A DNA stretch of 64,000 nucleotides, from contig NZ_SWDV01000028.1 in the NCBI RefSeq assembly GCF_005877905.1, positions 1 through 64,000 on the forward strand. The letters are read 5' to 3'. The stretch's first letter is position 1, and every line of letters begins with the position of its first letter. A model generated the notes under the pieces. The model was not told the DNA's origin, ran no database searches, and saw nothing but the letters and a program-made list of their open reading frames with translations. Origin of the DNA: Pseudomonas nicosulfuronedens (GTDB lineage: Bacteria; Pseudomonadota; Gammaproteobacteria; Pseudomonadales; Pseudomonadaceae). The position numbers and the translations under genes were made by a program. Positions 1 through 64,000 of this stretch are shown here, in pieces.

Positions 1-177
1 CTCGATTTGCTTTCAGTGGGGCCGGCTGGGCCGGAAGGTTTTGGACTCGTCTGCAGTGCGTCACTGCATGGGAAGAGAGATTAAATTCGACACCCTTGCT
101 CCACCAGACGGCAAAATTCGCCTCTAGCGTTCCATTTAAAGAACGATAAATAGCAACAATGCCGCCGGAGGTCGGGG

Positions 178-588
178 CTAGCCCGCGTGCCGCCAGGTGG
201 ATTGACGCCTCTCGTCCAGGAAACGGCGCTGCCAGCTCAGCGGCGTGACGCCTTCGATGCGGCAGAAGATCCGGCAGAAATGCGCCTGGTCGCAGAAGCC
301 GCATTGCAGGCCAATCTCCGCCAGCGCGAAGGCCGACTCGCGCATCAGTTGCTTGGCCTTTTCCACCCGCAGGATGCGCATCCAGGCCTGGGGCGAGTGG
401 CCGGTGGTGACCTTGAACTTGCGGGTGAAATCGCTGCGTGACAGCGCACAGGCGGCAGCCAGGTCGCTGACCGTGATGCCGACGTCCAGATGCTTGAGCA
501 GCAGCGCCTGGGCGCGCTCCTTCTGCCACGGGGCCAGGTCGCGCTTGGGGGCGCTCACTGGAATCTGGCTGATGAGTCTCTGAAACAT
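178..588 (-). CDS. Small AraC-family transcriptional regulator
   Basis: A 136-residue protein that is almost entirely a double helix-turn-helix AraC domain. The first HTH lies around residues 38-60 (DLAAACALSRSDFTRKFK). The second lies around residues 85-125, with the typical GLQCGFCDQAHFCRIF and a C-terminal GVTPLSWQRRF. There is no separate sensor domain, so it resembles the stand-alone AraC regulators that respond through a partner or through their own level. It is transcribed away from the large winged-helix/ATPase regulator, with about 470 bp between them, so the two may share a control region. The target genes are not visible from the sequence. An internal run of Cys residues (three within about ten positions) near the second HTH could be redox or metal responsive, but that is speculation. 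Confidence 0.85.
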   Translation of the reverse strand: MFQRLISQIPVSAPKRDLAPWQKERAQALLLKHLDVGITVSDLAAACALSRSDFTRKFKVTTGHSPQAWMRILRVEKAKQLMRESAFALAEIGLQCGFCDQAHFCRIFCRIEGVTPLSWQRRFLDERRQSTWRHAG

Positions 589-1059
589 GCTGGTCCCTCC
601 CCTGCGATCTGCAGACCATTCTTTGTGGGCGCAGGGGTAGCGGCGAGTTAAAGCTGGTTAAACCGCATTAACCCGCAGAAGAGGAAAGACAGCAGTTCGA
701 CGGCCAGGAGCGAAGAATTCCAGGGTCCGCACGGCAGCTCGCGAACATGCCGAACGCGCCGGCAACTTGCCGCCTTGCCTTGTACTGCGTGGCTTGCAGC
801 TCAAGAGAACGGCACAGCTGACAGCCGGGCGCCGTTTCGCCAGCCGTGCTACAGCGTGCCTGGCGTTAATCCTTATTAAGCCCGCCGGCAAAACTCCACG
901 ACCGGCACAGGATGGCTCAACGATGAGCCGTCGTTTACCCTGACCGCCATGACAGAAGAACGGCCAATCGACCGCAGAGTCGATGGACCTGTGCCACCAG
1001 GGCTGATGCCTGGACCGGCGTGAAACCTGCCCCCAGCGTGCGAAAGCGACGACCAGACG
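589..1059. promoter_or_regulatory. Divergent control region with 10-bp phased TTAA repeats
   Basis: A 471-bp gap between two divergent regulator genes, with no convincing gene in it. It holds three consecutive 10-bp repeats starting GTTAA, GTTAA and ATTAA at 647, 657 and 667. A second pair lies at 865 (GTTAA) and 875 (ATTAA), again exactly 10 bp apart. Tandem repeats at about one helical turn are the usual binding layout of OmpR-type winged-helix domains, which the gene at 1060 encodes. I infer autoregulation and/or control of the AraC gene. Confidence 0.45.
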
Positions 1060-3858
1060 ATGATTCCCGAGCCCGTGGCCACGGTCGAAACCGTGCTTCA
1101 TTTCGGCCCCTACCAGATCTACCCCGCCTCCCGTGTGATCCTCGAAGCCGGCCGCCCGCTGCGCCTGGGGCAACGCGCGCTGGACATCCTGCTGGCGCTG
1201 CTGGAGCGCGCCGGCCAGGTGGTCAGCAAGCGCGAACTGCTGGCCCGAGCCTGGCCCGGCCAGGACATTGACGAAGGCAACCTGCGGGTCCACATGACCG
1301 CCCTGCGCAAGGCGCTGGGCGACGGCCAGAACGGTCGGCGCTTCATTGTCACGATCGCGCTGCGCGGGTACAGCTTCGTCGAGCCGCTGACGGCCTCGGC
1401 ACAGGCGACGCCCGCTCCCGATGACGGCCAGTCGGCGGACCACAATCTGCCGCCCCGGCGCAACCGCCTGCTGGGCCGCGAAGCGGAGCTTGCACGCCTG
1501 GTCGCCGAGCTGCCGCGTCGTCGCTGCGTCAGCCTGGTGGGCTGCGGCGGCATCGGCAAGACCAGCCTCGCCCTGCACGCCGCCGAACGCTTCATCGGCC
1601 AGTATCCCCACGGCATCCGTATGCTCGATCTCACCCAACTGCAGGACGCGCGACCGCTGAACAGCACGCTCGCCTGTGCGCTGGGCATACCGGGGCTGGC
1701 AGGCGAATCGCTGGAACAGCTCTGCCGCCAGGTCGCCGACCGGCAGATGCTGCTGCTCATCGACAACTGCGAGCACCTGATCGAGGCCGCCGCGCACCTG
1801 GTGGAATGCCTGCTGCGCCACGCGCCGCGGATTCATATCCTCGCCACCAGCCGCGAAAGCCTGCGCGCCATCGGCGAATACATCCTGCCGTTGCGGCCGC
1901 TCGATTGCCCTCCGGTGCAGGTCGGCAGCGTCGAGGACGCCCTGACCTACCCCGCCGTCGCGCTACTCATCGAGCGAACCCGTGAGAGCCACGAGGACTT
2001 CGAACTCCGCCCCGAGGACCTGCCGCGGATTGGCGAAATCTGCCGGCGCCTGGAAGGCATTCCGCTGGCGCTGGAACTGGCCGCCGGCCACCTGGGCCTG
2101 GCCGACGGCAGCCTCGACGCGCTGCTGCAGGACGGCTACCTGGACCTTCCGCTGCAATCGGAGGAATCGCCCAACCGCCACGAACACCTGCGCGCGATGC
2201 TCGACTGGAGCTATGCGCTGCTGCGTCCGGCGGAGCAGTCCTGCCTGCGTCGCCTGAGTGTGTTCCGCGGCGCCTTCACGCTGGACTCCATCGCCGCCGT
2301 CCTCGGCCAGCCGGCGGACCTGGGCGCGGCCTTCGTGCTGGTGAACCAGCTGACCGCCAAGTCGCTGCTGACCACCGAGATTCGCAGCGACGAGGTCACT
2401 TACCGGCTGCTCGAACCGACCCGCCTGCACGCGCTGGAGAAACTCCAGGCCTCCGGTGAACTGCACGAAGCCCGCGAGCGCCATCTGCAGCTCTGCCTGA
2501 GTGCAATGCAGGCTGCGCAGAACGAATGGGAAAGATCCGCCTCGCTGGGGTGGCTGAAGCGGCACTCACCGTGGCTCGCGGAAATCCGCGCCGCTCTCGA
2601 CTGGGGCCTGCACGCGGAGGTCCGACACACCCAGGCGATCCATCTCGCGGCCTGTTCGGCGCCGCTGTGGCAGGAGCTGTCGCTGCTGCATGAATACGGC
2701 CCCTATGTCAGTGCGGCGCTCGGTCTGCTCAGCGCCGAATCCGCTTCGTCACTGCAACTGGCCATGCGCCTGGAGCTGGCGCTGGGCAACACCACCTACC
2801 ACGATGTACGCAATCGTCAGGCGGACGAGGCCTTCCAGAACGCCCGCTTCCTGGCGCAGCAGCTTGGCGATCTCGACGGTGAACTCACCGCGCTGTCCGG
2901 CGGCCTGGCCGTGCTGCTGTGGGCTGGCCAGTACCAGCAGGCGGCCGAGCAGAGCCGGCACTTCGACCGACTGAGCAACGGCCAGGGCGAGATGCTCGCC
3001 ACCAGCGCCCTGCGCCTGAAGGTGCTGGCGCTGCATTACTCAGGCAATCAGGTACGCGCCCAGGCCGTCGGCGAAGAAGTGCTGAAGCGTCTGGAGCAAC
3101 AGCGCCGGGCCAACCGCTTCGCCCCTTGCCTGGGCGTGCAATACGACCAGCAGGTCGCCTCCCTCGCCACCCAGGCGCGCACGCTGTGGCTGCGGGGCCT
3201 GCCCGAGCAAGCGGAGCGCATGGCGACACAGGCCATCGAACTGGCCCGCGAGATCGACCACAGCGCTTCCATCGCTTACAGCCTCGCGGTAGCCGGCTGC
3301 GTCATCGCCTTCTACAACGGCGAGTTCGACAAGGCCCGCCGCCGCGTGCGGCAGATGATCGAAGTCGCCGAGCGCCACCGCGTGCCGTTGTTCACCGACT
3401 GGGCGCGACACTACGCCTGGGCCATGCAACTCGACGAAACGGTTGGCGCCGCGGCACCCGCCGTCGGCCTGGTGCGCGACATCGTGCAGACCCTCGGCGG
3501 TCGCCCCCTGCCCTCCGACCAGGCGCAGCTGATGCGCGCACGGACCGGCGCGGCGGGTTGGTGCGCTCCGGAAATCCTGCGCAACGAAGCCGTTGCCCTG
3601 CTGGCGCGCGGCGATCGCGAATCCCTCCTGGGCGGGGAAACCCTGCTCACCCGCGCCCTGACGCTGGCCCAGGAGCAAGGCGCGCAGGCCTGGGAGCTAC
3701 GCTCGGCCACCTGCCTGGCGGAGCTGTGGAATGCGCAGGGCCAGCCGGAAGCCGCGCGGCAACTGCTGGAGCCGGTCTACCAGCGCTTCACCGAGGGTTT
3801 CGACTCACCGGACCAGCGCCGCGCGCGGCAATGCCTGGAAGTCGTCAGGGGTCGCTAA
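1060..3858 (+). CDS. Winged-helix (OmpR-type) / STAND-like ATPase / TPR transcriptional regulator
   Basis: A 932-residue cytoplasmic regulator. Residues about 10-110 form an OmpR/PhoB-type winged helix (RLGQRALDILLALL, then VSKRELLARAWPG and a C-terminal IALRGYSFV wing). A nucleotide-binding module follows, with Walker A GCGGIGKTSL near residue 165 and Walker B MLLLIDNCEH near residue 230. The remaining 500 or so residues are helical and alanine/leucine rich, as expected for TPR-like repeats. This architecture is known in 'predicted ATPase' regulators related to signal-transduction ATPases with numerous domains, in which ligand and ATP binding drive oligomerisation. It sits directly upstream of three iron-uptake cassettes in the same orientation, but with its own stop and a Fur-box-like site in between. 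A role in controlling those cassettes is therefore only inferred. The start was chosen because it begins just before the winged helix. Confidence 0.85.
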   Translation: MIPEPVATVETVLHFGPYQIYPASRVILEAGRPLRLGQRALDILLALLERAGQVVSKRELLARAWPGQDIDEGNLRVHMTALRKALGDGQNGRRFIVTIALRGYSFVEPLTASAQATPAPDDGQSADHNLPPRRNRLLGREAELARLVAELPRRRCVSLVGCGGIGKTSLALHAAERFIGQYPHGIRMLDLTQLQDARPLNSTLACALGIPGLAGESLEQLCRQVADRQMLLLIDNCEHLIEAAAHLVECLLRHAPRIHILATSRESLRAIGEYILPLRPLDCPPVQVGSVEDALTYPAVALLIERTRESHEDFELRPEDLPRIGEICRRLEGIPLALELAAGHLGLADGSLDALLQDGYLDLPLQSEESPNRHEHLRAMLDWSYALLRPAEQSCLRRLSVFRGAFTLDSIAAVLGQPADLGAAFVLVNQLTAKSLLTTEIRSDEVTYRLLEPTRLHALEKLQASGELHEARERHLQLCLSAMQAAQNEWERSASLGWLKRHSPWLAEIRAALDWGLHAEVRHTQAIHLAACSAPLWQELSLLHEYGPYVSAALGLLSAESASSLQLAMRLELALGNTTYHDVRNRQADEAFQNARFLAQQLGDLDGELTALSGGLAVLLWAGQYQQAAEQSRHFDRLSNGQGEMLATSALRLKVLALHYSGNQVRAQAVGEEVLKRLEQQRRANRFAPCLGVQYDQQVASLATQARTLWLRGLPEQAERMATQAIELAREIDHSASIAYSLAVAGCVIAFYNGEFDKARRRVRQMIEVAERHRVPLFTDWARHYAWAMQLDETVGAAAPAVGLVRDIVQTLGGRPLPSDQAQLMRARTGAAGWCAPEILRNEAVALLARGDRESLLGGETLLTRALTLAQEQGAQAWELRSATCLAELWNAQGQPEAARQLLEPVYQRFTEGFDSPDQRRARQCLEVVRGR

Positions 3859-3915
3859 GGGGCAGTAACGGCAGCACCTCGGCACAAACCTCTTGTGCAA
3901 CGCGGCGCACGAATA

Positions 3916-3934
3916 GAGAATGCGATTCATTGTC
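3916..3934 (+). promoter_or_regulatory. Fur-box-like site upstream of the first FecI-type sigma gene
   Basis: The sequence GAGAATGCGATTCATTGTC matches the 19-bp Fur consensus at 14 of 19 positions by eye. It lies 20 bp upstream of the sigma factor start codon, where Fur-iron would block expression in iron-replete cells. Confidence 0.65.
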
Positions 3935-3954
3935 ATTTGAACCCTTCCCCGATC

Positions 3955-4455
3955 ATGTCGTCCGCTCCGCCCTCTTCCCTTCAACGGCTTTACGTCGAAC
4001 ACAATGGCTGGCTCAGGCAATGGCTGCGCGTGCGCCTGGGCAACGCCCAGGATGCGGCGGACCTGGCGCAGGACACCTTTCTGCGCGTGCTCACCTCGCG
4101 CAATACCGAGGCCATTCGTGAGCCGCGCAGCTACCTCAGCTCCATCGCCCGCGCGCTGATGATCGACGGCTTCCGCCGCCGCGCCATCGAGCAGGCCTAC
4201 CTGGAGAGCCTGGCGGCGCGGCCGGAGCCGCTGGATATTTCGCCGGAGCTGCGTCTGTCGATCCTGGAAACCCTGACCGCCATCGACAACATGCTCGACG
4301 GCCTGGGTGAGCGCACCCGCCAGATATTCCTCGCGGTGCAGCTCGAAGGGCTCACCTACAAGGCCGCCGGCGAACGCCTTGGCGTGTCGGTGACCACAGT
4401 GAAGAACCACATGATCCGCGCCATGACCCGCTGCCTGCTGCTGTGCGAGGACTGA
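3955..4455 (+). CDS. FecI-like ECF sigma factor (cassette 1)
   Basis: An iron-starvation ECF sigma factor of 166 residues from the ATG at 3955. An in-frame start at 3895 would run through the Fur-box-like site, so it was rejected. Region 2 shows DAADLAQDTFLRVLT and the region 2.4-type RSYLSSIARALMIDGFRRR. Region 4 shows RTRQIFLAVQLEGLTYKAAGERLGVS, which contacts the -35 element. Family knowledge: such sigma factors direct RNA polymerase to the promoter of the adjacent outer-membrane receptor when the receptor binds its ferric siderophore and relays the signal through FecR. The fecR gene starts 4 bp after the stop, implying translational coupling. The two sigma genes downstream at 8.1 and 12.4 kb are clear paralogues, sharing the EQAYLE segment. 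Confidence 0.93.
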   Translation: MSSAPPSSLQRLYVEHNGWLRQWLRVRLGNAQDAADLAQDTFLRVLTSRNTEAIREPRSYLSSIARALMIDGFRRRAIEQAYLESLAARPEPLDISPELRLSILETLTAIDNMLDGLGERTRQIFLAVQLEGLTYKAAGERLGVSVTTVKNHMIRAMTRCLLLCED

Positions 4456-4459
4456 CTTC

Positions 4460-5401
4460 ATGACACCAGACCTCAAGGTGCTCGAAGCCGCCGCCACCTG
4501 GTACGTACAGTTCAGCGCCCACCCGCCGCGCGACAGCGAACGCCAGGCGTGGCGCCAGTGGCTGGAAGCGGACCCCGCGCACCGCCTGGCCTGGGAGCGC
4601 GTCGAGCGCCTGCAGGGGCAATGGGCGGCACTGCCTCGGGACGTTTCGCTGAACACCCTCGCCGGAGTGCGCGCACGTCGGCGCGCGGTGCTCAAGACAG
4701 TCGCATTGCTGATTTGCGCGGGGGGTGCGGGCTGGTTGGCGACCGGTTCGCGCCCCTACCAGGCGCTGCTGGTCGGCGAGCGTACCGGAGTGGGCGAACG
4801 ACGCCAGCTGCAACTGGCGGACGGCACACGCGTCGACCTCAACACCAGCACCGCGCTGGACGTGGCCTACGACGAGCGCCTGCGCCAGATAAAACTGCGT
4901 GAAGGCGAAATCCTCGTGGAAACCGGCAAGGACCCTGCCGGCCGCCCCTTCATCGTACAGACCGCGCAGGGCACGGTGCGCGCGCTGGGCACCCGCTTCA
5001 GCGTACGTTGCCACTCGAAAGACACCCGCGTGAGTGTGCTGGAGCACGCTGTGGAGCTACGCGCCCTGGAAGCAGCGGATCGACCACGGCGGCTGGAGGC
5101 CGGCCAGCAGGCGCGCTTCGACGAAGCCTGGGTCTCGCCGCCGACACCACTGCGCGAGGGCGAGGGAGCCTGGGCCAAGGGCATCCTCACCGTGGTGGAC
5201 TGGCCGCTGGGCGAGTTCATCGCCGAGCTGGACCGTTACCGCCATGGCCTGCTGCGTTGCTCGGACGAGGTGGCGGGCCTGCGTTTGTCCGGCGCCTACC
5301 GCCTCGACCAGATCGACGCGATCCTGCACAACCTGGGCAAGTCGCTGCCCGTCCGCGTGACTTATCGCACCCGCTACTGGGTCACCGTCGAGGCGGTCTG
5401 A
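4460..5401 (+). CDS. FecR-like anti-sigma factor / signal transducer (cassette 1)
   Basis: A 313-residue inner-membrane regulator. The cytoplasmic N-terminal FecR domain (residues about 8-55, AATWYVQF, then WRQWLEADPAHRLAWERVE) holds the sigma factor. A single membrane segment follows at about 77-96, preceded by RARRRAVLK. The periplasmic domain carries the typical ADGTRVDLNTSTALDV, VRALGTRFSV and SVLEHAVEL stretches and receives the signal from the STN domain of the receptor. It sits between its sigma factor and the receptor gene, the standard FecIRA order. The double arginine before the membrane segment recalls Tat-assisted insertion known for some FecR proteins. Confidence 0.93.
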   Translation: MTPDLKVLEAAATWYVQFSAHPPRDSERQAWRQWLEADPAHRLAWERVERLQGQWAALPRDVSLNTLAGVRARRRAVLKTVALLICAGGAGWLATGSRPYQALLVGERTGVGERRQLQLADGTRVDLNTSTALDVAYDERLRQIKLREGEILVETGKDPAGRPFIVQTAQGTVRALGTRFSVRCHSKDTRVSVLEHAVELRALEAADRPRRLEAGQQARFDEAWVSPPTPLREGEGAWAKGILTVVDWPLGEFIAELDRYRHGLLRCSDEVAGLRLSGAYRLDQIDAILHNLGKSLPVRVTYRTRYWVTVEAV

Positions 5402-5410
5402 CCGGCGCCG

Positions 5411-5440
5411 GAAAAAAATCTTCAGGAAGGGTTGCCGATT
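5411..5440 (+). promoter_or_regulatory. Putative FecI-type promoter of receptor gene 1
   Basis: GAAAAAAAT at 5411-5419 and TTGCCGATT at 5432-5440, with first bases 21 bp apart. The layout matches those before the second and third receptor genes and resembles my recollection of the E. coli fecA promoter (GAAAAT ... TTGTCC). An ATTCTC-rich stretch directly downstream (5440-5454) could in addition bind Fur. Confidence 0.55.
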
Positions 5441-5516
5441 TTCATTCTCGTTCGGCCAACACAGGAAGCAGCCGTGAGCGCTGCCACTGCGTACCCGCCA
5501 ACGAAAGGAAAATCGA

Positions 5517-7964
5517 ATGTCGTACTCCCCTCCGAGCGCCGCCCGGCCCCTGTCCCGCGCCATCCACCTGGCGCTGCTGAGCCTTGCACTGGGTGGCACT
5601 TCGGCTCTGGGCGCACTGCCGAACCTGGCGCTGGCGCAATCGCTGGAGAACAGCCAGGTGACGGCCTTTCAGGTCCAACCGGGCGAGCTCGGCCAGGTCC
5701 TGAGCCAGTTCGCCACCGACGCCCACATCACCCTGTCCTTCAGCGCCGAGCAAACTCGCGGCCGGCACAGCGCCGGATTGCAGGGCAGCTACAGCATCGA
5801 CGCCGCTCTGGCGAAGTTGCTCGCCGGCAGTGGCCTGCGCGCCCAGCGCGAGGACAACGGCGGCTACGTGCTGGTGCGCGACGAGGGCGCGCTGGAGATG
5901 GACGAGACCACCATCACCGGGCAGCTGGGAGCCACCACCGAGGGCACCGGCTCGTACACCACCGGCTCGACCAGCACCGCCACCAAGATGAACCTGTCGA
6001 TCCGCGAGACGCCGCAGTCGATCAGCGTCGTCACCCGCCAGCGCATGGACGACCAGAACCTGCAGAGCATCTCCGAGGTGCTCAACCAGACGCCCGGCGT
6101 GACCATGTCCCAGGACGGCGGCGAGCGCTTCAACATCTACTCCCGCGGCAGCGCCATCAACACCTACCAGTACGACGGCGTGACCACCTACCAGGAGAAC
6201 CAGACCCGCACCATGCCCAGCACCCTGATGGACATGGCGATCTACGACCGCGTGGAGGTGGTGCGCGGTGCCACCGGCCTGATGACTGGCGCCGGCGACC
6301 CCAGTGGCGTGGTCAACGTGATCCGCAAACGCCCGACCCGTGACTTCCATGCCTACGTGCAGGGCGGCGTCGGCTCCTGGGACTACAAGCGACTGGAGAC
6401 CGACGTCTCCGGCCCGCTGACCGACACCGGCAACCTGCGCGGGCGCATGGTCGCCGCGAAGCAGGTCAACGACACCTTCATGGACTGGTACCAGCAGGAC
6501 CGCGACATCGTCTACGGCGTCATCGAGGCCGACCTCACCGACACCACGGTGGCGCGCCTGAGCATCGACCACCAGCGCTATCGCCCCACCGGCGCGCAGG
6601 GTGTGCCGATGCTCTACACCAACGGCGAGCAGACCGATTTCTCGCGCTCGACCAGTTCCGGCGCGCGCTGGAACGAGGACCGCTTCGACACCAACAACTA
6701 CACCTTCGGGCTCGAACAGCAGCTGGCCAACGACTGGCAGCTGAAGGTCGCCGCGACCTACATGGAGGTCGACCGCGACACTCGCACCGGCTCCTACCAG
6801 AGCTCCACCGGTATGTCCTACATCACCCCCGAGGGCATCGCCAACATCAACCAGGCGTACTCTGAAGCCAACCAGCGGCAGAAGGCTGTCGACGCCACTG
6901 TGCAGGGTCCGTTCGAGCTGTTCGGCCAGACCCACGAGCTGATCTTCGGCGCCAACTACCTCGACTACGTGAACCACCATTACGCCTGGACCGGGCCGAC
7001 GGCGAAGGTGGACTTCAATACCTGGAACAACGAGCTGCCCAAGCCCGACAAGGACGGCTTCGCCCCCTCGCTGGACTACGACGTGGACACCCAGCAGAGC
7101 GGCTACTTCGGCGCCGCGCGTTTCAACCTCATGGACGACCTGCACCTGATCCTCGGTGCCCGTGGCAGCAACTACCACTATCACTACTACTCGAAAAGCA
7201 TCGCCTCGGGATACGTGCTGGACTACGGCATGACCGAGCGCGGGGTGGTCACGCCCTATGCCGGCCTGGTCTACGACCTGACGCCGGACCAGTCCGTCTA
7301 CGTCAGCTACACCGACATCTTCAAGCCACAGTCCAGCCAGGATCGCAGCGGCAAGGTGCTCGACCCGGTGGTCGGCAAGAACTACGAGGTCGGCTGGAAA
7401 GGCGCGTTCTACGACGGCCAGCTCAACGCCAACGTCGCCGCCTACCTGATCAAGCGCGACAACGTGGCCGAACTGGACGCCGGCTACACCGTGCCCGGCA
7501 CCGACGAAGACGCCTACAAGGCAGTGAGCGGTGCCAAGACCAAGGGTATCGACCTGGAACTGGCCGGCGAACTGGCGCCCGGCTGGCAGTTGCAGACCAG
7601 CTTCAGCCACTCGCGTACCGAAGATGCCGACGGCGAGCGGCTGACCACCCAGCTACCGCTGGACACCTTCCGTCTGTGGAGCACCTACGACCTGCCCGGC
7701 CAATGGAACCGCCTGACGGTGGGCGGCGGCGCCAGCTGGAACTCCAGCAACTCGCTGTACTTCAGCCGCTACAACAGCCGTGTGGGTCAGGACGACTACA
7801 CCGTGGTCAACCTGATGGCGCGCTACCGTCTCACCGACCAGCTCTCCACCACGCTGAACCTCAACAACGTACTGGACGAGAAGTACTACGCGGGGTTCTC
7901 CGGCAGCTACGCCCATTACGGTGCGCCGCGCAACCTGATGATGAACGTGCGCTACGACTTCTGA
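5517..7964 (+). CDS. TonB-dependent siderophore receptor with STN signalling domain (receptor 1)
   Basis: An 815-residue outer-membrane transducer. A signal peptide ends near residue 40 (LALA). An STN domain follows at about 50-115 (FQVQPGELGQVLSQFATDA ... LAGSGLRAQ). A TonB-box-like segment EMDETTITG lies near residue 130. The plug domain spans about 160-280 (RETPQSISVVTRQRMDDQ ... VEVVRGATGLM) and is followed by a 22-strand barrel. It ends in VRYDF, with the terminal Phe expected for Bam-dependent insertion. Family knowledge: such FpvA/FoxA/FecA-like receptors import a ferric siderophore and signal to FecR through the STN domain. The ligand cannot be read from the sequence. A ribosome-binding site (AAGGAAA) precedes the ATG. 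It closely resembles receptor 3 in the linker between STN domain and plug. Confidence 0.94.
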   Translation: MSYSPPSAARPLSRAIHLALLSLALGGTSALGALPNLALAQSLENSQVTAFQVQPGELGQVLSQFATDAHITLSFSAEQTRGRHSAGLQGSYSIDAALAKLLAGSGLRAQREDNGGYVLVRDEGALEMDETTITGQLGATTEGTGSYTTGSTSTATKMNLSIRETPQSISVVTRQRMDDQNLQSISEVLNQTPGVTMSQDGGERFNIYSRGSAINTYQYDGVTTYQENQTRTMPSTLMDMAIYDRVEVVRGATGLMTGAGDPSGVVNVIRKRPTRDFHAYVQGGVGSWDYKRLETDVSGPLTDTGNLRGRMVAAKQVNDTFMDWYQQDRDIVYGVIEADLTDTTVARLSIDHQRYRPTGAQGVPMLYTNGEQTDFSRSTSSGARWNEDRFDTNNYTFGLEQQLANDWQLKVAATYMEVDRDTRTGSYQSSTGMSYITPEGIANINQAYSEANQRQKAVDATVQGPFELFGQTHELIFGANYLDYVNHHYAWTGPTAKVDFNTWNNELPKPDKDGFAPSLDYDVDTQQSGYFGAARFNLMDDLHLILGARGSNYHYHYYSKSIASGYVLDYGMTERGVVTPYAGLVYDLTPDQSVYVSYTDIFKPQSSQDRSGKVLDPVVGKNYEVGWKGAFYDGQLNANVAAYLIKRDNVAELDAGYTVPGTDEDAYKAVSGAKTKGIDLELAGELAPGWQLQTSFSHSRTEDADGERLTTQLPLDTFRLWSTYDLPGQWNRLTVGGGASWNSSNSLYFSRYNSRVGQDDYTVVNLMARYRLTDQLSTTLNLNNVLDEKYYAGFSGSYAHYGAPRNLMMNVRYDF

Positions 7965-7980
7965 GCCTGTCAGAAACGCT

Positions 7981-8005
7981 GCACTGCCGGGCCGACCGGC
8001 AGTGC
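7981..8005. terminator. Strong hairpin after receptor 1
   Basis: A perfect 10-bp stem (GCACTGCCGG / CCGGCAGTGC) with a 5-base loop, 17 bp after the receptor stop. No T-tract follows, so it may act as a 3' mRNA stabiliser or a weak/Rho-assisted terminator rather than a classical one. Confidence 0.5.
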
Positions 8006-8060
8006 TGGGCCAAGATCGTGGGTTTGGATTCACGGCAGTCGCGCAGCGGCACACAAATAC

Positions 8061-8079
8061 GATAGATTATCATTTATCA
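8061..8079 (+). promoter_or_regulatory. Fur-box-like site upstream of the second sigma gene
   Basis: An AT-rich array GATAGATTATCATTTATCA made of GATA/TATC hexamers typical of Fur-binding sites. It ends 22 bp upstream of the sigma start codon. It matches the hexamer-array view of Fur sites better than the 19-bp palindrome. Confidence 0.5.
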
Positions 8080-8101
8080 CATTTCACTCCGCTCTCGCCC
8101 C

Positions 8102-8605
8102 ATGACCGACGCCCTCAGCCAGCAGGCCCTGCACCAACTCTACAGTGACCATCACGGCTGGCTTCACCAGTGGCTGCGCCGCAAGCTAGGCTGCCGCGAG
8201 CAGGCGGCGGACCTCGCGCAGGACACTTTCGTGCGGGTCATCACCCAGCGCAAGTTGTTCGAGCTGCGCCAGCCCCGCGCCTACCTCACAACCGTTGCCC
8301 GCAGCCTGGTGATCGATCACTACCGTCGCCGAACCCTGGAACAGGCCTACCTGGAAACCCTCGCGGCGCTGCCCGAGCCCGTGGAAGTTTCGCCACAGAT
8401 GCGCTGCATCATCATCGAAACGCTGATGGAGATCGACGCCCTGCTCGACGGCATGGCCGCCCGAACGCGGGAGATCTTCCTGATGGCGCAGCTCGATGGG
8501 CTGAGCTTCGTGGAGATCGGCAAGCGCCTGGAGCTGTCCGCCAACTCGGTGCGCAAGCACTTCGTACGGGCCATGACCCACTGCCTCGTGCTGCTGGACG
8601 ACTGA
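8102..8605 (+). CDS. FecI-like ECF sigma factor (cassette 2)
   Basis: A 167-residue ECF sigma factor paralogous to the one at 3955. It has region 2 AADLAQDTFVRVIT, region 2.4-type RAYLTTVARSLVIDHYRRR, and region 4 RTREIFLMAQLDGLSFVEIGKRLELS. It is expected to activate the receptor at 9668 through the GAAAAAAT / TTGGTGATT element. The adjacent fecR gene begins 4 bp after its stop. It starts at the first ATG after the Fur-box-like site. Confidence 0.93.
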   Translation: MTDALSQQALHQLYSDHHGWLHQWLRRKLGCREQAADLAQDTFVRVITQRKLFELRQPRAYLTTVARSLVIDHYRRRTLEQAYLETLAALPEPVEVSPQMRCIIIETLMEIDALLDGMAARTREIFLMAQLDGLSFVEIGKRLELSANSVRKHFVRAMTHCLVLLDD

Positions 8606-8609
8606 GCCG

Positions 8610-9548
8610 ATGTCCGCCCTCGACCTCAAGACTCTCGAAGCTGCCGCACAGTGGTATGTGACGCTCAGCGAGCAAGCTGACGCCGCGCAGGAGGCCCATC
8701 GCCGCTGGCTGGCCAGCGATCCACGACACGCCCTGGCCTGGGCTCGGGTCGAGCGCCTGCAGGCAAAACTCGGCCAGGTGACGGCGGATATCGCCCGGCC
8801 GACGCTGAAGAACTCGCGCCTCAAGCGCCGCGCGGTGCTCAAGGTGCTCTCGATCCTGCTCGCCGCAGGCGGCACGGCAGCACTCGGCCTGCAGGCTGGC
8901 CCGTGGCGAAATTCCCTGGCCGACCGGCGAACCGCTACCGGAGAAACCCTGGCGCTCGACCTGCCCGACGGCACCCGGCTGGTGATGAACACCCGCACCG
9001 CCGTCGACGTGAACTACAACGCCGAGATGCGCCAGCTCGACCTGCGCGAAGGCGAGATCTGGGTTGAGACTGCGCCGGACAGCCTTTCCCGCCCCTTCGC
9101 CGTGCATACGCCGTTCGGCAGTGTCCGCGCGCTCGGCACGCGCTTCCTGGTGCGCAGCGACGGGGCCGGCGCGCGGGTCGGGGTGTTGAAGCACGCCGTG
9201 GAAGTCCGTCCGCAGCAGACGCCTTCGCAAGTCGTGCGGGTCGAGGCCGGCCAGGAGCTGGACTTCAGCGCGACATCCGCCGGCAAGCCTGGCGCGCTGG
9301 CCAAGGGCGCGGATGCCTGGATGCGCGGGCAACTGCTGGTCAGTGACTGGCGGCTGGACGACTTCCTCGCCGAGCTGTCGCGCTACCACGCCGGCTACCT
9401 GGGCTGCGCCGAGGACGTCGCCGCGCTACGCATCTCCGGCGCCTTCCAGCTGCACGACATCGACACGGTGCTGGATAACCTCGGCGGCTCCCTGCCCGTC
9501 CGTACACGTCGCCTCACCCGCTGGTGGGCTCGGGTGGAAAAGCGCTGA
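8610..9548 (+). CDS. FecR-like anti-sigma factor (cassette 2)
   Basis: A 312-residue FecR protein. The N-terminal cytoplasmic domain carries LEAAAQWYVTLS and HRRWLASDPRHALAWARVERLQ. A membrane segment lies near residues 75-95, preceded by LKRRAVLKV. The periplasmic part carries LPDGTRLVMNTRTAVDVNY, GSVRALGTRFLV and VGVLKHAVEV. It controls the sigma factor encoded just upstream and is predicted to contact the STN domain of receptor 2. Its last bases lie 17 bp before the putative FecI-type promoter. Confidence 0.92.
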   Translation: MSALDLKTLEAAAQWYVTLSEQADAAQEAHRRWLASDPRHALAWARVERLQAKLGQVTADIARPTLKNSRLKRRAVLKVLSILLAAGGTAALGLQAGPWRNSLADRRTATGETLALDLPDGTRLVMNTRTAVDVNYNAEMRQLDLREGEIWVETAPDSLSRPFAVHTPFGSVRALGTRFLVRSDGAGARVGVLKHAVEVRPQQTPSQVVRVEAGQELDFSATSAGKPGALAKGADAWMRGQLLVSDWRLDDFLAELSRYHAGYLGCAEDVAALRISGAFQLHDIDTVLDNLGGSLPVRTRRLTRWWARVEKR

Positions 9549-9565
9549 TCGGACAGAGCCTCATC

Positions 9566-9596
9566 GAAAAAATAATCTGGCGAGGTGTTGGTGATT
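9566..9596 (+). promoter_or_regulatory. Putative FecI-type promoter of receptor gene 2
   Basis: GAAAAAAT at 9566-9573 and TTGGTGATT at 9588-9596, with first bases 22 bp apart. The block 9587-9610 is identical at 20 of 24 positions to 5431-5454 before receptor 1, including a shared ATTCTCGTTCG. Confidence 0.55.
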
Positions 9597-9667
9597 CTGA
9601 TTCTCGTTCGACAAGGACAGTAGAGGCGCACAGACGCCGCAATCTGCCATTGGAGAACAACGCAATC

Positions 9668-12217
9668 ATGTCAGGCACCCGTCCGCAGCTCCGTCGATCC
9701 CGATTCCACGCCATTCCGCTCGCCCTGAGCGGCGCCCTGCTCGCCGTGTCGCCGCCCCTCCTGGTCACACCGACCGCCTGGGCGCAGGACGTGCAGGCCC
9801 AATACAGCTTCGACATTCCTGCCGGCACGCTGGAAGACACCATCGCTGTGTTCTCCAGCGTCGCCGGGGTCACCGTCTCCTATGAGCCGGGCACTGCCCA
9901 GGGCAGGCAATCACCGGGTGTGCGCGGGCGCTTCGCCGCCGGTACCGCGCTGATGCTGCTGCTCGACGGCAGCGGCCTGCAGGCGGTGGAACGCCAGGCC
10001 GGGAGCTATACGCTGCATCCGACTCAGGGCAATGCCGAAAGCGCGCTGCAAATGAGCGAGACCATCATCATGGGCCAGGGCATGGGCGAGATGACGGAGA
10101 ACTCCGGCGCCTATACAACCGGGCTGGTCAGCGTCGGCTCCAAGACTCCGGTGAGCCTGAAGGAAACGCCGCAGAGCGTATCGGTCATCACCCGCCAGCT
10201 GATCGAAGACCAGCGCCTGGACACCCTGCCCGACGCCATGAAGCGCACACCGGGCATCACCGTGCGCAACGGCAGCTACAACTCGCAGCAGTTCTACTCG
10301 CGCGGCTTCCCCATCGACAACCTGCAGATCGACGGCGCCGCGCCGATGGACATCGGCACCGGCATCGGCACCTTCTACAGCAACCGCCAATACGACATGG
10401 CGATGTACGACCACGTCGAGGTGCTGCGCGGCGCCAGCGGCCTGCTGGGCGGCACCGGCGACCCTGGCGGCATCGTCAACCTGGTGCGCAAGCGCCCGCT
10501 GGACCATTACCAGCTCAAGCTGGAAACCTCGGCCGGCTCCTGGGACAACTACCGCAGCGAAATCGACCTCACCGGCCCGCTGGCCTTCGACGGCCGGCTG
10601 CGCGGGCGCATGGTCGCCGCCTACAACGACCGCCAGTACTTCATGGACAACCGCAGCACCGAGCGCCCCCTGCTCTACGGCGTGCTGGAAGCGGACCTGG
10701 ATGACGCCACCCTGGTCACGGTCGGCGGCAGCTACGACAAGGTAAAGCAGAACGGCACCGGCGACGGCCTACCGCGCTACAGCACCGGTGGCGACGTGCA
10801 CCTGCCCCGCCACAGCTGGTACACCACCAACGCCGCCTGGGCCGACAGCTACACCCGTGAGTACTTCGCCAAGCTCGACCACTACTTCAACGAAAACTGG
10901 AAGTTCAACACCTCCTACACCTACTCCTACAACGGCTCTACCACCGAAGGCATCATCCCCTACGGCTCGGTGGACGAGACCACCAACACCGGTCCCTACT
11001 GGTGGGGCAGTTACATCGACAGCTGGAGCAAACAGTCGGTGTTCGACCTGAACCTGTCGGGGCACTTCGACGCCTTCGGTCGCCAGCACGAACTGCTGCT
11101 CGGTGCCGACTACCAGAAAGTCACCAGCCGCTGGCGCTCCGCCCAGGGCATGGTCGACAAGGGCGGTCTGATCGACCTGTGGGACCCGTCTTCCACGCCC
11201 TTGCCGAGCAACGAGTCGAACCACAATTTCTTCCGCGACTACTCACCCAACACCCGTGAGCAGTACGGCCTCTACTCGACCCTGCGGTTGCAGCTGAGCG
11301 ACCCGCTCAAGCTGGTGGTGGGCGCCCGCGCCCAGCGCTTCAAGTTCGAGCAGGCCTACAGCATGCGCAACGCCAACGGCACCGGCCCGTGGGTGGAGCA
11401 GGACCGCGTGTCTGACCGCGAACCGACCACCCTGATCCCCTTCGGTGGGCTGATCTATGCCCTGGATGACCAGTGGTCGACCTACGCCAGCTACTCGGAA
11501 GTCTTCAAACCCCAGGCGCAGAAATTCAAGGGTCCGGAAGCCTCGCCAAGCTCCATCGAGCCCATGACCGGCAAGACCTACGAAACCGGCATCAAGGGAG
11601 AACTGCTCGATGGCCGGCTCAACGTCAGCGCGGCGCTGTTCTATACCAAACGCGAGCACCAGGCCGCGACCGACCCGAGCTACCCCAACCCGCCGTTCAG
11701 CTATAGCGGTTCGTGCTGCTTCGTCGCCCAGGACAAGGTGACCAGCAAGGGCATCGACCTGGAAGCCACCGGCGAGCTTGCACCAGGCTGGGAAATTCTC
11801 GCCGGCTACACCTACAACCAGGTGCACAACGATACCGAGGAAACCCTCTACAGCACCGTCACCCCCAAGCACCTGTTCAAGCTCTGGACCACCTACACCC
11901 TGCCCGGCGACTTCGCCGCCTGGCGTGTCGGCGGCGGCGTCACGGCACAGAGCCCGACCTATGTCAGCGGCACCGCCTACCGCTTCGACCCCAGCGGCAA
12001 CGTGATCGACAGTCGCGACTATGACTTCAGCCAATCCGGCTACGCGGTCTACGACGCGCTGGTGGAGTACAAGGTCGACGATCACTGGACCGTCGCGGTG
12101 AACGGCAACAACCTGTTCGACCGCCGCTACTACGCCAGCGTCGGTACCTCCGAGTACGGCAACTACTACGGCGAGCCGCGCAACTTCACGCTCACGCTGC
12201 GTGGCGCCTTCGACTGA
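9668..12217 (+). CDS. TonB-dependent siderophore receptor with STN domain (receptor 2)
   Basis: An 849-residue outer-membrane transducer from the ATG at 9668, which is followed by a good signal peptide ending at AWAQ (about residue 40). An upstream in-frame start at 9524 would overlap FecR and lacks a signal sequence. The STN domain is about residues 45-115, the plug about 160-275 (KETPQSVSVITRQLIEDQ ... VEVLRGASGLLGGTGDPGG), and the rest is barrel. A vicinal Cys pair (GSCCF) lies in a predicted extracellular loop. The final residues are LRGAFD, so the usual C-terminal Phe is followed by one extra Asp. It is the most divergent of the three neighbouring receptors, with its own linker between STN and plug. 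The ligand is unknown, probably a siderophore. Confidence 0.93.
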   Translation: MSGTRPQLRRSRFHAIPLALSGALLAVSPPLLVTPTAWAQDVQAQYSFDIPAGTLEDTIAVFSSVAGVTVSYEPGTAQGRQSPGVRGRFAAGTALMLLLDGSGLQAVERQAGSYTLHPTQGNAESALQMSETIIMGQGMGEMTENSGAYTTGLVSVGSKTPVSLKETPQSVSVITRQLIEDQRLDTLPDAMKRTPGITVRNGSYNSQQFYSRGFPIDNLQIDGAAPMDIGTGIGTFYSNRQYDMAMYDHVEVLRGASGLLGGTGDPGGIVNLVRKRPLDHYQLKLETSAGSWDNYRSEIDLTGPLAFDGRLRGRMVAAYNDRQYFMDNRSTERPLLYGVLEADLDDATLVTVGGSYDKVKQNGTGDGLPRYSTGGDVHLPRHSWYTTNAAWADSYTREYFAKLDHYFNENWKFNTSYTYSYNGSTTEGIIPYGSVDETTNTGPYWWGSYIDSWSKQSVFDLNLSGHFDAFGRQHELLLGADYQKVTSRWRSAQGMVDKGGLIDLWDPSSTPLPSNESNHNFFRDYSPNTREQYGLYSTLRLQLSDPLKLVVGARAQRFKFEQAYSMRNANGTGPWVEQDRVSDREPTTLIPFGGLIYALDDQWSTYASYSEVFKPQAQKFKGPEASPSSIEPMTGKTYETGIKGELLDGRLNVSAALFYTKREHQAATDPSYPNPPFSYSGSCCFVAQDKVTSKGIDLEATGELAPGWEILAGYTYNQVHNDTEETLYSTVTPKHLFKLWTTYTLPGDFAAWRVGGGVTAQSPTYVSGTAYRFDPSGNVIDSRDYDFSQSGYAVYDALVEYKVDDHWTVAVNGNNLFDRRYYASVGTSEYGNYYGEPRNFTLTLRGAFD

Positions 12218-12233
12218 CCGCACGAGGCAAGGT

Positions 12234-12259
12234 CCGGGGAGCGAACCTGCGCTCCCCGG
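12234..12259. terminator. Strong hairpin after receptor 2
   Basis: A perfect 9-bp stem CCGGGGAGC / GCTCCCCGG with an 8-base loop, 16 bp after the stop codon. It lacks a T-tract, like the hairpin after receptor 1. Confidence 0.5.
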
Positions 12260-12312
12260 CCAGACACTCCGCAACACCGCCCCTATTCCCAAAGCCGCAT
12301 CGCCTCCTTACA

Positions 12313-12331
12313 ATTGCGATTAATTCTTATC
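12313..12331 (+). promoter_or_regulatory. Weak Fur-box-like site upstream of the third sigma gene
   Basis: ATTGCGATTAATTCTTATC matches the 19-bp Fur consensus at about 10 of 19 positions. It sits at the same place relative to the sigma start as the better sites of cassettes 1 and 2. The position is the main support. Confidence 0.3.
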
Positions 12332-12350
12332 CGCACTCGAAAGGGAGTTC

Positions 12351-12878
12351 GTGGTGTCCGGAGTTCTGCCGCCTTCGCCGCTGCACCAGCAGATGGACAA
12401 TCTCTACCGTGCCCACAGCAGCTGGCTCACCGGTTGGCTGCGCAAACGCCTGGCCGACCGCGACAAGGCGGCGGACATCACCCACGACACCTTCCTGCGC
12501 CTGCTCACCGGCACCGTCGCCCACCCGCTGCGCGAGCCCCGGCATTTTCTCGCCACCGTGGCCAAGCGGGTGATGATCGACCACCTGCGCCGACGCAGCC
12601 TGGAACAGGCGTATCTGGAAGCGCTGGCCCACGAGCCGGAGCTGCTGGCCTGCTCGCCTGAACAGCAATTGCTGGTGCTGGAAACCCTGTTGCAGCTCGA
12701 CGCCATGCTCGACGGCCTGGGCCACAAGGTGCGCCAGGCCTTCCTCCTCGCCCAGCTCGACGGGCTGGGCTACGCGGAGATCGCCCAGCGCCTGGGCGTC
12801 TCGGTCAGCTCGGTGACCAAGTACATGGCCAAGGCCACCGAGCAATGCCTGCTCTTCGCCCTGGATGCCGAAGCATGA
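12351..12878 (+). CDS. FecI-like ECF sigma factor (cassette 3)
   Basis: A 175-residue ECF sigma factor starting at GTG 12351 (or GTG 12354), 3-6 bp after an AAGGGAG ribosome-binding site. Region 2 is KAADITHDTFLRLLTG, region 2.4-type RHFLATVAKRVMIDHLRRR, and region 4 VRQAFLLAQLDGLGYAEIAQRLGVS. It shares the EQAYLEAL segment with the sigma factors of cassettes 1 and 2, showing a common origin. Its stop codon overlaps the fecR start (ATGA). It is predicted to recognise GAAAAAT / TTGTCGATT in front of receptor 3. Confidence 0.92.
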   Translation: MVSGVLPPSPLHQQMDNLYRAHSSWLTGWLRKRLADRDKAADITHDTFLRLLTGTVAHPLREPRHFLATVAKRVMIDHLRRRSLEQAYLEALAHEPELLACSPEQQLLVLETLLQLDAMLDGLGHKVRQAFLLAQLDGLGYAEIAQRLGVSVSSVTKYMAKATEQCLLFALDAEA

Positions 12879-13816
12879 ATGCGGCGAAGCAACGACTGGC
12901 CCTGCGTGACGCCGCGCACTGGCACGCGCGCCTGGGCGCAGCACCGGGCTGCTCGAAAACCCAGGGCCAATGGCAGGCCTGGCACCAGCAGGACGCCCTG
13001 CACCAGTGGGCCTGGCAGCGCCTGCAGAACTTCCAGGCGGAGCTCCAGGGGCTCTCCGGGCCATTGGCGCGGCATACGCTGGCAGCCGGCGAGCCGCGAC
13101 TGGACCGACGCACCGTGCTCAAGGGGCTGCTGCTGGGCATCGGCAGCGCCGGGATCGCCTGGTCAGGTTACCGGCAGATGCCGGTGTGGATGGCCGACCT
13201 GCGTACGCGCACCGGCGAGCGCCGCAACCTGACGCTGGAGGATGGCACGCAGATCGCCCTGAACACCGCCAGCGCCGTGGATATCCGCTACGACGCAGGC
13301 CAGCGCCTGATCATCCTGCGCGCTGGGGAAATCTGGGTGCAGACCGCCAAGGACTCGCGCCCCCTCAGGGTGCGCAGCGCCCAGGGCGAGATGCGAGCGC
13401 TCGGTACGCGCTTCAGCGCGCGCCAGTACGACGGGCACACGCAGCTGGACGTCTTCGAGCACGCCGTCGCCGTACGCAACGCCCCGTTGGCTACTGAAGT
13501 CATCGTGCAGGCCGGCCATCGTCTCGACTTCGGCACCGGCCCTTTGCCGCAACCGCGCCCGACCACCCAGGACCAGGCCGAGTGGCGCAATGGCCGCCTG
13601 GTGATCGACGACTGGAGCCTGGAGCACGCGCTGGGCGAACTACAGCGCTACCGACCGGGCTTCATCCAGTGCGCCCCGGAAATCGCTGGACTGCGAGTAT
13701 CCGGCGCTTTCCCGCTGGACGACACCGACCGCGCCCTGGCTGCGATCAGCCAGGCACTCCCCGTACGGATCGAGACACGCACACGCTTCTGGGTCCGTGT
13801 ACTGCCGCGCGGCTGA
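12875..13816 (+). CDS. FecR-like anti-sigma factor (cassette 3)
   Basis: A 313-residue FecR protein from the ATG at 12875, which overlaps the sigma stop by 4 bp and so is translationally coupled. The N-terminal domain (RDAAHWHARLGA ... WQAWHQQDALHQWAWQRLQNFQ) is somewhat degenerate compared with cassettes 1 and 2. A membrane segment near residues 82-100 follows DRRTVLKG. The periplasmic part has LEDGTQIALNTASAVDI, EMRALGTRFSA and LDVFEHAVAV. It is predicted to hold the sigma factor until receptor 3 signals. Confidence 0.91.
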   Translation: MNAAKQRLALRDAAHWHARLGAAPGCSKTQGQWQAWHQQDALHQWAWQRLQNFQAELQGLSGPLARHTLAAGEPRLDRRTVLKGLLLGIGSAGIAWSGYRQMPVWMADLRTRTGERRNLTLEDGTQIALNTASAVDIRYDAGQRLIILRAGEIWVQTAKDSRPLRVRSAQGEMRALGTRFSARQYDGHTQLDVFEHAVAVRNAPLATEVIVQAGHRLDFGTGPLPQPRPTTQDQAEWRNGRLVIDDWSLEHALGELQRYRPGFIQCAPEIAGLRVSGAFPLDDTDRALAAISQALPVRIETRTRFWVRVLPRG

Positions 13817-13835
13817 CGCGTCGCGGAACCTTTTC

Positions 13836-13865
13836 GAAAAATATTCTCATTGCCAATTGTCGATT
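13836..13865 (+). promoter_or_regulatory. Putative FecI-type promoter of receptor gene 3
   Basis: GAAAAAT at 13836-13842 and TTGTCGATT at 13857-13865, with first bases 21 bp apart. The intervening ATTCTCATTGCC and the TTGTC make it the one that most resembles the classical fecA promoter of E. coli as I remember it. Confidence 0.6.
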
Positions 13866-13924
13866 TGCAGCCGCTCGCACGACTCCTTCTGCAAAACAGC
13901 CTCAAGGCATCCGAAGGAGTCTTC

Positions 13925-16390
13925 ATGTTCCGCGCCACCCTCCCTCTTTTCCGCAGCGTGCCCCACTCCCGCAAACCCTTGGCCGTCGCCATCCTGGGCG
14001 CCAGCCTGGCCTTGCAGGTCGGGATTCTCCAACCGCTGCTCAGCACCACTGGCCAGGCCCGCGCGGAATCCGCCACGCGCCAGTACACCATCGAGCCCGG
14101 CCCGCTGGGCGCCGTGCTCAGTCGCTTCGCCAGCGAGTCGGGCGTGGTGCTGTCGTTCGACGCAGGCCTCACCAGCGGCAAGCGCAGCCAGGGCCTCAGC
14201 GGCCGCTACTCGCTGGAACAAGGGTTCGCGCAACTGCTCGCCGGCAGCGGGCTGAAAGTGATGCGCAGTGATTCGGGCGACTACCTGCTCGCGCCACGCG
14301 GCAGCGACGACGTGCTGGAAATGGACGCCACCAGCGTCACCGGGCAACAACTGGGCGCCACCACCGAAGGCACCGGCTCCTACACCACCGGCAGCTCCAG
14401 TACGGCGACGAAGCTGAACCTGTCCCTGCGCGAAACCCCGCAGTCGGTGAGCGTCATCACCCGCCAGCGCATGGACGACCAGAACATGCAGAACCTGGAC
14501 GATGTGCTGCACAACACCACCGGCATCACCATCATCCGCAATGGTGCAGAACGCTCCGAGTACGTCGCGCGAGGGCAGCTGGTAGACAACCTGCAGATCG
14601 ACGGCGTGCCCACCAACATCAGCAACTCCTACTCCATGGATGCGCTGTCCAAGCCGGTCACCGAGATCTACGACCGCATCGAGGTCGTACGCGGCGCCAC
14701 CGGCCTGATGGAGGGTGCGGGCAACCCGGCAGCCGCCATCAACCTGGTGCGCAAGCGTCCCACCGTCGAGCCGCAGTTGCAGGTGACCACTTCCGCCGGC
14801 TCCTGGGACAACTACAAGACCGTGGTGGACGCCTCTTCCGCGCTGAACGACCAGCACACGCTGCGCGGCCGCACGGTCATCAGCTACAACAACGCCAACA
14901 GCTACCTGGACACCCAGCAGAAGGAAAACCAGCTGTTCTACGGCATCCTGGAAGCGGACCTGGGTGAAAGCACACTGGGCACCCTGGGCTACAGCTTCCA
15001 GAAGGAGCGCAACAGCGGCTACGACTGGTCAGCACTGCCCACCCAGGCCGATGGCAAGTTCTTCCCACTGTCGCGCAAGACCTCGCTGACCGGTGACTGG
15101 AACCATCTGGACAAGCGCAACACCACCGTCTTCGCCAACCTGGAACACCGCTTCGACAACGACTGGAAGATCGTCGGCGCGCTCAACCAGACGTGGGCCA
15201 AGTCCGACTTCCTCGGCAACTTCACCATGCTGGTGCCGGGCACCCAGAGCAGCTTCCGCCTGCAGCCCCGGCTGTTCCGCTACGACGATACCCAGACCAG
15301 CCTCGACGGATACGCCCAGGGGCCGTTCCAACTGCTGGGCCGTCAGCACGAACTGGTCGTCGGCCTGAACGCGCGCAAGGATGATTTCGACTACCACGGT
15401 GGCAACGACGTCGGCTACAGCTACGTCTTCGACATCAACGACTACGCCAGCAGCTTCAACCCGCCCAGGCCCACCGGCCTGGACGTGAACAAATGGAAGT
15501 ACAACATCACCCAGGAGCAGGAGGGCGTCTACGCCGCCAGCCGCTTCAGCCTGACCGACAGTACCAGCCTGATCCTCGGCAGCCGCGTCAGCTGGTTCAA
15601 GACCGAAACCCTGACCAACGTCACCCGTCGCATCGAGAGCGAGTACTCGGAAAACGGCGAGGTCACGCCTTATGCAGGCATCGTCCAGGACCTCAACGAC
15701 AACCTCTCCGCCTACGCCAGCTACACCGAAATCTTCAAGCCACAGAACAACCTCGACCGCAACGGCTCGATCCTCGACCCCATGACCGGCAGCAACTACG
15801 AGCTGGGCCTGAAGGGCGAATTCCTCGACAAGACCCTGAATGCCTCCCTGGCGCTGTTCCAGACAGACCAGAGTGGCCGCGCGGAGTACGTGGATGATGA
15901 GGACCTGTGCCCGGCCGGTTGCTACCGCGCTTCGGAGAAAGTGCGCAACCGGGGCGTTGACCTCGACTTCAACGGCGCCCTGACGCCGGACTGGAACCTG
16001 TCGGTGGGCTACACCTATACCCAGTCCAAGTACGTCGGCGGCGAGCAGAAAGGCGACGACTACACCCAGTCCGCACCGCGCCACCTGTTCAAGCTCGCCA
16101 CCGATTACCGCCTGCCTGGCGACTGGTCGAAGACCCGCGTGGGCGGCAGCTTCTACGCGCAAAGCAAGATGGTGCAGAGCGAGTACGGCGAGGACTACAA
16201 GATCGAGCAGGACGCCTACCACCTCACCAGCCTGCACGTGATTCACGAACTGGATCGCCACTTCGAGCTGCAGTACAACCTCGACAACGTGTTCGACAAG
16301 AAGTACTACCAGACCGTTGGCAACACCAACTACTGGAACTTCCAGGGCGAGCCGCGCAACTTCAACCTCACCTTGCGCGCGAAGTTCTGA
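13925..16390 (+). CDS. TonB-dependent siderophore receptor with STN domain (receptor 3)
   Basis: An 821-residue receptor from the ATG at 13925, preceded by GAAGGAG. The signal peptide ends near residue 48 (QARAE). The STN domain is about 50-118 (YTIEPGPLGAVLSRFASES). A TonB-box-like LEMDATSVTG lies near 133. The plug is about 165-280 (RETPQSVSVITRQRMDDQ ... IEVVRGATGLMEGAGNP), and the barrel ends in LRAKF. The linker LGATTEGTGSYTTGS is identical in receptor 1, which points to duplication within the locus. A Cys pair (LCPAGC) in a loop may form a disulfide. An earlier in-frame start at 13850 lies inside the promoter and was rejected. Ligand unknown. Confidence 0.93.
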   Translation: MFRATLPLFRSVPHSRKPLAVAILGASLALQVGILQPLLSTTGQARAESATRQYTIEPGPLGAVLSRFASESGVVLSFDAGLTSGKRSQGLSGRYSLEQGFAQLLAGSGLKVMRSDSGDYLLAPRGSDDVLEMDATSVTGQQLGATTEGTGSYTTGSSSTATKLNLSLRETPQSVSVITRQRMDDQNMQNLDDVLHNTTGITIIRNGAERSEYVARGQLVDNLQIDGVPTNISNSYSMDALSKPVTEIYDRIEVVRGATGLMEGAGNPAAAINLVRKRPTVEPQLQVTTSAGSWDNYKTVVDASSALNDQHTLRGRTVISYNNANSYLDTQQKENQLFYGILEADLGESTLGTLGYSFQKERNSGYDWSALPTQADGKFFPLSRKTSLTGDWNHLDKRNTTVFANLEHRFDNDWKIVGALNQTWAKSDFLGNFTMLVPGTQSSFRLQPRLFRYDDTQTSLDGYAQGPFQLLGRQHELVVGLNARKDDFDYHGGNDVGYSYVFDINDYASSFNPPRPTGLDVNKWKYNITQEQEGVYAASRFSLTDSTSLILGSRVSWFKTETLTNVTRRIESEYSENGEVTPYAGIVQDLNDNLSAYASYTEIFKPQNNLDRNGSILDPMTGSNYELGLKGEFLDKTLNASLALFQTDQSGRAEYVDDEDLCPAGCYRASEKVRNRGVDLDFNGALTPDWNLSVGYTYTQSKYVGGEQKGDDYTQSAPRHLFKLATDYRLPGDWSKTRVGGSFYAQSKMVQSEYGEDYKIEQDAYHLTSLHVIHELDRHFELQYNLDNVFDKKYYQTVGNTNYWNFQGEPRNFNLTLRAKF

Positions 16391-16399
16391 CGCTGGCCT

Positions 16400-16419
16400 G
16401 CCCGGCGTCATGGCCGGGC
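16400..16419. terminator. Hairpin after receptor 3
   Basis: A 7-bp stem GCCCGGC / GCCGGGC with a 6-base loop, 10 bp after the stop, without T-tract. It is the third member of the post-receptor hairpin series. Confidence 0.45.
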
Positions 16420-16478
16420 CGCACCTTCCCCCTCGCGTCATCGGCACAGCCCGCCCGGCACAGAGCGCCAGAAGCAGC

Positions 16479-16509
16479 TTGACATTAAAGTTAACTTTAA
16501 ACTTAGGGT
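16479..16509 (+). promoter_or_regulatory. MerR-type long-spacer promoter before the decarboxylase/DJ-1 pair
   Basis: TTGACA at 16479-16484, a 19-bp spacer, then TAGGGT at 16504-16509. Inside the spacer is a perfect 16-bp palindrome TTAAAGTTAACTTTAA (16485-16500). A 19-bp spacer filled by a palindrome is the hallmark of MerR-family-activated promoters. The matching regulator is not adjacent; one MerR gene lies 40 kb away at 57 kb. Confidence 0.6.
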
Positions 16510-16576
16510 GAACCCATCCGCCGCCCGGCTCGAAACGCCGGGCGGCCCCACCAGGGTCAACCAGAAGGTCAAGCAG

Positions 16577-17476
16577 ATGAAGGCACGGTTCAAGGAAGTC
16601 GAGTTCGGCTCGCACAGCGTTGAAGTCATCGACGGCGGTTACTACGACCGCTACCGGATGAACCCGGACCTCGACGAGGTGGCGAAGGACCCTGTCGTCG
16701 GCAACATCGACTACTTCCGGCGCATTCCCAAGCAGATGGTCACCTCGCGCGTCGGGCCGACCTGGGCACCGAACTTCTACTACCGCACCTGCAGCATCCA
16801 ACTGCTGTTCCTGGCACCCATCGACCGTCTGCGCGCCACGCTGCCGGCGCCCCTGGAACCGCTACGCGCCCTGCCCGGCCTGGGGCTGGTGGCTCTGACC
16901 TTCTTCTCCTACTCGGTGTGTGACAACGACCCTTACGATGAAGTCTCGGTCGCCATCGTCATTCGCCGCCCAGGCGCCAAGGGCAGCCATGCCCTGGAGC
17001 TGCTCGACTCCATGCGCCGTCGCAACTTCGTCGCCCATGTGCTGGCCCTGCCGGTCTCCACCGAGATTGCGCGGGTTCGCGGCGTGCATGGATACCAGTT
17101 GCCCAAATGGCGCACCGACATCGAGGTGAAGATTGGCAGCGAGGTGACGGCAAGCATCCAGGGGCCCAACGGCAAAGCCGATCTCATCCTGCAGGCGCCC
17201 CTGCCGGCGCTGGAGATCGCCATTCCGCAATCGCGCCTGGGCACCACCACCATGGTTCATCAGGTCGACGGCCGCTGGCACCAGACGCGCGTGCAGAGCA
17301 ATACCCTGGCCTACGCACAGAAGCTCCTGCCCCCCAATGTCCGCCTCAGCCGCAACGGCGGACCGTTGAGTCAGTTGCTGGACGGCCTGGGCGCATCTCG
17401 CCTCCTGCGCCTGGATGTGGTCAAGGACGCGCAGATCGCGCTGCACCTTCCTACGCTTCTGGAAGGCCTGCACTGA
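16577..17476 (+). CDS. Acetoacetate decarboxylase-like protein
   Basis: About 299 residues from the ATG at 16577. The alternative GTG at 16508 overlaps the predicted -10 element and would precede the transcription start. The protein belongs to the acetoacetate-decarboxylase-like fold: an N-terminal GGYYDRYRMN region, a central TFFSYSVCDNDPYDEV, and HGYQLPKWRTDI, where family members place the reactive Lys in a PK motif. Known members decarboxylate beta-keto acids or act as hydratase/dehydratase-aldolases on related substrates, so the actual reaction here is open. It forms a two-gene unit with the DJ-1 protein 34 bp downstream. A carbonyl- or electrophile-sensing MerR promoter would fit handling of reactive keto compounds (inference). 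Confidence 0.75.
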   Translation: MKARFKEVEFGSHSVEVIDGGYYDRYRMNPDLDEVAKDPVVGNIDYFRRIPKQMVTSRVGPTWAPNFYYRTCSIQLLFLAPIDRLRATLPAPLEPLRALPGLGLVALTFFSYSVCDNDPYDEVSVAIVIRRPGAKGSHALELLDSMRRRNFVAHVLALPVSTEIARVRGVHGYQLPKWRTDIEVKIGSEVTASIQGPNGKADLILQAPLPALEIAIPQSRLGTTTMVHQVDGRWHQTRVQSNTLAYAQKLLPPNVRLSRNGGPLSQLLDGLGASRLLRLDVVKDAQIALHLPTLLEGLH

Positions 17477-17510
17477 ACATCACCACCGCGACCCGAAAGG
17501 CTGAGTCCCC

Positions 17511-18209
17511 ATGAGCAAGCGCATCCTCCATGTCGTCAGTAACGTCGCCCACTATGCCGACCCGGCCGACCCCACCGGGCTCTGGCTGTCGGAGCTCACC
17601 CATGCCTGGCAGGTCTTCGCCGAGCATGGCTTCGAGCAGCACATCGTCAGCCCGAAGGGCGGCGTCTCACCGCTGGAGCCGCGCTCACTGAAATGGCCGA
17701 ATGCGGACGCCACGACCAAGGCCTGGCTGGCCGATCCGCCATGCATGGCATTGCTGGAAAGCACCGCGCGGCCGGAGCAGATCGACCCGGCCGACTACGC
17801 GGCAATCTACTTCACCGGCGGCCACGCGGTGATGTGGGCCTTCCCCGACAGCGAGCCGTTGCAGCGCATCAGCCGCGATATCTACGAGCGAGGCGGCATC
17901 GTCGCTTCGGTCTGCCACGGCTACTGCGGCTTGCTCAATACGCGGTTGAGCGACGGCAAGCGGCTCGTGGCAGGACGCCGGGTCACCGGTTTCTCCTGGA
18001 CGGAAGAAATCCTCGCTGGCGTCACTCGCAAGATGCCGTACAACGCGGAAGAAGAAATGCTGCGGCGCGGGGCACGCTATGAGAAAGCACTCCTGCCCTT
18101 CGTCTCCAAGGTGGTCGTGGACGAGCGCCTGGTCACCGGGCAGAACCCGCAATCGGCCAAGGCAACTGCCGTGCAGGTGGCGGGGCTGTTGTCTCGCTCA
18201 ATCGGCTGA
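17511..18209 (+). CDS. DJ-1/PfpI family protein (Hsp31/glyoxalase III-like)
   Basis: A 232-residue cytoplasmic protein with the class-I glutamine-amidotransferase-like fold of the DJ-1 superfamily. The nucleophile elbow is ASVCHGYCG, with Cys135 and adjacent His136. The acidic partner is Glu28 in LSELTH, and YFTGGHAVMWAF is the conserved glycine-rich turn. The length and the inserted GLWLSELTHAW segment match the YDR533C/Hsp31-like branch, in which members act as glutathione-independent glyoxalases or chaperones. It is co-transcribed with the acetoacetate-decarboxylase-like gene. A ribosome-binding site (GAAAGGCTGAG) precedes the start. A role in methylglyoxal-type stress is inferred from family and promoter type. 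Confidence 0.83.
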   Translation: MSKRILHVVSNVAHYADPADPTGLWLSELTHAWQVFAEHGFEQHIVSPKGGVSPLEPRSLKWPNADATTKAWLADPPCMALLESTARPEQIDPADYAAIYFTGGHAVMWAFPDSEPLQRISRDIYERGGIVASVCHGYCGLLNTRLSDGKRLVAGRRVTGFSWTEEILAGVTRKMPYNAEEEMLRRGARYEKALLPFVSKVVVDERLVTGQNPQSAKATAVQVAGLLSRSIG

Positions 18210-18240
18210 AGCAGCTACCAGCACGAGCGCCTTCTGGCGA

Positions 18241-18666
18241 CTACCGCACCTGGCCGCGTAGTGACCAGCGCTGGAACAGCCACATGCCAGCCAACATGGC
18301 CAACAGGAACAGCGTGCCCTGCAGCGAGCCGCTGCCCAGCAGGACCAGCGCCGGCCCCGGGCAGATGCCCACCATGCCCCAGCCGATGCCGAATAATGCG
18401 GAGCCGGCCAGCAAGCGGCGATCGAGGCCGCTGGTGGTCGGCAACTGCAGCACTGTGTCCAGCAGCGAGCGGTTGCGTCGACGCGCCAGCAGGTAGGCCG
18501 GCGTCGCTGTCGACAGCGCGCCGATCATCACCAGTGCCAAGGTCGGTGACCAGAGGCCGGTGACATCGAGAAAGCCCAGGACCTTGGCCGGATCGCTCAT
18601 GCCCGACAACAGCAAGCCAAGGCCGAAGGCCAGCCCACAGACGAGGGCGATCAGGTTCTTCCCCAC
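18241..18666 (-). CDS. YeeE/YedE-family sulfur-compound transporter, second half (PmpB-like)
   Basis: A 141-residue membrane protein with about four transmembrane segments. It has the YeeE/YedE (DUF6691) signature SGMSDPAKVLGFLDVTG near the N-terminus and GWGMVGICPGPALVLLGSG in the middle; the conserved Cys in GICPGPA is proposed in the family to handle thiosulfate or persulfide. It is transcribed after the partner at 18668-19102, which ends 1 bp upstream, so the two form one complex of split halves. In other bacteria such pairs (PmpA/PmpB) are controlled by BigR, which fits the regulator gene at 19263. Confidence 0.85.
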   Translation of the reverse strand: MGKNLIALVCGLAFGLGLLLSGMSDPAKVLGFLDVTGLWSPTLALVMIGALSTATPAYLLARRRNRSLLDTVLQLPTTSGLDRRLLAGSALFGIGWGMVGICPGPALVLLGSGSLQGTLFLLAMLAGMWLFQRWSLRGQVR

Positions 18667-18667
18667 G

Positions 18668-19102
18668 TCATACCCCTCCCCACAGGTGGCGGATCAGGAA
18701 CAGCGTCAGCATGCCGGTCGCCATGAAGGTCAGGGTCGCCGCCAGGGAGCGCGGCGAGAAACGCGCCAGGCCACAGATACCGTGGCCGCTGGTGCAACCG
18801 CTGGCCATGCGCGTACCGATGCCGACCAGCAGGCCGCCCACCAGCAACAGCGGCCATCCGGCGTCGATGCGTACTTCGGGCAGATGCCCGGCAGCGCGCA
18901 CCAGCAGCGGCGCCAGCACCAGGCCGAGCACGAAGCACCAGCGCCAGTCGTTGTCCTGGCCCTGGCGTCGTAGCAGGTTGCCGAGGATGCCGCTGATGCC
19001 GGCGACCTGCCCGGCGCCCAGGATCAAGGCCCCGGCCGCCAGGCCGATGAGCATGCCGCCGCCCAGCGCCGGCCAGGGTGTAAAGGTGTTCCAGTCAATG
19101 CT
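18668..19102 (-). CDS. YeeE/YedE-family sulfur-compound transporter, first half (PmpA-like)
   Basis: About 144 residues from a GTG at 19102, chosen because GAGGA lies upstream at a good distance; the alternative GTG at 19132 has no ribosome-binding site and overlaps the operator-like region. It has four or so membrane segments with GAGQVAGISGILGNLLRR and the conserved ASGCTSGHGICGLARFSPRS, whose Cys residues are typical of thiosulfate/sulfur-uptake YeeE proteins. It is the first gene of a two-gene operon and diverges from the ArsR-type repressor. An AT-rich inverted repeat lies between them. Confidence 0.85.
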   Translation of the reverse strand, partial: SIDWNTFTPWPALGGGMLIGLAAGALILGAGQVAGISGILGNLLRRQGQDNDWRWCFVLGLVLAPLLVRAAGHLPEVRIDAGWPLLLVGGLLVGIGTRMASGCTSGHGICGLARFSPRSLAATLTFMATGMLTLFLIRHLWGGV

Positions 19103-19135
19103 CACGGGCAGGTCCTCGAAGCAGTACGCCACTTA

Positions 19136-19161
19136 AACAATATACTATTTTATATAATGTT
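19136..19161. promoter_or_regulatory. AT-rich inverted repeat, likely operator of the BigR-like repressor
   Basis: Arms AACAATATA (19136-19144) and TATAATGTT (19153-19161) match at 8 of 9 positions with an 8-base spacer. They lie between the divergent transporter operon and the repressor gene. The half-site AACATTAT recurs at 19651-19658 before the FadL-like gene. Confidence 0.55.
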
Positions 19162-19262
19162 AAGGGCCGGCCTGGCTAGTCGAGAGGATCAGAGGACCTC
19201 GCGATTTCGCCTGCGCGAGGCAATTCCCTATACTCGGGCTTCTTCATCGCCACGGGACTTTC

Positions 19263-19559
19263 ATGGATATCCAGCAGATGCGCCTCGCGGCTGCCGAGGC
19301 CGCCAACGTGCTGCGCTCATTGGGCCACCCGGATCGCCTGCTGCTGCTCTGCCAACTGAGCCAGGGCGAACGCTCGGTGGGCGAACTGGAAGAACTTCTG
19401 GGCATCCAGCAGCCCAATCTCTCCCAGCAACTGGGGGTATTGCGCAGCGAAGGACTGGTCAGCACAAGGCGCGAAGGCAAGCGCATCTTCTACTCGGTCA
19501 AGGACCCGCAGATCCTCCACCTGCTCGGTACCCTCTACCTGCTCTACTGTCCGCGCTGA
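19263..19559 (+). CDS. bigR: ArsR-family persulfide-responsive repressor (BigR/SqrR/YgaV-like)
   Basis: A 98-residue winged-helix repressor of the ArsR family (LRSLGHPDRLLLLCQLSQGE, then the recognition region QQPNLSQQLGVLRSEGLVSTRREGKRIFYSV). Two Cys residues, Cys30 in LLLLC and Cys96 in LLYCPR, are 66 positions apart. As I recall, this is the same spacing as the sensor Cys pair of SqrR and BigR, which form a polysulfide bridge on exposure to sulfane sulfur and release DNA. No metal-binding CVC motif is present. It diverges from the PmpA/PmpB-like transporter operon, and an AT-rich inverted repeat fits as its operator. No persulfide dioxygenase gene is next to it. Confidence 0.85.
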   Translation: MDIQQMRLAAAEAANVLRSLGHPDRLLLLCQLSQGERSVGELEELLGIQQPNLSQQLGVLRSEGLVSTRREGKRIFYSVKDPQILHLLGTLYLLYCPR

Positions 19560-19625
19560 CACGCCAGCTGAGCTGCCGGCGGCACGCCCAAGGCGCCACC
19601 CTCCCCTATAGAACCAGAACGCCTA

Positions 19626-19677
19626 AGTATTTTCTTTAATATTATAATTAAACATTATGCATTATATTAAATTGACA
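19626..19677 (+). promoter_or_regulatory. AT-rich control region upstream of the FadL-like porin
   Basis: A stretch of about 50 bp with hardly any G or C, containing TTTAATATTATAATTAAA and AACATTATGCATTATATT. It shares the half-site AACATTAT with the predicted BigR operator at 19136-19161. A TTGACA at 19672-19677 may be the -35 element, though no good -10 is visible. Confidence 0.45.
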
Positions 19678-19723
19678 ACCCTCAGATCGGCCACTTGGCC
19701 AATGACAAGGGGGAGTCACCAGC

Positions 19724-20986
19724 ATGAAATGGGGAAAACAGGTCTTTGGCGCACTGCTCGCTGTCGGTAGCTGCAGCCAGGCGCTCGCCACCAACGGCTA
19801 CTTTGTCCATGGCTACGGCATCAAGGCCCAGGGCCAGGCAGGGGTAAGCATTGCTCAACCCCAGGACGCCCTGGCGGCGGCCAACAACCCGGCGGGAACC
19901 GCCTGGATCGGAGATCGCCTGGACTTCGGCGCCACCCTCTTCGCACCGGACCGCGAGGCCGAGATCCGCGGCAACGGCGCTGGCGCCAACGGGCACTACA
20001 ACGGCAATGCGAAGAACGTTTTCCTGCTCCCCGAATTCGGCGTCAGCAAACAGCTCTCCGACCAGCTCGGGATCGGTCTCGCCGTCTACGGCAATGGCGG
20101 GATGAACACCGATTACCGGAAGAACCCCTACGCCGCTTTCGGCAGCACCGGCAGCGCGGGCGTGGACTTCGCCCAGGTATTCGTCACCCCCTCGCTGGCC
20201 TACAAATTCACCGAACGGCAATCCTTCGGCATCGGCCTCAACCTGGTCTACCAGCGCTTCGCCGCCAAGGGCCTGGGTGCCTTCACCAGCCCTGGTTTCT
20301 CCAGCGACAGCGACAACCTCACCGACCGTGGCCACGACACCTCGACCGGGGTCGGCTACCGCCTGGGTTGGCAAGGCGAGCTACTCGACGGCCTGACGCT
20401 CGGTCTGACCTGGTCTTCCAAGATCCAGGCGCGCAAGTTCGACCGCTACGCCGGCCTGTTCGCCAACGGCGGCAGCTTCGACGTACCGGAGAACTACGGC
20501 GTCGGCCTGTCCTTCAAAGCCACGCCGCAACTGACCTTGGGCGCCGACGTGCAGGAGATCAAATATGGTCATGTGCGCTCGGTCGCCAATGACTTCGACC
20601 TGCAGTCGGTTTTCGCTGGCAACGCGCTGGGCACGGACCAGGGACCAGGCTTCGGCTGGCGCGACATCACCGTCTACAAGTTCGCCGCCAGCTACGCACT
20701 GACTCCCGAGCTGACTCTGCGCGGCGGCTACAGCCACTCCGACCAGCCCATACCCGGCAGCCAGACCTTCCTCAACATCCTCGCCCCCGGCGTGATCCAG
20801 GACCACCTGAGCCTCGGCCTGACCTGGGCCACCAGCGACACTGGCGAACTCAGCCTGGCCTACACCCATGGCTTCGAAAGGCAGGTCGACGGCGACGGCT
20901 CGATCCCCGCGGCATTCGGCGGCGGCGAGGCCAACCTGAAGATGAGCCAGGACATCTTTGGCCTGTCTTACGGGTGGAAGTACTGA
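19724..20986 (+). CDS. OmpP1/FadL/TodX-family outer-membrane channel
   Basis: A 420-residue outer-membrane protein. The signal peptide ends at ALA near residue 22, and the mature protein starts TNGYFVHGYGIKAQGQAGV, the characteristic hatch N-terminus of FadL-like channels. It also has DALAAANNPAGTAW and the C-terminal sequence FGLSYGWKY. Such channels let hydrophobic molecules diffuse laterally through the outer membrane. Its position, between a persulfide-type repressor whose site it may share and an arylsulfatase, suggests uptake of a hydrophobic sulfur compound such as an alkyl or aryl sulfate ester (inference). It is followed by a hairpin with a short T-run. Confidence 0.85.
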   Translation: MKWGKQVFGALLAVGSCSQALATNGYFVHGYGIKAQGQAGVSIAQPQDALAAANNPAGTAWIGDRLDFGATLFAPDREAEIRGNGAGANGHYNGNAKNVFLLPEFGVSKQLSDQLGIGLAVYGNGGMNTDYRKNPYAAFGSTGSAGVDFAQVFVTPSLAYKFTERQSFGIGLNLVYQRFAAKGLGAFTSPGFSSDSDNLTDRGHDTSTGVGYRLGWQGELLDGLTLGLTWSSKIQARKFDRYAGLFANGGSFDVPENYGVGLSFKATPQLTLGADVQEIKYGHVRSVANDFDLQSVFAGNALGTDQGPGFGWRDITVYKFAASYALTPELTLRGGYSHSDQPIPGSQTFLNILAPGVIQDHLSLGLTWATSDTGELSLAYTHGFERQVDGDGSIPAAFGGGEANLKMSQDIFGLSYGWKY

Positions 20987-21088
20987 GTCGGCGTAGGAGG
21001 AACATCGATTCGCCGTCGTTTCGCGAGCCCGAAGCGGATGCCCCAAAGGCATGGAAAGTATTCGCCGAATGCACTGGCGCATGAGCTG

Positions 21089-22871
<1,783 letters not shown>

Positions 22872-23122
22872 ACGGAGCAACCCGCCAACTGCTTCCCAGG
22901 CATATTTTCCATGCCGGAAATGCATCGCATCGGCGTTCCCCGGCTGCAGCCCGCACCTCATCAGCGACGCGAATCGGCAAGGATTTATTAATCCAAAAAG
23001 TTATTTAAATAACAAAAACAATTCCTTCAGGAGCTATATAAAACCCACCATCATGGTGCTCAGAACACCACCGGCGCCCATCACAGACAGGCGCTGGGTC
23101 GTTACCCAGCCGAGTAGCGCAC
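22872..23122. promoter_or_regulatory. AT-rich control region before the AraC regulator
   Basis: A 251-bp gap that contains a perfect 14-bp palindrome GTTATTTAAATAAC at 23000-23013 and a nearby GGAT...ATCC repeat at 22981-22994. No gene is seen. It probably holds the promoter of the AraC gene at 23123; a self-binding site is a guess. Confidence 0.4.
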
Positions 23123-24175
23123 ATGCACGCCGACACCATCGCCACCTGGGCCCAGGTCATTGCCCGCGCCTTGCAGGCCCATGGCTACGATCCCAAACCA
23201 CTGCTGCGCACCGCCGGCATAGACCCGGCACAGCTCAATGACGCCAACCTGCGTATCCCCCTGGAGCGCATGAGCGCCCTCTGGCGCGCGGTGGAGCGCA
23301 CCACCGGCGATCCCGCCTTTGGCCTGAAGGTCGCCGCCCACAGCCTGCCGACAGACTTCCATGGTCTGCTGTTCGCCCTGCAGAGCAGCGCCACCGTGGG
23401 TGAGGCGCTGGAACGAGTCGTGCGTTTTTCCCCCGTGGTCAGCACCTCCGGCCAAGTCAGTCTGGAGCGCAGCAGGGGCGTCTGCCGGCTGGTCTATCGG
23501 CGCATCCCACGCGCCCAGGTCGAACAGATGGCCACCGAAGCACTGCTTGCTTCGGGACTGCGCCATGCCACCTCGATCTGGGGGCTGGGCGCAGTGCGCT
23601 GCGTGCATCTGGCCCGCCCGCGTCCGGACGACCCCGAAGCCTGGGAGATGCGCTTCGGTCAACGCCTGGAGTTCGATGCCCCGCACAACGCCGTGGACTA
23701 CGATCCGACGCTGCTCGACGTCCCCCTGCGCAGCGGCAACCGCGAGCTGGCGCAGATCCTCGACGGCAGCCTGAACAGCTACCTCAAGCGCCTGTCCGGA
23801 CACGACCTGCCGGAACAGGTGCGCCAGTCGATCGTGCGCCAACTGCCCAGTGGCGAGGTCCAGCAGACACTGGTAGCCGAGGAGCTGGGCATGAGCCCGC
23901 GAAACCTGCATCGCCACCTGCTGCGCCATGCCACCAGCTTCACCGAACTGCTGGAGGAAACCCGCCGCGAGCTGGCCTTCGAACACCTGCGCCAGGCGCA
24001 CTGCTCGGTCAACGAAGTCTGCTACCGGCTGGGCTTCAACGAACCCAGCAGTTTCAATCGCGCGTTCCGCCGCTGGACCGGCCAGAGCCCGGGTCAATGG
24101 CGACTGCGAGAACTGGGCCAGTCCGAACCGCCGGCCACCATTCGCCCCGCTGCCGGGTTCGCCCTCGCCCTGTGA
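23123..24175 (+). CDS. AraC-family regulator with arabinose-binding-like N-terminal domain
   Basis: A 350-residue regulator. Residues about 15-215 form the OruR/ArgR-like ligand domain (LLRTAGIDPAQLNDANLRIPLERMSALWRAVERTTGD). The C-terminal 100 residues form the AraC double HTH (LVAEELGMSPRNLHRHLLR and EVCYRLGFNEPSSFNRAFRRWTGQSP). It lies between the arylsulfatase and a TonB receptor/monooxygenase pair, all on the same strand, so it is the obvious candidate to activate the receptor pair that begins 153 bp downstream. The ligand is presumably the organosulfur compound or a metabolite of it (inference). Confidence 0.88.
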   Translation: MHADTIATWAQVIARALQAHGYDPKPLLRTAGIDPAQLNDANLRIPLERMSALWRAVERTTGDPAFGLKVAAHSLPTDFHGLLFALQSSATVGEALERVVRFSPVVSTSGQVSLERSRGVCRLVYRRIPRAQVEQMATEALLASGLRHATSIWGLGAVRCVHLARPRPDDPEAWEMRFGQRLEFDAPHNAVDYDPTLLDVPLRSGNRELAQILDGSLNSYLKRLSGHDLPEQVRQSIVRQLPSGEVQQTLVAEELGMSPRNLHRHLLRHATSFTELLEETRRELAFEHLRQAHCSVNEVCYRLGFNEPSSFNRAFRRWTGQSPGQWRLRELGQSEPPATIRPAAGFALAL

Positions 24176-24328
24176 ACCCAGGCCTTGTCCGCGGCGGACC
24201 ATGGATTGTCCGCCAAAGCCCATCAGCCTCCATCGAGCTTGCCTAGCATCGGCATCCAGAGGGGTGACCAGCCCCCGCTCCGCCGACTTCAAGCCGTGCG
24301 TGCCACGGCCCTGCTGCAAGGACAAGCC

Positions 24329-26653
24329 ATGCATAGACTCATTCCGCGCGCCCGTCGTTCCGGCCTGGCGCTGCACCCGCTGACCCTGGCGCTGCTGCTG
24401 GCCACCGGCAACGCCTTTGGCGACGAGCCGGACACCACCAGTGATGGCCAACCCACCGTCGACGCCCTGCAGACGGTCACCGTGACCGCCCGCCGCCGCG
24501 AAGAGAACGCCCAGGACGTGCCGACGCCGATCACCACCCTGAGCGGCGACACCCTCGACAAGCAGCGCATCTACAAGATCCAGGATTTGCAGCAGGCGCT
24601 GCCCAGCGTCAACGTCGCCTACATCCACGCCCGCCAGTCGAGCCTGGCGATACGCGGCATCGGCAACAACCCGGCCAGCGACGGCCTGGAAGGTTCCGCC
24701 GGCATCTACCTGGACAACGTCTACCTCGGCCGGCCGGGCATGGCGGTGTTCGACCTGATGGACATCGAGCAACTGGACCTGCTGCGAGGCCCGCAGGGCA
24801 CCCTGTTCGGCAAGAACACCACCGCTGGCGTGCTGAACATCACCACGCGCAAGCCGACCTTCACCCCCGAGAGCAGCATCGAGACTTCCGGCGGCGAGAA
24901 CGGTTATTTCCAGGGCAAGGGCAGCGTCTCCGGTCCGCTGACCGATACCCTCGCCGGACGCCTGTCGCTCTACCGCACCCGTGACGACGGCTACCTGAAC
25001 AACCTGGCCGACGGTCGCACCCTGCTGGGCGGCGAGCGCGAGGGCGTCCGCGGCCAGTTGCTGTTCCAGCCCAACGACGACTTCAACCTGCGCTGGATCA
25101 ACGAATACAACAGCGAGAACTCCAGCCAGGGCAGCGGCGTGATCTACGGCGGCTCCGACCTGTTCTGGCGCCGCGCCGCGCTGGTCGGCGCGCACCCGGT
25201 GCAAGGCAAGTCCAACATCGATGGCCGGCAGAATGTCAGCGTCCACCAGAACGCCAGTTCGGTGGAAGCCAACTGGAACCTCAATGGAGGCTACAAGCTG
25301 ACCTCAATCAGCGCCTACCGCTACTGGCACTTCAACCCGGCCAACGATTCGGACGAGCTGGACGTCCCGGTCATCCGCGACCTGGGCTACGAAATCCACG
25401 ACCGCCAGTTCTCCCAGGAAATCCGCCTGGCCTCGCCCACCGGCGGCGCCTTCGACTACGTGGTGGGCGCCTACGCCTTCCGCCAGAGCCTGAACAACCG
25501 CTACTTCGTCAACCTCGGTCCATTGGCCGACCTCAACCTGATCGGTGCGAACCTCAATGCGCTGAACAACGTCAGCAGTACCAGCAAGGGCTGGATCGAC
25601 ACCGACAGTTTCGCCCTGTTCTCCCAGGGCACCTGGCACCTGACCGACAAGCTCGACTTCACCCTCGGCCTGCGCGGCACCTACGAGGAGAAGAAGGCCC
25701 AGGTCGAGCGCTCGTCCCCCGTGGGCGGCGCTCCGGTCAGCGGCCTGCCGGCGGCGATCCGCGCCAGCCAGGCCGGCGCCTACGACTCCGGCGACCTCAG
25801 CCTGCACAACGCCGCACCCTCGGCGCTGCTGAGCCTGAGCTACCGGTTTGACGACAACCTGCTTGGCTACGCCTCGCTGTCCCACGGCGAGAAATCCGGC
25901 GGGGTAAACCTTACCGTGGGCAGCGCGCCGAGCGCCGGCGCCGACTCCCTGCTGGTCGGCCCGGAACGAGCCAATGATGCCGAACTGGGGATCAAGAGCA
26001 CCCTCTTCGACCGCCGCCTGCAGCTCAACGCCAACCTGTTCTGGACCGGAATCACCGGCTACCAGGCCACCACCTACTACCAGCCCTCGGGTTCGCTGAC
26101 CGGCTACCAGGTGCTGGCCAATGCCGGCGACCTGCGCTCGCGCGGCCTCGAGTTCGAAGCCACGGCCCTGCCGTTGCGCGGCCTGACACTGAACTTCAAC
26201 GGCTCGTTCAACGACGTCACCTACCTGTCGTTCAAGGACGCCCCCTGCCCAGCCGAGGTCAGCAGCCAGCCCAATGCACCGGCCACCTGCGACCTCTCGG
26301 GCGAGCGGGTAATGGGCGCCTCGCGCTGGATCGCCAACCTCAACGGCGAATACAAGTGGCAGCTGGACAACCGCTTCGAGCCCTACGTCACCGCCAGCTA
26401 TGCCTACCGCTCCGAAGCCGAGGGCACGCTGGACAACTCCAATCTGTCGAAGATCCCCGGCTACGGCCTGGCCAATTTCTCCGTGGGCCTGCGCCACGAG
26501 GTCGGCGACGGTCTGCTGGACGCCTCGCTGTGGGTGAAGAACGCCTTCGACAAGGAGTACTACCAGGCGGTCATCGCCTCCTCCAACGGCCTGTACGTGG
26601 GCTATCCCGGTCAGCCACGGGTCACCGGCGTGACCCTGCGCTACGATTTCTGA
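24329..26653 (+). CDS. TonB-dependent receptor without STN domain (OAR-like)
   Basis: A 774-residue outer-membrane receptor from the ATG at 24329 (AAGGA upstream). The signal peptide ends near residue 32 (NAFGDE). A TonB-box-like LQTVTVTARRREE follows directly, then the plug (DVPTPITTLSGDTLDK ... LLRGPQGTLFGKNTTAGVLN) and a barrel ending RYDF. The sequence style (VTVTARRRE, RGPQGTLFGKNT) is that of the large IroN/OAR-like receptor group used for vitamins, carbohydrates and organosulfur compounds rather than of siderophore receptors. There is no STN domain and no FecIR partner; local control is by the AraC gene. It is followed 7 bp later by a flavin monooxygenase gene, suggesting import of that enzyme's substrate. 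Confidence 0.9.
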   Translation: MHRLIPRARRSGLALHPLTLALLLATGNAFGDEPDTTSDGQPTVDALQTVTVTARRREENAQDVPTPITTLSGDTLDKQRIYKIQDLQQALPSVNVAYIHARQSSLAIRGIGNNPASDGLEGSAGIYLDNVYLGRPGMAVFDLMDIEQLDLLRGPQGTLFGKNTTAGVLNITTRKPTFTPESSIETSGGENGYFQGKGSVSGPLTDTLAGRLSLYRTRDDGYLNNLADGRTLLGGEREGVRGQLLFQPNDDFNLRWINEYNSENSSQGSGVIYGGSDLFWRRAALVGAHPVQGKSNIDGRQNVSVHQNASSVEANWNLNGGYKLTSISAYRYWHFNPANDSDELDVPVIRDLGYEIHDRQFSQEIRLASPTGGAFDYVVGAYAFRQSLNNRYFVNLGPLADLNLIGANLNALNNVSSTSKGWIDTDSFALFSQGTWHLTDKLDFTLGLRGTYEEKKAQVERSSPVGGAPVSGLPAAIRASQAGAYDSGDLSLHNAAPSALLSLSYRFDDNLLGYASLSHGEKSGGVNLTVGSAPSAGADSLLVGPERANDAELGIKSTLFDRRLQLNANLFWTGITGYQATTYYQPSGSLTGYQVLANAGDLRSRGLEFEATALPLRGLTLNFNGSFNDVTYLSFKDAPCPAEVSSQPNAPATCDLSGERVMGASRWIANLNGEYKWQLDNRFEPYVTASYAYRSEAEGTLDNSNLSKIPGYGLANFSVGLRHEVGDGLLDASLWVKNAFDKEYYQAVIASSNGLYVGYPGQPRVTGVTLRYDF

Positions 26654-26660
26654 GGTACAC

Positions 26661-27974
26661 ATGAGCCAGACACAGATCAGCCTCGGCGCCTTCCTGATGG
26701 GCAGCGGTCACCACCTGGCCGCCTGGCGCCACCCCCTATCGCCGCCGGGCGCCCTGGACCTCGGCCACTTCCGCCGGCTGGCGCAGACTGCCGAGCGCGG
26801 CCTGTTCGACGCGATCTTCTTCGCCGACAACCTCGCCCTGCTCGGCAGCAACGAACTCGCCGCACAGACCACCCACGGCGAAGTGTTCGACCCTTTGGTG
26901 CTGCTCGCCTCACTGGCCTCGGTCACCGAGCGCATCGGCCTGATCTCCACGGTGTCAACCAGCTTCAACGACCCCTACCTGCTGGCTCGCCGCTTCGCTA
27001 CCCTCGACCACCTGTCCGGTGGCCGCGCCGGCTGGAACCTGGTGACCTCGGCGACCGACCAGGAAGCGCAGAACTTCGGCCTGGAGCAGCACTTCGAGCA
27101 CGCCGACCGCTATGCCCGCGCCGAGGAGTTCATCGATGTGGCCCGTGGCCTGTGGGACAGCTTCGCCGACGATGCCTTCCTGCGTGACAAGCCCGGCGGC
27201 CGCTACTTCGCCCCGGAGAAACTGCGCACCCTCGCCCACCATGGTGACTACTACCGGGTGCGCGGCCCGTTGAACCAGCCTCGCTCGCCACAGGGTCATC
27301 CGGTGCTGGTGCAAGCGGGATCGTCGGAGCCGGGCAAGGCGCTGGCCGCGCGTACGGCCGAGGTCGTGTTCACTGCGCAGCAGACCCTGGAGGACGCCCG
27401 TGCGTTCTATACCGACCTCAAGGGCCGACTGGCTGCCCACGGCCGGGAGGCGGACGAACTGAAGATCATGCCGGGCATTTCCCCGGTCATCGGGCGCACC
27501 CAGAGTGAAGCCGAGGACCTGCAGGCCGAGCTGCAAGGCCTGATCGAACCGCAACTGGGCCTTGCCCTGCTCTCGGGCATGGCCGGCGGCCTCGATCTCT
27601 CGCAGTTCCCGCTGGATGGCCCCTTGCCGGAGCTGCCGCCCAGCAATGCCATGAAGAGCCGCCAGGCGTTGTTCGTCGAATTGGCCCGGCGTGAAAACCT
27701 GACGTTGCGCCAGCTCTACCTGCGGGCTGCCGGCGCGCGCGGGCACTGCACGCTGGTGGGCGCCCCCAGGCAGATTGCCGACCACCTGGAAGCCTGGTTC
27801 AGCGCCGGCGCCGCCGATGGTTTCAACATCATGCCGCCGTTGCTGCCCCACGGCCTGGACAGTTTCGTCGAACTGGTGGTGCCGGAGTTGCAGAAGCGCG
27901 GCCTGTACCGTCGTGAATACCGTGGCAGCACGCTGCGCGAACACCTCGGGCTGCGTCGGCCTGAACGTCGCTAG
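26661..27974 (+). CDS. FMN-dependent monooxygenase of the NtaA/SnaA/DszA family
   Basis: A 437-residue luciferase-like flavin monooxygenase. It begins ISLGAFLMGSGHHLAAWRHP and contains FDAIFFADNLALL, the group signature LSGGRAGWNLVTSATDQEAQNFG, and HPVLVQAGSSEPGKALAARTAEVVFT. Family members need a separate FMN reductase and oxidise chelators, dibenzothiophene sulfone or alkyl sulfur compounds. No reductase is encoded nearby, so one must be supplied in trans. It is in an operon with the TonB receptor 7 bp upstream. Desulfonation or oxidation of an organosulfur compound is the most likely role given arylsulfatase and sulfur-sensing neighbours, but the substrate is unproven. Confidence 0.88.
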   Translation: MSQTQISLGAFLMGSGHHLAAWRHPLSPPGALDLGHFRRLAQTAERGLFDAIFFADNLALLGSNELAAQTTHGEVFDPLVLLASLASVTERIGLISTVSTSFNDPYLLARRFATLDHLSGGRAGWNLVTSATDQEAQNFGLEQHFEHADRYARAEEFIDVARGLWDSFADDAFLRDKPGGRYFAPEKLRTLAHHGDYYRVRGPLNQPRSPQGHPVLVQAGSSEPGKALAARTAEVVFTAQQTLEDARAFYTDLKGRLAAHGREADELKIMPGISPVIGRTQSEAEDLQAELQGLIEPQLGLALLSGMAGGLDLSQFPLDGPLPELPPSNAMKSRQALFVELARRENLTLRQLYLRAAGARGHCTLVGAPRQIADHLEAWFSAGAADGFNIMPPLLPHGLDSFVELVVPELQKRGLYRREYRGSTLREHLGLRRPERR

Positions 27975-28008
27975 ACAAATCAGGCCGGCGCCATGGCCGC
28001 AGGCGTGT

Positions 28009-28461
28009 CTACTGGTCGCGTACCAGCAGCACCGGACGCTTGCTCGACTGCAGGACGCCTTCGGCCACGCTGCCCAGCATCAGGCGATGCACGCCACGGC
28101 GACTGTGGGTGCCCATGACGATGGCGTCGGCCTTGACGGCATCGGCCTCGGCCTCGATACGGTCGGCCACTTCCTCGCCGGTGGTCTCCATCGTGACCCG
28201 CTGGTAGGTGGCGGGCACGGCGTACTCCTCGGCCACCTCCCGCGCCTTGCTCAGGATGTCGTCAGCGGCCTTGAGCGCGGCGGCGTGCAGCGCCTCGGCG
28301 TCATAGTACTTGGCGTAGTAAGGCAGGTGCCCCAGCGGACGGTCGACGATGGTGATGACGTGCAGTTCACCGCCACTCAGGCGGACCAATCGTGCACCTT
28401 CGGCCAGGGCTCGGAGGGAAACGGGGCTGCCGTCGACGGCGGCCAGTACGTGCTCGTACAT
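28009..28461 (-). CDS. Universal stress protein (UspA family)
   Basis: A 150-residue single-domain UspA protein. Its start YEHVLAAVDGSPVS is typical of the first strand and the ATP-binding Asp. The C-terminal GTHSRRGVHRLMLGSVAEGVL carries the G-2x-G-9x-G-S/T nucleotide-binding pattern of ATP-binding members. It is convergent with the monooxygenase gene, 34 bp apart, and appears monocistronic, preceded by a GAGGAGCAC ribosome-binding site. Members are induced by starvation or growth arrest; a precise role is not visible. Confidence 0.92.
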   Translation of the reverse strand: MYEHVLAAVDGSPVSLRALAEGARLVRLSGGELHVITIVDRPLGHLPYYAKYYDAEALHAAALKAADDILSKAREVAEEYAVPATYQRVTMETTGEEVADRIEAEADAVKADAIVMGTHSRRGVHRLMLGSVAEGVLQSSKRPVLLVRDQ

Positions 28462-28552
28462 GCTGTGCTCCTCGTTGGTTGGGCAGTACGACCTTAACCG
28501 CGCGGGTCGGCAACGCCCTTGTGCCGTGTCAATGTATACGCCGGGAGTCGTC

Positions 28553-29593
28553 TCAGTGCGCCGGCACCGTCTCTTCGCGACAGGCGGACGGGCTCTGTCC
28601 GGTCCAGCGCTTGAAGGCCCGGCGGAAGCCGCGCACGTCGCTGTAGCCGAGCGCTTCGGCGATACGTTCGATGGGCATTCGAGGGTTGCTCAGCAGGCTC
28701 ATGGCACGTGCGCGGCGGACCTTTTCCTGTAGCGCCTCGAAGGTCATCTGCTGCTCGCCCAGGCGCCGGCGCAGGGTGCGGCTGCTCATGTTGAGGTCGG
28801 CAGCGATCTTGTCGATCTGGCAACCCTCGGGCAGGTCGCGAAGGATGGCGCGTTCCACACTTTCCAGCAGCCCGGTTTTCTGTTGCTGTGGTGCGCCGAC
28901 CGTCTCCAGGAGGTCAAGCGCCTGGCGCAGGGCGACGGGCTGGTGGCTGGGCAGTTGCAGGTCCAGCCAGTGACTGGCGATGAGCATGCGGTTACGTGCG
29001 CAACCAAATGCCAGGTTCGGGCCGAGCAGGCGTTGATACTCCGCCTCGTAGCTCGGCGCGGCATGGGTGAACTCGAACCGCAGGGGCTGGAAGGCGTTGC
29101 CGATCAGGGCGCGGTTGTACACCAGCACACTGGCAAAGAACTCCTCCACGGCGAAGATCTGCACGTCGGCGTAAGGCAGTCGGCACTCGACTTCAATGGC
29201 GCTTTCCTCGGGCCCTTCCAGCAGGTTGCACAGCGTCATGCCGCCCGTGGTGTGCTGGAAGCGCCGGCCCACCTCGAAGGCATCGCGCAGGGTCCTGCAC
29301 AGCGACAGCACGTGGCCGAGCAAGCCGAGGGTGCCGAGTACATTATGGTCGCCCACCCAGAGGCCCAGGCCGCGCTCGGGCAACGCCTCCAGCGCGCGCT
29401 GGATCATGTTCACGGCCTGACGGTAGGAGATTCGCCGCGCCGGGTCCTGCAGTTCCTCGACGTTGAAGCCGAGCCCGAGGCACAGCCGCTCACCGCTCAC
29501 GCCCTTGCTGCTGGCGACCTCGGCAAGGGTCTGCAGCAGGAAGGGCGAAACCTGGGCCAGATCGAGCTGGGCATCGACGGGGGAGCTGGGCAT
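28553..29593 (-). CDS. AraC-family regulator (OruR-like)
   Basis: A 346-residue regulator with an N-terminal arabinose-binding-like ligand domain (LLQTLAEVASSKGVSGERLCLGLG ... GLGLWVGDHNVLGTLGLLGH) and a C-terminal AraC double HTH (IAADLNMSSRTLRRRL and AEALGYSDVRGFRRAFKRWTGQSP). The overall layout matches OruR/GbdR-like activators of catabolic genes. The PLP/oxidase/cytochrome set immediately upstream on the same strand is a plausible target, but it is separated by a good terminator at 29753-29781, so the link is by proximity only. Confidence 0.88.
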   Translation of the reverse strand: MPSSPVDAQLDLAQVSPFLLQTLAEVASSKGVSGERLCLGLGFNVEELQDPARRISYRQAVNMIQRALEALPERGLGLWVGDHNVLGTLGLLGHVLSLCRTLRDAFEVGRRFQHTTGGMTLCNLLEGPEESAIEVECRLPYADVQIFAVEEFFASVLVYNRALIGNAFQPLRFEFTHAAPSYEAEYQRLLGPNLAFGCARNRMLIASHWLDLQLPSHQPVALRQALDLLETVGAPQQQKTGLLESVERAILRDLPEGCQIDKIAADLNMSSRTLRRRLGEQQMTFEALQEKVRRARAMSLLSNPRMPIERIAEALGYSDVRGFRRAFKRWTGQSPSACREETVPAH

Positions 29594-29752
29594 GGGACTG
29601 TTCTCGAACCGGGACGCCTGAAGTTCTTGTCATGGGCCGGTGCGCGGCGAGGCCATCATAACGTGGTCACGGGCGTTTCTGGTACGAGCGTAACAGAATA
29701 TTACAGGGCGTCCGTCAGGCCCGGTCCTTCGGGCCACGAGCGTTTCGTGGAC

Positions 29753-29781
29753 AGAAAAAACCCCAGGCCGGCAGCCTGGGG
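29753..29781 (-). terminator. Rho-independent terminator of the DSD1/oxidase/cytochrome operon
   Basis: Stem CCCCAGGC / GCCTGGGG with a 5-base loop. On the minus strand it is followed by a run of six T. It lies 25 bp after the stop of the last gene and is the clearest intrinsic terminator in the window. Confidence 0.9.
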
Positions 29782-29805
29782 TTGTTCATCGAGCCGAACC
29801 GGAGC

Positions 29806-31083
29806 TCAGCTGTAGACAGGCCAGTGCTCGACGATGCGTCCTCCGCGCACCGCCAGCAGGTCGCCGAATTGCAGCAGGATCGACTCGGACTGGGTCGGGC
29901 GCAGGAACATCTGGTCATCCACCTTCAGGCCCACGGCGCTGGAGCCGTTGACCATCTCCTGGTTGGAGCTGCGTCCGTACAGGCCGTTGAACTGCAGTCC
30001 CCTGGGCGACTCGGGCTCGGCCATCCAGTTGCCGCCATAGACGAAGAAGGTCTCGCGCTGGTTGGGGTCCCACCAGGAGAACAGCTGCGATTTGCCGTCC
30101 AGCGCCGGAATCCGCACCGGGCCGGTGCTCTTGATGACCGGCGTGGCGATGAAGGCAGCCGGCTGGTGGTCCACCAGGGATGGCAGGTCATAGTGCGTCG
30201 GCTTGACCAGCGCCGAGCCCACCGACACCTCGGTGCTGGTGCGCTCGTTCTCATGCATCCGGTAACTCGGACTACCGGCGGTATTGAGCGTCAGCCCCGG
30301 CTTCCACAGCGGCGCATGGCGGGTGCGCGCGTAATCGACGAAGCCGTCGTAAAGCTGCATGACCTTGGCGAAAAGCTCCTCCGAGGAACCGAGGACTTCC
30401 GGCACGCCCATGCCGACGAAGGGGTCGTAGCCCATGAAGCCGGCGAACTCCAGGTGCTGCGGGTTGGCGCCGATGATCGTGAGCATCCGGTCCAGGGTGT
30501 CGTGGTCGGCCACGCCACCCCGGTGAAGCCCCACGTCCAGCTCGATATTGATCCGCAACCGGGTGTTGCGCCCTTGCGCCAGCGCCAGGTACTGCTGCAG
30601 GCGCTCGGGGGTGTCGAGCAGCCATTGCAGCTGGGTCGTCGGGTCGAACGAACCGCGAAGGTTCTCGTAGAACTGCTGCGCCGACCCCACCGGCAGCGGC
30701 TTGCCGAGCAGCAGGTCGGAATCGGGGAAACGCTCGGCATCGTGGTTGAGGAAGGGCTGGTGGAACGACATCATCCGCCGGGTGCCGGCACGCTGGGCGA
30801 TGTAGTCGAGCAATTGCGGCGATGGCAGGGACTTCTCCACCACGCGCAGGTGTTTGCCGGTGCGGGCTACCGATTGCATCACCACGTCGACGTTGTGGTC
30901 CAGCCGGTCCAGGTCGATCAGCATCACCGGGCGCATCGGCCCGTGTTCGCGCAGCTCGCGGTTCAGCCGGGTGAAGTAGTCGTCGTACGGGGCGCCGTGG
31001 TCGCCCGGTCGCAGCCAGGCGCCGGCACCGGCGAGCAGGACGCCCGCGCCTGCCGCGCCGACGAGGAAATTGCGTCGTTTCAT
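29806..31083 (-). CDS. Exported DSD1/alanine-racemase-fold PLP enzyme
   Basis: A 425-residue protein from the ATG at 31083. The N-terminus MKRRNFLVGAAGAGVLLAGAG is a signal of Tat type, so export as a folded cofactor enzyme is likely. The body is the D-threonine aldolase / D-serine dehydratase-like barrel: VMLIDLDRLDHNVDVV, then LRVVEKSLPSPQLL with the PLP-binding Lys, INIELDVGLHRGG, and a C-terminal domain with ESILLQFGDLLAVRGGRIVEHWP. Known relatives cleave D-threo-hydroxy amino acids or dehydrate D-serine in the cytoplasm, so an exported member is unusual. It is the last gene of a three-gene operon with a FAD oxidase and a cytochrome c. Substrate unknown. Confidence 0.8.
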   Translation of the reverse strand: MKRRNFLVGAAGAGVLLAGAGAWLRPGDHGAPYDDYFTRLNRELREHGPMRPVMLIDLDRLDHNVDVVMQSVARTGKHLRVVEKSLPSPQLLDYIAQRAGTRRMMSFHQPFLNHDAERFPDSDLLLGKPLPVGSAQQFYENLRGSFDPTTQLQWLLDTPERLQQYLALAQGRNTRLRINIELDVGLHRGGVADHDTLDRMLTIIGANPQHLEFAGFMGYDPFVGMGVPEVLGSSEELFAKVMQLYDGFVDYARTRHAPLWKPGLTLNTAGSPSYRMHENERTSTEVSVGSALVKPTHYDLPSLVDHQPAAFIATPVIKSTGPVRIPALDGKSQLFSWWDPNQRETFFVYGGNWMAEPESPRGLQFNGLYGRSSNQEMVNGSSAVGLKVDDQMFLRPTQSESILLQFGDLLAVRGGRIVEHWPVYS

Positions 31084-31099
31084 GGGTTGTTCTTCCTTG

Positions 31100-32494
31100 T
31101 CAGGCCACGCCCAGGATCGATGACAGGTGGGCATTGAGGAACTTGCCCTGCGGGTCCAGCTCGCGGCGCACCTCGGTGAACTCCTTCCAGCGCGGATACA
31201 GCGGTTGCAGCGTGCGCGCGTTCAGCGTGTGCAGCTTGCCCCAGTGCGGCCGGCCGGCGTACTTCCAGAAGATCGGTTCGACGGCGGCGAAGAAGTTGTG
31301 GTGGTCCATGCTGTAGTGCTGGTGCACGGAGATGGAGCAGCTGTCGCGCCCCTCGAACATGCTCAGGGGAATGTCGTCGGCTTTCACGTAGCGGTATTCG
31401 ATGGGGAACCAGGTGCGCAGGTCCTTGTCGTTGATCAGCTTGAGTATCTCGCGCAGGCAGGCCGGGCCGTGTTCGGCGGGCACGGAGTATTCCATCTCGT
31501 TGAAGCGCACATTGCGCACGTTGGCGAAGATGTCGTAGGAGTCGCCGACCCGGTCGTCGAAGCTGGCGACATGGCGCAGGCTATTGAGCAGGAAGCGCCG
31601 CGCAGCGGGGAAGTCGCTGCCGTACTTGTCGAGGTTCTCGATGATGCTGACATAGCCGTTGCCGCCCTCCTCGGCCGGGTCCAGCGGCGGCGTGGCCGGG
31701 TCCTCGGTCTCGTTCAGGGCGATGGACAGCGCGTAGTCGGAATGGGTGAGCACCTGCATTTCCCAGTGCTGGTTCTCGCGGGTGTTCTTCTCCACGTCCT
31801 CCAGCAGTTCTTCGGTACTGGCGATCCACTGCCGTTCGCGCAGGCGAAAGGCCGCGCGGTTCTGCAAGCGCACTCGGGTAGCGACACCGAAGGCGCCGAG
31901 GGACACCCGCGCGGCGTTGAACACCTCGGGATGCCGCTGGGCGTCGCAATCCAGCACCTCGCCACTGGCGGTCACCAGTTGCAGGCCGGTCACGCGGGTG
32001 GAATAGGAACCGAAGCCGACGCCGGTGCCGTGGGTCGAGGTGGAGATCGCCCCGGCCAGGGTCTGGTAGTCGATGTCCGACATGTTCGGCAGCGCTTGGC
32101 CGATCTCCTTCAGCGCCGGCCCCATGAGCGACATGGGCGTACCGGCAGCGAACTCCGCCTGCAGCGTGGCGGCATCGTGGCCGAGCAGACCGTTGAAGTA
32201 AGCCAGCGAGACCAGCGTGCCATCCGTGGGCACCAGAGCGCTGAAGGAATGCGCCGAGCCGACCGGACGCACCTTGCCCTCGGCCTGGCGGATGACCTGG
32301 ACCAGTTCGTCGAGACTCTGCGGGGCCAGCCGCGCCGCTGGCAGGCAACTCTGCCCGCCGGACCAGTTGTGCCAGGGGATCAGCCGTGGCGCACGGGCCA
32401 GTTCGGCTGCCAACGGGCTGGTCGACAGCGCGACGAAAGCGCCGGCAATACCGGCGTTTTGCAGGAGCTGGCGCCGGGTAAGTTGAATAGGCAT
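31100..32494 (-). CDS. Exported FAD-dependent sugar-lactone/alditol-oxidase-like protein
   Basis: A 464-residue oxidoreductase of the D-arabinono-1,4-lactone / L-gulonolactone oxidase family. The N-terminus TRRQLLQNAGIAGAFVALS is a Tat-type signal. The PCMH-type FAD domain follows (LVQVIRQAEGKVRPVGSAHSFS, and DYQTLAGAISTSTHGTG). The C-terminal ALO domain ends PHWGKLHTLN ... YPRWKEFTEVRRELDPQGKFLNAH, with the conserved HWGK. Family members oxidise a sugar lactone or polyol and pass electrons to oxygen or cytochrome c. The cytochrome c lipoprotein gene 16 bp upstream in the same operon suggests cytochrome c as acceptor. The gene ends 16 bp before the DSD1-type gene. Confidence 0.85.
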   Translation of the reverse strand: MPIQLTRRQLLQNAGIAGAFVALSTSPLAAELARAPRLIPWHNWSGGQSCLPAARLAPQSLDELVQVIRQAEGKVRPVGSAHSFSALVPTDGTLVSLAYFNGLLGHDAATLQAEFAAGTPMSLMGPALKEIGQALPNMSDIDYQTLAGAISTSTHGTGVGFGSYSTRVTGLQLVTASGEVLDCDAQRHPEVFNAARVSLGAFGVATRVRLQNRAAFRLRERQWIASTEELLEDVEKNTRENQHWEMQVLTHSDYALSIALNETEDPATPPLDPAEEGGNGYVSIIENLDKYGSDFPAARRFLLNSLRHVASFDDRVGDSYDIFANVRNVRFNEMEYSVPAEHGPACLREILKLINDKDLRTWFPIEYRYVKADDIPLSMFEGRDSCSISVHQHYSMDHHNFFAAVEPIFWKYAGRPHWGKLHTLNARTLQPLYPRWKEFTEVRRELDPQGKFLNAHLSSILGVA

Positions 32495-32510
32495 CGAAGG
32501 AACCCCGCGC

Positions 32511-32879
32511 TTACTGGATCGTCTGGCCGGACATGAAGGAGATCAGCGCGAGGAATTGCTCCTCGGAACACTGCATGCACATGCCCATCGGTGGCATGCC
32601 CTTGAAGCCGTTGATGCTGTGGTCCAACAGGCTGTCGGCGCCCTGGGCGACACGCGGCTGCCAGGCTTTCGCGTCACCGGTCTGCGGCGCTCCGGAGGCC
32701 GGGTTGGCGTGGCAGAGCTTGCAGCTGCTGTCATAGACCTTCGCCAGGGCAGGATCAGCAGGCGCCAGGGCGGCGGTGTTGTGGGTGGTTGTCGGCGCGG
32801 CATCGTCACCACAACCGCCGAGCAGAGCGGACAAGGCCAGCAAGGCAAAAGCGAACCAGGGTGTTGCAGGTTTGTGCAT
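32511..32879 (-). CDS. Class I cytochrome c lipoprotein (c5-like)
   Basis: About 122 residues from the ATG at 32879 (AAAAGGGGG upstream). The signal sequence ends in a lipobox, ALLGGC, so the protein should be lipid-anchored. One heme-binding motif, CKLCH, sits at about residue 52-56. The C-terminal MPPMGMCMQCSEEQ supplies a Met ligand and a CxxC pair typical of the cytochrome c5 group. It is the first gene of the three-gene unit with a FAD oxidase and a DSD1-type enzyme, and is predicted to take electrons from the oxidase and pass them to the respiratory chain (inference). Confidence 0.87.
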   Translation of the reverse strand: MHKPATPWFAFALLALSALLGGCGDDAAPTTTHNTAALAPADPALAKVYDSSCKLCHANPASGAPQTGDAKAWQPRVAQGADSLLDHSINGFKGMPPMGMCMQCSEEQFLALISFMSGQTIQ

Positions 32880-33243
32880 GGAACCCCCTTTTCTCCCCGT
32901 ACGCGACGGCACGGATTCTTGTTGTCATGGGTAGCCGGCAGGTTAAGCCAGGCGCCAGTCGTGCCCGAGGGCATTACCGGCCAAAAAGGGGGTTCTGAGC
33001 GGACAGCATGGCAGCTTTGCCCCTCTGTCGGTTTCAGGATGCGCAGGGTCGCTGCGGTGCAATCCTTGAACACAAGGGATGGCAAGCTTCCATACTGTCG
33101 AGGACCAGGCGCGCCCAGATGCCTGGCCGGAGAATAAGAATGGCGCCCCGAACAGCCACGCAGACCGTGACGTGGCCGGTACGCCGCAGCCGAAGGTTTT
33201 CGGCCCCTGCCCCGGCAGCGGCCGTGATATCGAGGTGCGCTGT
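32880..33243. promoter_or_regulatory. Divergent promoter region between the cytochrome operon and fdsG
   Basis: A 364-bp gap. It must hold the promoters of both divergent operons, but I could not identify a convincing -35/-10 pair or operator. No separate gene is supported; an in-frame upstream extension of fdsG from 33079 has composition unlike the family N-terminus. Confidence 0.4.
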
Positions 33244-33726
33244 ATGCCTGATGATTCGCTTCACCTGCCCCTGATCCACGATGTGCTGGAACGTCTCAAG
33301 GCCACGCCCGGCGCCCTGCTGCCGGTGCTCCATGCCATCCAGGACTGCGTCGGCTACATCCCCGACGATGCCCTCCCCGAGATTGCCCACGCCCTGAACC
33401 TCAGCGTCGCCGAGGTGCGTGGGGTAATCAGCTTCTACCACGACTTCCGCACCTCACCTCCGGCCCGTCACACGCTGCGCCTGTGCCGGGCAGAGTCCTG
33501 CCAGAGCCGGGGCGCCGAAGCCCTGGCTGCACAGTTGCGCGAACAGCTCGAACTGGACGACCACGGCACCAGCGCCGACGGCCGCATTGCCCTGCGCCCG
33601 GTCTACTGCCTGGGCGCCTGCGCCTGCTCGCCAGCGCTGGAACTGGACGGCCGGGTGCATGCGCGCCTCACCCCCGAGCGCCTGCGCAAGCTGGTGAACG
33701 GCTGCCGGGAGGACGCCAAATGCTGA
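33244..33726 (+). CDS. fdsG: NAD-dependent formate dehydrogenase gamma subunit
   Basis: A 160-residue NuoE-like thioredoxin-fold subunit with one [2Fe-2S] cluster. The Cys ligands lie in LCRAESCQSRG and VYCLGACACSPA. Family knowledge: FdsG, with FdsB, FdsA and FdsD, makes the soluble, oxygen-tolerant molybdenum formate dehydrogenase that reduces NAD. The ATG at 33244 has a GAGGTG ribosome-binding site and gives the expected length. The gene overlaps fdsB by 7 bp and opens a tightly packed four-gene operon. Confidence 0.93.
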   Translation: MPDDSLHLPLIHDVLERLKATPGALLPVLHAIQDCVGYIPDDALPEIAHALNLSVAEVRGVISFYHDFRTSPPARHTLRLCRAESCQSRGAEALAAQLREQLELDDHGTSADGRIALRPVYCLGACACSPALELDGRVHARLTPERLRKLVNGCREDAKC

Positions 33727-35279
33727 AGCTGTTCATCCCCTGCGATTCGGTGGCCCGTGCGGTGGGCGCCGACGAGGTGACCGACGCCCTGGTCGCCGAA
33801 GCCGAGCGCCGCCAGTTGCCGCTGGACATCCAGCGCACCAGCTCGCGTGGCCTTTACTGGCTGGAACCACTGCTGGAGCTGGACAGCGACGCCGGCCGGC
33901 TGGGCTTCGGTCCGCTGACGGCGGAAGACGTGCCCGCCCTGCTCGATGCCCTGTCCGGCGACGCGACCAACCATCCTCTGGCCCTTGGGCGGGTGGAAGA
34001 ACTGCCCTACCTGAAGAGCCAGCAGCGCCTGCTCTTCTCCCGTGCCGGCATCACCCGGCCACTGTCGCTGGACGACTACCGCGCCCACGGCGGCTTCGAA
34101 GGGCTGGCCCGCGCCATCGGCCTGGATGGCGCCGACGTCGTCGCCGCGGTGCTCGACTCCGGCCTGCGCGGCCGTGGCGGCGCGGCCTTTCCCGCCGGCA
34201 TCAAGTGGCGCACCGTGCGTGACGCCCCAGGCCCGCAGAAGTATGTGGTGTGCAACGCCGACGAAGGCGACTCCGGCACCTTCGCCGACCGCATGCTGAT
34301 GGAGGGCGACCCCTTCCTGCTGATCGAGGGCATGGCCATCGCCGGCCTCGCCGTCGGCGCGACCATGGGCTACGTGTATGTGCGCTCGGAATACCCGGAC
34401 GCCATTGCCACCCTCAACCAGGCGCTGAAGCTCGCCCGTGACGCCGGCTACCTCGGTGAAGACGTCTGCGGCAGCGGCCGCGCCTTCGAGCTGGAAGTGC
34501 GGGTTGGCGCCGGCGCCTATATCTGCGGCGAGGAAACCGCCCTGCTGGATTCACTGGAAGGCAAGCGCGGCGTGGTCCGTGCCAAGCCGCCGTTGCCCGC
34601 GCTGCAAGGCTTGTTCGGCCTGCCGACGCTGGTGCACAACGTGCTCACCCTGGCCTCGGTACCGGTCATCCTGGCCAGAGGCGCGCCGTTCTACCGCGAC
34701 TTCGGCATGGGCCGTTCGCTGGGCACCATGCCCTTCCAGCTGGCCGGCAATGTCCGCCACGGCGGGCTGGTGGAACGCGCCTTCGGCCTGACCCTGCGCG
34801 AGCTGGTGGAAGACTACGGCGGTGGCACCGCCAGTGGCCGCCCGCTGAAGGCCGCGCAGGTGGGCGGACCGCTGGGCGCCTGGGTGCCACCATCGCAGTT
34901 CGACACCCCGCTGGATTACGAGGCCTTCGCTGCCGTCGGCGCCATGCTCGGTCACGGCGGCGTGGTGGTCGCCGACGACAGCCTGGACATGGCGCGCATG
35001 GCACGCTTCGCCCTGCAGTTCTGCGCCGAGGAATCCTGCGGCAAGTGCACGCCCTGCCGCATCGGCTCGACCCGTGGCGTGGAGGTGGTGGACCGGCTGA
35101 TCGCCACCACCGATATCAGCGCCCGCCAGCAGCAGGCGCAATTGCTCGGCGACCTCTGCGACACCTTGCAATACGGCTCGCTCTGCGCCCTCGGCGGGAT
35201 GACCGCCTTCCCCGTGGCCAGTGCCCTCAAGCACTTCCCCGCCGACTTCGGTCTGGCGACTTCGGAGGCCGACTCGTGA
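33720..35279 (+). CDS. fdsB: NAD-dependent formate dehydrogenase beta subunit
   Basis: A 519-residue NuoF-like diaphorase subunit from the ATG at 33720. After an N-terminal domain of about 110 residues comes the NADH/FMN domain (GLRGRGGAAFPAGIKW, VVCNADEGDSGTFADR, YICGEETALLDSLEG). The C-terminal [4Fe-4S] site is ESCGKCTPCRIG. It binds FMN, NAD and an iron-sulfur cluster and passes formate-derived electrons to NAD. It overlaps fdsG upstream and fdsA downstream (GTGA), implying translational coupling. Confidence 0.94.
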   Translation: MLKLFIPCDSVARAVGADEVTDALVAEAERRQLPLDIQRTSSRGLYWLEPLLELDSDAGRLGFGPLTAEDVPALLDALSGDATNHPLALGRVEELPYLKSQQRLLFSRAGITRPLSLDDYRAHGGFEGLARAIGLDGADVVAAVLDSGLRGRGGAAFPAGIKWRTVRDAPGPQKYVVCNADEGDSGTFADRMLMEGDPFLLIEGMAIAGLAVGATMGYVYVRSEYPDAIATLNQALKLARDAGYLGEDVCGSGRAFELEVRVGAGAYICGEETALLDSLEGKRGVVRAKPPLPALQGLFGLPTLVHNVLTLASVPVILARGAPFYRDFGMGRSLGTMPFQLAGNVRHGGLVERAFGLTLRELVEDYGGGTASGRPLKAAQVGGPLGAWVPPSQFDTPLDYEAFAAVGAMLGHGGVVVADDSLDMARMARFALQFCAEESCGKCTPCRIGSTRGVEVVDRLIATTDISARQQQAQLLGDLCDTLQYGSLCALGGMTAFPVASALKHFPADFGLATSEADS

Positions 35280-38170
35280 TCAATTTCTTCGATCCCGCAA
35301 CGTCCAGCACGAGTGATATCGACCTCGGCACACCCGCCCGCGACAGCGCCGTGCAGGTCAGCCTGAACATCGACGGGCGCGAAATCAGCGTGCCCGCCGG
35401 TACCTCGGTGATGCGCGCTGCAGCCCTGTTGGGCACCAGCATTCCGAAACTCTGCGCCACCGACAGCCTGGAAGCCTTCGGCTCGTGCCGCATGTGCCTG
35501 GTGGAAATAGACGGCATGCGCGGCTACCCGGCCTCCTGCACCACGCCGGTAAGCGAAGGCATGGTGGTACGCACGCAGACGCCAAAACTGGCGAACCTGC
35601 GCCGCAACGTGATGGAACTGTACATCTCCGACCACCCGCTGGACTGCCTGACCTGCTCGGCCAACGGCAACTGCGAGTTGCAGACCGTCGCCGGTCAGGT
35701 CGGCCTGCGCGAGGTGCGCTACGGCTACGATGGCGCCAATCACCTGGAGGACGCCAAGGACGTCTCCAACCCCTACTTCGACTACGACCCGAGCAAGTGC
35801 ATCGTCTGCAACCGCTGCGTGCGCGCCTGCGAGGAAACCCAGGGCACCTTCGCCCTGACCATCGAGGGGCGCGGCTTCGAGTCCCGCGTGGCGGCGGCCG
35901 GCGGCGAGAACTTCCTCGATTCCGAGTGCGTTTCCTGCGGCGCCTGCGTGCAGGCCTGCCCCACCGCCACGCTGATGGAAAAGAGCGTGGTCGAGATCGG
36001 CCAGCCGGACCGCGCTGTCATCACCACCTGCGCCTACTGCGGAGTGGGCTGCTCCTTCCGCGCCGAGATGAAGGGCAACCAGCTGGTGCGTATGGTCCCG
36101 GACAAGAACGGCCAGGCCAACCACGGCCACTCCTGCGTCAAGGGCCGCTTCGCCTGGGGCTATGCCACGCACCCGGACCGCATCACCAAGCCAATGATCC
36201 GCCAGCACATCAGCGATCCCTGGCAGGAAGTCAGCTGGGACGAGGCGGTCACCTACGCCGCCAGCGAATTCCGGCGCATCCAGACGAAGTACGGGCGCGA
36301 CTCCATCGGCGGCATCACCTCCAGCCGCTGCACCAACGAAGAGACCTACCTGGTACAGAAACTGGTGCGCGCGGCGTTCGGCAACAACAACGTCGATACT
36401 TGTGCGCGGGTCTGCCACTCGCCCACCGGCTACGGCCTGAAGCAGACCCTGGGCGAGTCTGCCGGCACCCAGAGCTTCGACTCGGTGATGCACTCCGACG
36501 TGGTGCTGGTGATGGGCGCCAACCCCACCGACGCGCACCCGGTGTTCGGCTCGCAGCTCAAGCGTCGCCTGCGCCAGGGCGCGCAGCTGATCGTCATCGA
36601 CCCGCGGCGCATCGACCTGGTCGACTCGCCCCACGCCCGCGCCGAGCTGCACCTGCAACTGCGCCCCGGCACCAACGTCGCCATGCTCAACGCCCTGGCC
36701 CACGTCATCGTCACCGAGGGGCTGGTCAAGCAGGACTTCGTCGATGCGCGCTGCGAGGCCAGCGACTTCATCCGCTGGCGCGATTTCGTCAGCCTGCCGG
36801 AGAACGCCCCGGAAGTGCTCGGCCCGGTCTGCGGCGTGCCGGCCGAAGAGATCCGCGCCGCCGCCCGCCTTTACGCCACCGGCGGCAACGCGGCGATCTA
36901 CTACGGCCTGGGCGTCACCGAACACAGCCAGGGCAGCACCGCGGTGATGGGGATCGCCAACCTCGCCATGGCCACCGGCAACGTCGGCCGCGAAGGCGTC
37001 GGGGTGAACCCGCTGCGCGGCCAGAACAACGTGCAGGGCTCCTGCGACATGGGCTCCTTCCCCCATGAGCTGCCCGGCTACCGGCACATTTCCAACCAGA
37101 CCGTACGCAGCCAGTTCGAACAGGCCTGGGGCGTGACCCTGCAGCCCGATCCCGGCCTGCGCATCCCCAACATGTTCGAAGCGGCGCTGGGCGGCACCTT
37201 CAAGGCGTTGTACTGCCAGGGCGAGGACATCGCGCAGAGCGACCCCAACACCCAGCACGTCACCGCCGCCCTCTCCGCCATGGAGTGCGTGGTGGTGCAG
37301 GACATCTTCCTCAACGAAACCGCCAAGTTCGCCCACGTGTTCCTGCCGGGCAGCTCCTTCCTGGAAAAGGACGGCACCTTCACCAACGCCGAGCGTCGTA
37401 TCTCCCGCGTGCGCAAGGTTATGGAACCACTGGGCGGCAAGGCCGACTGGGAAGCCACCGTGGCCCTGGCCAATGCCCTGGGCTACCCGATGGACTACAC
37501 CCACCCGTCGCAGATCATGGACGAGATCGCCCGCCTGACGCCGACCTTCACCCGCGTCAGCTACGCCGAACTGGACCGCCACGGCAGCCTGCAGTGGCCG
37601 TGCAACGACGCCGCACCCGACGGCACCCCGACCATGCACATCGAGCAGTTCGTGCGCGGCAAGGGGCGCTTCATGCTCACCGGCTACGTGCCCACCGAAG
37701 AGAAGGTCAACGCCCGCTACCCCCTGCTGCTCACCACCGGGCGCATCCTCAGCCAGTACAACGTCGGCGCCCAGACCCGGCGCACCGACAACGTCGCCTG
37801 GCATGAGGAAGACCGCCTGGAAATCCACGCCAGCGATGCCGAGAGCCGAGGCATCAACGACGGCGACTGGGTTGGCGTGGGCAGCCGCGCGGGGCAGACG
37901 GTGCTGCGCGCCAAGGTCAGCGAGCGCGTGGCGCCGGGAGTGGTCTACACGACCTTCCACTTCCCCGAATCGGGCGCCAACGTGATCACCACCGACAACT
38001 CCGACTGGGCCACCAACTGCCCGGAATACAAGGTCACGGCAGTGGAAGTGGTGCGCGTGTTCCAGCCATCGGAATGGCAGAAGCGCTACCAGGCGTTCAG
38101 TGACGAGCAACGGCGCCTGCTCAAGGACCGCCGCCACGCCCAAGCCGCGCAAGCCGAGGTGCGCCGATGA
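35276..38170 (+). CDS. fdsA: NAD-dependent formate dehydrogenase alpha (catalytic) subunit
   Basis: A 964-residue catalytic subunit starting at GTG 35276, inside the fdsB stop region. The N-terminal NuoG-like part carries a [2Fe-2S] site (KLCATDSLEAFGSCRMC), a His/Cys segment (SDHPLDCLTCSANGNCELQ) and two ferredoxin motifs (CIVCNRCVRAC and CVSCGACVQAC). The molybdopterin domain follows (TTCAYCGVGCSFRAEM, HSCVKGRFAWGY). The active-site Cys, at the position of selenocysteine in FdhF, lies in CARVCHSPT. The C-terminus is the MGD-binding domain (FPESGANVITTDNSDW). It oxidises formate to carbon dioxide. The usual accessory FdsC/FdhD sulfurtransferase is not in the operon. Confidence 0.95.
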   Translation: MINFFDPATSSTSDIDLGTPARDSAVQVSLNIDGREISVPAGTSVMRAAALLGTSIPKLCATDSLEAFGSCRMCLVEIDGMRGYPASCTTPVSEGMVVRTQTPKLANLRRNVMELYISDHPLDCLTCSANGNCELQTVAGQVGLREVRYGYDGANHLEDAKDVSNPYFDYDPSKCIVCNRCVRACEETQGTFALTIEGRGFESRVAAAGGENFLDSECVSCGACVQACPTATLMEKSVVEIGQPDRAVITTCAYCGVGCSFRAEMKGNQLVRMVPDKNGQANHGHSCVKGRFAWGYATHPDRITKPMIRQHISDPWQEVSWDEAVTYAASEFRRIQTKYGRDSIGGITSSRCTNEETYLVQKLVRAAFGNNNVDTCARVCHSPTGYGLKQTLGESAGTQSFDSVMHSDVVLVMGANPTDAHPVFGSQLKRRLRQGAQLIVIDPRRIDLVDSPHARAELHLQLRPGTNVAMLNALAHVIVTEGLVKQDFVDARCEASDFIRWRDFVSLPENAPEVLGPVCGVPAEEIRAAARLYATGGNAAIYYGLGVTEHSQGSTAVMGIANLAMATGNVGREGVGVNPLRGQNNVQGSCDMGSFPHELPGYRHISNQTVRSQFEQAWGVTLQPDPGLRIPNMFEAALGGTFKALYCQGEDIAQSDPNTQHVTAALSAMECVVVQDIFLNETAKFAHVFLPGSSFLEKDGTFTNAERRISRVRKVMEPLGGKADWEATVALANALGYPMDYTHPSQIMDEIARLTPTFTRVSYAELDRHGSLQWPCNDAAPDGTPTMHIEQFVRGKGRFMLTGYVPTEEKVNARYPLLLTTGRILSQYNVGAQTRRTDNVAWHEEDRLEIHASDAESRGINDGDWVGVGSRAGQTVLRAKVSERVAPGVVYTTFHFPESGANVITTDNSDWATNCPEYKVTAVEVVRVFQPSEWQKRYQAFSDEQRRLLKDRRHAQAAQAEVRR

Positions 38171-38388
38171 GCGTCGAGAACCTGATCAAGATGGCCAACC
38201 AGATCGGCCAGTACTTCTCCACCGAGTCGGACCACAAGCTGGCGGTTCACGGCGTTCGGCAGCACCTGCAGAACTTCTGGACGCCGGCCATGCGCCGCGA
38301 GCTCAAGGACTGGCAGGATCAGAACCCCGGCGACGAGCTGCACGCTCTGGTGCGGGCGGCACTGGCGGAGCCGGCAGCTCAGGCCTAG
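38167..38388 (+). CDS. fdsD: NAD-dependent formate dehydrogenase delta subunit
   Basis: A 73-residue protein (VENLIKMANQIGQYFSTES, then a Trp-rich FWTPAMRRELKDW) with the length and motifs of FdsD, the small subunit associated with assembly of active Fds formate dehydrogenase. It overlaps fdsA by 4 bp (ATGA) and ends the operon, converging on the PBP2 gene 17 bp away. Confidence 0.9.
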   Translation: MSVENLIKMANQIGQYFSTESDHKLAVHGVRQHLQNFWTPAMRRELKDWQDQNPGDELHALVRAALAEPAAQA

Positions 38389-38403
38389 CCGGGCTCCGCA
38401 GGA

Positions 38404-38425
38404 CCTCAGGCGTGCTTGCCTGAGG
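38404..38425. terminator. Hairpin between convergent fdsD and PBP2 genes
   Basis: Stem CCTCAGGC / GCCTGAGG with a 6-base loop, overlapping the PBP2 stop codon. No T-run is present on either strand, so bidirectional termination is only possible. Confidence 0.35.
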
Positions 38426-40298
38426 CCGTCTCGGCCGGCACGGCGTACTGCGGCTTGAGCTTGCCGTCCTGGTCGAGCAGCCACGCATCCATGATCTCGC
38501 GCACCACCGGCCCGGCCACGCGGCCGCCGGCCTCGCCGTTCTCGATGGTCACCGAGACCACGATGGACGGTTCGCTGGCCGGAGCAAAACCGACGAACAA
38601 CGCGTTGTCGCGGTGCCGCTCCTGGGTCTTCAGGCGGTTGTAGCGCTCGCCCTGGCGGATCGCGACGATCTGCGCGGTGCCGCTCTTGCCGGCGATGCGG
38701 TACTGCGCACCCTGCCCCGCAGCTCGCGCGCCGCCGCCCGGATCGTGCATCACCAGCTGCATGCCGTAGTTCACCGCGTCCCAGTCGTGGGGGTTGCTCA
38801 GGTGGATGTCGGGCATGGGATGGGCATCGACAACGTCTTCGCCGCCTACCGACTCGGCCAGCCGCGGACGGTGCCAGGCACCCTTGCTGGCAATCAGCGA
38901 GGTCGCTTCGGCGAGTTGCAGCGGCGTCACCTGCATGTAGCCCTGGCCGATGCCAAGGATCACCGTCTCGCCGGGGAACCAGGCCTGGCGGCGGGTAGCG
39001 CGTTTCCACTCGCGGGACGGCATCAGGCCGGGAGATTCCTCGGCCATGTCGATGGAGACCTTGCTACCCAGCCCGAAGCGCGTCAGGTAGTCGTGCATGC
39101 GGTCGATGCCGAGCTTGTGCGCAACGTCGTAGAAGTAGGTGTCGTTGGAGCGCTTGATGGCCGTGCCCAGATCCACCCAGCCGTCGCCGCTGTGGTTCCA
39201 GTTGCGGTACTTGTGGTCGTAGTTGGGCAGCTGGAAGTAGCCCGGATCGAAGACCCGCGTGGCCGGTGTGATGGTGCCGGTATCCAGCCCGGCGATGGCC
39301 ACCACCGGCTTGATGGTCGAGCCCGGCGAATAGAGTCCGCGCAGCGCCCGGTTGAACAGCGGCCGGTCGATGGAATCGCGCAGCTCGGCATATTGCGCAG
39401 AGCTGATGCCGTTGACGAACAGGTTCGGGTCGAAGCTCGGGTTGCTGACCATCGCCAGCACCTGGCCGGTGTTCGGGTCCAGCGCCACCACCGAGCCACG
39501 GCGATCGCCCAGGGCCTTCTCGGCGGCGACCTGCAGGTCCACGTCCAGGCCGAGCACGATGTTCTCGCCGGCCACCGGCGGCACCTTCTTCAGCACGCGC
39601 ATGACGCGGCCCTGGGCGTTGGTTTCGACTTCCTCGTAGCCGACGTGGCCATGCAGCTGCGGCTCGTAGAAGTGCTCGATACCGGTCTTGCCGACGTACT
39701 CGGTGCCCCGGTACTCGGTGCTGTCCAGGCGCGCCGCCTCGCGTTCGTTGATCCGCCCGACGAAGCCGACCGAGTGGGCGAAGTGCTCGCCATAGGGGTA
39801 GTGGCGGACGAACTCGGCATCCACATCGATGCCCGGCAGCTTGTAGCGGTTGACCTCGATGAGGGCGATCTGCTCCTCGCTCAGGTCGTGCAGCAGGGTC
39901 ACCGGTTCGAAGGGATGGCGGCTCTTCTTCAGCGCCTTGTCGCACTGCAGGCGCTGCTCGGGGCTCAGGTGAAGGATATCGGTCACCTGGTCGAGCACCA
40001 CCTGGGAATTGCCGGCGCGCTCGCGGGTCAGGGTGAGGTTGAAGCTGGGCAGGTTCTCGGCGAGCACCTTGCCATTGCGGTCGAAGATCAGCCCGCGTTC
40101 CGGGGGGATCGGCAGGACATGGATGCGGTTGTTCTCGGAGACAGTGGCGTTGGTCGCGTAGTCGGTGACCTGGAGGAAATACAGCCTCGCCACCAGGGTC
40201 ACGCTCATCAGGGCCACCAGCGCGCCGCAGGCGATCAGGCGGCGGTTGACCAGCATCGACTCCTGCTGGTGGTCCTTGAGTTTGATCGGATCGTGCAT
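38406..40298 (-). CDS. mrdA: Penicillin-binding protein 2 (peptidoglycan transpeptidase)
   Basis: A 630-residue class-B PBP from the ATG at 40298. A single membrane anchor lies at about residues 20-42. The pedestal/dimerisation domain (RGLIFDRNGKVLAENLPSF) is followed by the transpeptidase domain with Ser327-x-x-Lys330 in SPGSTIKP, SND in KRSNDTYFY, and KSGTAQ. PBP2 cross-links lateral-wall peptidoglycan with RodA in the elongasome. Here no rodA, rlpA or mltB neighbours are present, so this is probably a second, stand-alone copy rather than the one in the main elongation locus. An upstream extension to 40463 has no family similarity and was dropped. Confidence 0.92.
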   Translation of the reverse strand: MHDPIKLKDHQQESMLVNRRLIACGALVALMSVTLVARLYFLQVTDYATNATVSENNRIHVLPIPPERGLIFDRNGKVLAENLPSFNLTLTRERAGNSQVVLDQVTDILHLSPEQRLQCDKALKKSRHPFEPVTLLHDLSEEQIALIEVNRYKLPGIDVDAEFVRHYPYGEHFAHSVGFVGRINEREAARLDSTEYRGTEYVGKTGIEHFYEPQLHGHVGYEEVETNAQGRVMRVLKKVPPVAGENIVLGLDVDLQVAAEKALGDRRGSVVALDPNTGQVLAMVSNPSFDPNLFVNGISSAQYAELRDSIDRPLFNRALRGLYSPGSTIKPVVAIAGLDTGTITPATRVFDPGYFQLPNYDHKYRNWNHSGDGWVDLGTAIKRSNDTYFYDVAHKLGIDRMHDYLTRFGLGSKVSIDMAEESPGLMPSREWKRATRRQAWFPGETVILGIGQGYMQVTPLQLAEATSLIASKGAWHRPRLAESVGGEDVVDAHPMPDIHLSNPHDWDAVNYGMQLVMHDPGGGARAAGQGAQYRIAGKSGTAQIVAIRQGERYNRLKTQERHRDNALFVGFAPASEPSIVVSVTIENGEAGGRVAGPVVREIMDAWLLDQDGKLKPQYAVPAETASGKHA

Positions 40299-40522
40299 CG
40301 GGATTCCAGAAGGCCCCATCGACCCGGCGGAAAGCGTTTCGCCCTTGCCGTGCAAGGGAGCTTTCCAATCGATGCGGCCTGTTTGCAGCAGAGCGGGAAA
40401 GGAAGAAACCGGCAGTGCCCGGCGTGGAGCGATCACGCGTCGGCAGGCAGTCCGGCGCGGCATGGTAGCAGACTGGCCGGGCGGATTCTGACCGGCAGTC
40501 GAGGCGTCGGCCTTTCACCTCC

Positions 40523-40921
40523 TCAGAGCCCAGCGACCCCCGCTCGCGCCACTTGCGCGTCCTGCTCGGCCCTGACGCCGGAAACTCCCACGGCACCGAC
40601 TACCTGCCCACCTACCAGGATCGGCACGCCGCCTTCGAGGGAGGTCAGCAGCGGCGCGCTGAGGAAAGCGCTGCGACCGCCATTGACCATGTTTTCGTAC
40701 TCACGGGTTTCGCGTCGGCCGATGGCGGCGCTGCGGGCCTTCTCGGTGGCGATGTAGGCGCTGGCCTGGGCACAACCGTCCAGGCGCACCAGTGCCAGCG
40801 GGTGCCCGCCATCGTCCGCTACGGCGATGCAGACCGCCCAGCCCTGGCGCCGGGCTTCGTCGGTGGCGGCAGCGACGATGCGGGTGACGTCGGTCTGCTC
40901 GAGTACGGCTTTGTGTTGCAT
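40523..40921 (-). CDS. GlcG/HbpS-like (DUF336) heme-binding-fold protein
   Basis: About 132 residues from the ATG at 40921. It has the small GlcG/HbpS (PF03928) fold: ARRQGWAVCIAVADDGGHPLALVRLDGC, IATEKARSAA and GGVPILVGGQVVGAVGVSG. Members occur next to many catabolic operons and some bind heme or cobalamin, but their general role is unclear. It is the last gene of a five-gene minus-strand operon (oxidoreductase, binding protein, D-amino-acid-type dehydrogenase, EamA transporter, this gene), which may be related to amine or amino-acid use. Confidence 0.82.
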   Translation of the reverse strand: MQHKAVLEQTDVTRIVAAATDEARRQGWAVCIAVADDGGHPLALVRLDGCAQASAYIATEKARSAAIGRRETREYENMVNGGRSAFLSAPLLTSLEGGVPILVGGQVVGAVGVSGVRAEQDAQVARAGVAGL

Positions 40922-40973
40922 GGCATCTCTCTTGAACGGTCTCGTGAACGGCGCGCAGCACCGAGGGGAAGAA

Positions 40974-41873
40974 TCAGACCACCGAGCCTTCCGGCGGCTG
41001 CTCCAGCACCGCCACGACCACGGCACTGCCGACGATCAGCACGATGCCAACCAGCGACAGCAGGCTGAGCACCTCGCCCCAGATCAGGTAGCCGAGCAGG
41101 CTTGCCCAGATGATGCTGGTGTAGGTGTACGGCGCCAGCGTAGCGGCATGGGCACGGCGTACGGCGATGGTGAACAGCAGTTGCCCGAGGGTCGCGAGCA
41201 GGCCGAGGGCGAGCATCAGGCCCAGGTCCGGCAAGCTCGGCGTGCTCCAGGAAAACGGCAGCGTGGTGCCGGTGACCAGCGTGCCGACCACGGTGAAATA
41301 CAGCACCGTGGTGGTGGAGTCGTCGGTCGCGCGGATGCGGCGGATCTGGATCATCGACAACGCCCCGAAGAAAGCGCTGGCCACCAGCAGGCCCGGCCCG
41401 AGCAGGCTGGCCTCGGCGTTGTCCGGCTTGACCACCATCAGCACACCGATGAAGCCCAGCACCGCCGCCAGCGCGTTGCGCGGCAGCAGGCGTTCACCCA
41501 GCAGCAGCGGCGCCAGCACGATCACCAGCAGCGCCTCGGAATAGGCGATGGAAATCGCCTCGCTCAGCGGCACGTAGGGCAACCCGGCAAAGAACAGCGC
41601 CGAAGAGCCCAGCAGCGTCACCGCGCGGATGCTCTGCCCGCGCACGTCCAGCTGCCGCCAACGCTCAGCCAGCGGACGGCCGCGCAGGCAGAGGAGAAAC
41701 GCCGGCAGCACGCCGAAAGCCATGCGGAAGAAGGTCACCTCGTTGGCCGGGTACTTCAGCGCCACCACCTTGGCCAGCGCATCCACCACGGCGAAACAGA
41801 ACATCGACAACAGCATCAGGCCCACGCTGCGCATGGCATGGCTGCGAGGGGCGACAAGGGTCAGCTGGGGCAT
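40974..41873 (-). CDS. EamA/DMT-family membrane transporter
   Basis: A 299-residue membrane protein with about ten transmembrane helices in two EamA repeats (SVGLMLLSMFCFAVVDALAKVVALKYP, and the second starting LLGPGLLVASAFFGALSM). The ATG at 41873 follows a GGAG ribosome-binding site; an upstream in-frame start lacks one. Family members export amino acids and metabolites or, less often, import them. It belongs to the amine-catabolic operon, where it could export a by-product (inference). Confidence 0.87.
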   Translation of the reverse strand: MPQLTLVAPRSHAMRSVGLMLLSMFCFAVVDALAKVVALKYPANEVTFFRMAFGVLPAFLLCLRGRPLAERWRQLDVRGQSIRAVTLLGSSALFFAGLPYVPLSEAISIAYSEALLVIVLAPLLLGERLLPRNALAAVLGFIGVLMVVKPDNAEASLLGPGLLVASAFFGALSMIQIRRIRATDDSTTTVLYFTVVGTLVTGTTLPFSWSTPSLPDLGLMLALGLLATLGQLLFTIAVRRAHAATLAPYTYTSIIWASLLGYLIWGEVLSLLSLVGIVLIVGSAVVVAVLEQPPEGSVV

Positions 41874-41919
41874 GTCGTGATCTCCTGTTTCGAGGGTGGA
41901 TGGATGCGCCGCCAAGGCT

Positions 41920-43188
41920 TCAGCGCGAACCGAAGCGGCTGGCGAGGAAGGGCGTCACCGGCACGCTGGTGACCAGGTCGCTGGCCTGCTCGGCGAGCAG
42001 CTGGCCGGTGATGGCGCCCAGGGTCAGGCCGATATGGCCGTGGCCGAAGTTGTAGAAGACCTGAGGCAGGCGCCACGATGGGCCGAGCACCGGCATGCTG
42101 TCCGGCACCGAGGAGCGGAAGCCCATCCACTGCGACACCGGCTCGTGCTGCAAGCGCAGGAAGCGTCGTGCGCCACGGGTCAGGTAGCGGTAGCGCGCCG
42201 GGCTCGGCAGCGCCTCCAGCCCAGCGAATTCCACCGTGCCGGCGACGCGCAGGCCCTGCGCCATGGGTGTCATGTAGAAGCCGCCGGCACCCCAGCAAAC
42301 CGGGCGATTGAGCACCTGCCCGGCATGCCCGAAGAGCACGTGGTAACCGCGCTCCGTGTCCTGCGGCACCGCATCGCCCAACTGATCCACCAGCGTGCGC
42401 GACCAGGCGCCGGTACACAGCGCCACGCGGTCGGCAGTCAGGTGCTCGCCGGCCACCAGCTGCGCCTGCACCGCGTCCCTGCCCTGCCCGGCCGGTTCCA
42501 GGCCCAGCAGCTCGCCACGGCGAAACTCGCCGCCCAAGGCCAGGAAGCGTTCGAACAGACGCAGGCTCAGCGCGTAGGGATCAAGCGTGCGGCTCACGCC
42601 GGGCAGCTCCACCGCGCAACTCGCGCGTGCGTTGAGCGCCGGTTCCTGCTCGCGCAACTCGCCCCCTTCGACGAAACGGATCGGCACGTCGAAGCGCCGG
42701 TGGTAATCCACCATAGCCTGCGCATCGCGGCGTTCATGCTCCTCGAAGAGGTACAGCGAACCGTCATGACGGATCAGGTCGTTGGCGCCGGCCTCGTCGA
42801 ACAGTCCCTGCCACGCGCCCATGCAGGGGCGCAGCAGGGTGTTGAGGTCGTGGCCGATGGCTTCGACGCGATCACGCCGCGAGGCTGCCAGGAACCGCAG
42901 CAGCCACGGCGCAATGCTCGGCAGGTAGGCCGGGCGGATCGCCAGCGGGCTGTCCGGGCGCAGCAGCATGCCCGGCGCCTTGCGCCAGATGCCAGGCGTG
43001 GCCACCGGCTCCACCGAGTAGGTGGCGAAGGTGCAGGCGTTGCCGAACGAAGTGGCGAGGCCGGGCGGATTGCGGTCCAGCAGGGTCACGCGGAAGTCAC
43101 GGCGCTGCAATTGCAGCGCCGTGGCCAGGCCGACCACGCCGGCGCCGACCACCAGGGCATGGCGGCGCAGGTCGTTAGGCTGGGTCAT
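41920..43188 (-). CDS. FAD-dependent D-amino-acid dehydrogenase-like oxidoreductase (DadA family)
   Basis: About 422 residues from the ATG at 43188, which overlaps the upstream stop (ATGA). The N-terminal dinucleotide-binding motif is ALVVGAGVVGLATALQLQRR. DadA-like features are SFGNACTFATYSVEPVATPG and the C-terminal FYNFGHGHIGLTLGAITGQLLAE. Such enzymes oxidise amino acids or imines and pass electrons to the quinone pool. The operon also contains a PuuB-like oxidoreductase and a polyamine-type binding protein, so the substrate may be an amine-derived amino acid rather than D-alanine. It lacks the usual dadX partner. Confidence 0.85.
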   Translation of the reverse strand: MTQPNDLRRHALVVGAGVVGLATALQLQRRDFRVTLLDRNPPGLATSFGNACTFATYSVEPVATPGIWRKAPGMLLRPDSPLAIRPAYLPSIAPWLLRFLAASRRDRVEAIGHDLNTLLRPCMGAWQGLFDEAGANDLIRHDGSLYLFEEHERRDAQAMVDYHRRFDVPIRFVEGGELREQEPALNARASCAVELPGVSRTLDPYALSLRLFERFLALGGEFRRGELLGLEPAGQGRDAVQAQLVAGEHLTADRVALCTGAWSRTLVDQLGDAVPQDTERGYHVLFGHAGQVLNRPVCWGAGGFYMTPMAQGLRVAGTVEFAGLEALPSPARYRYLTRGARRFLRLQHEPVSQWMGFRSSVPDSMPVLGPSWRLPQVFYNFGHGHIGLTLGAITGQLLAEQASDLVTSVPVTPFLASRFGSR

Positions 43189-44276
43189 TTGCCGCTCATC
43201 ACGCGGGTCCACAGGCGGGTGCTCATGCGCATCCCGGACGGCGACAGGGTCTTGATCGGGAACAGGGTGTCGAGCACTTCCTGCGGCGGGTACACGGCCG
43301 GGTTGGCGCGCAGTTCCGGCTTCACGTACGAGGTCGCGGCGGCGTTGCCGTTGGGGTACTGCACGGCGTTGGTGATGTTGGCGATCACTTCCGGCTGCAG
43401 CAGGTAGTTCATGTAGGCGTAGGCGTTATCCAGGTGCGGCGCGCCCTTGGGAATCACCACGGTGTCCACCGCGATGGTGCTGCCTTCGCGCGGCAGGCTG
43501 TAGCCGATCTTCACGCCGTTGCCGGCCTGCTGGGCGGTGGTCATGGCCTGCAGCACGTCGCCGCTGAAGCCGATGGCGACGCAGATGTTGCCGTTGGCCA
43601 GGTCGCTGACGTACTTGGACTGGTGGAAGTAGCGGATCGACGGGCGAATGGCCTGCAGCGCCGCTTCGGCGGCCTTGAAGTCGTCCGGGTTCTGGCTGGC
43701 CGGATCACGGCCGAGCACCTTGAGGGTGATGGGCACCATCTGGGTGGCGTTGTCGATGACCGCGATACCGCACTGGGCGAGCTTTTCCGCGTTCTTCGGA
43801 TCGAACAGCAGCTGCCAGCTGCGGGTAACGTCGGTGTTGCCGAAGATGGCCTTGATCCTGTCCTCGTTGTAGCCGATGCCGACAGTCACCCAGAGGTAGG
43901 GAATGGCGTAGCGGTTACCCGGGTCGCTGACCTCGAGGATCTTCATCAGCTTGGGATCGAGGTTGTTCCAGTTGGGCAGCTTGCTCTTGTCCAGCTCCTG
44001 GATGGCGCCGGCCTTGATCAGCCGCGGCAGGAAGTGGTTGGACGGGCTGGCCAGGTCATAGCCACTGGCGCCGGTCATCAGCTTGGCTTCGGTGGTCTCG
44101 TTGCTGTCCACCAGATCGTAGGTGGTCTGGATGCCGGTCTGCTGGGTGAAGTTCGCCAGGGTGTCGTCGGCGATGTAGCTGCTCCAGTTGGCGATGGTGA
44201 CGGTCTGCGCCGCCTGGGTGGTGCCAGCCAACAGCGACAGGGCCAGGCCTGCCAGGGTCATGGGACGGATGATCAT
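43185..44276 (-). CDS. Periplasmic polyamine-type substrate-binding protein (PotF/SpuD-like)
   Basis: A 363-residue extracytoplasmic solute-binding protein. The signal peptide ends near residue 22 (TTQA). The mature part starts QTVTIANWSSYIADDTLANFTQQTG, as in PotF, PotD and SpuD. It also has YDLASPSNHFLPRLIKAGAIQELDKSKLPNW and YAIPYLWVTVGIGYNE. It binds a polyamine or related amine in the periplasm. No ABC permease or ATPase is encoded in the operon, so it must either use a transporter encoded elsewhere or serve another role. It is second in the operon, 57 bp after the oxidoreductase stop. Confidence 0.9.
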   Translation of the reverse strand: MIIRPMTLAGLALSLLAGTTQAAQTVTIANWSSYIADDTLANFTQQTGIQTTYDLVDSNETTEAKLMTGASGYDLASPSNHFLPRLIKAGAIQELDKSKLPNWNNLDPKLMKILEVSDPGNRYAIPYLWVTVGIGYNEDRIKAIFGNTDVTRSWQLLFDPKNAEKLAQCGIAVIDNATQMVPITLKVLGRDPASQNPDDFKAAEAALQAIRPSIRYFHQSKYVSDLANGNICVAIGFSGDVLQAMTTAQQAGNGVKIGYSLPREGSTIAVDTVVIPKGAPHLDNAYAYMNYLLQPEVIANITNAVQYPNGNAAATSYVKPELRANPAVYPPQEVLDTLFPIKTLSPSGMRMSTRLWTRVMSGK

Positions 44277-44333
44277 GCTGCCCTCGGTTTTTGTTTTCGG
44301 GATGGTCTTGGTTTGCGTGGGTAAAGCGGTGAG

Positions 44334-45632
44334 TCAGGCCTCGGCGCGCGCGCGGCGCACTTCCCAGGCCATGCGCAGCGAGGCGCCGATATCGAAGAAC
44401 GGGCTGGGCGGCAGGTAGCCGGGGCTGGCCTGGGACAGCACGTCGGCCAGCACGGGCGAGCTGTCGCCCACCGCCATCTCCACCAGCAGGCGCCCCCACA
44501 GGGTGCCGCGCGCCACACCCGAACCATTGCAGCCAGCGACGGCATGCAGACCCTGGTCGATGCGGGCGAAGTACGGCTCGCCGGAGCGGGTGCCACTCAG
44601 GTGGCCGGTCCAGGTGTAGGCGATGTCAGCCTCGACGATGCTGGGAAAGCGCTTCTGCAAACCGACGAGATGACGGCGGCGACGCTCGGCCAGTGCACTG
44701 TTGTCGAGATCGCGATGGCGGTATTCGACGGTGTTGCGGATCAGCAGCCGGCGACCCGGCAGCAGGCGTACGGTGCCGCCGCCCGGTAGTGGCGCGAGCA
44801 CGCCCCACTGGCGCTCGCCGAACAGAGACTCCCAGCGCGGCTCGTCCAGCGGACGGGTGATGCTGGCGCTCAGTTCCAGCGGGAAGGTGCCGCTGTCCTG
44901 CAAGCCTGCGCGGGCAATGAAAGCGCCGAGGCAGACCAGTACCTGTGGAGCCTGCACCTCACCCTGCGCGGTCCGCGCTACCCAGCCCTGGCCGCTGCGG
45001 CGCAGGTCGCTCACGTCGCTCTGCTCGAAGACCTCTACAGACGCCGGCAGGCTGTCCGCGAGTCCTTTCACATAGCTCGCCGGTTGCAGCAGCGCATTGC
45101 CGCCCGCGCAATGAATGGCCCGCGCATAGAAGCCACTGCCCAGGCGTTGCTCCAGCGCCAGGCCTTCGTAGTAGCGCGCGTTGGCGCCCACCGACGCCAG
45201 GGTAGCGAGGATGCCGTCGATATCGCCCAGGTGCTCGGGCCGATGCGCGGCGAAGTGATAGCCGTCCTCGAAAAACTCGCAGTCGATACCCAGCCCTGCA
45301 ATCCGCTGGCGAACTTCCTGCGCCGCCGCGATACCGATGCGCGAGGCGACCTGGTAGGCCGCATGGCCGGGCTGCCCGAGGCGTTCGCTGGCGGCAGGCA
45401 GTTCATGGGCGACGACGAAACCGGAATTGCGCGCGGAAGCACCCTGGGCGATGCGCTGGCGCTCCAGCAGCACGATGCGCTGTTGGGGGAAACGCGCTGC
45501 CAGCGTGTGGGCAGCGGACAAGCCGGTGATGCCGCCACCGATGATCAGCCAGTCCGCCCGCTGGGTGCCGCTCAGCGTCGGCCGCGCGGGCAGCTCGCCC
45601 GCCAGGGCGATCCAGCCACAGTGATTGTTCAT
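44334..45632 (-). CDS. FAD-dependent gamma-glutamylputrescine oxidoreductase-like protein (PuuB/PauB family)
   Basis: A 432-residue flavoprotein from the ATG at 45632 (AAGGAG upstream). The Rossmann motif ADWLIIGGGITGLSAAHTLA is followed by family-typical VLLERQRIAQGASARNSGFV, YTWTGHLSGTRSGEPYFARI and the C-terminal AVAGCNGSGVARGTLWGRLLVE. PuuB/PauB enzymes oxidise gamma-glutamylated polyamines, and related DAO enzymes act on free amines. No glutamylpolyamine synthetase is encoded nearby, so a different amine substrate is possible. It is first in the operon and diverges from the LysR regulator. Confidence 0.86.
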   Translation of the reverse strand: MNNHCGWIALAGELPARPTLSGTQRADWLIIGGGITGLSAAHTLAARFPQQRIVLLERQRIAQGASARNSGFVVAHELPAASERLGQPGHAAYQVASRIGIAAAQEVRQRIAGLGIDCEFFEDGYHFAAHRPEHLGDIDGILATLASVGANARYYEGLALEQRLGSGFYARAIHCAGGNALLQPASYVKGLADSLPASVEVFEQSDVSDLRRSGQGWVARTAQGEVQAPQVLVCLGAFIARAGLQDSGTFPLELSASITRPLDEPRWESLFGERQWGVLAPLPGGGTVRLLPGRRLLIRNTVEYRHRDLDNSALAERRRRHLVGLQKRFPSIVEADIAYTWTGHLSGTRSGEPYFARIDQGLHAVAGCNGSGVARGTLWGRLLVEMAVGDSSPVLADVLSQASPGYLPPSPFFDIGASLRMAWEVRRARAEA

Positions 45633-45790
45633 TACCCGGCACTCCTTCACAATCCATGCGCCGGGCGTATCCAAGCGATTTCCCCGATGGCGCGTCATGA
45701 CCAGAATCTACGGGCAGTTTCGCTGGCCGCACCAACGCTCATTTTTCATCCTGGTATTCTCAAAACGCATAGATTGCAGAGGGAAGCGTC

Positions 45791-46699
45791 ATGGACAAAC
45801 TGCTGCGTGTTCCCTCCCTGCAAGCCCTTCAGGCCCTGGTGCAGGTCGCCGACTCCGGCAGCTTCACCGCCGCCGCGCAACAGCTGCACCTGACCCAGAG
45901 CGCCATCAGCCGACAGGTGCAACAGCTGGAGGAGTACTACCGCGTGCCGCTGTTCGACCGCACCAGCCGCAAGGTGGCGCTGACCGACGCCGGTCGCGAA
46001 GTGCACGCGGTGGCCGAGGGCATGCTCCAGCAACTGCTGCGCCTGGAAGAGCGCCTTGCCCCGGCCTCGGCGGAGCGGCCGTTCCGCATCCGTATTTTCG
46101 TTTCGCTGGCGGTGCGCTGGCTGCTGCCGCGCCTGAGTTCCTTCTACTCGCGGCACCCGGAGCTGTGCCTGTCCATCGAGACGGTGGGCGGCGAAGTGGT
46201 GGACGACGGCGGTGACTGCGACGCCTACGTGCTCTACCTGCCCAGTGGCAGCGACCCGCAGGGCCGAGCGCTGACGCCGCTGTACGACGAATACCTGATC
46301 CCGGTCTGCGCCCCCCGCCTGGACGACGGCCAGGAGCCGCCGCGTTCGCTGGAGGAACTGGCGCGCCACCCGCTGATCCACGCTTCCAGCGGCGGCCTGG
46401 AATGGCCGCAGTGGCTGCGCGCCCAGGCCGCTCCGCCGCCTGCGCAGTTCAAGCACATGCTGTTCAACCTCGACGACCTGGCGCTGGACGCCGCCACCCG
46501 CGGCCTGGGCGTCGCCATGACCGACCTCATGCTGGCTCACGACGCATTGCAGCGCGGCGACCTCATCGTGCCCTTTGGCGAGGCACTGAAAACCGGCGGC
46601 CGCTACGCGCTGTGGCTACGCGACAGCGGCGCCGCCCACCCGGCCTGTCAGCCGGTGCTCGACTGGTTCGAGGAACAGCGCAACCAGTTGGAGTCCTGA
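45791..46699 (+). CDS. LysR-family regulator of the amine operon (GcvA-like)
   Basis: A 302-residue LysR regulator. The N-terminal winged HTH is LQALQALVQVADSGSFTAAAQQLHLTQSAISRQVQQLE. The effector domain (RIFVSLAVRWLLPRLSSFYSRHPELCLSIET) and the C-terminal RGLGVAMTDLMLAHDAL resemble the GcvA/AmpR branch. It is divergent from the five-gene amine-type operon with a 158-bp gap, the classical LysR arrangement, so it is the likely regulator of that operon. The inducer is presumably the amine substrate. Confidence 0.9.
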   Translation: MDKLLRVPSLQALQALVQVADSGSFTAAAQQLHLTQSAISRQVQQLEEYYRVPLFDRTSRKVALTDAGREVHAVAEGMLQQLLRLEERLAPASAERPFRIRIFVSLAVRWLLPRLSSFYSRHPELCLSIETVGGEVVDDGGDCDAYVLYLPSGSDPQGRALTPLYDEYLIPVCAPRLDDGQEPPRSLEELARHPLIHASSGGLEWPQWLRAQAAPPPAQFKHMLFNLDDLALDAATRGLGVAMTDLMLAHDALQRGDLIVPFGEALKTGGRYALWLRDSGAAHPACQPVLDWFEEQRNQLES

Positions 46700-46714
46700 G
46701 GCGCGCTCGCCTCA
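46697..46714. terminator. Hairpin at the end of the LysR gene
   Basis: Stem TGAGGCG / CGCCTCA with a 4-base loop, starting within the stop codon. There is no T-run, so termination is uncertain. Confidence 0.35.
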
Positions 46715-46734
46715 AGGCCGAGCCAGTGCGACCA

Positions 46735-46753
46735 TCAAATGCTAATCACTTGC
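46735..46753 (+). promoter_or_regulatory. Fur-box-like site upstream of the fourth sigma gene
   Basis: The region 46735-46753 matches the Fur consensus at 12 of 19 positions (core TGCTAATCACT). It lies inside a perfect inverted repeat AAATGC (46737-46742) / GCATTT (46752-46757). It ends 75 bp before the sigma start. Confidence 0.55.
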
Positions 46754-46827
46754 ATTTACAGAAGAGAAACGAATCAGTAGACTCGCCCGCCTGACACCGG
46801 AAGCCGCAGCTCGCGAAGGCCTGCAGA

Positions 46828-47340
46828 ATGGAATGGAACGGAATCAATCTGCGCTGGGCCTACACCGACCTGCTGCTCGGCCTGAGCCGCAAGACCCAAT
46901 GTGTGCAGCTCGCCTATGACGTGCTGCACGATGCATTCATCCGCTTCATCCTCGCCAGCCAACGCACCGCCATCGAGCAGCCCAACGCCTACCTGCGGCG
47001 GGTCGCGCATTCCGTCCTGATCGACCACTACCGCGACGCCTCGCGTTTCTATCCCCTGCCCGAGGGTGATCTCGAGCCCTGGATGGATACCCGCGAGGAC
47101 GCCGAGTTCGCCCCCTCCGCCGAGCACCTGGCCGACCTGCAGCAACGCCTGGAAGCCATCCAGCGCATCCTCGAGTGCCTGCCGGCGCGCTGCCGGGAAG
47201 TGTTCTGGCTGGCGCGCATAGAGGGTCACCGCCAGGTGGAGGTCGCCCGGATGCTCGGCATCAGTATTTCCATGGTGGAACGCCACCTGATCCGCGCCCT
47301 GCTGAACCTGCGCGAAGCGCGCGAGCAGCTGTCCTCGTGA
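46828..47340 (+). CDS. FecI-like ECF sigma factor (cassette 4)
   Basis: A 170-residue iron-type ECF sigma factor. It has region 2 VQLAYDVLHDAFIRFILAS, NAYLRRVAHSVLIDHYRDA, and region 4 CREVFWLARIEGHRQVEVARMLGISISMVERH. It is clearly more distant from the three sigma factors at 4-13 kb than those are from one another, and lacks their EQAYLE segment. The fecR start overlaps its stop (GTGA). It is predicted to direct expression of the receptor at 48327. Confidence 0.92.
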   Translation: MEWNGINLRWAYTDLLLGLSRKTQCVQLAYDVLHDAFIRFILASQRTAIEQPNAYLRRVAHSVLIDHYRDASRFYPLPEGDLEPWMDTREDAEFAPSAEHLADLQQRLEAIQRILECLPARCREVFWLARIEGHRQVEVARMLGISISMVERHLIRALLNLREAREQLSS

Positions 47341-48251
47341 GCGCCAGACGGCAGCAGGCGGCACGCTGGTTCACCCGCCTGCTGGACCTGCCCGGCGATC
47401 ATCCCGAGCGCCAGGCGTTTGCCCGCTGGCTCGCCGCCGACCCGCAGAACGCCAAGGAGTACCAGGCATTCAGCGAACTCTGGGGCAACTTCTCGAGCAC
47501 GCCGCAGACCCAGGCGCTCGCCGGCGCCATGGAGAACCTGAGTCGCCGGCGCTTCGTGCGCAACGGGGCGGTGGGCGGCTTGCTGCTGGCGGTCGCCGCC
47601 GGTTGGCTGGTGTCGATGCGCAGCCGCCAGGGCGAGCAGATGCTGATGACCGGCATCGGCGAGCGACGCCGCTTCATCCTGGAGGAAGGCAGCGAAGTCT
47701 TCCTCGACGCCGACACCCGGCTGCATGTGCTGTTCAGCGAATCGACCCGCCAGGTATTCCTGCTGCGTGGCCGCGCGATCTTCAACGTGGAGCATGCGCC
47801 TGCACGTCCCTTCGTAGTCGATGCCGGCGCCGCGCAGGTGCGCGTGCTGGGCACGCGGTTCGTCGTCGAGCGGCTGGAGCCGCAGGTACGGGTGAGCGTC
47901 GCCGAGGGACGGGTCGAGTTCTCCAGCGCCGGCCAGCGCCTGGTACTCGAACGCGACCAGGTCGGCGAGCTCGATGCCCTGGGGCAGTTGCACGCCCTGA
48001 AGCGCCCGGCGAGCAATGCCTTCAGCTTCTCCCAGGGCAACCTGGTGTTCGAGCGCGCCAGCCTGGGCGAGATCGCCGCCACCCTGTCGCGCTATCGCAA
48101 GACACCGGTGAAGGCACTGCAACCCGCTGCGCAATCGATCACGGCCGTGGTGCAGCTGGCGGATGTGGAGAGCTTCCTCGCCCTGCTGCCCGAGCTGGCC
48201 GCTGTTCGCATCGAGCAAGGCAGCGGGGTCACGCTGCTGGTGCCGCGCTGA
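47337..48251 (+). CDS. FecR-like anti-sigma factor (cassette 4)
   Basis: A 304-residue FecR protein starting at GTG 47337, overlapping the sigma stop by 4 bp. The N-terminal domain contains RQQAARWFTRLLDLPGDH and FARWLAADPQNAKEYQAF. A membrane segment lies near residues 75-92, preceded by SRRRFVRNGA. The periplasmic part has LEEGSEVFLDADTRLHVL, VRVLGTRFVVE and VSVAEGRVEF. It is expected to transmit the receptor signal to the adjacent sigma factor. Confidence 0.92.
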   Translation: MSARRQQAARWFTRLLDLPGDHPERQAFARWLAADPQNAKEYQAFSELWGNFSSTPQTQALAGAMENLSRRRFVRNGAVGGLLLAVAAGWLVSMRSRQGEQMLMTGIGERRRFILEEGSEVFLDADTRLHVLFSESTRQVFLLRGRAIFNVEHAPARPFVVDAGAAQVRVLGTRFVVERLEPQVRVSVAEGRVEFSSAGQRLVLERDQVGELDALGQLHALKRPASNAFSFSQGNLVFERASLGEIAATLSRYRKTPVKALQPAAQSITAVVQLADVESFLALLPELAAVRIEQGSGVTLLVPR

Positions 48252-48265
48252 TTTTCTTCCGGACC

Positions 48266-48294
48266 AGGTAGGGGTTTCTTCGCGCTGCTCCGTC
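48266..48294 (+). promoter_or_regulatory. Possible promoter of receptor gene 4, of a different type
   Basis: AGGTAGGGGTTTC at 48266-48278 and CCGTC at 48290-48294, about 33-61 bp before the receptor start. It lacks the GAAAAAT / TTG element of the other three receptors, which fits the divergent sigma factor. The element boundaries are a guess. Confidence 0.3.
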
Positions 48295-48326
48295 ATTGGT
48301 TATCCAAGTCCCTGACGAGCTTTGCC

Positions 48327-50720
48327 ATGAAGTCGATTTCCCTCAAGTCCCTGGCGGTCTCCAGCACCCTGGCATTCACCCTCAACGCCTTCGCCGCGCC
48401 GGTGGCGCTGGACCTGCCACCGCAGCCCCTGGCGACCTCGCTCAAGCAACTGGCGAACCTCGCCGGCGTGACCCTGGCGATGGACGACCAACTGGTGGCA
48501 GACCGCATCGCGCCCGCTCTCAAGGGCAACTACGAATTCAACGGCGCGCTGGACGAGCTGCTCGCCGGCTCAGGCCTTGGCGTTCGCCAGCAGGGCGGCG
48601 CGTGGCTGATCGTCCGTCGCGACACCTCCGACGTGCTGGACCTCTCCTCCACTACCGTCAGCGGCCGCGGCCTGGGCACCACCACCGAAGGCACGCACTC
48701 CTACGCCACCAAGGCCATCACCATCGGCAAAGGTGAGCAGACGCTTCTGGAAACCCCACAGTCGGTCACCGTCATCACGCGCCAGCGCATGGATGACCAG
48801 AACATGAACAACCTGCAGGACGCGATGCGCCAGGTCACCGGCGCCACGGTGAAGACCTACAACACCGGCTCCAGCCTCAACGACGTGTACATGCGCGGCT
48901 TCCTCGTGGACCAGGTGCAGGTCGACGGCGTTTCGCAGATCACCGGCCAGGGCGACATGGCGACCAGCTTCGACCTGGCCATGTACGACCGCGTCGAAGT
49001 CCTGCGCGGACCGGGCGGCCTGTACGCCGGCTCCGGCGAGCCGGCCGGCACCATCAACCTGGTGCGCAAGCGCGCGCTGGGGACCTTCGGCCTGAGCGGG
49101 GAAATGGCCGCCGGCTCCTGGGATCGCTACCGCAGCATGGTCGACGTCACCGGTCCGCTGAACGAGGAAGGGACGATCCGCGGCCGCTCGGTCATGGCCT
49201 ATGAGCACAACAAGTCCTTCGTCGACTATGTGCAGAACGAACGCCCGATGTTCTACGGCCGCCTGGAGATGGATCTGGCCCCCAGCACCACCCTGTCCTT
49301 CGGCGGCGCCTACCAGAAGAACAACTCCACGCCGGCCTTCGGCCTGCCCGCCTACGCCGACGGCACCCTGCTCGACGTGCCGCGCTCCACCTACATCGAC
49401 GCGAAGTGGAACCGCATGAAGGAGGAAACCTGGGAAGCCTTCTCCGAGCTCGACCACACCCTGGACAACGGCGGCCAGTGGAAGACCTCCCTGACCTACC
49501 GAGACGCACGCCTGCCACAGCGCGAGTTCAGCTGGACCACCTGGGTGGTCAACCCGGACACCCAGACCGCCGATGCAGCGCGCTACTCGTACTACGAGCG
49601 GATCAAGACACTGGGCCTGGACAGCTTCGTCACCACGCCCTTCAGCCTGGCGGGGCGCACCCATGAACTCACCCTGGGCGGTGAATACCAGCACCTGGAC
49701 AAGGCCTTCACCTACGGCTCGGTGGACCTGGACCACGACGGCTACGCCGACGAGGTGCCGATTGGCATCGACGGCGCCAACGACCTCCCACGCCTGGACA
49801 TGCCGCACACCAACTTCAACTACACCAAGAGCCGCCAGTACGGCCTCTATGGCCGCACCAAGCTCAGCGTGACCGACGAACTGGACGTGATCCTGGGCTC
49901 GCGCGTGACCTGGTACGACGCCGACGCGAAGAACGCCAACACCTTCTTCAACAACTTCGGCTCCCCGTCTACCCAGACCAACGCCAAGGTCATTCCCTAC
50001 GGCGCGCTGATCTACAAGCTCACCCCGACACTGGCGGCCTATGCCAGCTACACCAGCGTGTTCAAGCCGCAGAGCGAGACGGATGCCAGTGGCGAGAAGA
50101 TGATCGCGCCGCACAAGGGCAAGCAATACGAGGTGGGCCTGAAGCAGGAGCTGATGGACGGCCGCTTGAATGCCTCGGTCGCCCTGTTTCGCATCTACGA
50201 CGAGAACCGCGCCCAGTGGAGCGGCAGCCCGGTCAACGCCTATGAAGCGCAGGGCAAGGTTCGCAGCCAGGGCTGGGAAGCCGAGCTGACCGGCAACCTG
50301 ACCGACAACTGGAGCATCGTCACCGGCTACGCCTTCACCATGACCCGCCTGCTGGACGACGACCCGAACAATGGCCTCAGTTCGGGAGACACCTTCAGCA
50401 CCATCACGCCCAAGCACAACTTCAACCTGTGGTCCAAGTACGAATTCCTTGACGGCACGCTGAAGGGTTTCCATGTGGCCGGCGGTACCCGCGTGGTCAG
50501 CGAAACACTCTATACCCGCAGCAATACCGACTTCGTCCAGCCCGGTTACGCAGTCTCCACGGCGCAGCTCGGCTACCGGTTCAACGACCACCTGAGCTCG
50601 ACGCTGACCGCCAACAACCTCTTCGACCGCAAGTACTACGAGCGTGTCGACAGTGCCTGGGGCTCGAACTTCTACGGCGAGCCACGCAACCTGATGCTGA
50701 CCCTGCGCGCCACCTATTGA
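48327..50720 (+). CDS. TonB-dependent siderophore receptor with STN domain (receptor 4)
   Basis: A 797-residue outer-membrane transducer. The signal peptide is short and ends near residue 22 (NAFAA). The STN domain starts almost at once at about 25-95 (LDLPPQPLATSLKQLANLAGVTL ... ELLAGSGLGV). The plug is about 130-250 (LETPQSVTVITRQRMDDQ ... VEVLRGPGGLYAGSGEPAG), and the barrel ends in TLRATY with an aromatic terminal Tyr. It belongs to the FpvA/FhuE-like siderophore group; the ligand is unknown. It is the third gene of cassette 4. Its last 7 bp overlap the end of the convergent DUF2817 gene, leaving no room for a separate terminator. Confidence 0.93.
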   Translation: MKSISLKSLAVSSTLAFTLNAFAAPVALDLPPQPLATSLKQLANLAGVTLAMDDQLVADRIAPALKGNYEFNGALDELLAGSGLGVRQQGGAWLIVRRDTSDVLDLSSTTVSGRGLGTTTEGTHSYATKAITIGKGEQTLLETPQSVTVITRQRMDDQNMNNLQDAMRQVTGATVKTYNTGSSLNDVYMRGFLVDQVQVDGVSQITGQGDMATSFDLAMYDRVEVLRGPGGLYAGSGEPAGTINLVRKRALGTFGLSGEMAAGSWDRYRSMVDVTGPLNEEGTIRGRSVMAYEHNKSFVDYVQNERPMFYGRLEMDLAPSTTLSFGGAYQKNNSTPAFGLPAYADGTLLDVPRSTYIDAKWNRMKEETWEAFSELDHTLDNGGQWKTSLTYRDARLPQREFSWTTWVVNPDTQTADAARYSYYERIKTLGLDSFVTTPFSLAGRTHELTLGGEYQHLDKAFTYGSVDLDHDGYADEVPIGIDGANDLPRLDMPHTNFNYTKSRQYGLYGRTKLSVTDELDVILGSRVTWYDADAKNANTFFNNFGSPSTQTNAKVIPYGALIYKLTPTLAAYASYTSVFKPQSETDASGEKMIAPHKGKQYEVGLKQELMDGRLNASVALFRIYDENRAQWSGSPVNAYEAQGKVRSQGWEAELTGNLTDNWSIVTGYAFTMTRLLDDDPNNGLSSGDTFSTITPKHNFNLWSKYEFLDGTLKGFHVAGGTRVVSETLYTRSNTDFVQPGYAVSTAQLGYRFNDHLSSTLTANNLFDRKYYERVDSAWGSNFYGEPRNLMLTLRATY

Positions 50721-51847
50721 GGCAAGGCGTTCCCACCCTCGACGTGGGGACACAAGCCGGCGGGAATATCGCTGCTCAATCCCTCCACCGCTCTCCAGGC
50801 CGTCTCCCGCGCGCGGGTCAGCACGGCCTGTTTCCACTCCTCCGTGTCGACGTAGAAGGCATCGCGCAGTTGCTGCTTGATCCGTCGCACCTTTGCCGCC
50901 GGTGCGTCGGGCGTGCGATGCAGCCACTGGTCCGCGCGCAGCGCTTCCAGGACCTGCGGACCGGGCACGGTGCCGAACTCCAGGCTCATGGAGATCAGCA
51001 ATGCCTGCGGACACTCCTCGAGTGCTGCATGGACCAGCTTGCCGCTGAGCTTCACCGACACGCTGTTGCCCTCCTCCGTGGAACGCACCTCATCGCCCCA
51101 CCACGTGCGGGCGCGAACCAGCGCTTCGGGACGCGGGTCGCCCGAGTAGATGTATTCGCCGTAGCCGGTAGGACCGAGGCCGGTGTGTACGTCGATCCAG
51201 GCCATCTCGCGACATTGCCGGCCATGCTGGCGCAGCACCTTGCGCACGGTACGGTTGCTCCAGGTCGGCTGCGAGCCGGAAAAGAACAGGCCATCGGGAT
51301 GACTGGCCTGGCCGGACGAGATCGCCTTCTGCAACTCCCAGCGACCATGGCGCAGTGCATAGCCGAGCAGATGCAAGCGCCCCAACGGGCTGGGCCAGCG
51401 CCGCGGCGCGAGCACCGGGTCCAGGCGCGCGTAACCGGGGTTCTCCGGCGCTGCCTGGGCGAAGTCGCGGAAGTTGCGGTTGAGGTCGACGTTCTCCTGG
51501 GTCCAGCGACGCCACCAGGAGAAGCCGTAGGGATTGGCAGCGTGCAGGTAGAGCACTGCGCAATCGTTGCGGCGCGCGTACTCGCGCCATGCACTGTCGG
51601 CGAGCAGCGCGCTCTGCACGCCCGAGCCACAGAAGCCTTCGACGCCATGGCAGCCGCTGCTGATGATCAGCAGGCGCTGCGCATCCATCGGACCCTCACG
51701 GGCGACGTCCACCGCCAGCGTCTCGCCGTCGCGCCCGCTCAGTGGATGGACGTGGGACTCCACCGGCAAGCCGGCGGCCGCACAGGCGTCGAGGAACTTG
51801 CTGCGCGCCTGGGCGTAGCTCTGGGAGAAATACGACGATGCATTCAT
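50714..51847 (-). CDS. DUF2817 zinc-carboxypeptidase-like (M14-related) protein
   Basis: About 377 residues from the ATG at 51847. The fold is that of M14-type zinc peptidases: SSGCHGVEGFCGSG supplies the first His and Glu of an HxxE-like site. ENVDLNRNFRDF is the substrate-binding Asn-Arg segment. WIDVHTGLGPTGYGEYIYSG supplies the third metal His, and SLEFGT the catalytic Glu. Substrates of DUF2817 proteins are not known to me; deacylase or carboxypeptidase activity on a small amide is plausible. There is no signal peptide, so it is cytoplasmic. It shares strand with the LysR and APC permease genes upstream, so it may hydrolyse the compound they import. Confidence 0.83.
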   Translation of the reverse strand: MNASSYFSQSYAQARSKFLDACAAAGLPVESHVHPLSGRDGETLAVDVAREGPMDAQRLLIISSGCHGVEGFCGSGVQSALLADSAWREYARRNDCAVLYLHAANPYGFSWWRRWTQENVDLNRNFRDFAQAAPENPGYARLDPVLAPRRWPSPLGRLHLLGYALRHGRWELQKAISSGQASHPDGLFFSGSQPTWSNRTVRKVLRQHGRQCREMAWIDVHTGLGPTGYGEYIYSGDPRPEALVRARTWWGDEVRSTEEGNSVSVKLSGKLVHAALEECPQALLISMSLEFGTVPGPQVLEALRADQWLHRTPDAPAAKVRRIKQQLRDAFYVDTEEWKQAVLTRARETAWRAVEGLSSDIPAGLCPHVEGGNALPQ

Positions 51848-51954
51848 GGCGACTCCGGCCGTTTCCTGTGGCAAATGGCGGCCGGCAGGATGCATCAGCG
51901 CGAAAACGCGGAGTAATGATCTCTACACATGAGCATTGAGGCTGGTTATGCCGG

Positions 51955-52848
51955 TCACGCCTGTTCCGCACGGAAAGCAGCTGCCATTTCCTCGGCCAGC
52001 AACCGGGCTTCACGGGTCATCAGTTCCTCCGCCCGGGTGACCAGCGAGATGCTCGCCACCGGCGTGGCCTCGGCGATCCGCAAGGGCTCCAGCACCTGGG
52101 CCACCATCGGCAGAGCCAGCATGTGCTGCGACCAGAAACTCACCGCATCGGTGTTGGCCGCCAGCTCCAGGTAGAGCAGCGACGAGGAGCATTCGGTGAT
52201 GCGCTTGGGTGGCGCCACCTGGCGTTCGCGGAAGAACTGCCCGGCCAGGGCGACTTCCAGCGGGTCGGAGAGCAGCCATTCGAGGTCCAGAAGCTCGTGC
52301 AGCGATCGCGCGGCCGCCAGGGGATGCCCCTTGCGTACCGCCAGCGCCGAAGGCTGCGGCGCCAACTCGCGCCAGACCTGCCCGTCGGCCTGATCCGCCA
52401 TCGGCTGGGTCGTCAGCACCAGGTCCAGCCGGCCCTCCTTCAGCCCTTCGAACAGCTGCACCGAACGTAGCTCGAAGATCTGCAGCTGCACGTTGGGGTA
52501 CAGCTCGCGGTAACGCCTGAAGCAATTGGCGAAGGCGCGATTGGGCGTCACCGGCGATACGCCGATGGCTACACGGCCAGCCATCTCACCCTTCAGGGTG
52601 TCGATCTCTTCGCGGGCGCGGCGCACTTCCTCGGTGACCAGCCGGGCCATGCTGACCAGCCGTTCGCCATAGGGCGTGACCGTCACCCCACGATTCGAGC
52701 GCACCAGCAGCGGCACGCCCAGCTCGCCTTCCAGTTCCTTCACCGCCTTGGACAGCGACGGCTGAGTCACGTCGAGCAGCCGCGAGGCTTCCTGGATGCT
52801 GCCGCTCTCGGCGATGGTGCGCAGGGCGCGCAATTGATGCAATTTCAT
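51955..52848 (-). CDS. LysR-family transcriptional regulator
   Basis: A 297-residue regulator with the N-terminal HTH LHQLRALRTIAESGSIQEASRLLDVTQPSLSKAVKELE. Its effector domain (RVAIGVSPVTPNRAFANCFRRYRELYPNVQLQIFELRS) is of the TsaR/CbbR-like kind. It sits between an APC permease (upstream) and the DUF2817 gene (downstream), all on the minus strand, and is likely to control one or both. The gap to the permease stop is about 100 bp, so it may have its own promoter. Confidence 0.9.
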   Translation of the reverse strand: MKLHQLRALRTIAESGSIQEASRLLDVTQPSLSKAVKELEGELGVPLLVRSNRGVTVTPYGERLVSMARLVTEEVRRAREEIDTLKGEMAGRVAIGVSPVTPNRAFANCFRRYRELYPNVQLQIFELRSVQLFEGLKEGRLDLVLTTQPMADQADGQVWRELAPQPSALAVRKGHPLAAARSLHELLDLEWLLSDPLEVALAGQFFRERQVAPPKRITECSSSLLYLELAANTDAVSFWSQHMLALPMVAQVLEPLRIAEATPVASISLVTRAEELMTREARLLAEEMAAAFRAEQA

Positions 52849-52949
52849 GGCGAAATCCGGCCAGTTCCTCGAATTCGCGCCACCTTAACCAGTATCAGGC
52901 AGGCTTGAAAAGAAGCCGGGGCCAGGCCCGGCCTCTCTCCGCCCGACGA

Positions 52950-54329
52950 TCACTCCGCCATGTTCAGGTCCGGCAGCGGCTGCTGGAACATCCGCGTGGC
53001 GCTGGCCAGGCAGATGAAGCCCAGGCACATCCAGGCGAAACCGATCATGAACGACATGCCCGACAGGCTCGACCACAGCCAGATGGTGCTCAGGAAGCCC
53101 ACCGCCGGCAGCGCGCCGTAGCGCAGGTAATTGCCCTTGCCGGTGAGGCGCTCGTCGACCAGGTAGTGCTTGATCACCGCCAGGTTCACTGCGGAGAACG
53201 CGAACAGTGCGCCGAAGCTGATCATGTTGGCGACGGTATCCAGGGTGACGAACAGGGCGATCAGCGAGAGCAGGCTGATCAGCATGATCGCCGTGGCCGG
53301 CACGCGTTTCTTCGTCACCAGCTTGCCGAACACGCGGGGCAGCGCGCCGTCCCGGCCCATGGCGAACAGCACGCGGGAGACGCTCGCCTGGGACACCATC
53401 GCCGAGGCGAAGCAGCCGGCCACGTAGGTGGCGGTGAAGAAGGTCACCAGCCACTCGCCGCCGATACGGCGCAGCACGTCCAGCGACGCGGAGTCGGCAT
53501 CGGTGAGCGCCTGCCATTCGGGGAATACCAGTTGGCCGAAGTAGGCCATGACGATGAACAGCACGCCGCCGATCAGGGTCACCAGCATGATCGCCGCCGG
53601 AATCTGCCGACGCGGCTCGGGCGTTTCCTCGGCCATGGTCGACACGGCGTCGAAGCCGAGGAACGACAGGCACAGCACCGCCGCGCCGGACATCACCAGC
53701 GGCAGGCTGAAGTGCTCGTCATAGAAAGGCTGCACCAGCGGCACCGGTTCGGCCTGGGCGCCCAGGTGGCTCACCGACAGCGCGATGAACACCACGACGA
53801 ACACCATCTGCGCGACGATCAGCACCCAGTTGACGCGGGTGATGGATTCGATACCCACGAGGTTGAGCAGGGTCACCAGCACGATCGAGCCAAGGATCCA
53901 GACCGACAGCGGTACCGAGGGGAAATAGTCGGTCATGTAGATGCCGATCAGCAGGTAGCTCAGCAGCGGCAGGAAGATGTAATCCAGCAGCAGCGTCCAG
54001 CCCGCCAGGAAGCCGAACGCCGCACCGAAGGTCTTGCGTGTGTAGCTGTAGACCGACCCCGAATACGGATGCGCCTGCACCATCCGTCCGTAGCTGTACG
54101 CAGTCAGCAGCATGGCCGCCAGCGTGAAGAGATAGGCCGCCGGCAGGTGGCCCTTGCTCATGCGGGTGACCAGGCCGTAGGTGGTGAAGACCGCCAGCGG
54201 CACCATGTAGGCCAGGCCGAACAGCACCAGCGCCGGGATGCCCAGCGATTTGCGGAAGGACCGCGAGGGCGACTCGTGAGATTGATGGGCAGGCAAGGAA
54301 GTAGCGGACGCGCTTGTTGTTTTTTTCAT
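52950..54329 (-). CDS. APC-superfamily amino-acid/polyamine permease (PuuP-like)
   Basis: A 459-residue inner-membrane transporter with about 12 transmembrane helices. The first starts at residue 28 with the APC-typical LGIPALVLFGLAYMVPLAVF, and GSVYSYTRKTFGAAFGFLAGW covers the substrate-binding helix 3 region. LSFLGFDAVSTMAEETPEPRR is the conserved helix 6-loop. It is closest in style to PuuP-like putrescine/amino-acid:proton symporters. It may supply substrates for the amine enzymes at 40-46 kb or for the DUF2817 enzyme downstream on the same strand (inference). Confidence 0.9.
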   Translation of the reverse strand: MKKTTSASATSLPAHQSHESPSRSFRKSLGIPALVLFGLAYMVPLAVFTTYGLVTRMSKGHLPAAYLFTLAAMLLTAYSYGRMVQAHPYSGSVYSYTRKTFGAAFGFLAGWTLLLDYIFLPLLSYLLIGIYMTDYFPSVPLSVWILGSIVLVTLLNLVGIESITRVNWVLIVAQMVFVVVFIALSVSHLGAQAEPVPLVQPFYDEHFSLPLVMSGAAVLCLSFLGFDAVSTMAEETPEPRRQIPAAIMLVTLIGGVLFIVMAYFGQLVFPEWQALTDADSASLDVLRRIGGEWLVTFFTATYVAGCFASAMVSQASVSRVLFAMGRDGALPRVFGKLVTKKRVPATAIMLISLLSLIALFVTLDTVANMISFGALFAFSAVNLAVIKHYLVDERLTGKGNYLRYGALPAVGFLSTIWLWSSLSGMSFMIGFAWMCLGFICLASATRMFQQPLPDLNMAE

Positions 54330-55088
54330 GGCTGACTCATGGACTGCGAGCGACGGGCGCTCGTTGGGCTGGAACGGCGTGATGCCGGTCGAGGCTTCCT
54401 GGGCAGCGGTCGGGAGCCCGGCGGTTTCAGCCGGGGCAAAGCTTCGGGCAGCCGCTGCCGGAAAGATTCAGCGGAGGTCTGTCGGGGTAGCCCGGCAGGC
54501 TATTCGGGTCAGGCGGAGCCTGGTCAGCGGAGCCGGGAGGCAATGCGCAAAAGCGCTCTTCTTCCGTACGGCGAGTATGAGGTCGCCATCGAGCGTTTCA
54601 TCGATGAAAGTCTGCGCTGCAAAACACTGCCGCCACTCGTTGAACGCTTGCACCCGGGCACTCCTGTTGACCGCCTCGAAGGACGTTGTTGTTGGAATGG
54701 GGGCGCATGGTGCTTCAGCTTTTCGCCGAGGAAAATTAGTAAAAATATCTTCGCGGTCAATGAAAAAAATGGCCGGCCGTTGTGGACCCGCTGCCCTGCC
54801 TCGCTGTCATGCGAGGGAATTTCGACCACGATTGGCTCCCGGGTTTAGCGCCATCCACCGCCCCGTGGCAGGGCCGTTCACAGCGGCACAGGCACGCCCC
54901 GGTGTAGCCCCGCGAAACCTAAGTATGGTGGCGCGATACCCATGGACGATGGTGAGAGTCCCCGGCCAGCGAATAGGGTTTTCCTACCGGCAATCCGGCC
55001 TGCACAACGATAGCAACGTCGCTACGAACCCAGACCGAGCCGGCCTCCCATTCGCCGCGCGAGCGGCCCCCTGACGAGAGCTTTCACC
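54330..55088. other. 759-bp region without a supported gene
   Basis: It lies between the divergent APC permease and alpha/beta hydrolase genes. It contains an AT-rich stretch at about 54724-54772 (runs of A with AAATATCTT) inside otherwise GC-rich sequence. Several reading frames are open, the longest 54339-54848 on the plus strand, but none shows a recognisable family, ribosome-binding site or typical codon use. It may hold promoters, a small RNA or a decayed gene. I see nothing definite. Confidence 0.4.
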
Positions 55089-56066
55089 ATGACCGACGAG
55101 ACCCAAGGAACCACCCGCCGCGCCCTGATGAGCGCTGGCGTAGCCGCTGCCACCCTGGCGGTGGCCGTCCCCCTGCTGGCGGGCCAGGCGAGCGCCGCCC
55201 AGGCACCCGGCGCAACGGGGGCGCGCCGCAAGGAGCAAGGGTCGGGCTATCTCACCCTGCGCGACGGCGCCCAACTGTTCTACAAGGATTGGGGCAGCGG
55301 GCAGCCCATCGTGTTCCACCACGGCTGGCCGCTCTCGGGGGACGACTGGGACAATCAGATGCTGTTCTTCCTCGCCAGGGGCTACCGCGTGATCGCCCAT
55401 GACCGCCGTGGCCATGGCCGCTCCACACAGACGGCGCAAGGTAATGACATGGATACCTACGCCGCCGACCTGGCGGAACTGGCGGCGTACCTGGACCTGA
55501 AAAATGCCGTGCACATCGGCCACTCCACCGGTGGTGGCGAGGTCGCCCGCTACGTCGCGCGCCATGGTGCCGGCCGCGTTGCCAAGGCCGTGCTGATCGG
55601 CGCTGTACCGCCGATCATGCTGCAATCCGAGAAGAACCCCGGCGGACTGCCGCTGAAGGTCTTCGATGGCTTCCGCGAGGCACTCGCCGCCAGTCGCTCG
55701 AACTTCTACCGCGACGTGGCGGCAGGCCCCTTCTACGGCTTCAATCGGCCGGGTGCGAAGGTCTCCGAAGCGGTGATCGACAATTGGTGGCGCCAGGGCA
55801 TGAATGGCGGCGCCAAGGCTCATTACGACTGCATTGCAGCCTTCTCGGAAACCGACTTCACGGAGGATCTGAAGCAGATCGCGGTGCCGACCCTGGTGCT
55901 GCACGGGGAGGACGACCAGATCGTCCCCATCGACGACTCCGCGCGGCTCTCGATCAAGCTGTTGCGGCACGGCACCCTGAAGACCTACCCCGGCCTGCCC
56001 CACGGCATGTGCACCACCCACGCCGACACCATCAACGCGGACCTGCTGGCCTTCATCAAAAGCTGA
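55089..56066 (+). CDS. Tat-exported alpha/beta hydrolase (non-heme chloroperoxidase-like)
   Basis: A 325-residue protein with a Tat signal ([19 protein letters not shown], cleavage near ASAAQA, residue about 37). The hydrolase domain has the oxyanion-side [14 protein letters not shown], the nucleophile Ser146 in GHSTGGGE, the acid in HGEDDQIVP and the catalytic His in GLPHGM. These are the features of cofactor-free haloperoxidase/esterase-type hydrolases. Family members hydrolyse esters and in vitro make peracids. Periplasmic location is predicted. It is monocistronic and ends at a strong bidirectional terminator. Confidence 0.9.
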
Positions 56067-56078
56067 CGGCGGCATAAC

Positions 56079-56114
56079 GCAAAAGGCCCGGCGCGTTCGC
56101 ACCGGGCCTTTTGC
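56079..56114. terminator. Bidirectional intrinsic terminator
   Basis: A perfect 13-bp stem GCAAAAGGCCCGG / CCGGGCCTTTTGC with a 10-base loop. The A/T-rich outer part of the stem gives a T-run on either strand. It lies between the convergent hydrolase and SDR genes, serving both. Confidence 0.88.
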
Positions 56115-56117
56115 GGT

Positions 56118-56867
56118 TCAGAGCTGCGACAAACCGCCATCGACACACAGGTCGACGCCGGTGATGAAACTGCTGTCGTCGGATGCGAGGAACAGCGCCG
56201 CGTTCGCCAACTCTTCCGGCCGGCCAAGACGGCCCAGCGGAATCAACCCCGCCAGCTGCTTTTCGAACGCGCCGAACTGCGCCTCGCCGATCCCCATCTT
56301 GCCGATGATCGGGGTCAGCACCGGACCGGGACTCAGGCAGTTGACGCGGATGTTGCGCCCCTTGAGTTCCCCCGCCCAGCTGCGGGCGAAGGAGCGCACC
56401 GCCGCCTTGGTCGCCGCATAGACCACGTGGGCTTCCAGTGCCTTCAGGTGGGCGATGGACGACACCAGCACGATGGACCCGCCGTCACGCAGCAGCGGCA
56501 ACGCTTTCTGGATGGTGTAGAAGACGCCCTTGACGTTGATGTCGAACTGCTCGTCGAACTGCTGTTCGTCAACCCGATCCCCCGGAGCCGGGCGAATGAT
56601 GCCGGCATTGGCGACCAACACGTCGAGGCGACCGAAGCGCTCGCCCACCTCCTGATACAGCGCGTCCAGATCCGCCAGCCGGCTGGCGTCCGCGCAGATA
56701 CCAACGGCGCTTTCACCGATGAGGCCGACCGCCTCCTCCAGCGCATCCCGGCGGCGTCCGGTGATGACCACTTCGGCGCCTTCCAGGGCGAATCGTTGTG
56801 CGGTGGCCAATCCGATACCGCTGTTGCCGCCCGTGACCAGGGCAACCTTGTTGCTTAGCTTTCCCAT
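56118..56867 (-). CDS. Short-chain dehydrogenase/reductase
   Basis: About 249 residues of classical SDR fold: NAD(P)-binding TGGNSGIG at the N-terminus, NAGI, SIVLVSS, the catalytic Tyr-x-x-x-Lys in YAATKAA, then the C-terminal SPGPVLTPI and GVDLCVDGGLSQ. Of the two ATGs in ATGATG, the second (56867) is better spaced from GGAGAG; the first at 56870 overlaps the MerR stop. The gene is translationally coupled to the MerR regulator upstream. MerR-SDR pairs commonly respond to aldehydes or other electrophiles, but the substrate is not visible. Confidence 0.88.
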   Translation of the reverse strand: MGKLSNKVALVTGGNSGIGLATAQRFALEGAEVVITGRRRDALEEAVGLIGESAVGICADASRLADLDALYQEVGERFGRLDVLVANAGIIRPAPGDRVDEQQFDEQFDINVKGVFYTIQKALPLLRDGGSIVLVSSIAHLKALEAHVVYAATKAAVRSFARSWAGELKGRNIRVNCLSPGPVLTPIIGKMGIGEAQFGAFEKQLAGLIPLGRLGRPEELANAALFLASDDSSFITGVDLCVDGGLSQL

Positions 56868-57289
56868 CATCTCTCCAACGTGGTTTGTGCATGAGCTCGT
56901 TCGGGAGGTCGGAAATCGGGGGCGCGTGCCAGGCTCTCGTGCAGGGGCAGATAGCGTTCGACCTTCTCCGCCAGGCGCTCGCGGCGCTCGGCCAGTTGCG
57001 CCTGGAGTGCGTCCAGCGCGACCAGCTTTTCCAGGTGCTGCTGCAGGCAGGCGAGGAAGCCTTCGCTGTCTTCATCCTCCTCCAGGTACTGCAACAGGCC
57101 GTGGATCTGCCGGGTGCTGAAGCCGCACTCGAGCAGCTCGCGAACCCACAGCACGCGCTGCACCATGGCTAGCGCGTAGTCGCGATAGCCATTGTCCAGC
57201 CGCGACGACTCGATCAACTGCCGCGACTCGTAATGGCGCAGCGCACGTGTACTGACGCCGGCCCGCGAGGCCAGCTCTCCGATTTGCAT
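56867..57289 (-). CDS. MerR-family transcriptional regulator
   Basis: A 140-residue MerR regulator. The winged HTH is MQIGELASRAGVSTRALRHYE with SSRLDNGYRDY. A dimerisation coiled coil follows (LEKLVALDALQAQLAERRERLAEKVER). A single Cys in LLECGFS and one in FLACLQ are the only sulfur sensors; there is no metal-binding C-terminal Cys cluster, so it belongs to the redox/electrophile or small-ligand group. It is co-transcribed with the SDR gene, whose start overlaps its stop. An inverted repeat typical of MerR sites lies 30 bp upstream, which suggests autoregulation. Confidence 0.9.
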   Translation of the reverse strand: MQIGELASRAGVSTRALRHYESRQLIESSRLDNGYRDYALAMVQRVLWVRELLECGFSTRQIHGLLQYLEEDEDSEGFLACLQQHLEKLVALDALQAQLAERRERLAEKVERYLPLHESLARAPDFRPPERAHAQTTLER

Positions 57290-57318
57290 GTCTACCTCCG
57301 ATGGGAGAACTCTGGGGG

Positions 57319-57336
57319 CTTGACGCTAGTGTCAAG
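57319..57336. promoter_or_regulatory. MerR-type operator upstream of the MerR-SDR pair
   Basis: An 18-bp near-perfect palindrome CTTGACGCTAGTGTCAAG, 30 bp upstream of the merR start. On the minus strand a TTGACC directly precedes it, so the palindrome fills the space after a -35 hexamer, as in MerR-controlled promoters. It is unlike the 16485-16500 palindrome, so the two promoters probably answer to different regulators. Confidence 0.65.
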
Positions 57337-57356
57337 GTCAAGCCCCTCCGGCTTTT

Positions 57357-60300
57357 TCAGGCGCCTTTCGCGGGATGCGCCGGCAGGGTGAACTGCACCA
57401 CCGCGCCGCGAGGCTGGTTGACGCTGGCCCAGAGACGGCCGCCATGGCTGTCGATGATCGAGCGGCAGATCGACAGGCCCATGCCCATGCCGGTGGCCTT
57501 GGTGGTGTAGAACGGGGCGAAGAGCAGGTCCGCATTGCTCTGGGCGAAGCCTGGCCCGCTGTCGCGTACCCTTACCCGCACGCCTTCCTCGTCGAACTCG
57601 GAGCTGACCAGCAGTTGGCGCTCGCCGGCAGGCTCACCGCCCATGGCTTCCAGGGCATTGACGATCAGGTTGAGCATCACCTGCTGTAACTCGACCCGGT
57701 CGCCCTCCACTTCCGGCAGGCCGTCGGCGAGTTCGACACGCACCACCGCGCCGCACTTGGCTGCCTCGCCCCGGGTGAACTCGACCATCTCGCGCAGCGC
57801 CGCGCTGACGTCCACGGGCTGCCTCTGCGGCGGGGTCTTGCGGATCAGCTGGCGGATGCGCCCCAGCACCTCGGCCGCTCGATTGGCGTCCTTGATGATG
57901 CGTCCCAGCACCTGGCTGACCTCACCCAGCTCCGGCGGCTGCGCACCCAGCCAGCGCAAGGCGGCATTGGCATTGGTAACGGTGGCGGCAATCGGCTGGT
58001 TCACCTCGTGGGCGATGGACGCCGCCAGTTGCCCCATGGTCGCCACGCGGTTGGCGTGGGCCAGTTCCGTCTGCACCTCGCGATAGCGGCGCTCGCCCTC
58101 GCGCACGCGCTCCTCGGCCCGCTTGCGCTCGGTGAGATCGAGCACGAAGGCCACGCCCTCCTGCTGGTTGGCCTCGAAAGCCGCCAGGCCGACGATCACC
58201 GGCACGCGGCTGCCATCCTTGCGGATGTACTCCTTCTCGAAGGGGTGCGCATGCCCGGTCCGAATGGCCGTGGCCAGATGCGCCTGGCTCAGTGCCAACG
58301 ATTCGGGTGGGGTCATGTCGTGCCAGCGCACGCGGCCGGACAGCAGGTCGTCGCGCTCGTAGCCGACCATGCGCAGGAAGGCGTCGTTGGCTTCGGCTAT
58401 CTCGCCGCCGGCACTCCAGACGATGATGCCGATGATGTTGGCGTCCACCAGCCGACGGATCTTCGCTTCGCGCTCCGCCGCATCGCGGTACAGACGCGCG
58501 TTCTCCAGGGAGATCGCCGCCTGTAAGGCCAGCAGCCGCAGCACGGCGATCCGCGCCGGGCTGAACACGCCGGCCGAAAGGTTGTTCTCCAGGTACAGCG
58601 CGCCGGTGAGCCTGGCCTGGTTCATCAGTGGCATGCAGAGGATCGAACGCACGCCGTGCTGGCGGACATAGGGGTCGGTGGTGAATCCCGGATCGACCAT
58701 GGCGTCTTCCAGGCACAGACTCTCGCCGGTGCGCAGCACCTGGTAGAGCACCGTTTCAGCCAGCGCGACCGCGCTGATCGGTTCGTTGCACAACAGCATC
58801 GCCCCATCGCCGACAGTCGCCAGCGCCGCGATGCGCGGCTCCCCCGTTTCGGCGAGGACCAGCACGCCGCGTTCGGCGCCGGCCTGTTCGATGGCGGTGC
58901 GCATCACCATGTCGATCAGCTTCTCCAGAACGATTTCCCCGGAGGCGGCCTGAGACACCTTGAGCACGGTGGCCAGATCCAGGTGTTCCACCGGGGTGGC
59001 GATGGTCGAGGTCGGGCCAGGCGCGGGCTCCTCGTTGCGCAGGTAGCGATAGCGTCCCTCCAGTTGACGCACCTTGCCGTCGGCGCCCCAGCGCAGATAG
59101 CCGTAACGCGCGTCCTGCAGATAGACGCGGGCGATCCTGGTCAGCCCGCGTGCGCCGTAGAAGCGCCCCGCCAGCTCGTTGGCCAGCGCCTCGATCTGCA
59201 CGAAGCCGTTGCCCTGCGCTTGGCGGATGGCCTCTTCATAGAGCAGCTCGGCGTCAACCAGCTGCCCTTCGACGCGGGCGATTTCCGCGCCCACCAGTGC
59301 CACGCGGCAGGCGAAGGATTCGGCGCACTGCTGCGCCCACACCTGCAACTGCACGTGATGGCCAGTCAGCTGCTGCAAAAGGCCGGGCCGCTCGCCGGCC
59401 TCAATGGCATCGAAGCTGGCGGCCAGGGTCAACGCCGCGTGGAAGTGAAACTCGGCCTCCTCGGTGAAGGACTCCACCACCCACAGCAGCGCCTTCGCCC
59501 GCCCCACGCAGTCCATGGCCACGGCGCAGTCCCCCGCCATGCAGCGCGCCTGCAGCTTGCGCGTCCAGTACTTGGCCGCTGCCAGCGCCAGGCCCGGCGT
59601 GCTCTCCAAGTGCGCTTCGAAACGCGCCTCGTCGAACTGCGGGTCGTCGAAACAGCCAAAGGTCGAGGTCTGCCCGCGAAGCGTACGGATCAGCGCCAGC
59701 TGCGTGCTGATGAAATCCACCACCAGGCCGAAGCGCACCTTCTGCGCATAAGCCAGTCCCTGCTCCGCCTCTTCATGGACCTGCGCCAGCGGCTCGCCGA
59801 GGAACAGCACATCGGAGATGTGGCCGTTGCCGGCATAGGCGGCGTAAGCCAGGTCGCCGACGCGGTTGGCCGCGACGAAAGCACGGCGCAGTAGCTCCCG
59901 ACACTCGCCTACCGGGCGCATCCAGCGCGCCACGAACATCGAGAAGCACAGATAGGTTCGCGCTTCATGGCGATTCAGGCCGCGCCGGTCGACCAGCTCG
60001 CAGCCCAGGCGACCAAAGCGGTAGCCGGCCTCGAAATCACCGAAACGGCGGCCAGCGATCCGCCCGACATTCGCGTAGAGCATGCAGGAGGCGTCGCAGT
60101 TGCCCCGCTCCAGGCTCAGGCTGACGGCCTTGCAGATGGTCAGGCAGGCCAGGTTGGCGTCGCTCTGCAGGGCCGGAGCGAACAGTTTGCCGAGGGCATC
60201 GAGGGTCGCCAGGGAGGCGGCATCCTCCATCAGCGGCAGGTCGATCAGTTGTTCGATACTGCGCTCGCCCAGTTGCGTCCAGATCTGCTGGTATTCCTCG

Positions 60301-62852
60301 CGCACCTGCTTGTCGCCCGGGTGTGCCGACCAGTGGATGCCGACCGCCTGCAGGTACGCCAGGCACACGGCGACGGCCCTGTCGCTGTGGTCCTGCAACA
60401 GGCACACGTCCATCTGCAGGCAGGCCACCGCCGCCTGCTCCACCGTGGTGGCAGCGCGTGGCGTCAGCGCGGTCAGGCGCTCGTCAGCCAGCGCCAGCTG
60501 GCCAGTAAGGAATTCACACTCGGCACGATTGAGCTCCAGGGCGAAGCACAGGTCGTGGCGGCGCTCCCAGCAATCACCGTCGAGCAGCTCCGCCCCGGTA
60601 CCCAGGTAGGCCAGCGCCGAGCCATAGGCACTGGAAGCCTTGGCGCGTTGCCCAGCCAGCAGGTTGTATTCGGCCAGTTGTTCACGCTCGGCGCGGGCCT
60701 CGATCAGCCTGGCGCCGCGATTGAGCTGGCCGACGATCTCGAAGATGGCCTCTTCGCGCCGCTCCGCAGGCGTCTGCTCGGCCAGCAGGCGGCCAATGCG
60801 CAGGTGCGCCTCGGCACGGGCGGTTTCAGCGATCAGTGAATACGCTGCCTCGTGAATGCGGTCGTGGGCAAACGCGCAGGCGCCCTCCACGCGCTCCACC
60901 AGTTCCTGGCGCACCGCCGACCAGAGTATCGAGTGGACCTTGGCCGACGGCAGGTCGAGCACGGTCGCCAAGGTATCGATCTGAGCCATGTTGCCCAGGC
61001 AGGCCAACTGCTGCAGGGCCTCGCGGGTTTCCAGCGGCAGGCGCGCAAGCTTGCCGACCATGAGGTCGACGACATTGTCGGTGAAGCCCTTGGCGTGGAT
61101 GCGCTCCGGCTCCCAGCGCCAGCGCCGGGCGTCGTGGTCGTAGGTCAGCAACTCTTCCTCGGCCAGCGCCTGGAGGAACTGGATGACGAAGAACGGGTTG
61201 CCGGCGGTCTTGTCCTGCACCAGTCGGGCCAGCGCCACGATGCTCGGCGGCGGACAGCGGAGGGCCTCAGCGATCAACTGCTCGATGTGCGCGCGCGCGA
61301 GCGGCGCCAGGCGGATCTCGTCGATGCGCACGCCGGCCTGGCGGATAGCTTGGAGCTTGCGCGTCAGCGGATGAGTGGCATCCACCTCGTTGTCGCGGTA
61401 GGCGCCCACCAGCATCAGGTGGCGCAGCTCCGAATGGGTGAGCAGGTCTTCCAGCAGGTCGAGGGTCGCCGCATCCAGCCATTGCAGGTCGTCGAGGAAC
61501 AGCGCCAGCGGGTGGTCGGCGCGGGCGAACACCCCGATGAAGCGGCGGAACACCAGCAGGAAGCGACGCTGAGCCTGCTGCGGCTCCAGTTCCGGCACCG
61601 GTGGCTGATCGCCGATGATCAGCCGCAGCTCGGGAATCAGATCGGTAATCAACCGGGCGTTGGGCTCCAGCGCCTCCAGCAGTGCACTGCGCCAGCCCTC
61701 CAGCACGTCGCCGCTCTTGCCCAGCAGCGTGCGCACCAGCCCCTGGAAGGCCTGCACCAGCGTCGAGTAGGGAATGTCGCGCTTGTACTGGTCGAACTTG
61801 CCGGAAGCGAACAATCCGCGCGGCGGCACCAGCACCTTGTGCAACTCGTTGACCACCGAGGACTTGCCGATCCCGGAATAGCCTGACACCAGCACCAATT
61901 CGGGTGTGCTGCTGGCGACGATGCGCGCGAAGGCCTCGACCAGCACCTCGACCTCATGTTCGCGGCCGTAGAGCTTCTCGGGGACCAGCAGGCGATCCGG
62001 TGTGCCCTGTTCGTCCAGCGTGAAGGCTTCGATGCGCCCTTCCCGCTGCCAGTCGTCCAGACAGCGACGCAGGTCGTGCTCGACGCCGGCAGCACTCTGG
62101 TAACGCTCCTCGGCGGTCTTGGCGAGCAGCTTGAGAACGATCAGCGAGAGCATCGGTGGCACGCCAGCAACCCGTTCGCCGGGCGGCAGGGGCTTGCGTG
62201 CGATGTGGCAGTGCACCCATTCCATCGGGTCGCTGGCGGTGAACGGCAGCGCTCCCGTGAGCATCTGGTAGAGGACCACGCCAAAGGCATAAAGGTCGCT
62301 GCGCGAGTCGATGGAGCGGTTCATCCGCCCGGTCTGTTCCGGCGCCATGTAGGCCAGCGTGCCGGCAATGGTCTCCGGCGGTTCGGGCGCCTGGCGCTCG
62401 CGCGGCAACTTCGAGGCCAGGCCGAAGCCGGTCAGGCGCGCCTGGCCATCGGTGCAGTTGACCTGGATGTGGTTGGGCTTGAGGTCCTTGTGCACCAGGC
62501 CGCGCTGGTGCAGGTGGCGCAGCGCCACGGCGATGTCCACGGCCAGGCGCAGACAGGTTCCAATGTCCAGGGCCTGGCGCAGCAAGCCTGACAGCGGCTC
62601 GCCGCCGGGGTCGTCTAGCAGCAGGCGGGTCTTGCCGCCTTCGCGATGCAGCGCCTGCGGGCGCAGCGCCCAGGCGCTGTGCAGTTCGTCACGCAGGCTG
62701 TACTCGTGGGCCAGCCGATCCAGCGTGGCAGGCAAGGGATGTTCGGCGGCCGGGCGCACCAGCAGCACGCTGGCACCGCCATCACCGGATGGGCGGGCGC
62801 GGCAGAACACCCGCTCGCCGTCGTCCCACAGGATCTTCTGTTTGCTGGCCAT
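57357..62852 (-). CDS. Giant kinase-like / AAA ATPase / GAF / PAS / histidine kinase sensor
   Basis: An 1831-residue multidomain sensor. Residues about 1-270 form a Ser/Thr-kinase fold (HKDLKPNH at 121-128, YMAPEQTGR, SDLYAFGVVLYQML). The usual DFG is GFG at 142-144, and the ATP-binding Lys position reads VLLVR near residue 32, so this domain looks catalytically dead. Next is an AAA ATPase (GREHEVEVLVEAF, Walker A GYSGIGKSS, Walker B LALFLDDLQWLD) and a long helical, TPR-like region. Then come GAF (RSILCMPLMNQARLTGALYLENN), PAS (VDANIIGIIVWSAGGEIAEAND), and a histidine kinase with His1615 in SIAHEVNQP, N-box NLIVNALEAM and DSGPGF. No membrane segment is visible. It is transcribed 68 bp after a FixJ-type regulator, its likely partner. 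Confidence 0.92.
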   Translation of the reverse strand: MASKQKILWDDGERVFCRARPSGDGGASVLLVRPAAEHPLPATLDRLAHEYSLRDELHSAWALRPQALHREGGKTRLLLDDPGGEPLSGLLRQALDIGTCLRLAVDIAVALRHLHQRGLVHKDLKPNHIQVNCTDGQARLTGFGLASKLPRERQAPEPPETIAGTLAYMAPEQTGRMNRSIDSRSDLYAFGVVLYQMLTGALPFTASDPMEWVHCHIARKPLPPGERVAGVPPMLSLIVLKLLAKTAEERYQSAAGVEHDLRRCLDDWQREGRIEAFTLDEQGTPDRLLVPEKLYGREHEVEVLVEAFARIVASSTPELVLVSGYSGIGKSSVVNELHKVLVPPRGLFASGKFDQYKRDIPYSTLVQAFQGLVRTLLGKSGDVLEGWRSALLEALEPNARLITDLIPELRLIIGDQPPVPELEPQQAQRRFLLVFRRFIGVFARADHPLALFLDDLQWLDAATLDLLEDLLTHSELRHLMLVGAYRDNEVDATHPLTRKLQAIRQAGVRIDEIRLAPLARAHIEQLIAEALRCPPPSIVALARLVQDKTAGNPFFVIQFLQALAEEELLTYDHDARRWRWEPERIHAKGFTDNVVDLMVGKLARLPLETREALQQLACLGNMAQIDTLATVLDLPSAKVHSILWSAVRQELVERVEGACAFAHDRIHEAAYSLIAETARAEAHLRIGRLLAEQTPAERREEAIFEIVGQLNRGARLIEARAEREQLAEYNLLAGQRAKASSAYGSALAYLGTGAELLDGDCWERRHDLCFALELNRAECEFLTGQLALADERLTALTPRAATTVEQAAVACLQMDVCLLQDHSDRAVAVCLAYLQAVGIHWSAHPGDKQVREEYQQIWTQLGERSIEQLIDLPLMEDAASLATLDALGKLFAPALQSDANLACLTICKAVSLSLERGNCDASCMLYANVGRIAGRRFGDFEAGYRFGRLGCELVDRRGLNRHEARTYLCFSMFVARWMRPVGECRELLRRAFVAANRVGDLAYAAYAGNGHISDVLFLGEPLAQVHEEAEQGLAYAQKVRFGLVVDFISTQLALIRTLRGQTSTFGCFDDPQFDEARFEAHLESTPGLALAAAKYWTRKLQARCMAGDCAVAMDCVGRAKALLWVVESFTEEAEFHFHAALTLAASFDAIEAGERPGLLQQLTGHHVQLQVWAQQCAESFACRVALVGAEIARVEGQLVDAELLYEEAIRQAQGNGFVQIEALANELAGRFYGARGLTRIARVYLQDARYGYLRWGADGKVRQLEGRYRYLRNEEPAPGPTSTIATPVEHLDLATVLKVSQAASGEIVLEKLIDMVMRTAIEQAGAERGVLVLAETGEPRIAALATVGDGAMLLCNEPISAVALAETVLYQVLRTGESLCLEDAMVDPGFTTDPYVRQHGVRSILCMPLMNQARLTGALYLENNLSAGVFSPARIAVLRLLALQAAISLENARLYRDAAEREAKIRRLVDANIIGIIVWSAGGEIAEANDAFLRMVGYERDDLLSGRVRWHDMTPPESLALSQAHLATAIRTGHAHPFEKEYIRKDGSRVPVIVGLAAFEANQQEGVAFVLDLTERKRAEERVREGERRYREVQTELAHANRVATMGQLAASIAHEVNQPIAATVTNANAALRWLGAQPPELGEVSQVLGRIIKDANRAAEVLGRIRQLIRKTPPQRQPVDVSAALREMVEFTRGEAAKCGAVVRVELADGLPEVEGDRVELQQVMLNLIVNALEAMGGEPAGERQLLVSSEFDEEGVRVRVRDSGPGFAQSNADLLFAPFYTTKATGMGMGLSICRSIIDSHGGRLWASVNQPRGAVVQFTLPAHPAKGA

Positions 62853-62920
62853 CGGCTCGGCAACCTCTCAGGGGTTTCTGCTGCCCCCGAGTGGCGGTCA
62901 GCGACGGTCTTGCAATCGGT

Positions 62921-63583
62921 TCAGGTCGTCCGCTGTAACGGCTCGACGCCCAACGCCTCGGCCATACGCACCAGATCGGCGACGGAGCGCGCGGCCAGCT
63001 TCTTCATCACCTGGCCGCGGTGAACCTTCACGGTCACTTCGCTGAGATTGAGCTCGGCGGCGATCTGCTTGTTCATCAATCCCGCCACGACGAAGCGCAG
63101 CACTTCACGCTCGCGCAGAGTCAGTGCCTCGAACGCCTGGCGCAACGCCGCAACGGACTGTTCGGCCTGCAAGCGCTCGCCGTCTCGGACCAAGGCGCTG
63201 GCTACCGCGTCCAGCATGTCCTGGTCGCGGAAGGGCTTGGCCAGGAAGTCCACCGCACCGGCCTTCATGGCCTTGACCGTCATGGCGATATCGCCGTGGC
63301 CGGTCATGAACACGATGGGCATGCGCACCCCGCTCTTCTCCATCTGCTCCTGGAAGGCCAGGCCGCTCTCGCCGCGCAGGCGCACGTCGAGAACCAGGCA
63401 ACTGGGCACTTCATGCCGGACAAAAGACAGAAAGGCCTGGGTGGAATCGAAGGTCTGCACCTGCAGGCCGATGGAGCGCAGCAAGCCATCGAGGGCGAGG
63501 CGCATGGACTCGTCGTCATCGACCACATAGACCACCGGCTCCTTCGGGCCTTGCGGCGGATTGAAATGCGACGACGAGCTCAT
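62921..63583 (-). CDS. FixJ/NarL-type two-component response regulator
   Basis: A 220-residue response regulator from the ATG at 63583, preceded by a perfect AAAGGAGG. The receiver domain has the acidic pocket VVDDDES, phospho-acceptor Asp66 in CLVLDVRL, switch Thr in FMTGHGD and Lys in LAKPF. The C-terminal LuxR-type HTH is LTLREREVLRFVVAGLMNKQIAAELNLSEVTVKVHRGQVMKKL. The receiver style (MTGHGDIAMTVKAMKAGAVDFLAKPF) is that of FixJ. It lies immediately upstream of the giant sensor kinase in the same orientation and is predicted to receive phosphate from His1615. The target genes are unknown. Confidence 0.93.
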   Translation of the reverse strand: MSSSSHFNPPQGPKEPVVYVVDDDESMRLALDGLLRSIGLQVQTFDSTQAFLSFVRHEVPSCLVLDVRLRGESGLAFQEQMEKSGVRMPIVFMTGHGDIAMTVKAMKAGAVDFLAKPFRDQDMLDAVASALVRDGERLQAEQSVAALRQAFEALTLREREVLRFVVAGLMNKQIAAELNLSEVTVKVHRGQVMKKLAARSVADLVRMAEALGVEPLQRTT

Positions 63584-63865
63584 CTTGCCTCCTTTCGGGA
63601 CCGCGACACTCGCGGTGTGCAGGTCAAAAAATCTAGTCCATGATGGGGCTCGCGGCAAAATGCCAGCCCAATGGTCATGGGGGCCGGGGCGATGCCTGCG
63701 GATTCGTCCATGGCGCGCACCACACCGCTGCTGCGAGCAAGGCTAGCCTGGCGAAGCGAAGCGCCGCCAGGCCAGAAAACCCTGAATATCGGCCACACCT
63801 GTGGCCCTTGAAGCGCCCGGCCACTGTCTTTCTTCCACCCGGCCACCCGAACAGGCAGAACCCCG

Positions 63866-64000
63866 ATGGCAAGCGCCTTTACTCCTCCTATCCCGCTCCC
63901 GGCGACGATGCCGATCACCGTCGCCTTCGTCGCCTACCCGCGGATGGGCCTGCTCGACCTGAGCGGTGCCCAGACTGTGTTCTGGGCCGCCAGCAAGGCC
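63866..64000 (+). CDS. GlxA/DJ-1 family protein, N-terminal fragment
   Basis: The window ends 45 codons into this gene. The visible part (ITVAFVAYPRMGLLDLSGAQTVFWAASKA in overlapping view) is the first strand-helix of the DJ-1/PfpI domain of GlxA-like proteins, which may be AraC-type regulators or isonitrile-hydratase-like enzymes. A second ATG at 63908 is an alternative start. It diverges from the FixJ-type regulator with a 282-bp gap. Whether an AraC domain follows cannot be seen. Confidence 0.7.
   Translation, partial: MASAFTPPIPLPATMPITVAFVAYPRMGLLDLSGAQTVFWAASKA

What the first reader, a model, noticed from the sequence alone, without database searches (positions are those of the whole stretch)
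29806..32879. Exported redox set: cytochrome c lipoprotein, Tat FAD lactone-type oxidase and Tat DSD1-type PLP enzyme
Three tightly linked genes ending at a clear terminator encode proteins that all carry export signals. The oxidase probably passes electrons to the cytochrome. A DSD1/D-threonine-aldolase-fold enzyme outside the cytoplasm is unusual, because PLP enzymes of this fold are normally cytoplasmic. The set may be an undescribed periplasmic pathway that makes or breaks a hydroxy amino acid or sugar-acid compound and feeds electrons to respiration.
Basis: partly seen in the sequence, partly recalled or inferred. Interest (0 to 1): 0.7.

Follow-up and report, generated by a model that had tools for sequence, protein, structure and literature searches.

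The report
Sphingosine-removing operon sphBCD in Pseudomonas
These three exported proteins are the Pseudomonas operon already known as sphBCD, which helps remove the antimicrobial membrane lipid sphingosine; comparing it across bacteria suggests how its oxidase is wired to the cytochrome and what the third protein may do, both still unsettled.

The parts
32511..32879 (-). sphB: c5-type cytochrome c lipoprotein (122 aa)
   Evidence: PF13442 E 1.2e-11; best solved relatives soluble cytochrome cA / ScyA / c5; lipobox LLGGC read from the sequence
31100..32494 (-). sphC: exported FAD oxidoreductase of the ALO/AldO type; gatekeeper residue Ser (window residue 139)
   Evidence: TIGR01679 467 bits; FAD-linking His, E-x-R and Lys present in 67 of 67 aligned relatives
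29806..31083 (-). sphD: PLP protein of fold type III, D-threonine-aldolase-like, RR signal
32969..33005 (-). SphR-type box, two direct half-sites with 7 bp between, upstream of sphB
   Evidence: 2 mismatches; conserved in 79 of 79 rows, 15-18 of 18 letters
29759..29783 (-). hairpin with T-run, likely terminator of the operon
   Evidence: the published operon also ends at a predicted terminator (PMC11893366, Fig. 1 legend)
28553..29593 (-). AraC-family regulator, probable sphR
   Evidence: PF12625/PF12833; relatives at 55% or more in 42 of 90 loci, 38 of those with sphA between it and sphD; not compared with the PAO1 protein itself

Best explanation
This is the sphBCD operon of a Pseudomonas nitroreducens-group strain, switched on by SphR when sphingoid bases are present. 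SphC, exported with its FAD (probably bound covalently through a conserved His), oxidises a hydroxyl of the sphingoid base, most likely C1, in the periplasm; its reduced flavin is shielded from O2 and is reoxidised by the lipoprotein cytochrome c SphB, so the toxic amphiphile is removed and electrons go to respiration. [quoted passage not shown] Shown here: operon, box, families, fold, conserved catalytic residues. Shown by others in P. aeruginosa: induction by sphingosine through SphR and the need of sphBC for sphingosine removal. Inferred: C1 as the site, direct electron transfer from SphC to SphB, and the SphD reaction.
Against: sphD is dispensable for growth with sphingosine and the authors found no direct product and leave indirect action open (PMC11893366). 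SphD lacks PF14031 and apparently the metal ligands of known D-aldolases, so its reaction may differ. AldO and 8ot8 carry Ala at the gatekeeper and are named oxidases, so non-Gly alone does not prove a dehydrogenase. 17 of 50 non-Gly oxidases show no linked cytochrome (in two of these, L220 and L270, the contig ends close by). Independent switches are too few for significance. 14 of 23 genomes with an unlinked PLP gene have no oxidase relative at E 1e-30. The window genome has no ceramidase and no sphA.
Confidence: 0.7

Rival explanations
1. SphC oxidises the C3 hydroxyl (allylic in sphingosine) to a 3-keto base, and SphD acts on the 2-amino-3-keto compound (retro-Claisen cleavage or another PLP reaction without the usual metal).
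For: Product unknown (PMC11893366). SphD seems to lack the metal ligands of the aldol-cleaving relatives.
Against: sphBCD also acts with sphinganine and phytosphingosine (PMC11893366), so an allylic alcohol is not needed; the polyol oxidase AldO oxidises terminal CH2OH groups (recalled); aldolases, not Claisen-type enzymes, are the nearest folds.
Confidence: 0.15
2. SphB and SphC detoxify sphingosine indirectly, by oxidising another periplasmic compound that sphingosine breakdown needs.
For: Left open by the authors, who have no proof that sphBC suffice (PMC11893366).
Against: SphR box on the operon in 79 of 79 rows; ceramidase inside the set in L132.
Confidence: 0.1
3. Sugar-lactone or polyol pathway.
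For: PF04030 is named D-arabinono-1,4-lactone oxidase; closest solved relatives are 8ot8 and a xylitol (alditol) oxidase, then galactonolactone dehydrogenases.
Against: Sugar-lactone model TIGR01678 far under its cut-off; none of the recurrent neighbour clusters I could recognise was a sugar gene (recognised by eye, not by family search); SphR box and literature.
Confidence: 0.04

Closest known systems
sphBCD operon of Pseudomonas aeruginosa (PA5328-PA5326; PMC3900636, PMC5150637, PMC11893366)
   Same: Gene order cytochrome c - FAD oxidoreductase - PLP aldolase-like; SphR box upstream; AraC gene beside it; terminator at the end.
   Different: The window strain lacks sphA beside sphR and a match elsewhere, and has no PF04734 ceramidase.
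Plant L-galactono-1,4-lactone dehydrogenase and AldO-type alditol oxidases
   Same: VAO-fold flavoenzymes with E-x-R and Lys in the active site; GalDH is thought to use cytochrome c (PMC11099136, passages).
   Different: Here the FAD-linking His is present as in AldO (GalDH chains have Leu there); gatekeeper Ser, Ala or Pro in the exported form; TIGR01678 under its cut-off.
D-threonine aldolase / D-3-hydroxyaspartate aldolase / DSD1 D-serine dehydratase
   Different: 16-19% identity in the fold alignments; no PF14031 (0 of 28); Gln398/Glu400 where the metal ligands appear to lie; exported.
Periplasmic broad-spectrum racemases (BsrV)
   Same: Fold type III PLP proteins; exported (recalled).
Sphingosine-1-phosphate lyase (recalled)
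   Same: PLP retro-aldol cleavage of a sphingoid base to a long-chain aldehyde.
   Different: Needs the C1 phosphate and has another PLP fold; the route proposed here oxidises C1 instead and would give glycine.

Membership tests
sphBCD operon | cytochrome c - FAD oxidoreductase - PLP aldolase-like genes in this order | tested here: met
   78 of 80 loci
sphBCD operon | SphR bipartite box upstream of sphB | tested here: met
   window 32969-33005, 16 of 18 letters; 79 of 79 rows score 15-18
sphBCD operon | sphR-type AraC gene nearby | tested here: met
   28553-29593, synteny with loci that carry sphA; no direct comparison with the PAO1 SphR sequence
sphBCD operon | induction by, and removal of, sphingosine | not testable with these tools
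   shown for P. aeruginosa in PMC3900636 and PMC11893366
complete SphR regulon as in P. aeruginosa | sphA and the ceramidase gene cerN present | tested here: not met
   no sphA at the locus or in the genome (the same query finds sphA in 38 of 90 loci by tblastn); no PF04734 match
bacterial FAD-linked oxidoreductase TIGR01679 (ALO/AldO superfamily) | model over its cut-off; FAD-linking His, E-x-R, Lys | tested here: met
   467.3 bits, cut-off 292.25; residues in 67 of 67
sugar 1,4-lactone oxidase TIGR01678 | model over its cut-off | tested here: not met
   198.1 bits, cut-off 396.8
DSD1 / D-threonine aldolase family | fold type III PLP barrel with PLP lysine | tested here: met
DSD1 / D-threonine aldolase family | PF14031 C-terminal domain | tested here: not met
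   0 of 28 members at E up to 1 (HMMER's filters drop most matches above 0.1); 0 matches in the whole own genome, controls ring in 2 of 14
DSD1 / D-threonine aldolase family | His + Cys/Asp metal ligands | tested here: inconclusive
   H351/C353 of the Delftia enzyme (mutants named in PDB titles) fall on Gln398/Glu400 by the offset at the end of the alignment range; Glu400 invariant; no residue-level structural alignment was printed

The most novel reading that the evidence does not exclude
SphC-SphD is an old sphingoid-base degradation module of Pseudomonadota with two electrical versions: an exported form with an O2-shielded flavin wired to cytochrome c (window and many Gammaproteobacteria), and an unexported form with a Gly gatekeeper that uses O2 (seen mostly in the second class sampled), with at least three or four switches between them. 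SphD is an offshoot of the D-threonine aldolases without their metal site that acts on the D-configured C1-oxidised sphingoid base, giving glycine and a fatty aldehyde: a phosphate-free counterpart of sphingosine-1-phosphate lyase.
Probability: 0.33. Interest if true: 0.65.

Novelty: already known. Interest (0 to 1): 0.4.

Why it matters
Sphingoid bases are antimicrobial lipids of skin, lung and plant surfaces. How pseudomonads remove them is an open question: product and roles of SphC and SphD are unsettled in the papers I found. The comparison turns this into direct tests (C1 against C3 oxidation, cytochrome c against O2, D-aldol cleavage) and shows that the oxidase-PLP pair occurs well outside Pseudomonas, in an exported and an unexported form.

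Tried and rejected
Rejected: sugar-lactone or polyol pathway. Rejected as part of this system: the TonB receptor 24329-26653. Its upstream box matches the SphR consensus (18 of 18) and is kept in the four closest orthologues L271-L274 (17-18), but two of those genomes (G016, G019) have no sphD hit, the other 16 homologues checked score 12-16, and coding sequence resembling an AraC C-terminus runs up to the box (read from the alignment); the box may be that regulator's own. Not proof: ceramidase co-occurrence, 2 of 20 PLP-gene-positive against 4 of 329 negative genomes in the phylum sample (Fisher p 0.04, not corrected for kinship); in the relatives sample 2 of 19 against 1 of 37. Led nowhere: paper searches on Tat substrates and on the name DSD1 family PLP-dependent; neighbour clusters beyond AraC, TonB receptor, oxidase and cytochrome. 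No model file was available to a script, so the substrate channel was not examined. I found no paper on gatekeeper-cytochrome coupling of SphC or on the metal site of SphD; the searches are (none used the word gatekeeper), and preprints and most subscription papers are not held.

Caveats on counts: export signals were read by eye. The 92 loci include near relatives. Of 69 loci with an oxidase, L132 and L230 held only fragments and were left out of the 67. Mistake mended: my notebook calls both loci without sphBC P. brassicacearum; L086 is titled P. zanjanensis. It also gives the box score as 16-18; the true range is 15-18 (L027 has 15).

Full report
The window comes from a Pseudomonas nitroreducens-group genome (the closest named loci are 95-96% identical in the PLP protein).

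Linkage. A scan of named genomes found 150 relatives of the PLP protein; the best 80 were kept. In 78 of these 80 all three genes are adjacent in the same order; L085 (P. brassicacearum) and L086 (P. zanjanensis) have the PLP gene without the other two. In whole-genome samples, which overlap, the PLP gene occurs in 19 of 56 relatives, 8 of 321 of the class, 20 of 349 of the phylum, 14 of 337 of a second class and 62 of 293 of the order. Of 92 loci examined closely (the window and 91 fetched stretches), 69 have the FAD gene in the stretch and 23 do not. Of those 23 genomes 9 carry a FAD relative elsewhere and 14 none at E 1e-30. So the pair is common, and the PLP gene also exists without it.

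Identity. The gene content is that of sphBCD of P. aeruginosa (PA5328-PA5326). I saw passages and section 11 of PMC3900636, passages of PMC5150637, and of PMC11893366 the outline with abstract, text parts 1, 3 and 4 of 7 and the Discussion. SphR, an AraC protein, binds sphingosine and activates sphA, sphBCD and cerN; its half-site is TGNCCSNNRNNSNCC, doubled with 6-8 bp between. The window has such a box at 32969-33005 (2 mismatches). The best box upstream of the cytochrome gene scores 15-18 of 18 in the window and in the 78 loci with a cytochrome gene (of 40 plain shuffles per row at most 5% reached the score). The window scan alone would not be striking (16 sites at up to 3 mismatches, 11.9 expected); place and conservation make the case. 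The AraC gene 28553-29593 has relatives at 55% identity or more in 42 of 90 loci, 38 of them with sphA between it and sphD as printed for P. aeruginosa; window, L021, L024 and L026 lack sphA. The PAO1 proteins themselves were not compared.

Outside Pseudomonas. In locus L132 (an unnamed gammaproteobacterium) a neutral ceramidase (PF04734, 328 bits) sits between a partial FAD gene at the contig start and the PLP gene: independent support for a sphingolipid substrate. In L224 a TonB receptor gene lies between the FAD and PLP genes, overlapping the first and 6 bp from the second. The window genome itself has no PF04734 ceramidase.

Wiring. PMC11099136 (passages) shows that a residue at flavin N5-C4a, Ala113 in vGalDH, blocks O2, that Gly there opens the way, and that GalDH is thought to use cytochrome c. 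I aligned 67 full-length oxidases. The position is Gly in 17, none with a linked cytochrome, and Pro (41), Ala (7) or Ser (2) in 50, of which 33 have one on the same strand. All 14 oxidases without an export signal are Gly; 50 of 53 exported ones are not, the 3 exceptions L187-L189 being one family. On a tree built without that column the residue needs 4 changes, 3 forced by supported branches; in 3 independent pairs the cytochrome went the same way 2.5 times on average and never the other way, too few for significance (smaller set). Against a simple reading, AldO and 8ot8 have Ala there, and 17 of 50 non-Gly oxidases have no linked cytochrome. The PLP protein mostly follows the oxidase: both exported in 47, neither in 14, oxidase only in 6.

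Mechanism. In (2S,3R)-sphinganine C3 outranks C1 at the C2 centre; once C1 is a carboxylate the order swaps, so the same centre reads (2R): a D-amino acid with a 3-hydroxyl, the substrate class of D-threonine aldolases. This is reasoning from CIP rules, not a computation. [quoted passage not shown] The stereochemical fit, the gatekeeper pattern and the altered metal site are what this work adds. That sphD is dispensable for growth (PMC11893366) fits a second step after the toxic base has been oxidised, but does not prove it.

Verdict: in this genus an already described operon, with an unsolved mechanism that the comparison makes testable.

Noticed in passing
window 24186-24221 (+), upstream of the TonB receptor 24329-26653 and the FMN monooxygenase 26661-27974: A box matching the SphR consensus 18 of 18 (6 bp between half-sites), kept in the four closest orthologues L271-L274 (17-18 of 18); two of those genomes have no sphD hit. 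Possibly the site of an AraC gene just upstream with a similar motif.
   Followed up: partly
L224:4401-6755; TonB receptors also within the 4 kb flanks of the set in L191, L222, L225, L249, L257, L266, L267: A TonB-dependent receptor gene lies inside or beside the oxidase-PLP set in several lineages, perhaps an outer-membrane importer in place of SphA.
   Followed up: partly
L132:508-3186: Neutral ceramidase gene between the oxidase fragment and the PLP gene.
   Followed up: yes
L187, L188, L189: Oxidase with RR signal but Gly gatekeeper, no linked cytochrome, and PLP protein without signal: the only such case in 67 loci.
   Followed up: no
genomes G025, G615, G265, G1119, G1121, G1077, G1048, G1101, G1019, G1164, G1075, G1073, G1144, G1098: SphD-like gene but no oxidase relative at E 1e-30: the PLP protein may have another partner or role there.
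   Followed up: no
L085, L086: sphD-like gene with Tat-type start but without sphB and sphC in the locus.
   Followed up: no
window 33079-38170 (+): Divergent genes that read as an NAD-dependent formate dehydrogenase cluster (names by eye from the ORFs); not recognised among the ORF starts listed for 8 relatives.
   Followed up: no
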